Of a stretch of 34,494 bases of DNA, positions 1 to 34,494 are shown in pieces. The notes beneath the pieces were generated by a model. It searched no databases. It had not been told where the DNA came from and saw only the letters and a program-made list of their open reading frames with translations. Every line of letters begins with the position of its first letter. The first letter of the stretch is position 1. The position numbers and the translations under genes are program-made. This DNA comes from Methanobrevibacter sp. (GTDB lineage Archaea > Methanobacteriota > Methanobacteria > Methanobacteriales > Methanobacteriaceae): NCBI GenBank assembly GCA_022775905.1, contig JALFJX010000015.1:1-34494 (forward strand), written 5' to 3'.

Positions 1-1
1 T

Positions 2-94
2 GAAAAGAAAAAAGATATGCGTACAGCATTTGGATGTATCGAATATAGTCATGGATTATTAGATGCTCTTAGAATGATTCATGGTTTAATTTAA
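2..94 (+). CDS. C-terminal end of an unidentified protein (partial)
   Basis: An open frame enters from the left edge and ends at TAA 92-94. The 30 visible residues include the stretch [21 protein letters not shown] do not recognise the family. The frame has no internal stop and the codon choice looks like that of the genes around it, so this is probably the real end of a plus-strand gene convergent with fbp. Only the tail is present, so no function can be given. Confidence 0.55.
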
Positions 95-232
95 ACAAAA
101 AATCAATTAAATTCCACCATTTAATAAAAAAACCGTCCCCATTTACCATCTGCAGCTTAAAAATAAAGTATTTGATTTACAATAATATAAAAAAAGTAAA
201 AAAAAGCAGAGATTAATTAAAATCCCTTAAAT
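95..232. other. Intergenic, no gene seen
   Basis: This is AT-rich spacer between two convergent genes. It holds several A-runs (T-runs on the minus strand) that could serve as archaeal oligo-U termination signals for fbp. No ORF or strong inverted repeat was found. Confidence 0.5.
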
Positions 233-1327
233 TTATTCCATATCTTCGAATCTATCTTCGAGTTTTGCCATTACACCAGGTAATGAAGTATATTCCATTT
301 CTTCAGCAGGTAATCTGTGAGGTTCGAATGGACCGTGTCTTCTGAGGTAAGTTGCAATTTTAGCAGCTTGTTCACGGGTAGGGTCAAATGCAGGGTCATC
401 AAATAAATCTACAGGACCAATTAATTCACCGTTAGCTACTTGGAAACCTAAACCTACTACTCTAGGAGGTCCGTCAAATCTGATTGGGTTTGCTTCATGT
501 TCTGAAACAGGCATCATAGGACCATTGTGGGATCCTCTCATCCATCCACTTACGATGTGTGGGAATGCAAATGGGTCAACACATTCACCGTTAGCAGGGA
601 AACCAGATTGTGCTCTTACAATACATACTGGGTCGTCTTTACCTACGTATTCACCAGCCATTAAGTTTAATCTTTCAGTACTTACTGCAGCTGCGATTTC
701 CCCATTTTTCTTCCATACTCTTTTAATTACGTATCTACCAGTGGAACCGATTAATGCGAGTAAATCGTACATTTCTTCAGGACAGTTTAAGATAACTTTT
801 TTGTGTTCGATTACATCGAATACTTCAAATTTAAATCCATCGTGTAATTTAGGGTCGATTACAAGACCAGCAGTGTTGAATGGGTCTGCAAAGATTCTAA
901 ATATAGGTAAGTTGAATGCACCTGGTTCAGTTTTGTCACAGCAGAAGATGAGTACTGGATCAGATGGTCTTTCTTCAAATTCAATTTCTGCTACACCAGG
1001 ACCCATACCTTTGATGTTTCCAGAGAAAGTATCAGATAATAAGTCTTGACCTGCACCATATAATTTTAATTCACGTGCTCTTTCAGTAGCTTTCATGAAT
1101 GCGTTGTATGCAGTTTTGTGAACTTCTTCGTTTTCTTCCCCTTTATCGTGGGTCATGATTAAGTCAATGTCGTCTCCACAACGGGAGATGTAGTAATCTT
1201 TTATGATTCCTGCTTCTAAAGCTTCGTTTAAAACTTCATCACAGATATCAATTAATTCTGGGTGTGCGACACAATGTCCAGACACACTTCCAATATCAGC
1301 TTTAATTACACTAACAGTAGTTTTCAT
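233..1327 (-). CDS. fbp: Fructose-1,6-bisphosphate aldolase/phosphatase (type V, bifunctional)
   Basis: The product is the 364-residue archaeal gluconeogenic enzyme. It condenses DHAP and glyceraldehyde-3-phosphate to fructose-1,6-bisphosphate and then dephosphorylates it to fructose-6-phosphate, in the cytoplasm and with Mg2+. Metal-ligand candidates are visible at D11, H18, D52 and D53 (motif CGDDID). The aldolase Schiff-base site is in the EYVGKDDP motif: Y227, K230 and D231-D232 match Tyr229/Lys232 of the characterised crenarchaeal enzymes. Length is normal for the family and no residue seems missing. The ATG at 1327 is preceded by a CGAGGTT Shine-Dalgarno. The gene stands alone with its own TATA box, and the next gene, thiI, lies about 130 bp upstream on the same strand. 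Confidence 0.97.
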   Translation of the reverse strand: MKTTVSVIKADIGSVSGHCVAHPELIDICDEVLNEALEAGIIKDYYISRCGDDIDLIMTHDKGEENEEVHKTAYNAFMKATERARELKLYGAGQDLLSDTFSGNIKGMGPGVAEIEFEERPSDPVLIFCCDKTEPGAFNLPIFRIFADPFNTAGLVIDPKLHDGFKFEVFDVIEHKKVILNCPEEMYDLLALIGSTGRYVIKRVWKKNGEIAAAVSTERLNLMAGEYVGKDDPVCIVRAQSGFPANGECVDPFAFPHIVSGWMRGSHNGPMMPVSEHEANPIRFDGPPRVVGLGFQVANGELIGPVDLFDDPAFDPTREQAAKIATYLRRHGPFEPHRLPAEEMEYTSLPGVMAKLEDRFEDME

Positions 1328-1373
1328 TTTAATAACCTCGATTAGTAAATTATTATTTACTATTCATTTGTTA

Positions 1374-1384
1374 TTTATATAAAA
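1374..1384 (-). promoter_or_regulatory. TATA box of fbp
   Basis: The minus strand reads TTTTATATAAA. A start about 25 nt downstream, near 1350, would give a leader of roughly 20-25 nt that contains the CGAGGTT ribosome site at 1334-1340. Confidence 0.5.
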
Positions 1385-1456
1385 TATAGTATTTAATTAT
1401 TATGTATAACAATAATTACATTAAAAAAATGTTTTAAAAAAAGTAAAATAGAAAAC

Positions 1457-2611
1457 TTAATCAAGTCTTCTAATATTGTCAAAAGCTTTTTGAATTTCTT
1501 CATCCTGATTCATCTTTTTACGAGCTTCAAGAACACGGTCTAACTCTGAATGAGTTTCAGGATATTTTGGAACTGCTTTACATCCACCATCATCGATTTT
1601 GGAATATTGGAAAGTTCCAATTTTTTTAGCAATTTCAGTAATCTCTTCTTTATCAAGTCCAATCAATGGAGATAAAACCGGTATGTCAACGCCATACCTT
1701 GTAGTTAAAATATTTGATAAAGTTTGTGAAGCAACTTGTCCCACACTACTTCCATCTACAACAGCATCTGCCCCAAGCTTTAATGCTAATTTCTCTGCAA
1801 TGTGATACATTCCAGATTTACATAATACACAAGTCATTTTTTCAGGAGCATGATCTTTAGCAGCCTGCAAGTATTCACCATATGGAACAACACGTTTTTT
1901 AATAGGAGCTCCTTTTGCATACTTATTCAATTGACCCACTAATAACTCGAAAACTTCAGTGCTTTTTGGACCTGCGAATGGTGCATTGTCACAGTTAAGT
2001 GCAATGACTTCACAACCTCTTTTCATCATCAAATAAGCTGCAACCGGTGAATCTATTCCACTAGATATAAGTGCAACAACTTTACCTTGTGTTCCTAATG
2101 GAAGACCACCAGGGCCTTTAATTTTTTCATGGAAAATATAAGTATCATCTTCCCTGACTTCAACAAAAATGGTTAAATCAGGATTTGATAAGTCAACAGG
2201 TGCCTGAACAACATTTCTTACAACACCACCACAGTGGGCAGCCATTTCCTGTGAAGAAAAGTCATGTGTTCCAACACGACGACATTTGATAGCAAATTTT
2301 GTATTTTCATCTAAAACACCATCTTCAATTAAAGATTCAGTGTATTTAGTTAATGTTTCATCAATATCTTCATAGCTAGTATGAGTTGAAACTGCTGGAG
2401 AATAAGATACAACACCAAATACATAATTTAATTGATCTAATCCTTCATCGAAATCTTCCGGGAAAATATAGATTCTTCCCTGATTCCTATCAACTTTACA
2501 CTCAAATGTAGCTTTAATATTTTTAACTAGTTTTTTTTCAAAACGAGACCTTACTCTAGGGCTTTTAATCCCAATTTCACCATATCTGGCAATAATTAAA
2601 TCATAATTCAT
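1457..2611 (-). CDS. thiI: tRNA 4-thiouridine sulfurtransferase ThiI (short archaeal form)
   Basis: The 384-residue enzyme activates U8 of tRNA by adenylation and inserts sulfur; in some organisms ThiI also serves thiazole synthesis. It has an N-terminal ferredoxin-like region (about 1-60), a THUMP domain (about 60-165) and a PP-loop ATPase domain with SSGIDS at 183-188. A CxxC pair at C261/C264 lies in the ATPase domain. C344, in DDGGCKAVPKYP, aligns with the active cysteine before the rhodanese domain of bacterial ThiI. The C-terminal rhodanese domain is absent, as is usual in methanogens, so the sulfur donor must be another protein or sulfide. The Shine-Dalgarno (GAGTTG) is weak. Confidence 0.95.
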   Translation of the reverse strand: MNYDLIIARYGEIGIKSPRVRSRFEKKLVKNIKATFECKVDRNQGRIYIFPEDFDEGLDQLNYVFGVVSYSPAVSTHTSYEDIDETLTKYTESLIEDGVLDENTKFAIKCRRVGTHDFSSQEMAAHCGGVVRNVVQAPVDLSNPDLTIFVEVREDDTYIFHEKIKGPGGLPLGTQGKVVALISSGIDSPVAAYLMMKRGCEVIALNCDNAPFAGPKSTEVFELLVGQLNKYAKGAPIKKRVVPYGEYLQAAKDHAPEKMTCVLCKSGMYHIAEKLALKLGADAVVDGSSVGQVASQTLSNILTTRYGVDIPVLSPLIGLDKEEITEIAKKIGTFQYSKIDDGGCKAVPKYPETHSELDRVLEARKKMNQDEEIQKAFDNIRRLD

Positions 2612-2705
2612 TTAAACAACTCTTTTTAGTTCACGCTGAAAAAATAGTAATCCCTTCTATACTAGTTTTTTAAAATATAACAGCAAGTATAATTTTTAGT
2701 TTATA

Positions 2706-2717
2706 CCTTTATAAACC
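2706..2717 (-). promoter_or_regulatory. TATA box, probably of thiI
   Basis: The minus strand reads GGTTTATAAAGG preceded by an A-rich BRE-like stretch. The core is nearly palindromic, so it could also act toward the MFS gene on the plus strand, but its purine-rich flank favours thiI. The implied thiI leader is about 65-70 nt. Confidence 0.5.
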
Positions 2718-2789
2718 TTTTTAACAACATCATATTTAAATAATTACAACATTAAAAATATAATTTTAAAAAAATAATCACTTGATAAA

Positions 2790-3994
2790 ATGGAAACTAC
2801 AAACCAAATAAAAATGACAACAGCATTAGCCATTCTATTTGCAATCTGTTCTGGTCTTGCAATTGGTAATATGTATTGGGCTCAACCATTATTGGTGCAA
2901 ATAATGACAAGTTTTGGATTGCCCGGAGCTAAGGGAGGGTTACTTATTACTTCAACACAAATTGGGTATGCATTAGGTATTTTACTCATTGTTCCATTAG
3001 GAGATTTTGTTCAAAGAAAAAGGTTAATTACAACAGTAATGTCATTATCAATAATAGCTTTGATATCATGTATTATTGCACCATCTTTTACAATATTGTC
3101 ATTATCATTATTCAGCATGGGAATTGTAACAGTTTCCGGACAAATTTTAATACCCTTAACCAGTGATTTAAGCGAAAAGGAAAATCGTGGACAGATGCTT
3201 GAATTGTATCCTCTGGAATAACCACCGGAACAATATTTTCCAGATTCATGAGTGGAATAATTGCAGGATTTGGAGGATGGAGATTAGTTTATGTTATTGC
3301 AGCAATTCTTAATTTAATTATGATTTTGATTATGATTTACGTTTTGCCAGATCTTCCAAGAAAAAATAAACTTACTTCATATAAAAAACTGATATTTATC
3401 GTATTTACAGCAGCAAAAAGATACAAAGTATTGCCTAGAATATTGCTTCAAAGTGGATTGATCTTTGGACTGATTTTTAACATATTTTGGACATCATTAA
3501 CATTTTTATTATCCGGAAGCCCATTTAATTACACAACAACACAAATCGGATTTGTTAGTTTGGCAGGGCTTGTTACTTCACTGTTTGGAGTCGTGGTTGG
3601 AAAATTGCAGGATAATGGATTAAGTATACCTGCACTTGGATTATTTATATTCCTTAGTTTAATAGGTACTTCAACACTTCTTTTAAATCAGTCAATTATA
3701 ACAGTAATAATTGTAACTGCACTGATTTCAATAGCTGTGCAAGGAGTATTAATATTATCACAAACAAGATTATTCTCATTATCCAATAATGAACGTAGCA
3801 GATTAAATACAGTATTTGTAGTTAACAATTTCATATTTGGAGCTATGGGTAGTGCATTATCCTCATTTTTATGGTCCTATGGAGGATTACAATATGTTAT
3901 GATTGGCTCAATAATCATATCTTCAATAGGTTTGATTGCATGGTTTTCATCAAGAACTGTCTATTATGAGATGGATAACAAATTAGAAAATTAG
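2790..3994 (+). pseudogene. MFS transporter, broken by a one-base frameshift
   Basis: Two adjacent frames form one 12-helix major facilitator. The first (2790-3221, 143 aa) holds the N-terminal helices, with NMYWAQPLL and the loop motif GDFVQRKR. The second (open before 3248, ending at 3994) holds the rest. At about 3201 the run reads CTTGAATT where a single extra G restores a continuous reading of MLGIVSSGITTGTIFSRF into MSGIIAGFGGWR. The restored protein would be about 400 residues, normal for drug/sugar efflux MFS proteins, but the substrate cannot be told. The gene may be a recent pseudogene or may carry a sequencing indel. Without the extra base neither half has the full membrane fold. 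It lies between divergent thiI and convergent alaS with no partner genes. Confidence 0.88.
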
Positions 3995-4043
3995 AACTAA
4001 TATAATTTGATTAAAAATAAATAAAAAAAGAAAAGGATAATAA

Positions 4044-6740
4044 TTATCCTTTGATTAATTCAACAGCAGTTTGGATAGCTTCATCCATTTTATCTGTATC
4101 TTTACCTGCACCTTGTGCTAAGGTTAAACGGCCTCCACCGCCACCACCTAATACACCAGCAGCAGTTTTGATAACATCATTGATTTTAATTCCATTATCA
4201 ATTGCATTTTGAGAAGCTGCACCAACAATTTTACCATCATTGTTTCCCATAATAACTACATCCGCTTTTCCACTGTCAGTAAAGTCAGTAGCTATTTTTT
4301 GAAGTTCTTTAAAGTCAGCTTCCATCAATTCTGATACGACTTTTAAACCGTTGATTTCTTCATAATCATCAGCTAAAGAATTCATTTTTAGAGAAGCAAT
4401 TTGTGATTTCAATCTGTCGATTTCATTTTTCTGTGCTTTCCATTCACTGAAGAATCTATCACATGTTTTTGGAAGTTGATCATTGTCAACTTTAAAGATA
4501 TTGGAACTTTCTCTTAAAAGTTCACTGTCATGTTGCATTGAATCAATTGCAGCAAGACCTGCTGAGAAATCTATTCTTTCCACACCATCTTGAACTCTTT
4601 CAGTTTTATTGATTTTAATTGGTCCTACAACACCAGTTCTTAAGACGTGTGTACCTGCACAAGCTTGAACATCCACTCCAGGGATTTTAACAACACGAAT
4701 CATTTTACCTGGAACAATACCTCCTTGATAGAGTACAAATCCATATAATTCTTGTGCTTCATCTCTTGTGTGGAATTTGATATCCAAATCAATGTTTTCC
4801 ATTACATATTCATTAGCCAATTTTTCGATTTCATTGAGCTCTTCTTGAGTGATACGTTTATAATGAGATAAGTCAATACGTGCTCTTGTAAGTCCATTTT
4901 GAGAACCTGCTTGCCAGATGTGTTGACCTAATACTTTTCTTGCAGCTGCAATAACCAAGTGAGTTCCTGTATGGTGACGTGCAAGAGTCATTCTTCTAGT
5001 CCAGTCAACTTTACCTGTGACTTTTTTACCAACTACATCATCTTTGATTTCTGCATCTACATGATGTAATACAACATTGTCAACTTTTTCTGCATGACCC
5101 ATTTTAAAGATAGTTCCATTAATGGAAACTTCACCAATGTCTGAAGGCTGACCCCCTCCTTCAGGATAAAATGCTGTTTTATCAAATACTAAACATTTAT
5201 CACCATCTTTTTCGACTAATCCTAAAACTTCCGCTTCAAATTCTTGTTGGTAGAAATCTTTATAGAATAATAAATCAGTTTCAGGGAAATCTACTTTGAA
5301 AGTGGATTTTTTATTGGAAGTATCTTTTTCGTGAGCTCCTGCTACTTGGGTAAAGAAATTACCTGGAACATCCACAGTGAAATCATCTCCTGCCATTTCA
5401 ACAACTGTTTCAGGAGGAATTCCATGTGCATCATATAAATCTATTAACATGTCAAGAGGCATTTCATTTTTGCCTTCTTTTTTGAGTCTTTTGATTGATC
5501 TTTTAACGATACTTCTACCTTTTTTAACTGTAGCAGCATATCTTTCTTCTTCCAATTCAATAATATTCCTAATATGTTCTTCAGAATCACGAATTTCTGG
5601 GTAGAATTTGGATAAGAAATCAAGTTGTATTGCCATTACTTCAGCAAGAGATTCTTTCATGTTTAAATCTTTCATGAATCTAATTGTTCTTCTTAAAACC
5701 AATCTTGCAAGATAACCTTCTTTCACATTAGATGGAATGATTCCGTCTGCAATCATAAATGCAAGACAACGGGTGTGATCTGCAATAATATAAATCGCTT
5801 CCATTGGTTCTGCAGCTTTCAAGTAATCTTCTAAAGAAAGACCTAAACTATCTGCAACTTGTTGACGGAGTTCTTTTAAATCTCCAATATCTTCAATATC
5901 CATCATTCCAGCGATTTGTGCATTTCTTCCTTGAATATCTTCATTAATTTCAACACCAGTCAATTCTCTTAATTTATCTACAACTGGTGCAAAACATGCA
6001 TCGTAAGCTGTTGGAGTTCCTTGAGAAATCCATGCAATTCTTTCAAGTCCATAACCAGTATCTACAACTTTGATTGGAATTTCTTTTTTGGAGCCATCTT
6101 CTAAAGTTTCATATTGAATGAACACAAGAGTTGCAAGTTCTACTCCTCTGCAGCATACTTCATAACAAGGTCCTTCGTTACCTCCACCAGACCACCAGGA
6201 TTTGATGAAAGTAATCTCTTCAGTATTGATTCCAATTGAGTTGAAGAACTCATGACATATTCTGATTGTTTCATCTTCCCAGTAAATGAAGTCATCTTCC
6301 TTGTTGATAACAGTGTGGGTACCCATTGTAAAACAGGTCATGTGTCTTCCAGTACGTCCAACATTATCAACATCATTAAGTCTGATTGAAGGTTGAGCCA
6401 TTGCAATTGGGTTAGCTGGCGGTTTAACAAGTCCTGAAGTAATCCATGGCTGGAAACAGAAGATTGATGCACCAACTAAGAATACATCATCCCTCCACCG
6501 TTTAGCAAGAACAGGATATCTTGGGACATGTGTGTGTCCTTCACTTTCTAAAAATTCTCTGAAAACTTTCTGGATTTCATATAAATTGTACGGTTTATCA
6601 GTAGCAGGATTTGCAATAAAACCATACTCATCACATGGAGCATCTCCACAAGTGTCTCTATCAACTTGGGAGTAAAACTCTTGTCCACAAGTTTTACAGG
6701 TTTGTAGTTTATAACCAAGTTTTTCAAAAATTTCTACCAT
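4044..6740 (-). CDS. alaS: Alanyl-tRNA synthetase (archaeal type)
   Basis: This class II synthetase charges tRNA-Ala and hydrolyses mischarged Ser/Gly-tRNA-Ala. It has 898 residues, normal for archaeal AlaRS. The N-terminal archaeal zinc-binding region has C15, C18, C31 and C36. The aminoacylation core follows (about 55-480). The editing domain carries H590xxxH594 (HHTGTH) and C694xxxH698 (CAGTH). The C-Ala domain ends with six glycines at 865-870, the glycine-rich motif of the family. The ATG at 6740 has no clear Shine-Dalgarno, and a TATA-like sequence about 25-30 bp upstream suggests a very short leader. It lies downstream of rpl12 on the same strand after a 233-bp gap. Confidence 0.98.
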   Translation of the reverse strand: MVEIFEKLGYKLQTCKTCGQEFYSQVDRDTCGDAPCDEYGFIANPATDKPYNLYEIQKVFREFLESEGHTHVPRYPVLAKRWRDDVFLVGASIFCFQPWITSGLVKPPANPIAMAQPSIRLNDVDNVGRTGRHMTCFTMGTHTVINKEDDFIYWEDETIRICHEFFNSIGINTEEITFIKSWWSGGGNEGPCYEVCCRGVELATLVFIQYETLEDGSKKEIPIKVVDTGYGLERIAWISQGTPTAYDACFAPVVDKLRELTGVEINEDIQGRNAQIAGMMDIEDIGDLKELRQQVADSLGLSLEDYLKAAEPMEAIYIIADHTRCLAFMIADGIIPSNVKEGYLARLVLRRTIRFMKDLNMKESLAEVMAIQLDFLSKFYPEIRDSEEHIRNIIELEEERYAATVKKGRSIVKRSIKRLKKEGKNEMPLDMLIDLYDAHGIPPETVVEMAGDDFTVDVPGNFFTQVAGAHEKDTSNKKSTFKVDFPETDLLFYKDFYQQEFEAEVLGLVEKDGDKCLVFDKTAFYPEGGGQPSDIGEVSINGTIFKMGHAEKVDNVVLHHVDAEIKDDVVGKKVTGKVDWTRRMTLARHHTGTHLVIAAARKVLGQHIWQAGSQNGLTRARIDLSHYKRITQEELNEIEKLANEYVMENIDLDIKFHTRDEAQELYGFVLYQGGIVPGKMIRVVKIPGVDVQACAGTHVLRTGVVGPIKINKTERVQDGVERIDFSAGLAAIDSMQHDSELLRESSNIFKVDNDQLPKTCDRFFSEWKAQKNEIDRLKSQIASLKMNSLADDYEEINGLKVVSELMEADFKELQKIATDFTDSGKADVVIMGNNDGKIVGAASQNAIDNGIKINDVIKTAAGVLGGGGGGRLTLAQGAGKDTDKMDEAIQTAVELIKG

Positions 6741-6973
6741 ATGAATCAGTTTAAATTATTTATTAGAATATACTATGAATTTTGTTAAATAAATAATTAG
6801 TGAAAAAAGTCTGATAAAAAGTGATTTTTAGAAATTTCATTGAATAAAATCAATACTAAAATATTAAATACAATATTTCAGATCATAAAAAATAGTTAAT
6901 TTTCAATTAAAATAAGAGTTATTTGAGATTTAAATAAGAAATAAAAAAAAGAAAGGTGATAGATTTAAAAAAT

Positions 6974-7273
6974 CTATCCGAAGAGAGCACCTAATCCAGC
7001 TGCTGCTTCTTCTTCAGAAGCTTCTTCTTCCTCTTCCTCTTCTTCTTCTTCAGCTGCTTCAGCTGCTACAGGAGCTGCTGCAGGTGCTGCTGCTGCCATA
7101 GCAGTAGTTTCCATAGCTTCGTCAATGTCAACATCTTCTAAAGCTGCAATTAAAGCTTTGATTCTAGCATCTTCAGCTTCAATTCCTGCTGCTTCGATAA
7201 TACTTTTAACATTTTCTTCGTTAATCTCTTTTTCTGCACTGTGCAAAATCATTGCCGCATATATGTATTCCAT
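6974..7273 (-). CDS. rpl12: Ribosomal protein P1 (L12e, archaeal stalk)
   Basis: The 99-residue stalk protein forms dimers on P0 and recruits translation GTPases. The N-terminal helical dimerisation domain begins [18 protein letters not shown]. An Ala/Pro hinge and a run of glutamates follow, then the conserved tail GLGALFG that contacts the factors. It is the last ribosomal gene of the rpl1-rplP0-rpl12 group, 61 bp after rplP0, with a GGTGAT ribosome site before the ATG. The last 25 or so codons are nearly the same as those of rplP0. Confidence 0.97.
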
Positions 7274-7334
7274 GTTATCACCATTAATTTTTAAAGTGTT
7301 AGTTTATTAATAATAAAAATTTTAATTAATTAAT

Positions 7335-8342
7335 TTAACCGAAGAGAGCTCCTAACCCAGCTGCTGCTTCTTCTTCACTACTTTCTTCTTCTTCCTCTTC
7401 TTCCTCTTCTTCAACAACTTCTCCAACTACTGGAACTGCTGCTACAGCAACGTTAGAGAGTTTGTCAGCTAATTCGTCATCAATAGCACCAGGTGCGTCA
7501 GCAACTTCGGATGCAATAGCTAACATTTTAGCTTGTGCTAAACCAATAATTGGTTCTGCAGTTTCTGAGGTCATAATTGCTCCTGCAACACCAACATTGA
7601 TTGCTCTGGTGTATGCGAGAGTAATAATAGTGGAAATAGTTTCATCAGTAGGGATTGCTGCGTTTACAGATAAATTAAATGCATTTCTGAATGCATTTTG
7701 AACGTCAGCTAATGTTTGTTCTTCGTCGATTGCAAGTATGTCGGAAGTATAAATTGCTTCTTCTTCATATACTGCTTTTAAATCGATTCCTACTTCCATT
7801 GGATTGATTTCCATCCTGGATAAGGTTGCTGCTACTTGTTTAGAAACTTCTTCGCCTGCTTTTACAACGACAGTTTCTTTTTGTACGCAGATTTTACCTT
7901 TATCAATTTTTGCAGGAATTCCAGCTTGTTGTAATTCACCTAAGAAAGGACCTGGTGCGAAACCTGTGTCCCCTTCAGGTACAATAATATCATCACTAGC
8001 AATAGATCCTGGTTTAGCAGGAGCTGAAGTTTTGCTGTCTTCTAATATTTTGTATAATTTGAAAGGGTTCATTTCGGTTGCAATAAGTGCAACTTGACCT
8101 TCCATGTGATTAGATAAATCAACAAGGTTGTTTTTATCAGCATTACAATCTGCAAGAGCTAAATCAATAAGATTCATTTTAGACATTCTGATAACAGCTT
8201 TACCTTTGAGAGCTTTTCTCATTTCTTGGAGCTGTTTTGCAGGAATGTTCATTAAATCAACAATACCAATTACATCGTATTGATTAATGATAGCTTTGAG
8301 CTCTTGGACTTCTTCCTTTTTCCATTCTGCAACATGAGCCAT
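7335..8342 (-). CDS. rplP0: Ribosomal protein P0 (uL10, stalk base)
   Basis: The 335-residue uL10 binds 23S rRNA near L11 and carries the P1 dimers. The N-terminal rRNA-binding domain is about residues 1-105, followed by the archaeal insertion, the C-terminal helices that dock P1 dimers, a glutamate-rich hinge and the GLGALFG tail. The ATG overlaps the rpl1 stop in TAATG, a one-base overlap that implies coupled translation. The length is typical of archaeal P0. Confidence 0.97.
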
Positions 8343-8980
8343 TAGATCACCCTCACTACTGGTCCCATAGTTGTTTTAATAAACATGGACTTGATTTGAC
8401 TTCTTCCTTTTTCTAAATTGCGGTCTAAGACTGTAAGAACAGTTTCCACATTTTCAGCTATATCCTCGTCTGACATGTCTTGGCTTCCAACAACAATTTG
8501 AATACTTGCTTGTTGTTTTACACCAACTTTGACAGTATTTTGTAATCTTTCTAAGAGAGGAGCTAATTTAATACTTGCAGGTACTGGTTTTGGCATTTTA
8601 CCACGAGGACCGAGTACAGGTCCTAAGAACCTACCAACAAGGGGCATCATATCAGCTTGAGCTACTAAGAAATCAACAGAGTTTGCCATTTTTTTAGCGG
8701 ATTTTCTGTCTTTTCCGAAAGCTTCTAAATCTCCTTTATTAATTACAGTGTCAAGACCAGCGTCTTTAGCTTGAACAATGAGTTCCCCATCAGCAATGAC
8801 TCCGATTTTAACATCTTTGCCACGGCCTTTAGGAAGAGTAACTTCCTCATTAAACCTATTTTCTGGTTTTTTGACATCTAAGTCACGGATATTAATAATA
8901 ATATCTACGGACTCAGTGAAGTTTCTCGGCTTAGATTGTTCTTTTGCCTCCTTCACCGCGTTAATTACATCTTGTGTCAT
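8342..8980 (-). CDS. rpl1: Ribosomal protein L1 (uL1)
   Basis: L1 binds the mobile L1 stalk of 23S rRNA and in archaea represses translation of its own operon. The chosen ATG at 8980 ([14 protein letters not shown]) gives 212 residues, the usual archaeal length, and has GGGGGAT directly upstream. A longer frame from 9070 adds 30 residues of poor quality and is rejected. The family core is clear: [18 protein letters not shown], then the central domain with [19 protein letters not shown]. It is the first gene of the rpl1-rplP0-rpl12 unit, 180 bp after rpl11, and carries a candidate autoregulatory hairpin within its first codons. Confidence 0.96.
8914..8958 (-). promoter_or_regulatory. L1-binding autoregulatory hairpin inside rpl1
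   Basis: On the rpl1 mRNA, +23 to +67 from the A of the ATG, CGGTGAAG pairs with CTTCACTG over 8 bp, including one G-U pair. An asymmetric loop follows (5' side GA, 3' side GAGAAA), then GGC/GCC. From memory, the Methanococcus vannielii L1 operator, which mimics the 23S L1 site, has the same layout: GUGAAG, GA, GGC, then GCC, GAGAAA, CUUCAC at a similar distance after the start codon. The loop residues match as well as the stems. Binding of L1 here is inferred. Confidence 0.8.
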
Positions 8981-8991
8981 ATTAATCCCCC

Positions 8992-9010
8992 ATGAACATT
9001 TTCTGTTCAT
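8992..9010 (-). promoter_or_regulatory. Hairpin abutting the rpl1 Shine-Dalgarno
   Basis: On the rpl1 mRNA, ATGAACA pairs with TGTTCAT over 7 bp around a GAAAA loop, directly before GGGGGAT. After one A-G mismatch, two further C-G pairs could hold the first bases of the Shine-Dalgarno. This suggests control of ribosome access but is unproven. Confidence 0.5.
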
Positions 9011-9160
9011 TGGATATTTTTTGGTTTCATGAGTATCGATTACAAGAAAAAAATTCTTCAACGATTGCATGAATTAAAAACAGTATATCAATTATAACTT
9101 GAATTATAACATCATATACACTGTATTTATTAACTTAATTTAAATTTAACAAAACAATAT

Positions 9161-9643
9161 CTATTCTAATAAGATATCATCATATTTTCCAGCATCAACA
9201 TCTTTTTGTGCTTCTCTTGGGTCTTTACCATCAACAGATAATCCCATACTAACACAGGTTCCCATAACTTCTTTGATACCTGCTTTGTAATCGTTAGAGA
9301 GTAATGAATCGAATTTCATTCTAGCGATTTTGAAAGCAGCTTCAATTGGTAAGTCATTAACAATATCTAAACCTGGTTCATGAGAAGCTTTTTCGATGCC
9401 TAACTCTTCCATGATAAGAGCAGTTGTAGGTGGAGTACCGATTTCAATTTCGAAATCTTTAGTGTCTCTGTCCACGATAACTTTAACAGGCACTTTCATT
9501 CCTGCGAAGTCAGCGCTTTTTTTGTTAATTTCTTCAACTACTTGCATCATGTTAATACCGAGAGGTCCTAAAGCTGGACCTAATGGTGGACCAGGAGTTG
9601 CAGTTCCACCTTCGATAAGAACTTCGACTGTATCTTTAGCCAT
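9161..9643 (-). CDS. rpl11: Ribosomal protein L11 (uL11)
   Basis: The 160-residue L11 binds the GTPase-associated region of 23S rRNA at the base of the stalk. The proline-rich N-terminal motif [14 protein letters not shown] and the C-terminal rRNA-binding domain (about 70-140) are intact. The ATG overlaps the stop of spt5 in TGATG and has AAGGAGG upstream, so the two are translated as a pair. It is separated from rpl1 by about 180 bp, which fits a separate promoter for the rpl1 group. Confidence 0.98.
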
Positions 9644-10113
9644 CAGTCAGCCTCCTTTTGAATTATTCTAATTTGATCAGCTTTAACAGTAACCGGAATT
9701 GGTACTGCAGCTTCTATTAACTCAAGAACGACTTCTTCACGTGATTCATCAATACGAACCACTTTTGCTCTTTCTCCTTTAAATGGACCAGAAATAAGTT
9801 CAACAATACTTCCTTTTTGAATAGAGGAAATAATTGGTTCCGGTTTTAAGAATCTTTTTACTTCTTCGAAAGTAATGGTTGCATTGCCTCCGACAACCCC
9901 TCTTAAATGTTGTACTTTTAAATCAGGGTTTCTAAGATCTATTTTTGTTGAAGATTCAACTAAAATATATCCTTTTAAAGATTCTGGAACAAGAATTGAG
10001 GAAATGCCTACACCATTAATGGTTCTAGCTTTACGTGCTAAGAGTCTAGCAACATTTCTTTCTTGACCTGCGGATGTTTTAAGAGCATATATGGAACTAT
10101 TAGTATCTTCCAT
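9643..10113 (-). CDS. spt5: Transcription elongation factor Spt5 (NusG family)
   Basis: Archaeal Spt5 binds the RNA polymerase clamp with Spt4 and promotes processivity. The NGN domain is about residues 1-85 ([19 protein letters not shown]) and a KOW domain follows ([19 protein letters not shown]). The chosen ATG at 10113 (MEDTNSSIY) has AGGTGA about 9 nt upstream and gives 156 residues. The longer frame to 10158 would place 15 extra residues across the ribosome site and is rejected. It is followed by rpl11 and preceded by secE, the standard euryarchaeal order. Confidence 0.96.
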
Positions 10114-10240
10114 AAAAAATTCACCTATTTTTAAAATTTTTCCTGTTAATAAAATCATACATTAAGTTAAAAATATTATAAAAGCCATAATTTTCAAGAA
10201 AAAATTGTCTCGAAAATAAGAATTCTATAATATGAATATC

Positions 10241-10248
10241 TATATAAA
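10241..10248 (-). promoter_or_regulatory. TATA box, probably of spt5-rpl11
   Basis: The minus strand reads TTTATATA in the 241-bp gap between secE and spt5. A start near 10215 would give a leader of about 100 nt. The rest of the gap is AT-rich with no ORF. Confidence 0.4.
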
Positions 10249-10354
10249 TTATAGTATTTAAAAGTTTTCAAAAAAATGATAATTTTAAATAAAACAAAGC
10301 ATTACAAAGAATTTTATTATAATAAATAAGATCAAAAAAATAAAAAAGTTAGGT

Positions 10355-10534
10355 TTATAAACCTATTAAAGAGCCTAATAAAACAATGAAATAACCAACA
10401 ACACCAATAACTGCAACACCTAATGCTGCAATTTTAGCTAATTCACGGTATTCTTTACCATCTGGTTTTTTAGCTACTTTTAATACTCTTTTACTGTCTT
10501 TGATAAATTTGTTAAAATCTTCTTGAACATTCAT
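10355..10534 (-). CDS. secE: Preprotein translocase subunit SecE (Sec61 gamma)
   Basis: This 59-residue frame begins MNVQEDFNKFIKDSKRVLKV and ends in a single membrane helix (about 36-58) closing with VLLGSLIGL. An amphipathic helix followed by one transmembrane segment, with the basic KKPDGKEYRELAKIA hinge between them, is the Sec61 gamma/SecE pattern. Together with SecY it forms the protein-conducting channel. The position between ftsZ and spt5 supports the call, as this order is common in Euryarchaeota. A weak GGTTAT ribosome site lies before the ATG. Confidence 0.93.
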   Translation of the reverse strand: MNVQEDFNKFIKDSKRVLKVAKKPDGKEYRELAKIAALGVAVIGVVGYFIVLLGSLIGL

Positions 10535-10652
10535 TTAAATAACCAAAATTAAGAATTTTTATAAATTATAATAAAATAATAGTAATAAAATAATTTTTAA
10601 GTTTAAACATTAATAAATGTTTGCATTTTTTAAAAAAAATAAAAAGATAAAA

Positions 10653-11789
10653 TTAGAAGACTCCATCAATGAAATCATCTAATTGATCGTCAGCTGATTT
10701 ATTTTCTGAATTGTCTTCTGCATATTCAATATCAGAATTGTTATCAGAATCTTGGTTAGTTTTAATACCTGAAACAACCACAGTGGTTCTAACAGTATTT
10801 TGGAGACTTTCATCAATTTGAGTACCCCAAATAATGTTAGCTTCAGGATCTAATTTATCAGCAACAACTTGAACGATTTTTTCTGCTTCATGTAATGTTA
10901 AGTCAGAACTACCAGATATATTAACTAATGCACCAGTAGCATTTGAAATATCAATATCTAATAATGGGCTGCTTAATGCTTCATGTACAGATTCTAAAGC
11001 TCTGTCACCAGTATCGGATTCACCCATACCAATCATAGCCATTCCAGATCCACCCATGATGCTTCTAATATCAGCAAAGTCTAAACTTACAAGACCTTTT
11101 TTGGTAATTAATTCAGTGATACCTTTAACAGCCCTACCTAAAATTTCATCAGATACCATAAATGCTTTGTTTAAAGGTAAGTTAGGTGCCACTTCTAATA
11201 ATTTATCATTTGGGATTACGATAACAGTATCAGCAGATTCTTGAAGTTTTTCTAAACCTTGTTCAGCATTTTCTCTTCTTTTGATACCTTCTGCTGAAAA
11301 TGGCATAGTAGCTACAGCAACGGTTAATGCACCTAATTTTTTAGAAAGTTTGGAGATAATTGGTGCTGAACCAGTTCCAGTTCCTCCACCAAGACCGCAG
11401 GTGACAAATACCATGTCTGCGCCTTCCAATTCATCTCTAATTTCATCTTCACTTTCTTCAGCACATTCTTCACCAACAGATGGTTCTCCACCTGCTCCTA
11501 ATCCTTTAGAAGTTTTTCTACCTAAAAGAATCTTTTTAGTAGATTGACTGTAAAATAAATCTTGAGCATCAGTATTTACTGCAATTGTGGTTGCACCTTC
11601 GATACCCATTTCATTTAATCTTGAAATAGTGTTGTTTCCTGCTCCTCCAGCACCAACAACAAAAATACTAGTTTGAGCACCTTCCATCATCTTAATAAGT
11701 TCATCATCAATATCAGAGGAAAGTTTTTCAGGTGCTTTTTCTTCCATTCTTTGTTCGGATTCTTTGATTGCATCGTCTATAAATTTCAC
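10653..11789 (-). CDS. ftsZ: Cell division protein FtsZ
   Basis: This tubulin-like GTPase forms the division ring. It has 378 residues, with GAGGAGNNT at 47-54 and the tubulin signature GGGTGTG at 134-140. The T7 catalytic region follows ([17 protein letters not shown]), then an acidic C-terminal tail ([12 protein letters not shown]) where membrane anchors usually dock. The start codon is GTG at 11789, with GGGGTTA upstream. It is probably the first gene of the ftsZ-secE-spt5 series, with 118 bp before secE. Confidence 0.98.
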
Positions 11790-11911
11790 AAATTAACCCC
11801 ACATTCTCTGCTTTAAAATAATTGTTAGATATTTCTATTTTTACTAATATTTAAATGCAACTAATTTATATTCATACCAAAAATTATGTCAAATATTAAA
11901 AAATATTTAGT

Positions 11912-12481
11912 TTAATCTCTTGGCATTGCAATAATTTCATGAATTTTTAAATTAAATAGATCTTTTGAATTAACAGGAGTTAAAATAACTGCACTATCAA
12001 CACCATGGCCTCTTCCACCAACAGCAATTATCTCTTCCCCAACTGGAATTAAACCAGCATCTGTAGCCATAATAGATATCTCTGCTCCAACTTTAATACC
12101 ATGTGAAAACATTCTGAAAGTATTAGCTACAACATCTAATGGAGAATATCCTCCAAATTTATTGGTAACTCCTCTTGCAGCACCACTGAATGCATGACTT
12201 CCGAAATAAGTTTTGATTCCCACCTTTTCAAGTTTTTCAACCATTTCTTCAGTTATATCTGATTCATTGGGTCCGCTGAATCCCATATGATGAGTTACAT
12301 TAATTATTTCCACTTCATCACCAACAGCTTCGTACAATTTCAATGCAGATTCACCAGTGGCAGAAGCAATAATAATTCTTTTAATATTAGTGACATCTAA
12401 TTTGTCTTTAATAGCCATTATTAATTCATCTGTGTAATCATTACCTTCTTTATCGAAATATGTAATAAATCTTCTTGCCAT
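11912..12481 (-). CDS. Pyruvate-kinase C-terminal-domain-like protein
   Basis: The 189-residue protein resembles the isolated alpha/beta C-terminal domain of pyruvate kinase. This family of stand-alone archaeal proteins has no proven function. The motif SATGESALKLYEAV and the closing VGGRGHGVDSAVILTPVNS are typical. It has no kinase catalytic domain, so enzymatic pyruvate kinase activity is not expected. A ligand-sensing role is only a guess. The ATG at 12481 is chosen because GGGATGAT lies at a suitable distance, and the ATG at 12490 overlaps that site. It is divergent from the CofE-like gene across 72 bp. Confidence 0.8.
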   Translation of the reverse strand: MARRFITYFDKEGNDYTDELIMAIKDKLDVTNIKRIIIASATGESALKLYEAVGDEVEIINVTHHMGFSGPNESDITEEMVEKLEKVGIKTYFGSHAFSGAARGVTNKFGGYSPLDVVANTFRMFSHGIKVGAEISIMATDAGLIPVGEEIIAVGGRGHGVDSAVILTPVNSKDLFNLKIHEIIAMPRD

Positions 12482-12553
12482 ATCAATCATCCCAAAATAG
12501 ATAAATACTCTATTATCATTATATTTATTATATCAATTATAATAAAGATTTTT

Positions 12554-13417
12554 ATGACAAGTGATGATGAATTAAAAAATATAAAACATGTTATTCAAGG
12601 AGATTACATTGTAATTCCTATTGAAACAGGTTATATCAAACCAAATGATGATTTAAATGTAATTATTGAGCCTGCTCAAAAATTAATGAAAGATGATGAT
12701 TATTTAGTAATAGCTGAAACCCCAATTTCAGTTGCACAAGGCAGATTAGTTGATGAATCAAAATATTCCCCCTCAATTACCGCTAAATTTTTAACAACAG
12801 TATGGAGCAAATATCTTTGGGGATATATTTTAGGCCCTGCATTAGGCATTAAACAGAGAACAATCAAGAATTTGAGAAAATTACCCAAGGAAACCTATGC
12901 TCATAAAGAAGTTATATTGCAGTTATATGGTTTAAAACATGCATTGAAACCCGCTTCTGAGGCAGGAGTTGATTTGAGTAATGCTCCCGGAACTTATGTT
13001 TCTCTACTTCCGGATAATCCCGAACAAGTTGCAAAAGACTTGAAAAACAAAATTGGGAAAGAAGTTTGTGTAATGATTATTGATACTGATGCAACATACA
13101 TGAAAAATGGAAAATATTTCACAGGTCTTCCAATTGCAATTGATGGTATCGATGCAGACAATGGATTTTTTGGATATGTTAAAGGACAGTTATCTGAAAA
13201 TATGGGATCCACCCCATTGGGTTGCAGTGAAAAAATGGATGTTGAAACTGCACTTAGGATAGCAAATATTGCTGAAGATTATCAAAAATCACTTTCAACA
13301 GAAATGAAAACAATCCATAGTGTTAAAGAAGTATTAGGTACTGAATTTGACGAAGTAACTATAAATGACCTTGATTCAATTACTCACACCCCTGCAGTAA
13401 TTATTAGAAAAAAATAA
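12554..13417 (+). CDS. Coenzyme F420-0:gamma-glutamyl ligase family protein (CofE-like)
   Basis: The 287-residue protein has the CofE fold signature: IPIETGYIKPNDDL near the start, then VIAETPISVAQGR, and DTDATYMKNGKYFTGLPIAIDG in the nucleotide/metal-binding part. CofE adds glutamates to F420-0, an essential methanogen hydride carrier. It differs from textbook CofE (about 250 aa) in length and in the middle motif, so it may be the paralogous CofE-like family rather than CofE itself. It reads divergently from the PK-C-like gene through a short AT-rich shared promoter region. No strong Shine-Dalgarno is seen, so a short leader is likely. Confidence 0.8.
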   Translation: MTSDDELKNIKHVIQGDYIVIPIETGYIKPNDDLNVIIEPAQKLMKDDDYLVIAETPISVAQGRLVDESKYSPSITAKFLTTVWSKYLWGYILGPALGIKQRTIKNLRKLPKETYAHKEVILQLYGLKHALKPASEAGVDLSNAPGTYVSLLPDNPEQVAKDLKNKIGKEVCVMIIDTDATYMKNGKYFTGLPIAIDGIDADNGFFGYVKGQLSENMGSTPLGCSEKMDVETALRIANIAEDYQKSLSTEMKTIHSVKEVLGTEFDEVTINDLDSITHTPAVIIRKK

Positions 13418-13442
13418 CCACACACCATTAAAATAAAATTAG

Positions 13443-13461
13443 CTTAAATACCAAATTTAAG
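13443..13461 (+). terminator. Small hairpin after the CofE-like gene
   Basis: CTTAAAT and ATTTAAG form a 7-bp stem around ACCAA, 25 bp past the stop. Its AT-only composition makes chance pairing possible. Confidence 0.3.
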
Positions 13462-13566
13462 TTAAAAATTTCTTTTGAAGAAAATTTTATATTAAGCAAT
13501 TTACATAAATAAATAATGCTTAAAATATTATAAGTTATAAGTTAAAATTTTACAAGGATGAACATC

Positions 13567-15453
13567 ATGAACGTAAATAGTTTTGGAAAATATAGAAATT
13601 TCTTATTACCCTTAATGGATAGCATTTCTGTAATTTTAGGATATTATTTAATGTCAGTTCTAATTACAGATTCATTTTTAATGCATCCGGAAAGTCTAAT
13701 AATTGGTAATGAAATCTTAATTAGTATCATACTCGCAATAGTCATTTTGCAAATCGTTTTCAGATTAACAAAAAGATATGCCAACATTATTCGTTATGAA
13801 ACCAACCAAGACTATATTATGTACATCCTTCTTTCAGTTATATCTTTACTTGTAGTTTCTTTAATCGAAGAGATAATCGGTATGAAAAACCCATCAATTA
13901 AGTTCAATTTAACAAGCGGAATTATCATAGGTATCATAACCATTGCATACCGTTTAGTAATAAGATATGCATTATTGTCAGACATTGCAAATAAGGGAAT
14001 CAATTACACTCCAGAAAATCAGGAAAAATTGTTAATCATTGGTGGAGGATATTCCGCAAACAACATTATTAAAACATTACAAACCTCATTAAAAGGAAAA
14101 TACGATATTATTGGTATCATCGATGATAATAAAAAACGTATGGGTTATTCAGTTGCTGGAGTAAAAATTATTGGTAATAGAAAAGATATCCAGAAAATCT
14201 GTGAAAAAGAAGAAATTGATACAATATTCTTCACAATAGTAAACATAGATAATAAAAATAAGAAAGAGATTTTAGAAATCTGTAATAAAACAGCAGCAAA
14301 AGTAAAAGCATTGCCTGATTTAAGAGAAATCATATCTTCTGAAAACTTATATGGTAGTTTAAGAGACATTGAAATTGAAGATTTACTTGGAAGAGACCCT
14401 GTAGAACTTGATAACAATAATATTAAAAGCTTAATTAATAATAAAGTTGTTTTAGTAACTGGTGGAGGTGGATCCATCGGTTCAGAGCTCTGTAGACAAA
14501 TAATGCTTCAAAATCCAAAACTATTATTAATGTTAGACATATATGAAAATAGTTTATATGATATTGAACTAGAACTTAAGGACAAACATCCCAATGTAGA
14601 AGTCAAAGCAATTATTGCAAACATTAGAGACAAAGAAAGAATGTTTGAACTATTTGAAGAATATTCTCCAGAAGTTGTTTTCCATGCAGCAGCCCATAAA
14701 CATGTTCCTTTAATGGAAAATAATCCAACTGAAGCAATTAAAAATAACATATTTGGAACTTACAATCTCGTAAATGCATGTGACAAATATCACACAAAAC
14801 GTTTTATTTTAATTTCAACAGACAAGGCAGTCAATCCAACAAATATCATGGGCGCTACCAAAAGAGTTTGCGAAATGATTATACAAGCTAAAGATAAAGA
14901 AAGTGAAACCGAATTTGTTGCAGTCCGTTTTGGAAATGTCTTAGGAAGTAATGGATCAGTTGTACCATTATTTAAAAAACAAATTGAAGCAGGAGGTCCT
15001 GTTACCGTAACCCATAAAGATATAACAAGATTCTTCATGACAATACCTGAAGCAGTAGCATTAGTATTACAATCAATCACCTATGCAAAAGGTGGAGAAA
15101 TATTTGTATTGAATATGGGCGAACCTGTTAAAATTTATGATTTGGCTAAAAGTTTAATTGAATTATCAGGATTGACTCTTGGAAAAGACATTGACATTAC
15201 ATTCACAGGTTTAAGACCTGGAGAAAAGTTATATGAAGAAATTTTAATGGATGAAGAAAACCTTGAAGGAACTGGACATGAAAAAATATTCATCACAGAA
15301 CCTATGCATTTCACAATGGATGATATTGAAGAAAAATTAGATGCATTTAGAGAAATTATCAATAATGAAATTACAGACAACAAAATCATTAAAGAAACAA
15401 TGAAAAAATGTGTTCCTACTTACAAAGAACCTCAAGAAGTTAACGGAGAGTAA
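13567..15453 (+). CDS. UDP-GlcNAc 4,6-dehydratase-like membrane protein (CapD/WbpM/PglF family)
   Basis: The 628-residue protein starts at the second ATG (13567), which has AAGGAT at the right spacing; an ATG at 13558 overlaps that site. Four N-terminal membrane helices occupy about 10-135. A first nucleotide-binding domain follows (LLIIGGGYSANN, about 157), then a C-terminal SDR dehydratase with TGGGGSIG at 298-305, the STDK motif at 417-420 and MGATK with M428/K432. Methionine in place of the SDR tyrosine is typical of the WbpM/PglF membrane type. The expected reaction gives a UDP-4-keto-6-deoxy-HexNAc. The aminotransferase follows 5 bp later, so the pair probably makes an amino-deoxy sugar for a surface glycan. 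Confidence 0.92.
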   Translation: MNVNSFGKYRNFLLPLMDSISVILGYYLMSVLITDSFLMHPESLIIGNEILISIILAIVILQIVFRLTKRYANIIRYETNQDYIMYILLSVISLLVVSLIEEIIGMKNPSIKFNLTSGIIIGIITIAYRLVIRYALLSDIANKGINYTPENQEKLLIIGGGYSANNIIKTLQTSLKGKYDIIGIIDDNKKRMGYSVAGVKIIGNRKDIQKICEKEEIDTIFFTIVNIDNKNKKEILEICNKTAAKVKALPDLREIISSENLYGSLRDIEIEDLLGRDPVELDNNNIKSLINNKVVLVTGGGGSIGSELCRQIMLQNPKLLLMLDIYENSLYDIELELKDKHPNVEVKAIIANIRDKERMFELFEEYSPEVVFHAAAHKHVPLMENNPTEAIKNNIFGTYNLVNACDKYHTKRFILISTDKAVNPTNIMGATKRVCEMIIQAKDKESETEFVAVRFGNVLGSNGSVVPLFKKQIEAGGPVTVTHKDITRFFMTIPEAVALVLQSITYAKGGEIFVLNMGEPVKIYDLAKSLIELSGLTLGKDIDITFTGLRPGEKLYEEILMDEENLEGTGHEKIFITEPMHFTMDDIEEKLDAFREIINNEITDNKIIKETMKKCVPTYKEPQEVNGE

Positions 15454-15458
15454 ATAAT

Positions 15459-16658
15459 ATGAATATTCCATTTTCCCCACCAGACATAAGTGAAAAAGAA
15501 ATTGAAGAAGTAATCTCTGCATTAAGATCAGGCTGGATTACAACTGGACCTAAAACAAAAGAATTTGAAAGAAGAATAAGTGAATACTGTAAAAGTGACA
15601 AAACCGTTTGTTTAAGTGCTGCAACTACTGCTTTAGAAATGACTTTAAGGTTATTGGGTATTGGAGACGGCGATGAGGTAATTGTACCCGCATACACTTA
15701 TACTGCAACTTGTAGTGTAATATGTCACGTGGGAGCTACCCCAGTAATAATTGACAGTCAAGAAGATAAAGAAGAAATGGATTACACAAAAGTTGAAGAG
15801 GCAATTACTGAAAAAACAAAAGCAATAATGCCAGTGGATATTGCAGGTATCTTATGTAATTATGATAAGATATATGAAATAATTGAAAATAAAAAAGGAT
15901 TGTTTACTTCCAATAACGAACTTCAAGATGCCTTTGGCAGAATTATTGTATTGGCTGATTGTGCTCATGGTTTTGGAGCTGTTCAAAATAATAAAACTGC
16001 AGGAACTCTTGCTGATTTTACCTGTTTTTCATTCCATGCAGTTAAAAATTTAACAACAGCAGAAGGTGGAGCAGTAACCTGGAAGAAACATGAAGGTATC
16101 GATTCAGAAAAATTATACAAACAGTTACAAATCCTTTCACTTCACGGTCAGACAAAAGATGCATTAGAGAAAACCAAAAAAGGATCATGGGAATATGACA
16201 TTCTCCTTCCAGCATACAAATGCAATATGACTGACGTTCAAGCAGGAATCGGACTTGGACAACTTGAAAGATATGATTCCATGCTTAAAAGAAGACATGA
16301 AATCATTAAAAAATATGATGAAGGATTTAAAGACAGCAAAGTTATTTGCCCTAAACATTTCTCTGAAAATTCAACATCTTCAGGCCATTTATACTTAACT
16401 AGAATCAAAGACATTACTTTAGAACAAAGGAATGAAATAATAGTTAAAATGGATGAAAAAGGAATAAGCACCAACGTGCATTATAAACCATTACCTATGC
16501 TCACTGCATATAAAAATTTAGGTTTTGATATTGCAGATTACCCTAATGCATACAATTTATTCAAAAATGAAATAAGTTTACCAGTATATTCCACTTTAAG
16601 TGATAAAGAAGTAGAATATATTATTGAAAATTTATTATCCATTTTAGAAGAATATTAA
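15459..16658 (+). CDS. DegT/DnrJ/EryC1 aminotransferase (PglE-like)
   Basis: This PLP-dependent sugar aminotransferase has 399 residues. The N-terminal motif is SGWITTGPKTKEFE, the PLP-phosphate loop is AATTALEM (55-62), the PLP-ring aspartate is D167 in ADCAHGFG and the Schiff-base lysine is K196 in FHAVKN. With the preceding 4,6-dehydratase it should aminate the 4-keto intermediate, as PglE does for bacillosamine. No acetyltransferase is adjacent, so the pathway is incomplete here. The ATG follows the upstream stop by 5 bp, and the GGAG ribosome site lies within the end of the upstream gene. Confidence 0.93.
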   Translation: MNIPFSPPDISEKEIEEVISALRSGWITTGPKTKEFERRISEYCKSDKTVCLSAATTALEMTLRLLGIGDGDEVIVPAYTYTATCSVICHVGATPVIIDSQEDKEEMDYTKVEEAITEKTKAIMPVDIAGILCNYDKIYEIIENKKGLFTSNNELQDAFGRIIVLADCAHGFGAVQNNKTAGTLADFTCFSFHAVKNLTTAEGGAVTWKKHEGIDSEKLYKQLQILSLHGQTKDALEKTKKGSWEYDILLPAYKCNMTDVQAGIGLGQLERYDSMLKRRHEIIKKYDEGFKDSKVICPKHFSENSTSSGHLYLTRIKDITLEQRNEIIVKMDEKGISTNVHYKPLPMLTAYKNLGFDIADYPNAYNLFKNEISLPVYSTLSDKEVEYIIENLLSILEEY

Positions 16659-16668
16659 TGGAATTATA

Positions 16669-16698
16669 GTTATATTTTTATAATAAAAAAAATATAAC
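16669..16698 (+). terminator. AT-only hairpin after the sugar operon
   Basis: GTTATATTTTT and AAAAATATAAC form an 11-bp stem with an 8-nt loop, beginning 11 bp past the stop. The position fits a terminator or 3'-end stabiliser, but it is all A/T except for the closing G-C pair. Confidence 0.4.
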
Positions 16699-16799
16699 TT
16701 TAAATTACTATTAACAAAGAAATTAATCATGATTTTTAGTTTATTTTTTAAAAGTTCCAAAATTACATTAAAAAGCACGGACAAATTAGGGGAAATTAA

Positions 16800-17474
16800 A
16801 TGATAGATGATATATTAGTAAAGAAATTATTATCACAAATTGTTGAGAAAGACCACGAAGAAAACCTTAAAAAAAATTTTAGAGAAAGATATCCTGATAA
16901 ATCAACCCCTGATGGAATGGAAAATCTTATAAGAGCACTTGAAATTAGACCTGCTGATGTGGAATATATCAATACCCATATCCAAGATACTGTTGAAAAC
17001 ACAATCACACCAATCATCAAAGCATTACTTGAAGGTGTTGAAACAGACGAAGAGATAGCTCAAAAAACTGATATTAAATTAAATATCGTTAGAAAAATAT
17101 TATACAAACTTTACGATTTAAAAATTGCTAATTATAAAAGAAGTAAAGACCCTGAAACCCAATGGTTCACATATTCTTGGAAATTTGAAGAAGACGAATT
17201 GATTAACAGGATTAAAAAAGACAGTGAAGCAGAATTAGCTGAACTCAAAGAAAAATTAGAAAATGAAGAACAAAACATGTTTTTTGTATGTCCATATGGA
17301 CATGTCAGGTTTGACTTTGATACAGCAGCAGATCCTTACTATGAATTTTTATGCCCCGCATGTGATGAAGACTTAGTATTCCAAGACAATGCTGAAATTA
17401 TTGAAGAACTTAAAGACCACATTGAAATTGTTGAAAGTAATTACAATTCATTTATTAAAAAAGTAGGCAAATAA
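16800..17474 (+). CDS. tfe: Transcription factor E, alpha subunit (TFE)
   Basis: TFE stabilises the open promoter complex and contacts the RNA polymerase clamp. The extended winged helix is at about 70-130 (ETDEEIAQKTDIKLNIVRKI, then LYKLYDLKIANYKRSKDPE), followed by a charged linker and a zinc ribbon at about 160-192. Two features are odd. The protein has 224 residues, with an extra segment of about 45-50 residues inserted before the winged helix. The first zinc knuckle reads CPYGH instead of CxxC, while the second is a normal CPAC. A GGGGA ribosome site precedes the ATG. The HD hydrolase and ArcS genes follow at 10 bp and 1 bp, so the three form an operon. Confidence 0.9.
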   Translation: MIDDILVKKLLSQIVEKDHEENLKKNFRERYPDKSTPDGMENLIRALEIRPADVEYINTHIQDTVENTITPIIKALLEGVETDEEIAQKTDIKLNIVRKILYKLYDLKIANYKRSKDPETQWFTYSWKFEEDELINRIKKDSEAELAELKEKLENEEQNMFFVCPYGHVRFDFDTAADPYYEFLCPACDEDLVFQDNAEIIEELKDHIEIVESNYNSFIKKVGK

Positions 17475-17484
17475 ATAGATAACA

Positions 17485-17976
17485 ATGGAAATTGAATTAC
17501 TTAAAAAGGAGAATACTCCTGAAAATGTTATAGACCATTGCAAAGCAGTTTATAAAAAAGCTATGAAAATAGCTACTAATTTTGATAATGTAGACAGCGA
17601 CTTGATTAAACAGGGCGCTATCCTACATGATATTGGAAGATCTAAAACTCATGACATCACACATGCTATTGAAGGAGTCAAAATAGCTAAAAAATACGAT
17701 TATTCCGAAGATGTTCTAAACATTATTGAAAGACATATAGGCGCTGGAATAACTAGAGAAGAAGCTGTAAAACTTGGACTTCCTGAAAAATCCTATTTAC
17801 CTCAGACACTTGAAGAAAAAATTGTTGCACATGCAGACAATTTAGTAAGTGGAAGTGAAGAGGTAGATATTGATTTTGTTATAAAAAAATGGAAAAGAAG
17901 AATAGCAGACAGTGACGGAAACATTAAAAGACTAATCGAATTAGATAATGAATTAATTAAAGCTTTTGAGGAATAA
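17485..17976 (+). CDS. HD-domain hydrolase (TIGR00295-like)
   Basis: The 163-residue protein is a single HD domain of the archaeal TIGR00295 type. Metal ligands are H18, the H48-D49 pair in ILHDIG, H84 and D118 in AHADN, with H60 nearby. HD proteins are metal-dependent phosphohydrolases, but the substrate is unknown for this group. It lies between tfe and the ArcS gene with almost no spacing, so it may act in RNA or nucleotide metabolism, which is only inference from position. Confidence 0.88.
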   Translation: MEIELLKKENTPENVIDHCKAVYKKAMKIATNFDNVDSDLIKQGAILHDIGRSKTHDITHAIEGVKIAKKYDYSEDVLNIIERHIGAGITREEAVKLGLPEKSYLPQTLEEKIVAHADNLVSGSEEVDIDFVIKKWKRRIADSDGNIKRLIELDNELIKAFEE

Positions 17977-17977
17977 T

Positions 17978-18886
17978 ATGAAAGTAATATGTTCAAGTGA
18001 AGAGTCTCTTTATCGTCCAGAAGCGGTTAGATGGAGACAAAGAATGGAAATGATGGAACCTCTTGGAGATACTGTTGTTTTATTGCCGTGCAGTATGAAA
18101 AAACCTTATTCCAATTCAAAATCCCATCAAAAATTTAGGAAACTTACTCGTTCTTATCAGGAACTTATTGTAACATCCCCATTTGGAATTTGTCCAAGAG
18201 AACTTGAAAATACATTCCCAATTCAATCTTACGACGTAAGCACAACTGGTTCCTGGTCCCAAGATGAAATCGAAGAAACCGGAAAGTTAATTGCAAAATA
18301 CTGTGAAGGAAAAACAATTGTCGCAAACCTTGCTGGTGGATATTTGGAATCCTGTGAAGCATATGTTGATGATTTCATAAATGTCTGTGAAGATGGAAGA
18401 CCAACTTCCCCAGATTCCCTTTACAATTTAAGAATGGAACTTAAAAATCATCAAAGAATAAACAGAAGAGAAAAAACATTACATGAATTAAGATCAATTG
18501 CTAAATTCCAATTCGGAGAAAACGGAGATAAATTCATTCCAGATAATGTTAAAACAAAAGGAATGTATCATAAAAGAGTATTTTCCGACAGCAAACAATT
18601 AGCTTTATTGAATAAAGATCATGGGTTATACAGATTAAACTTATATGGTGGAGAAGTTTTAAAAGATTTGAGAATACACATTGTTGAGATTGATTTTGAT
18701 TTAACAACAAATACTGTTTTTGCACCAGGAGTTGTCAAAGCAGACCACAAAATTGTACCTAATGATGAAGTTGTTGTCGTTAAGGACGATGTTGTTGTAG
18801 GTGTTGGAAAGGCAGTTATGACAGGACAAGAAATGGAAGAATGTCGCAATGGTATTGGTGTTAAATTAAAACATAGATTAAAATGA
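17978..18886 (+). CDS. arcS: Archaeosine synthase ArcS, short form with PUA domain
   Basis: ArcS acts on preQ0 at position 15 of archaeal tRNA on the way to archaeosine (via a lysine adduct in studied species). The signature PC-x3-KPY-x2-S-x2-H is complete: P37, C38, K42-P43-Y44, S47, H50. A C-terminal PUA domain is at about 228-302 (FAPGVVKADHKIVPNDEVVV). The full-length enzyme also has a TGT-like N-terminal half, which is missing here: only 302 residues, with the ATG at 17978 chosen from spacing (a TTG at 17966 overlaps the HD gene). The core and PUA could work alone with a radical-SAM partner (RaSEA) or with a separate TGT-like protein elsewhere in the genome. Confidence 0.87.
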   Translation: MKVICSSEESLYRPEAVRWRQRMEMMEPLGDTVVLLPCSMKKPYSNSKSHQKFRKLTRSYQELIVTSPFGICPRELENTFPIQSYDVSTTGSWSQDEIEETGKLIAKYCEGKTIVANLAGGYLESCEAYVDDFINVCEDGRPTSPDSLYNLRMELKNHQRINRREKTLHELRSIAKFQFGENGDKFIPDNVKTKGMYHKRVFSDSKQLALLNKDHGLYRLNLYGGEVLKDLRIHIVEIDFDLTTNTVFAPGVVKADHKIVPNDEVVVVKDDVVVGVGKAVMTGQEMEECRNGIGVKLKHRLK

Positions 18887-18920
18887 TTTTACTGTGATTT
18901 TGTTAGAAAAAAATAACAAT

Positions 18921-18930
18921 GTTTATAAAT
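18921..18930 (+). promoter_or_regulatory. TATA box of the MIP18-family gene
   Basis: GTTTATAAAT lies 48-57 bp before the ATG at 18978. A start near 18950 would give a leader of about 28 nt carrying AGGAGG. Confidence 0.55.
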
Positions 18931-18977
18931 ACCTTTATCAATAGTATATGTATACTAAAAAACAGGAGGCAAAATAT

Positions 18978-19262
18978 ATGTCTGAAGAATTAGTAAATAA
19001 TATTAAAGATGCTATTACTGTAATTAACGACCCACACATGGGAATCAGTATTGTAGAAATGGGCATTGTTCAAAACATCAAAGTTGATGGAGATCAAGCT
19101 GAAATTACTCTTAAACCAACCAACCCAGGTTGTATGAGTATTACCCGTATTGCTGCTGATGCAAAAGTTAGAGCAGAAGCAGTCGAAGGAATCGAAAAAG
19201 CAAAAATTATTGTCGAAGGACATGCTATGGCAGATTCCATTAATGAAATGATTAATAGATAA
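18978..19262 (+). CDS. MIP18/SufT-family Fe-S assembly protein (DUF59)
   Basis: The 94-residue protein has the DUF59 pattern: INDPHMGISIVEMGIVQNI, then the single conserved cysteine in PTNPGCMS. The family helps mature iron-sulfur proteins, which are abundant in methanogens. The ATG at 18978 is preceded by AGGAGG at ideal spacing; a frame start at 18948 is upstream of the ribosome site and is rejected. The gene has its own TATA box and is followed by the tRNA-Ile gene. Confidence 0.9.
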   Translation: MSEELVNNIKDAITVINDPHMGISIVEMGIVQNIKVDGDQAEITLKPTNPGCMSITRIAADAKVRAEAVEGIEKAKIIVEGHAMADSINEMINR

Positions 19263-19294
19263 TTTTCAAAATTTTGATTAATTTCTATGTATAG

Positions 19295-19312
19295 CCGAAA
19301 GGTTTATATATA
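19295..19312 (+). promoter_or_regulatory. BRE/TATA promoter of tRNA-Ile
   Basis: CCGAAA followed by GGTTTATATATA is a textbook archaeal BRE plus TATA box. A start near 19330 would give a 5' leader of about 35 nt for RNase P to remove. Confidence 0.7.
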
Positions 19313-19363
19313 GGAATTAATATAAGTATAAGTGTTGACAGTTAACTGCCACATAATATTCAT

Positions 19364-19438
19364 AGGCTAGTGGCACAGCTTGGTTAGCGCGCTCGGCTGA
19401 TAACCGGGAGGTCATGGGTTCGAATCCCATCTAGCCTA
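19364..19438 (+). tRNA. tRNA-Ile (anticodon GAU)
   Basis: A full cloverleaf is visible. Acceptor AGGCTAG pairs with CTAGCCT, discriminator A73. The anticodon stem CTCGG/CCGGG carries loop CTGATAA, anticodon GAT. The T arm is ATGGG-TTCGAAT-CCCAT. The D arm GCAC/GCGC has one A12-C23 mismatch. There is no intron and CCA is not encoded. Several T-runs just downstream can end transcription. Confidence 0.97.
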
Positions 19439-19601
19439 CTTCTAAACTATTTTTATAATAATTTTCAAATACATAATTATTTTATCTTAATTTTTAACCA
19501 AATTTTTTTAATTAACTTTTTTTGATAAGAATAGCATAACAATATATATTATATTCAACATAAATTAACTTAAATGTACAAAAAGTTGGAATGTTGATTA
19601 A

Positions 19602-20105
19602 ATGTGGGAAAAAATTAATGAAAAATTCAAAAAATACCCTGCAAGAATTAGAGTAGCAGAAAAAATGATTGAACTCGGACTATCTTTAAGTGAAGATGGT
19701 AAAATATATTGTGGAAATTTAAAAATAAGCGATAAAGCATTGGCAACAGCAGCTGATGTCGATAGAAGAGCAATTAAATCTACAATTGAAGTAATACAAG
19801 AAGATGAAGAATTATACAATCTTTTCAGCAACATCATGCCAGCAGGAACACTTCTAAAAAATATTGCAAAAAATTTGAAATTAGGAGTAATAGAAATAGA
19901 ATGTGGATCTGAAAGCGATGGAGTACTCTCAAACACTACAAATTTAATTACAAAAAAAGGAATTGGAATAAGACAAGCTTATGCCGAAGATACAGAACTC
20001 CAAGAAAGTCCAATTTTAACCATTATAACCGAAGAGGTTGTAAGTGGTGATTTAATAAATGAATTTTTAAAAATAAAAGGAGTAACAAGAGTGTCTATTT
20101 ACTGA
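19602..20105 (+). CDS. ACT-domain regulator of amino acid metabolism (COG2061-like)
   Basis: The 167-residue protein has an N-terminal helix-turn-helix-like segment (about 20-65, ISDKALATAADVDRRAIKST) and a C-terminal ACT domain (about 90-167, ending LKIKGVTRVSIY). This fits the archaeal family annotated as predicted regulators of homoserine dehydrogenase. The ligand is unknown. Its 3' end overlaps that of hypC by 7 bp on opposite strands, leaving no room for a terminator between them. The ribosome site (GTTGATT) is weak. Confidence 0.8.
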   Translation: MWEKINEKFKKYPARIRVAEKMIELGLSLSEDGKIYCGNLKISDKALATAADVDRRAIKSTIEVIQEDEELYNLFSNIMPAGTLLKNIAKNLKLGVIEIECGSESDGVLSNTTNLITKKGIGIRQAYAEDTELQESPILTIITEEVVSGDLINEFLKIKGVTRVSIY

Positions 20106-20374
20106 TTTAAATCAGCCATTCTTGCTTTTTCCATTTCTTTATCTTCTTCTTCAAGAATTTCTAAAAGTTCTTCCCAAGCTTCTAAAGATTCTTTAGCAGC
20201 TTCTTCAGTTAATTTTTCTATTGCATAACCAGCATGAATAAGAACATAATCACCAACTTCTACATCTGGTAAAAGATCTATTTTTGCTTGCTGTCTTGCT
20301 CCACCGAAGTCAGCATATAACCAGTTATCTTCTCTATTAATCTCAACTACATGAGCGGGTGCTGCAATACACAT
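20099..20374 (-). CDS. hypC: Hydrogenase maturation factor HypC
   Basis: HypC is a chaperone that carries the Fe(CN)2CO group to HypD and to [NiFe]-hydrogenase large subunits. The 91-residue protein begins MCIAAPAHVVEI, with the essential Cys2, and has the small beta-barrel fold (FGGARQQAKIDLL, then VGDYVLIHAGYAIEKL). The last 25 residues are a charged helix, slightly longer than usual. A strong GGAGGAG site precedes the ATG. It is divergent from the flavoprotein gene and convergent with the ACT gene. Confidence 0.96.
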   Translation of the reverse strand: MCIAAPAHVVEINREDNWLYADFGGARQQAKIDLLPDVEVGDYVLIHAGYAIEKLTEEAAKESLEAWEELLEILEEEDKEMEKARMADLNQ

Positions 20375-20417
20375 ATTTTCTCCTCCAAAATTTAATATAT
20401 AAATAATTTAAAAATTA

Positions 20418-20430
20418 GTATATATAAAAT
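20418..20430. promoter_or_regulatory. Near-palindromic TATA between hypC and the flavoprotein gene
   Basis: GTATATATAAAAT lies about 20-30 bp before the plus-strand ATG at 20449, so that transcript would be leaderless or nearly so. On the minus strand the same bases, or a second TATA near 20400, could serve hypC. Confidence 0.4.
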
Positions 20431-20448
20431 TATCTAAATGGTGTTATG

Positions 20449-21750
20449 ATGAAAAATATTGTTATTGGATCCGGTCCGGCTGGAAGATTAGGATCATTGC
20501 AACTCGGAAGATTAAGGGAAGACGTTACCTTAATTGAAAAAAATCATATTGCAGGTACCTGTTTAAATGAAGGTTGCATGGTCGTTTGTGCATTAACTGA
20601 CATTACTAAATTCATAGATTCAAACAAACGATTTAATGAACATGGATTCATAAAAAGTCAACTTGAAGTATCCTATGAAAAAATTGTTGAGAAAATTGTT
20701 GAAACACAAGAAAAACTAAGACATTTAAATCAATTGGAAAATGAAAGTGTCGGAAACAATGTCATATATGGTGAAGCTAGTATTGAAGGTGATACCGTTA
20801 AGGTAAATAATGAAAGTTTTGAATATGACAATTTACTTGTTGCAACAGGTGCACGTCCTTTTATTCCAGATATCAAAGGCAATGAGTTTGGACTTACAAA
20901 TAAGGATATATTGAAACTTGATGATGTGCCTGAAAAATTAAACATAATAGGTGGTGGAATAATAGCTGGGGAAATAGCTAATATCTATTCCACATTAGGC
21001 AGTGAAGTTAATATCCTTGCAAGAAGCTCATTTTTAAAAGAGATTACTGCAAATACCAAAAAATATGTTTTAGAACATATAATGAAGGACATAACTCTTT
21101 ATGAAAATACAAATGTTGTGGAAGCATTTGAAGATAAAGTTTTGCTTGATAATGGTGAAGAATTAGATGGAGTTCCATTTTTTGCAACCGGAAGAACCCC
21201 AAACAGTGAAATTGTTGAAGGAATTGTTGAGTTAAACAATGACAAAACAATCAAAGTTGACGAAATGATGAAAACTTCTAAAGAGAATGTATATGCTGCA
21301 GGTGATGTTACTGGAGGTTATCAGTTGACACCAGTAGCAAGAAAAGAGGGCATCACAGCAGCAAGGAATATGGCAGGATACTCAAATAAAGTAAGCTACA
21401 ATTGTATTCCTCAAACATTAAGTTTGAACATGGAAGTGAGTTTTGTTGAAAATGAAAAATCACAATGCCCTGAAGAAGACAAGGAAACAATTGCAATTCC
21501 CGCAATAGCAGGACCTTCAGCATTTTGGAACATTTTATCTGGAGATACAGGATATTCAGAAATTGAATTCGATAAGAAAAACAACAAAATAAATAGAATT
21601 AATTCAATTTCCCCATCCTCAGTAAGTGACGTTGCATATCTATCTTATTTAATGAGAATGGATTATGATTTAGATGATTATGATGAATTTATAGAAATTC
21701 ACCCATCTACAGATACAAATTATAAAATTATAAAAAATATGTGGTTATAA
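20449..21750 (+). CDS. FAD-dependent pyridine nucleotide-disulfide oxidoreductase (lipoamide dehydrogenase-like)
   Basis: The 433-residue flavoprotein has an FAD-binding N terminus (VIGSGPAGRLGS), the redox disulfide C38-x4-C43 in GTCLNEGC, an NAD(P)-binding fold at about 165-190 (IIGGGIIAGEIANIYS) and the second FAD motif VYAAGDV. A dimerisation domain ends with an EIHPST motif in place of the usual HAHPT catalytic His-Glu region. The fold is lipoamide dehydrogenase-like, but this neighbourhood has no lipoyl enzyme, so the true substrate is unknown. The second of two tandem ATGs is chosen for spacing from GGTG. Confidence 0.87.
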   Translation: MKNIVIGSGPAGRLGSLQLGRLREDVTLIEKNHIAGTCLNEGCMVVCALTDITKFIDSNKRFNEHGFIKSQLEVSYEKIVEKIVETQEKLRHLNQLENESVGNNVIYGEASIEGDTVKVNNESFEYDNLLVATGARPFIPDIKGNEFGLTNKDILKLDDVPEKLNIIGGGIIAGEIANIYSTLGSEVNILARSSFLKEITANTKKYVLEHIMKDITLYENTNVVEAFEDKVLLDNGEELDGVPFFATGRTPNSEIVEGIVELNNDKTIKVDEMMKTSKENVYAAGDVTGGYQLTPVARKEGITAARNMAGYSNKVSYNCIPQTLSLNMEVSFVENEKSQCPEEDKETIAIPAIAGPSAFWNILSGDTGYSEIEFDKKNNKINRINSISPSSVSDVAYLSYLMRMDYDLDDYDEFIEIHPSTDTNYKIIKNMWL

Positions 21751-21755
21751 TACCA

Positions 21756-22805
21756 CTATTCTACTTTTTTTAATATTCCATCTGCTAAACTATCAGCAGC
21801 TTTGAAACATTTTTTACCATACATTTCAGCATTTTCTTTTAGGGAATCATAATTTTCAAACGCTTCTTGTATGCTTTTACATACATCAGTGACTTCAGAT
21901 TCAATAATAGCTCCCTTGAATACACCAGCCATATTCTGATATCTTCCCCATTTTACGCGTGTAAGAGCAATAATTGGCTTTTCACAAATCATAGCTTCCT
22001 CAAGAGAAACACCATCATCTGTTAAAACAGCCAGATCAGCAAATTTGAATAAATCTTTAACCCAATCAATGAAACCAACATAAACCACTTTTTCTTCATC
22101 AATTAAATCATAATATTCTTCTTTTAAAGGACGGCCAATTAAAACAAGATTATATTTATCAGTTGCTCCAGCTACTAAACTCATAGCATCAATCATTCCT
22201 TTAAAGATTGAAGAACCTGAAGAAAATATAATTGTCTTTTTGTTTTCATCAAAATTAGGATACTCTTTTAATTTTTGAAGAGCAATATCTTCATCTCCTT
22301 CACCAATATCATCAGTCAGCGGATAAAATGATCTTTCCATATTTTTAGGAAGAGTATCTAATCTAAATTTATCCAATTCAGGCAATACATAACAAGAATT
22401 AAATTTAGGACATACCTTTGAATCCAAAGGTGTTGAAATTAAAGAAATGCAAGGTTTTCCAGCGAATTTAGCACCTAAAGAACCTACAATTGCACCCCCG
22501 CCCAAGACACCAACTACAAAATCAGCATTTGATTTCCTAATAGCAGACCTTGCTTTGAAAGTTGCGGTTAATAGTTTTAAAGCACCTTTTATTGCAGACA
22601 GTTTGGTTGCTGCATGACCTCCCGCATGAGGTATTGAAATTTTACGTACAGTAAAACCATTTTTTTCAAAAAGATCGCCGGAAGCAGTTTCATTTAAACC
22701 AATTTCACACTCCACCCCCCTTTTTCTAAGGGCTTCCATTGTGTTGATTGCGACAACTGCATCACCACCTAAACCTCTTCCTGTAACCGTAAAAAATGCT
22801 TTCAT
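21756..22805 (-). CDS. MurG-like glycosyltransferase (GT28, GT-B fold)
   Basis: The 349-residue protein has two Rossmann-like halves. The N-terminal glycine-rich loop is VTGRGLGGDAVVAIN and a GVLGGGAIVGS loop follows near residue 100. The donor-binding motif TDDGVSLEEAMICEKP is near residue 265, as in the UDP-GlcNAc transferases of the MurG group. It lies 4 bp after the MraY-like gene, and its AGGAGGTG site is inside that gene's end. The pair resembles MraY-MurG lipid-linked cell-wall steps. In a pseudomurein-bearing methanogen it could act on a lipid-linked wall or glycan precursor, which is inference. Confidence 0.83.
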   Translation of the reverse strand: MKAFFTVTGRGLGGDAVVAINTMEALRKRGVECEIGLNETASGDLFEKNGFTVRKISIPHAGGHAATKLSAIKGALKLLTATFKARSAIRKSNADFVVGVLGGGAIVGSLGAKFAGKPCISLISTPLDSKVCPKFNSCYVLPELDKFRLDTLPKNMERSFYPLTDDIGEGDEDIALQKLKEYPNFDENKKTIIFSSGSSIFKGMIDAMSLVAGATDKYNLVLIGRPLKEEYYDLIDEEKVVYVGFIDWVKDLFKFADLAVLTDDGVSLEEAMICEKPIIALTRVKWGRYQNMAGVFKGAIIESEVTDVCKSIQEAFENYDSLKENAEMYGKKCFKAADSLADGILKKVE

Positions 22806-22809
22806 ACCA

Positions 22810-23772
22810 TTACACCTCCTTTCCTAATTTTGGTATTTTTTTAGAAGTATATTTTCTTGAATGAGTTGCATAAGGATTGAACAGCAATCTTCTAAATCCT
22901 AATGAAATCAATAAAGGATTAGTAATGACATATTTTTTATCTTTAAGAAGCAATCTTCTAAATAAGTCACCTAATCCTCCACCAGATAATACATCCATGA
23001 AATAATCACCAAAAGTTGGATTTACTATATTTAAGTTCTGTCTAAAGAAAACTCTTAAGGTATTTCTTCTGACAAATGCAATTAAAGCAACAGTTATGAA
23101 TCCAAGTAGAATAACTGACCATAATCCTCCAACTAAATAAAAAGCTAAACCAAGTGCCACTCCGAATGTATGGTTTCCAACTTCACCCAACATGATTTTT
23201 CCGGAGAAATCAAGTGGAGAGTAAGCTGCACATACAACGAATATTAATAATGGAGTATAAACAGCAGGTAACTCACTTACCATTGGAGAACCTACAATCA
23301 ACATGAGAACCATTGTAATAACAGACATAATCATTGTGACAATACAAGTACTTCCAGGCTGCATATCTGAAATATTGAGCGGTTGAACCATTAAAGCAAT
23401 GAGTATTGCTGAAATCCAGTATCCTTCAATAATACCTGCAACCATCACCAATATAATTCCAATTCCTCTTGAAAGTTGACCCCATTCAATACCGAGTGGA
23501 ACACATTTTTTTCTTCCTAAAATATCATCAATCAATGCAAATATACCGATAATCAAAATCATTGAGTTACACTTGGGCAACATAAAAAAGGACAATACAA
23601 TAAATGGAACTACACCAATAGCACGAGGAATACCTCCCCTTACATTTGGATATAGATTACCTAGATATCCCATTTTTCCTAAAAATCTAAAAATAATATC
23701 CAACACTGCAGTACTTACTGCAGTTATGATAAAAACAATAATTAATGCAATAATAATCGATGAATAAAACAT
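22810..23772 (-). CDS. MraY/WecA-like phosphoglycosyltransferase (GT4)
   Basis: The 320-residue integral membrane protein has about nine or ten helices and a basic C-terminal tail. The catalytic aspartates D82-D83 sit in FALIDDILG. The second motif, usually NxxNxxDGxxG, reads QPLNISDMQPGS (N133, D136). The third is GEVGNHTFGVALG (196-208). Enzymes of this family move a phospho-sugar from a UDP donor to a polyprenyl phosphate. The changed second motif (D-M-Q instead of D-G-x) sets it apart from bacterial MraY. It is the first gene of a tight pair with the MurG-like gene. Confidence 0.83.
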   Translation of the reverse strand: MFYSSIIIALIIVFIITAVSTAVLDIIFRFLGKMGYLGNLYPNVRGGIPRAIGVVPFIVLSFFMLPKCNSMILIIGIFALIDDILGRKKCVPLGIEWGQLSRGIGIILVMVAGIIEGYWISAILIALMVQPLNISDMQPGSTCIVTMIMSVITMVLMLIVGSPMVSELPAVYTPLLIFVVCAAYSPLDFSGKIMLGEVGNHTFGVALGLAFYLVGGLWSVILLGFITVALIAFVRRNTLRVFFRQNLNIVNPTFGDYFMDVLSGGGLGDLFRRLLLKDKKYVITNPLLISLGFRRLLFNPYATHSRKYTSKKIPKLGKEV

Positions 23773-23832
23773 GTTATCACTTGTATATAATTATTCTTAA
23801 TTGTTCATATTATATAAATTTGTACATAAACA

Positions 23833-24894
23833 TTAAACAATTTCGTATCTTAAAATGGCTGCCATGCCCCCAAGACTCTCCAATTGTTTTCCGCCTTCAT
23901 GTTCACTACTAACAACCATCACTTCACCTTTCATGTTTTCAACCATGTCCATCAATTCACCCATATTTTCACTAGCTACCTTAGTGTCCAAAATCAAAAG
24001 TTCACTAACTGCACCAAGATTAATTGCATTTTTGGTTTGTTTTATACCATATGCAATTTTAGATGAATTCTTACCTATTTCAGCGAGCAATCTGTTAATA
24101 GCACCCATTTCCTGAGCAACCCTATTTTCTGAAGTTAATTTTTCAACAGTACCTTTCTTTAAAACTTCACAAATACCGTTGCGACCTCCAGATCCAGTAG
24201 ATTCAATGACAGACATTTTTGCTAAATCCTTATATTTGTCTTTAATATAATCATAGAAATCGTTTTTAACAAAACCAGGTCCAGCAATAACTATATTCTG
24301 GATTGAATCGAATTTTTGTATTGATTCAATTACTTTGTCATAAAATTGAACAATATTCTTCTGTCTGTTTTTATCAATAATCCTCTTACCAGACACATGA
24401 CCTTTAATAGGACCATAATATTCAATTCCAAACTGTCTCATCAAACCTATGGTTGCTGTGTCATCTTCAAGTACGATGATTATAGCAGATAATTTTTTAG
24501 ATGCATCAATAGCCTGATTAAGTCTTTTTATTGCCCATTTTGGCCATTTCTGTTTTTTGATAGTTATTGGAGTATTAAGTTTAACTTCCAAAGTATGGTG
24601 TGATCCAAGAGGAATTAAATCTTCAGGACCTCTTGTGATTGTACCAGTCAATCTTAATTTTCCTGTGAATAAATGAAAAGTGATGTTTTCAATATCTAAA
24701 CCCAAATAGAATGTTTTTTTAACTCCCCTATCACTTCTTAATTTATCTCCAGTATTATCCTGAATACGTCTTGTTGTTTTAGAGGATGCATTATCTCCTT
24801 CAACTATTATATGAGATAGATGCCATAAATCATCCAAGGTTTCTGGAACTATTTCAATAATTCCTTCTTTTGTATCTTGTTTTATAATTTTCAT
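23833..24894 (-). CDS. pelA: mRNA surveillance protein Pelota (aPelota)
   Basis: Pelota is an eRF1-like factor that enters the A site of stalled ribosomes with aEF1A and ABCE1. The 353-residue protein has the N-terminal Sm-like domain (about 1-125, TLDDLWHLSHIIVEGD), an eRF1 middle domain without the GGQ loop and a C-terminal domain ending LGGMAAILRYEIV. The length is normal. It reads divergently from tyrA across a 61-bp gap with one shared TATA box, and its own leader must be about 10 nt or less. Confidence 0.96.
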   Translation of the reverse strand: MKIIKQDTKEGIIEIVPETLDDLWHLSHIIVEGDNASSKTTRRIQDNTGDKLRSDRGVKKTFYLGLDIENITFHLFTGKLRLTGTITRGPEDLIPLGSHHTLEVKLNTPITIKKQKWPKWAIKRLNQAIDASKKLSAIIIVLEDDTATIGLMRQFGIEYYGPIKGHVSGKRIIDKNRQKNIVQFYDKVIESIQKFDSIQNIVIAGPGFVKNDFYDYIKDKYKDLAKMSVIESTGSGGRNGICEVLKKGTVEKLTSENRVAQEMGAINRLLAEIGKNSSKIAYGIKQTKNAINLGAVSELLILDTKVASENMGELMDMVENMKGEVMVVSSEHEGGKQLESLGGMAAILRYEIV

Positions 24895-24921
24895 GTTTTC
24901 ACAATAATTTTTCTACTTAAT

Positions 24922-24935
24922 AATTTATATATACT
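24922..24935. promoter_or_regulatory. Shared bidirectional TATA box, pelA / tyrA
   Basis: The plus strand reads AATTTATATATACT. The TATA core reads nearly the same on both strands and is the only strong one in the 61-bp gap. Starts 25 bp away on each side fall at or just before both ATGs. Confidence 0.6.
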
Positions 24936-24955
24936 TACTAATTTAAAAATTATAA

Positions 24956-26266
24956 ATGATTAAAATGAATGTTGGAATTATTGGAGGTAGTGACGGTTTA
25001 GGTAAGACCATCGTCTACTACTTGAGAGATGAATTTGATGTATATATAACTGGAAGAGATCATAAAAAAGGTAAAAGCGTTGCAGATAGCTTAAATGTAA
25101 ACTATATTGAATCAAATACTGATTTGGCAAATATTAGTGACATATTGATTATTTCAGTTCCAATTCACCACACATCCAACGTGATACGTGAAGTGGCACC
25201 ATTTATGAAACCAGGTTCATTAATGATGGATGTAACTTCAGTTAAGGAAGAACCTTCAAAGACCATGGAAGAAGTATTGCCAGACCATGTAGAATATATT
25301 CCAACACATCCTATCTTTGGTCCAAGAACAACAGAGTTGGACAATCAGGTAATTGTTTTGACTGCCACCAAAAAAGGTGAATGGTACGATAAAGTCTACA
25401 ATTACTTCAATGACCAACATATGAGAATAATTGAAACTACTGCTCAAAAACATGATTATATGATGAGTATTGTGCAAGTACTAACTCATTTTTCATTTAT
25501 TTCAACAGCATCAGCAATTGAAAAATTAAAAGTGGACATTTCTGAAACTGAAGATTACGAAAGCCCAATTTACAATCTCATGATTGATATGATTGCCCGT
25601 ATTGTTGCACAAAATCCTTACTTAACATATTATATCCAATCCATGAACAACAACGGCCCTAAAATTAGAAATACTTTTGCAGATGCAGTTATTGAGTTAA
25701 GAGATGTAATAAATAACAAGGATGATGAAAAATTTGTGGAAATTGCAATTAAAGCTACCAAACACATGGGAGATATTAAAAATGCATTGGGTAGAAGTGA
25801 TAAAGCAATAAACGGTCTTAATCATGAATTCACATTATTAAATAAATCAATAGGCAGCGAAGTTGGATTAAGGCATATTTACTCAGGAAAAATTCATGTT
25901 GGAATTTTGGAAAAAATAGAAAATAAGACCGCTATCCTAAGAAAGAGAAACAACATTAAAAGATTGCGTGTAGCAAACATTGAAGTTTTAAGTGAAAAAG
26001 AGCTTTATGATTGGAAAATCATTAATTTTGACAATAAGGTAGAATCAATCAGTTGTGTCTTCTCAAAGAATGTCAACATTGAAATAATTGAAAACACTGT
26101 TAAAAATATTGCCAACATAATTGATATTACATTAACTGACAAATATAATGGACCTCAAATCAGTGATGATTCCATCAGCTTGACTTTTGAAGTTGTTGCA
26201 TTATCCAAAGAAGATATTGAAAAAGTTAAAGAATTATTCACTGGATTTGGCGGAGTCATCAGATAA
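24956..26266 (+). CDS. tyrA: Prephenate dehydrogenase (TyrA) with C-terminal extension
   Basis: The enzyme converts prephenate to 4-hydroxyphenylpyruvate for tyrosine synthesis. It has 436 residues, with an NAD(P) fold from residue 6 (VGIIGGSDGLGKT) and the catalytic region THPIFGP with H118. The helical domain runs to about 270. The last 150 or so residues form two parts: a small domain near KIHVGILEKIENKTAIL and an ACT-like end (VESISCVFSKNVNIEIIENT to FTGFGGVIR). As far as I recall this long form is usual in euryarchaea, and the tail may sense tyrosine. The TATA at 24924-24933 is 25-30 bp before the ATG and there is no Shine-Dalgarno, so the message is probably leaderless. Confidence 0.9.
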   Translation: MIKMNVGIIGGSDGLGKTIVYYLRDEFDVYITGRDHKKGKSVADSLNVNYIESNTDLANISDILIISVPIHHTSNVIREVAPFMKPGSLMMDVTSVKEEPSKTMEEVLPDHVEYIPTHPIFGPRTTELDNQVIVLTATKKGEWYDKVYNYFNDQHMRIIETTAQKHDYMMSIVQVLTHFSFISTASAIEKLKVDISETEDYESPIYNLMIDMIARIVAQNPYLTYYIQSMNNNGPKIRNTFADAVIELRDVINNKDDEKFVEIAIKATKHMGDIKNALGRSDKAINGLNHEFTLLNKSIGSEVGLRHIYSGKIHVGILEKIENKTAILRKRNNIKRLRVANIEVLSEKELYDWKIINFDNKVESISCVFSKNVNIEIIENTVKNIANIIDITLTDKYNGPQISDDSISLTFEVVALSKEDIEKVKELFTGFGGVIR

Positions 26267-26292
26267 CTGTTTTAATTCATACGAACATACAT

Positions 26293-26357
26293 TAAAGTGT
26301 CAAAAAGTAATTAAACTTTAAATTTAATTATAACACTTTAAAAATTACTTTTTTTGA
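26293..26357 (+). terminator. Interleaved inverted repeats after tyrA
   Basis: TAAAGTGT (26293-26300) pairs with ACACTTTA (26333-26340), and AAAAAGTAATT (26302-26312) pairs with AATTACTTTTT (26343-26353). The order A-B-A'-B' allows either two alternative stems or a pseudoknot. The element ends in seven T's, so it can act as a terminator for tyrA. Confidence 0.5.
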
Positions 26358-26457
26358 TAAAATAAAATTTTAAATTTAATATAATTTAAATTACCAAATA
26401 ATTTAAGTTATTATAAAAAATAACCTTATTTAAAAACTAATTTTAAAAATTTTTGAA

Positions 26458-26474
26458 CCGAAACCTTTATATAG
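26458..26474 (+). promoter_or_regulatory. BRE/TATA promoter of cdc48
   Basis: CCGAAA plus CCTTTATATAG is a strong archaeal promoter. A start near 26490 would give a leader of about 90 nt. Confidence 0.7.
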
Positions 26475-26495
26475 TAAATCATACACAAGTATATC

Positions 26496-26533
26496 TGTCA
26501 ATAAAGTTACAAAAAGTAACAAAAAGATTGACA
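26496..26533 (+). promoter_or_regulatory. Nested palindrome in the cdc48 leader (candidate operator or RNA hairpin)
   Basis: TGTCAAT (26496-26502) and ATTGACA (26527-26533) enclose GTTAC-AAAAA-GTAAC (26506-26520). Both are perfect inverted repeats with a common centre region, beginning about 25-30 bp after the TATA box. They could be a repressor site at the transcription start or a stem in the mRNA. Confidence 0.6.
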
Positions 26534-26578
26534 TGAATTAATGATTACTAAATTACAGCCATAAAGGAGATGATTATC

Positions 26579-28780
26579 ATGGCAGAAAATGAAATTACTC
26601 TAAAAGTTGCAGAAGCAATTTCACAAAAAGATGTTGGTCAAGGAGTAGCAAGACTTGATCCAAATGTTATGGATGACTTAAACATCCATGAAAGAGATTT
26701 AATCGAAATTGTTGGCGAAAAAAGAACTGCAGCAATCGCACTTCCTTCACAAACCGACATTGGACTTGGAGTCATAAGAATTGATGGATTAGTACGTAAA
26801 AACTCAGGTGCAACTATAGGTGGAGAAGTTCAAGTTAAAAAAATCAAAGCAGTAGAAGCTAAAAAAGTTGTTTTAGCTCCAATTGAAAATAACATCCGTG
26901 TACAAGGTGATGTACGTGGTTTATTTGCTGGAAAAGTAATGGTACAAGGAGACATAATTGGATCTCAAATCAGAGCACCAAAACCAAGTATGAGCATGGG
27001 TTTTGGTAGCTTGTTTGACGAACTAATGGATTTCACACCAGCAATGAGAGAAATTAAATTTGCTGTTGTATCAACCAATCCAAAAGATATCGTAATTGTT
27101 GGTCCAAATACTGAAGTCCAACTCCATGAAAGTCCAGTTGATGTAAGTAAAATTGAAGGTGTAGGAAACCTTGTTGATGTAAGTTACGAAGACATTGGTG
27201 GTCTTAAAGAAGAAGTCAAAAAAGTAAGAGAAATGATTGAAATTCCTCTTAAAAGACCAGAACTCTTTGAAAAGTTAGGTATTGCACCTCCAAAAGGAGT
27301 ATTAATGCATGGTCCTCCAGGTACTGGTAAAACATTACTAGCTAAAGCAGTAGCTAGTGAAAGTGATGCTCATTTCATTGCAATAAATGGGCCTGAAATC
27401 ATGAGTAAATATGTTGGTGGATCTGAAGAGAACTTAAGAGAATACTTCGAAGAAGCAGAAGAAAATTCTCCTTCAATCATATTTATCGATGAACTTGATG
27501 CAATTGCACCAAAAAGAGAAGAAACTAATGGAGAAGTTGAAAGAAGAACCGTTGCTCAACTTCTTACATTAATGGATGGTCTTAAATCCCGTGGCCAAGT
27601 AGTAGTAATTGGTGCAACCAACAGACCAGATTCTCTTGACCCTGCACTCAGAAGGCCGGGAAGATTTGATCGTGAAATAGAAATCGGAGTACCGGATTCT
27701 GAAGAAAGAAAAGAAGTACTTGAAATACACACAAGAAACATGCCTCTCTCAGAGGATGTTGACCTCGATAAAATCGCAAATACAACCCATGGATTTGTAG
27801 GAGCAGACCTCGAATCATTATGTAAAGAAGCAGCAATGAGGGTTGTTAGAAGAATATTGCCTGAAATCCAAAATGATGAAGAAATTCCAAAAGAAGTGAT
27901 GGAAAAAATCGTTGTTACCGGCGATGACTTTAAAAATGCGCAAAAAGAAATCCAACCTTCTGCTTTAAGAGAAGTTCTTGTACAAATCCCAGATATCAAA
28001 TGGGATGATATAGGTGGTCTTGAAGACGTAAAACAAGAACTTAAAGAAGCTGTAGAATGGCCATTAAAACACCCAGAAACTTTCCAACGCTTAGGAATCA
28101 GACCTCCGAAAGGAACCTTGCTTTACGGAATTCCAGGAACTGGTAAAACATTACTTGCAAAAGCAGTAGCAAGTGAAAGTGAAGCAAACTTCATTTCAGT
28201 GAAAGGTCCAGAACTCCTATCCAAATGGGTTGGAGAATCTGAAAAAGGAGTTAGGGAAGTATTCAGAAAAGCTAAACAGGCAGCACCAACTGTAATCTTC
28301 TTTGATGAGATTGATGCAATAGCCAGCACACGTAGTGGAAATGATACTGACAGTGGAGTAACTAAAAGAGTTGTAAACCAATTATTAACTGAAATGGATG
28401 GTTTAGAAGAACTTGAAGATGTTGCAATTATTGCAGCAACCAACAGACCAGACATTTTGGATGCTGGACTTATGAGGCCTGGAAGATTTGATAGACATAT
28501 TCAAGTCGGAGAACCAGATGAAGAAACCAGGCTTGCAATCTTTAAAGTACACACTAAAGATATGCCACTTGCGAAAGACGTTGATCTTAAAAAACTCGCT
28601 AAAAATACTGAAGGATATGTTGGAGCAGACATTGAATCAGTATGCAGAGAAGCAGCAATGCTTACATTAAGAAAAGACCTCGATGCCAAAGAAATCCCAT
28701 ATAAATACTTTAAAGAAGCAATTGATAAAGTAAAACCTGGACATAACTCTAATGAAGAACAGTTAGTCCAATATATGTAG
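26579..28780 (+). CDS. cdc48: AAA+ ATPase Cdc48/VAT (p97-like unfoldase)
   Basis: This 733-residue hexameric unfoldase feeds proteins to the proteasome or remodels complexes. It has the N-terminal double-psi barrel and CDC48 domain 2 (1-185), then D1 with Walker A GPPGTGKT (245-252) and Walker B D304-E305, and D2 with Walker A GIPGTGKT (517-524) and Walker B D576-E577. The D2 P-loop has Ile where Pro is usual. The protein ends V-Q-Y-M, a degenerate version of the HbYX proteasome-docking tail. The ATG at 26579 is chosen because AGGAGATGA lies upstream; the ATG at 26570 lies within that site. A nested palindrome in the leader may regulate it. Confidence 0.97.
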
Positions 28781-28803
28781 GAAGAAAATATTAATTTCTT
28801 CCT
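28779..28803 (+). terminator. Hairpin directly after cdc48
   Basis: AGGAAGAAA and TTTCTTCCT form a perfect 9-bp stem around ATATTAA, starting within the TAG stop codon and followed by T's. Confidence 0.6.
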
Positions 28804-28811
28804 TTCATATT

Positions 28812-28943
28812 AACCTCCATATAAACACTGACCATTAGGGAGGGATGCAAAAATCTCTCCCACAACCTCCAAATAATATTTATACCATTTTCTACCGTTT
28901 TTCCAGGGAGGATATGGAATCCTCCCACAACCTCTATACTGAC
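28812..28943. repeat. Degenerate tandem repeat: AACCTCC boxes alternating with GGGAGG hairpins
   Basis: Three AACCTC[C/T] boxes start at 28812, 28864 and 28929. Between them lie two hairpins: GGGAGGGAT/ATCTCTCCC (28838-28861, one G-U pair) and GGGAGGAT/ATCCTCCC (28906-28926). Each hairpin is followed by ACAACCTC. The first and last boxes are followed by a related ACTGAC (28827 and 28938). The unit is about 52-65 bp and present a little over twice, between the 3' ends of two convergent genes. I do not recognise it as a known element. Confidence 0.7.
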
Positions 28944-28989
28944 ATATTATTTTTTAAAGTCAAAACAAAGTTTAAAATAAGTTTAATTT

Positions 28990-29658
28990 TTATTTCCGGT
29001 TAGGCAATGTAAAATCAGGAGCAACAATTCTTTGATGAAACATCTGAGGTTTATATTCAATGAATGGGAATCTAATTCCACTTACACCATACTTAGGATT
29101 ATAACCGAATAAATTAATATAATCCTTCAAATCATCACGTTCATTTTTCATAGCCAATGCCACACGATATAATGCTTTTGTATCATCAATAGCTCTGTGA
29201 AAATTAACTTTTTCTATATCATAATATTCTACAGCATCAATAAGTCTGTGAGGGTATTTTTTTCTATCTTTTAAAACTGACACAGTATCTAACCAATTTA
29301 AATTAGAAACAATTTCATTAGCATCATCAGGAAAATGACGTGCCAATAATGAATAAACAAATAACAGATCGAATTGACAATTATGAGCAACCATCAATGT
29401 GCCTTCAGTAAGTCTTTCTCTTAAATCCATAGCCACTTTTTCTTCATTAATCCCCTCATTTCTTATCATATCATTTGTAATCCCAGTTAATTTGGATATT
29501 TTTGGTGAAATTGGCCTCCCAATATCAATAAATTCATCATAACTATCAGTTTTAGTACCATCTTCAACAGTTAACATTGCAAGCTCTATAATACTATCAG
29601 ATCTGAAATCAAGACCCGTTGTTTCAGTATCAAAAAATATAACTTTTATAGTAAACAC
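28990..29658 (-). CDS. DEDDh 3'-5' exonuclease (DnaQ/RNase T-like)
   Basis: The 222-residue nuclease has all the catalytic residues of the DEDDh group: D10 and E12 in FFDTETTGL, D97 in AHNCQFDLLF, and H154 with D159 in HRAIDDT. It may proofread or trim DNA or RNA ends; the substrate is not evident. About 50 extra residues follow the exonuclease core (YNPKYGVSGIRFPFIEYKP). No ATG start fits: the frame opens with GTG at 29658 right after AGGTT, so the true start is uncertain. It is divergent from thiC and convergent with cdc48. Confidence 0.88.
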   Translation of the reverse strand: MFTIKVIFFDTETTGLDFRSDSIIELAMLTVEDGTKTDSYDEFIDIGRPISPKISKLTGITNDMIRNEGINEEKVAMDLRERLTEGTLMVAHNCQFDLLFVYSLLARHFPDDANEIVSNLNWLDTVSVLKDRKKYPHRLIDAVEYYDIEKVNFHRAIDDTKALYRVALAMKNERDDLKDYINLFGYNPKYGVSGIRFPFIEYKPQMFHQRIVAPDFTLPNRK

Positions 29659-29694
29659 AACCTAAATAAATATAATTTAATTAATTCTATATAT

Positions 29695-29710
29695 TCGAAC
29701 CTATATAATT
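29695..29710 (+). promoter_or_regulatory. Promoter of thiC
   Basis: TTCGAAC followed by CTATATAATT lies about 30-45 bp before the start codon. The short leader has no THI-box-like sequence, so no TPP riboswitch is present. Confidence 0.5.
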
Positions 29711-29740
29711 AATTATGATTAGTCAACAAGAGGGATAAAC

Positions 29741-31015
29741 TTGACTCAAAAAAGTGAAGCACAAAAAGGCAACATTACACCAGAAATGGAAATTGTTGCA
29801 AAACAAGAAAATATAGATGTAAATAAATTAGCTAAATTAATAGACTTAGGAAAAGTCGTAATTCCAAAAAACATTAACGGACATTCAAAACCATGCGGTA
29901 TTGGTGAAGGTCTTAAAACCAAAATTAACGCAAATATCGGTTCATCATCCCAGATTGATGATATAGAACTTGAAATTAACAAAGCAAAATTGGCACAGGA
30001 ATATGGTGCTGATGCATTGATGGACTTATCCACCGGTTCTGATTTGAAACTATTTAGAAAGAAAATCATGGATGCTGTAGATATTTGTATTGGAACCGTA
30101 CCGATTTATGAAGCAGGTGTTGTAACACTTGGCAAAAACAAAGAAATAATTGATATGGACCCTGACGATATATTTAAAGCAATAGAAAATCAGGCAAAGG
30201 AAGGAGTGGACTTTATGACACTCCACTGTGGAATCACTAAAGATTTAGTTCAAAAGTTAAAAGCTGCAAACAGAATGATGGGAATCGTAAGTCGTGGAGG
30301 AACATTCATGGCTTCCTGGATTAACCATAACGATATGGAAAACCCATTATACGAAAATTACGATTATCTTTTAGAATTATCCTATGAATATGACATTACA
30401 TTATCATTAGGTGATGGGTTAAGACCAGGATGTTTAGCTGATGCAAGTGATATCCCTCAAATTCAAGAACTTGTGAACTTAGGCGGACTCGTTAAAAGAG
30501 CCCAAGACGCGAATGTTCAGGTAATGGTAGAAGGTCCCGGACACATGCCATTAAACCAGATTAAAGCAAATATGGAAATCCAAAAGACAATTTGTCATGG
30601 AGCACCATTCTACGTGCTTGGACCTCTTGTAACTGACCTTGCACCAGGTTACGACCACATCACTGGAGCAATCGGAGGAGCAATAGCTGCATCTTCAGGT
30701 GCTAACTTCCTATGTTACGTAACTCCAGCAGAACACTTATCATTACCTTCACTGGAAGATGTAAAAGAAGGAGTTATCGCATCAAAGATTGCAGCTGAAG
30801 CAGCAGATGTTGCAAAAGGACTTGAATCTGCATGGACCCGTGAACATGCAATGGCACAGGCCAGAAAAGAATTTGACTGGGAAAAACAATTCAGCCTTGC
30901 ATTGGATCATTCAAAACCTAGAACATACCGTGAAAAATGTGAACTCGACGATGACGAAATGTGTGCAATGTGTGGAGAATATTGTGCAGTTAAAATAGCT
31001 AAAGGCGATTTCTAA
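29741..31015 (+). CDS. thiC: Phosphomethylpyrimidine synthase ThiC
   Basis: This radical-SAM enzyme turns aminoimidazole ribotide into HMP phosphate for thiamine. The 424 residues include GEGLKTKINANIG, MTLHCGITKDLV, VMVEGPGHMPLNQI and LGPLVTDLAPGYDHI, all strongly conserved. The C-terminal iron-sulfur motif reads C408-x2-C411-x3-C415, one residue shorter than the bacterial Cx2Cx4C. The protein lacks the long N-terminal domain of bacterial ThiC. The start is TTG at 29741 with GAGGGAT upstream. The stop overlaps the ligase ATG in TAATG. Confidence 0.96.
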   Translation: MTQKSEAQKGNITPEMEIVAKQENIDVNKLAKLIDLGKVVIPKNINGHSKPCGIGEGLKTKINANIGSSSQIDDIELEINKAKLAQEYGADALMDLSTGSDLKLFRKKIMDAVDICIGTVPIYEAGVVTLGKNKEIIDMDPDDIFKAIENQAKEGVDFMTLHCGITKDLVQKLKAANRMMGIVSRGGTFMASWINHNDMENPLYENYDYLLELSYEYDITLSLGDGLRPGCLADASDIPQIQELVNLGGLVKRAQDANVQVMVEGPGHMPLNQIKANMEIQKTICHGAPFYVLGPLVTDLAPGYDHITGAIGGAIAASSGANFLCYVTPAEHLSLPSLEDVKEGVIASKIAAEAADVAKGLESAWTREHAMAQARKEFDWEKQFSLALDHSKPRTYREKCELDDDEMCAMCGEYCAVKIAKGDF

Positions 31016-32673
31016 TGAAATATCAAGAATTAGTAGATGTTTACTCAGCTCTTGAGGCAACAACAAAAAGACTAGAAAAGACAGAAATCATTTCTGAATT
31101 CCTAAAAAAGTTAGATACTGAAACTACTGAAAAAGTAGGACTCTTAATCTTAGGAGTCGTATTTCCAGCATGGAGTTCTGAAGAAATCGGAATTGGTGGA
31201 AAATTAGTTGAAAGAGCTGTTGCAGAAGCTGTTGGAACCACACAAGCAGCAGTTGAAGATGCAATTCGTGACGAAGGAGATATCGGTCTTGCATGCATCA
31301 AATTATATGCTAAAAAGTCCCAAATGACATTCTTCTCACAACCTTTAACAATAGATTTTGTATTCAATAGCCTACGTAAACTATCCCAAATAAGCGGATC
31401 TAGATCTACTAATCGTAAAATCGCAGTTATTTTAGAATTATTGAGCCAAGCAAGTGCAACTGAAGCTAAATACTTAACCCGTACAATTACAGAAGAATTG
31501 AGAATTGGCGTAGGAGACGGAGTTGTTAGAGATGCAATTGCACAGGCATTTGACATTGACAAAAAAGTTGTTGAAAGAGCACAAATGCTTACAAATGACT
31601 TTTCTGTTGTTGCAAGAACCGCAAAAGAAGAAGGCAGTGCAGGTTTGGAAAAACTTAATCTAACTCCAGGAACACCTGTTAAACCAATGCTTGCACAGCT
31701 TGCACCTCCACTCGATGAAATTATTCCCGAAATGGGAATGGCAATTTGCGACACAAAATACGACGGTATCAGATTGCAGGTTCACAGAAATGGAGATGAA
31801 ATTAAAATATTCACACGCAGACTTGAAAACATTACCCATGCACTTCCAGAAATAGTTGAATTGTTTGATGAACATTTGCCTCATGACAACTATATTGTAG
31901 AAGGAGAAGTTATTGCTACAAGAGATGGAAAACCACTCCCATTCCAAAACATTCTCCATCGTGTTAGAAGAAAGCACAATGTTGAAGAAGCAATGGAAAA
32001 TGTTCCTCTAAAAGTATATCTATTTGATGTGATGTTCTATCAAGTTCCAATGATTGATGAACCTCTAAAAAACAGAAGGACATTATTGGAATCCATCGTT
32101 GACACTTCAGTTGATGAAATGAATTTAAGTACAATGAAAATAGGAACTGCAGAAAACATTTCTGAAATTCAGGAACTGTTTGAAACATCAATCAATGATG
32201 GACATGAAGGAATCATGATTAAGGATGCTTCAGCACCATATATGCCTGGTCTTAGAGGTAAAAAAATGCTTAAATACAAAGCAGAACCTGAAACTCTCGA
32301 TATGGTCATCATTGGAGGAACTTATGGAATCGGTAAAAGAGGAGATTTCGTTGGATCTTATCTAGTTGCACTTAGAGATGAAAACAATGAATTTAAAAGT
32401 GTAGCTTATGCAGCAACAGGCCTTGATGATGCAACATTAGAATATTTAACTGGAAAAATGAAAGAACTTGAGCTTTCAACCAAAGGCCGTGAAATAATTG
32501 TTGAGCCAAAAATAGTTTTAGAAATTGCATTTTCCGAAATCGTTGAATCTCCAGAATATGAAACAGGATACTCATTGAGATTCCCAGTTGTTAAAAATAT
32601 AAGAAAAGATAAAAGTCCTATGGATGCAGACACCGTTGAAAGATTAATTTCCATGTACAATACTGGAAATTAA
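31015..32673 (+). CDS. lig: ATP-dependent DNA ligase (archaeal LigI type)
   Basis: The replicative ligase that seals Okazaki fragments. It has 552 residues, normal for archaeal ligases. The N-terminal DNA-binding domain is about 1-210. The adenylation motif K248-YDGIR carries the active lysine. Motif III-like YLFDVMFY, the motif IV glutamate in HEGIMIKD, and motif V in KKMLKYKAE follow. The OB-fold domain ends with LRFPVVKNIRKDKSP. It is coupled to thiC by a one-base overlap, an unusual pairing of thiamine synthesis with DNA replication. Confidence 0.97.
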   Translation: MKYQELVDVYSALEATTKRLEKTEIISEFLKKLDTETTEKVGLLILGVVFPAWSSEEIGIGGKLVERAVAEAVGTTQAAVEDAIRDEGDIGLACIKLYAKKSQMTFFSQPLTIDFVFNSLRKLSQISGSRSTNRKIAVILELLSQASATEAKYLTRTITEELRIGVGDGVVRDAIAQAFDIDKKVVERAQMLTNDFSVVARTAKEEGSAGLEKLNLTPGTPVKPMLAQLAPPLDEIIPEMGMAICDTKYDGIRLQVHRNGDEIKIFTRRLENITHALPEIVELFDEHLPHDNYIVEGEVIATRDGKPLPFQNILHRVRRKHNVEEAMENVPLKVYLFDVMFYQVPMIDEPLKNRRTLLESIVDTSVDEMNLSTMKIGTAENISEIQELFETSINDGHEGIMIKDASAPYMPGLRGKKMLKYKAEPETLDMVIIGGTYGIGKRGDFVGSYLVALRDENNEFKSVAYAATGLDDATLEYLTGKMKELELSTKGREIIVEPKIVLEIAFSEIVESPEYETGYSLRFPVVKNIRKDKSPMDADTVERLISMYNTGN

Positions 32674-32955
32674 TTTTCTAATTCATTGCATAATTAACAT
32701 CATTACTTGATAACAATTATTTTATTGAAAACTATGAATATTTTTTATATCCTTTGAGATGTTTGAATAAGTTCATCAGAAATATTCAGTGAAAATAAAA
32801 TAATCACCCATTCCTTAACTAAAACAAGGAAAATAAACCTAATTAATCTATAACATTCACTGAATATAATCTTTTAAAAAATTAAATTATAATAACTTTT
32901 AAATTAGTTATACCCAAAATTATAATATAAATACAATAATAATGGAAGTAAAACA
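32674..32955. other. Intergenic DNA with a 12-bp inverted repeat (32782-32867)
   Basis: ATATTCAGTGAA (32782-32793) and TTCACTGAATAT (32856-32867) are perfect inverted copies 62 bp apart. Inside them TTCCTT (32811-32816) pairs with AAGGAA (32826-32831). The rest is very AT-rich with no ORF. It could be a ligase terminator, a small structured RNA or the remnant of a miniature transposable element of 86 bp; no clear target duplication is seen. Confidence 0.5.
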
Positions 32956-33776
32956 ATGGAAAAGAAAAAAATTGTTATAATTGGGATTCTCATGTAATTA
33001 TTTGTATATTAATAGGTGCAATTTTTGTAACAATTACTAATTCAGTTAAGAATTGAAATAGTTCCAAATGGAACAAGTATAGAAATGCCAACAAACCAAG
33101 CACAATATATTGGAGATGCTGAAGGTGTTAAATTTTGGAATTGGTCTAATGGAGCATTAATTACATACAATAGTCAAGAAGGTAGTAATGCTAATGAATT
33201 AAGTGGAGCATTAGGTTTTTATGCAATTAAAGAACTTATTAAAACTGGAAATTCGGAAAAAATTGACGGATACACAGTATATAAATTAGATGGAAGTGAA
33301 TTATCAGATAGTGTTAAAACAAATGAAAATGGTGAATTTTATTGCATACATTTAGTAAACGACACAACTCATGACAATATTGTAATTTGTTGTAAAGATA
33401 AAAACATTGCAATACATATGGCAAAATCTATTCAATATAAAACTGGAAATTCCATATCTCATGATAATAATGCAGTTAATTCATCTACTAATTCTCCATC
33501 AAAAACATTCCCAGTATATGCTGATGATGGTACTTTAATTGGATATTTTGCTCCAGGAAGCATTGTTCATCCTTCTCCAAATGATGATTCATATATTGTT
33601 AATTCTGATGGTAGTTTATCATTATATTCAAGAGGAAATGATTATTATGATAATAGTGCCGATGATTAGATGAAGATACAGACACCAGTTCAAATTCTGA
33701 TAGTGATAATGGTGGCGGTGATTCCCCAGATTCATCCTTAGAAACAGTCACTGATTCAACATCAGATTTTGATTAA
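32956..33776 (+). pseudogene. Membrane-anchored acidic surface protein, broken by at least three frameshifts
   Basis: The ATG at 32956 starts MEKKKIVIIGIL and hits TAA at 32995. Shifting frame there gives VIICILIGAIFVTITNSVK, completing one signal anchor. A second shift near 33051 returns to the first frame at EIVPNGTSIEMPTNQAQYIG and runs to TAG at 33667. A third shift near 33665 continues into an Asp/Ser-rich tail (SDSDNGGGDSP and beyond) ending at TAA 33774. The restored protein would be about 270 residues: one N-terminal helix and an outside domain with NDTTHDNIVICC and YADDGTLIGYFAPGS. No family is recognised. The 195-codon part (33085-33669) alone lacks the anchor. Decay is likelier than error because neighbouring core genes are intact. 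Confidence 0.75.
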
Positions 33777-33990
33777 ATCAATATCACCATTAAACCATCA
33801 CTTTTTATTTAAATCAACACATTTACTTATTGATATTTCTAATTAAAATATAATATATTGAAACATATACTCAATTCTAATATTAAAAAAATCAATGAAA
33901 ATCAGCCATTACTATATTTTTTTTCAATTCTTCTTTTTCATTTGTGATTTTTTCTTCCAAGGTATAATATATTATAGTGAGGTTTAACAC
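33777..33990. other. Intergenic; T-runs and a palindromic TATA (33963-33976)
   Basis: T-rich tracts at about 33916-33957 could end transcription of the broken gene. TATAATATATTATA at 33963-33976 is a perfect palindrome 15-28 bp before the next ATG, with GAGGT between, so it is the likely promoter of the small genes that follow. Confidence 0.45.
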
Positions 33991-34182
33991 ATGACCATAA
34001 GGAAACTTGTCGGAACACTGGAAAACAAAGGTCCATACATTGACCAGACAACAGGACACTGGTTCTACTGGAACGGCACCAAATACGTTGACAGCGGTTA
34101 TCCTTATGTAGTTAAGCCCATTATAGAATTTAAAATCGAAAATGGAATTTTATACTATTCAATAACCTGGGAGGCACAATGA
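33991..34182 (+). CDS. Small phage-tail-fibre-like protein
   Basis: The 63-residue protein contains GPYIDQTTGHWFYWNGTKYV followed by DSG. This resembles the short tryptophan/tyrosine-rich modules of phage tail-fibre and minor structural proteins. The ATG has GAGGT upstream. Its stop overlaps the next ATG in ATGA. Hand-counted GC is about 39% overall and about 45% in the first two thirds, above the roughly 30% of the broken gene just before it. The assignment rests on pattern and context only. Confidence 0.5.
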   Translation: MTIRKLVGTLENKGPYIDQTTGHWFYWNGTKYVDSGYPYVVKPIIEFKIENGILYYSITWEAQ

Positions 34183-34337
34183 GATACATCAAATACTTTG
34201 AAACGTTGGAAGAGTACGAATCCTGGATGAACATTGAAGAAAATGCCGAAGAAGTATATAGAAGCGAAGAAAAGATTTGTGTTGACGGTATAATCCTTAG
34301 CCATACCTGCGAGGAGGTGACAGCAGATGATATCTGA
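34179..34337 (+). CDS. Small hypothetical protein (XkdX-like position)
   Basis: This 52-residue acidic protein (MRYIKYFETLEEYESWMNIE) is not recognised by family. Its ATG lies in an ATGA overlap with GGGAGG upstream, and its end overlaps the next gene by 11 bp. A protein of about 50 residues between tail fibre and holin is common in Firmicutes phages (XkdX), but the similarity here is of position, not of clear sequence. Confidence 0.6.
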   Translation: MRYIKYFETLEEYESWMNIEENAEEVYRSEEKICVDGIILSHTCEEVTADDI

Positions 34338-34494
34338 ATGGTTAGAAAAAAACAGAAAGGACATTGACATACTGACTTCATTTCTGGTTACTGTCATTCC
34401 AATAGTCATGCTGTACTCAGAGTCTTTAGGCATTGGTGAAAATACTGTTATCTACTGCATCCTAATGATAGTTTTGGGAATAGCCAGCCATTAT
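34327..34494 (+). CDS. Small membrane protein, holin-like (partial, runs off the edge)
   Basis: The ATG at 34327 has a strong GGAGGTGA at 34313-34320. The 56 visible residues show a short charged start (MISEWLEKNRKDID) and two hydrophobic segments, TSFLVTVIPIVMLYS and a second beginning VIYCILMIVLGIA. Two closely spaced helices after a tail-fibre-like gene suggest a phage holin. If that is right, the next gene outside the window should be a pseudomurein endopeptidase or another lysis enzyme. The 3' end is missing. Confidence 0.55.
   Translation, partial: MISEWLEKNRKDIDILTSFLVTVIPIVMLYSESLGIGENTVIYCILMIVLGIASHY

Follow-up and report, generated by a model that had tools for sequence, protein, structure and literature searches.

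We find that the 3′ UTR of cdc48 in Methanobrevibacter contains a real and previously undescribed element, which is both modular and covarying. In the window, meaning the whole stretch of 34,494 nucleotides of Methanobrevibacter sp. DNA that was analyzed, the element comprises three hairpins (28779–28926) and three AACCTC boxes (starting at 28812, 28864, and 28929), as read directly in the interval. We are confident in the part of our explanation that makes it a structured 3′ UTR RNA. The explanation as a whole, a modular structured cdc48 3′ UTR whose boxes pair with Shine-Dalgarno (SD) sequences in trans, is the one we favor, at somewhat below an even chance. To our knowledge, conserved structured 3′ UTRs have hardly been described in archaea.

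Layout of the element and its gene

The preliminary description of this interval had counted three boxes alternating with two hairpins. Those boxes and hairpins (II and III in Table 1) are borne out, but the total is wrong, since hairpin I had been missed. The minimum-energy fold of the + strand consists of exactly the three hairpins and leaves every box unpaired (pairing probability < ~0.1). In the consensus, hairpin I starts in or beside the stop codon and UUUUCCUCC follows; module II is a linker CUAACCAUAUUUA, hairpin II, and (AC)AACCUCC; and module III is a linker UUUCUCUACCG, hairpin III, and ACAACCUC. The UUUCU..ACC linker is conserved in both modules, and linker II is, boxes aside, the most conserved primary sequence of the element. 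Box I is found in most species, usually 3′ of a U-tract, and the hairpin III unit has a near-identical counterpart in genomes G044 and G056. On inspection by eye, pairing between the AUGG of loop III and the CCAU of linker II was discarded, since species that lack the loop still have linker II.

Table 1. Features of the cdc48 locus in the window
Feature	Position	Strand	Description
cdc48 promoter	26457..26474	+	strong BRE/TATA-like ACCGAAACCTTTATATAG, identified by eye
cdc48	26579..28780	+	ORF; CDC48/VAT-type AAA ATPase, family named from sequence
Hairpin I	28779..28803	+	AGGAAGAAA / TTTCTTCCT, 9 bp; overlaps stop codon 28778-28780
Box I	28812..28818	+	AACCTCC, predicted single-stranded
Linker II	28828..28837	+	CTGACCATTA (consensus CTAACCATATTTA)
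Hairpin II	28838..28861	+	GGGAGGGAT / ATCTCTCCC, 9 bp including one G-U, 6-nt loop
Box II	28864..28870	+	AACCTCC, predicted single-stranded
Linker III	28888..28897	+	TTTTCTACCG (consensus TTTCTCTACCG)
Hairpin III	28906..28926	+	GGGAGGAT / ATCCTCCC, 8 bp, AUGGA loop
Box III	28929..28935	+	AACCTCT, predicted single-stranded
T6 tract	28950..28955	+	3′ of last module, read in sequence
Exonuclease-like gene	28990..29658	-	convergent to cdc48

We set the start of cdc48 at 26579 rather than 26570 from the conservation of MAENEIT and the SD upstream of it, and cdc48 has a single match in nearly all genomes of the genus. The neighboring gene is convergent and exonuclease-like in some species and co-directional (MSEHIIEALGLSK...) in others, and the element keeps its place 3′ of cdc48 though this downstream gene varies in orientation and identity. 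The element belongs to cdc48 and is better described as the cdc48 3′ UTR than as a free-standing array.

The leader of cdc48 carries a palindrome, GTTACAAAAAGTAAC, at 26506–26520 near the likely transcription start, followed by AAAAAGATTTTGACA and then by the SD GGAGATGAT, an arrangement kept across species. The palindrome may be bound by a heat-shock-type regulator acting as a repressor.

Conservation, covariation, and copy number

A BLAST search of Methanobrevibacter genomes, which the preliminary description had proposed, recovered the element 3′ of cdc48 across the genus. With BLAST and retrieval in 66 other species, we found it at this position in the window's Methanobrevibacter group, which by its named loci takes in M. 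thaueri and M. millerae assemblies. A covariance model of module II built from 14 sequences (R1) has matches with E ≤ 0.01 at cdc48 in 40 of the 67 genomes of the genus, a count that leaves out G037, where the match is antisense coding, and no other locus was judged real. Across 139 genomes of the family, matches at E ≤ 0.1 are confined to 1 of 17 genera. The box itself is more widespread than chance would allow: CCTCC lies within 230 nt of the cdc48 stop in 54 of 61 flanks, whereas first-order Markov sequences give an expectation of 13.3 flanks and, over 200 simulations, no more than 22.

The number of modules differs between species: some have only hairpin I, others I+II or I+II+III, and some have four modules. 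A quick tree was built from the 3′ coding end of cdc48, with only 390 columns and many weak forks. On it, the basal species are mostly without boxes, a group of 11 species is limited to module I, the other group of 41 species has I+II or more, and module III appears at several places. The array probably grew by tandem duplication. In one species, hairpins II and III are identical over the entire unit (GGGAAAGATACTGACATCTTTCCCACAACCTC), and this identity suggests a recent duplication or a conversion between modules.

In a sister group that includes an M. olleyae assembly, cdc48 is followed by a simpler form, a hairpin or short stem, then a U-tract, then CCUCC, in about 8 of the 10 species read. 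A search with R1 found no module II or III at the cdc48 loci of this group. Since the box is present there and R1 has no match, we conclude that the CCUCC box predates modules II and III. Some 200 nt past cdc48, the same sister group has another long hairpin (AATGAATTAAAGAATAGAT..), which likewise ends in a CCTC box and shows a compensatory G-C/A-T change.

The stems vary with compensation, and hairpin I too is conserved across the genus with compensatory changes. A plain MAFFT alignment (A2) has pairing in 100% of its cells, changes on both sides in 3 of 9 pairs, and four one-sided changes, all from A-U to G-U. In a second alignment (A3), fitted to the model and so leaning towards structure, 97.9% of cells are paired and 8 of 9 pairs covary, with 47 double-changed cells; shuffles give 9.2 and slid controls no more than 11. 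The single non-Watson-Crick pairs in the module stems are 6 G-T and 0 A-C, a small number, in a count that gave wobbles no preference; the two C-A cases lie in the adjoining coding region, outside the module stems. Because the stem wobbles are G-T and never A-C, a + strand RNA is favored.

These observations bear on the proposal of an independent RNA, either a small RNA or a minus-strand transcript with GGAGG before its hairpins, made from its own promoter. The minus strand also folds (-44.6 versus -39.3 kcal/mol), and the TATA-like strings noted earlier are present in the window, but they are conserved between box I and hairpin II in just 6 of 34 species. With G-T as the only wobble in the module stems, and with a downstream side that varies between species, we regard an independent RNA as extremely unlikely. 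Small ORFs on the minus strand, seen by eye in some species, were inconsistent and were dropped.

The earlier suggestion of a small RNA family or repeat holds insofar as the element is a structured RNA of repeated hairpin-ACCTCC modules; it fails as regards a dispersed repeat or mobile element, since there is a single locus per genome. The proposed search for further copies in the own genome, by BLAST, pattern, and covariance model, gave nothing beyond chance-level hits, the off-locus R1 match being weak (E 0.475) and antisense in a coding region. In 1.11 Mb of sampled sequence of the same genome together with the window, mechanical ORF calling gave 1132 3′ flanks. CCTCC occurs in 13 of them, and cdc48 is the only one of the 13 with an adjoining GC-rich hairpin. 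No Rfam 15 family exceeds its gathering cut-off for the element, the only match in the window being a tRNA at 19364–19438. A DNA element without an RNA role, whether a mobile repeat or a set of protein-binding palindromes, would fit the tandem inverted repeats, but the locus is single in each genome, the phage and plasmid collections hold no match, and the covariation is compatible with G-U pairs. We give this disfavored reading next to no credence.

In several genomes, off-locus R1 hits fall antisense in one P-loop (GGVGKTSVSS) gene, with other hits scattered. Module II resembles the antisense strand of this gene (GGVGKTSVSSATALWLAEQ) in having CTAACCAT, GATACAGA, and CTCC in the same order, with model E-values of 0.001–0.5 per genome. 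We take the likeness as chance because the module of the own genome lacks the middle match and the E-values are at chance level.

Possible roles of the boxes

The preliminary description had equated ACCTCC with the anti-SD core, and the 16S rRNA 3′ end of the same genome indeed reads ...GGATCACCTCC. It had also read the GGGAGG hairpin arms as the complement of the boxes. This complementarity is a local coincidence: the arms vary with compensation and are GGGAAAGAU in most species, while CCUCC stays. Because the boxes are near-invariant and the stems change by compensation, it is the boxes, not the GGGAGG arms, that carry sequence information, and for this reason pairing in trans with GGAGG-type SD sequences is favored. 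The box motif is complementary to GGAGG, is unpaired in the predicted fold, and has as its core the anti-SD of its own 16S rRNA.

In our preferred explanation, each module in the 3′ UTR of the cdc48 mRNA would consist of a covarying hairpin and, after it, a single-stranded CCUCC box. The hairpins would keep the boxes accessible and shield the 3′ end. Copying the anti-SD core of 16S rRNA, the boxes would form base pairs with SD sequences of the GGAGG type. At high levels of cdc48 transcription, translation of SD-led mRNAs may then be damped by the cdc48 3′ UTR or by a stable RNA product of its processing. Here, we infer transcript extent, pairing, targets, and effect. In Staphylococcus aureus, a UCCCC motif in the icaR 3′ UTR pairs with an SD and serves as a precedent (PMC3868564), and control of translation by a 3′ UTR has an archaeal precedent in haloarchaea (PMC2636863). 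We hold only tentatively that the boxes mimic the anti-SD core and pair in trans, at a chance well short of even. Against such pairing, a 5-nt match to the general SD is unspecific, the box is lost in most basal species of the genus, and no conserved target for the boxes was found, the off-locus model hits being at chance level and antisense in the P-loop gene. A wider version, in which the cdc48 3′ UTR mimics in tandem the 16S 3′ end, a hairpin with the anti-SD core exposed after it, and acts in trans, is unlikely; it would sequester SD-led mRNAs or titrate a protein that reads the 16S tail and so couple expression of a protein-quality-control gene to translation initiation in gut methanogens.

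Self-pairing of the icaR kind, in which the boxes pair with the SD of cdc48 itself and shut off translation, has in its favor that SD and 3′ UTR lie on the same mRNA and that CUCC pairs with GGAG. However, the own SD is GGAGAUG in 23 of 23 leaders, which would select UCUCC and not CCUCC, and no more than 4 nt of the box match GGAGATGAT. Predicted duplexes between the 5′ and 3′ UTRs likewise show no advantage over shuffled controls (mean z -0.58). Since the SD would select UCUCC and the duplexes are at control level, we consider such autoregulation very unlikely.

An array that serves 3′-end stability or termination is possible, if on the doubtful side. Its hairpins would block 3′-to-5′ decay and stack as back-up ends of the cdc48 mRNA, with CCUCC serving as a component of the end signal and not for pairing. 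Hairpin I begins at the stop codon and has a U-tract after it in many species; a U4+ tract lies within 80 nt after the last CCTC box in 51 of 56 flanks, which in AT-rich DNA is weak evidence alone; and dnaJ has a similar hairpin across its stop codon. U-tracts and aCPSF1 serve archaeal termination (PMC8716108), and the T6 tract of Table 1 is a likely transcript 3′ end site, judged by sequence. However, the U-tracts are found close to hairpin I and beyond the last module, neither hairpin II nor hairpin III is directly followed by one, and hairpins are not strictly required for archaeal termination (PMC8716108). The near-invariant CCUCC core and the conserved linkers would also be left unexplained, CCTCC being rare in the other 3′ flanks counted above.

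The dnaJ hairpin (G000:C9:236183-237400) spans the stop as TTAGT..ACTAA, is followed by TTTACTTTCC, and occurs in many species of the genus, with CCTCC not conserved. A box common to chaperone genes, considered from one sampled dnaJ with TTTCCTCC after its stop, was rejected, as only 5 of 30 genus dnaJ flanks have CCTCC.

An RNA-binding protein, for example a binder of the 16S 3′ end, might instead read hairpin and ACCUCC together, with tandem modules raising avidity. Archaeal Dim2/Pno1 binds the 16S 3′ end, and the module anatomy resembles that end, with the helix 45 hairpin followed by GGATCACCTCC. Linkers and loops are conserved while stems covary freely, and the module number varies from 1 to 4. 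Against this, the loops ACAGAC and AUGGA differ from the helix 45 loop, and U rather than AA usually precedes box I. We rate a protein-binding array as unlikely, yet as a serious rival, like the stability or termination array.

Comparison with known systems

In dominant gut methanogens, the element accompanies the gene for an ATPase that is central to proteostasis. Should the boxes prove to pair with SDs, or to bind a reader of the 16S tail, the element would offer a concrete, testable case of 3′ UTR translation control in an SD-using archaeon, and natural variants with 0, 1, 2, 3, and 4 modules allow comparison.

One close likeness is to the S. aureus icaR mRNA, whose 3′ UTR has an SD-complementary C-rich motif, UCCCCUG, in a single gene (PMC3868564). 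The cdc48 element, in contrast, is archaeal, has tandem modules with covarying hairpins, is conserved over a genus, and has boxes that mismatch the SD of their own gene. Haloarchaeal 3′ UTRs, which together with 5′ UTRs set translational control, share with it a post-transcriptional role for an archaeal 3′ UTR, whereas a conserved box-hairpin module is a feature of the cdc48 element and is not examined in the abstract of that report (PMC2636863). Regulatory RNAs of methanogens that act by base pairing, such as sRNA162 of Methanosarcina mazei, are similar in kind, with the pairing here being inferred; by its abstract, that source concerns a Methanosarcina sRNA (PMC3510493), whereas the repeats here are tied to cdc48. 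The archaeal U-tract terminators read by aCPSF1 resemble the element in the U-tracts that it has close to hairpin I and past its last module, but the known terminators need neither a hairpin nor a CCUCC box (PMC8716108). Finally, the archaeal 16S rRNA 3′ end, helix 45 plus anti-SD, has the same order of a hairpin and then a single-stranded ACCUCC-type tail, but the hairpins of the cdc48 element have no sequence homology to it and their loops differ.
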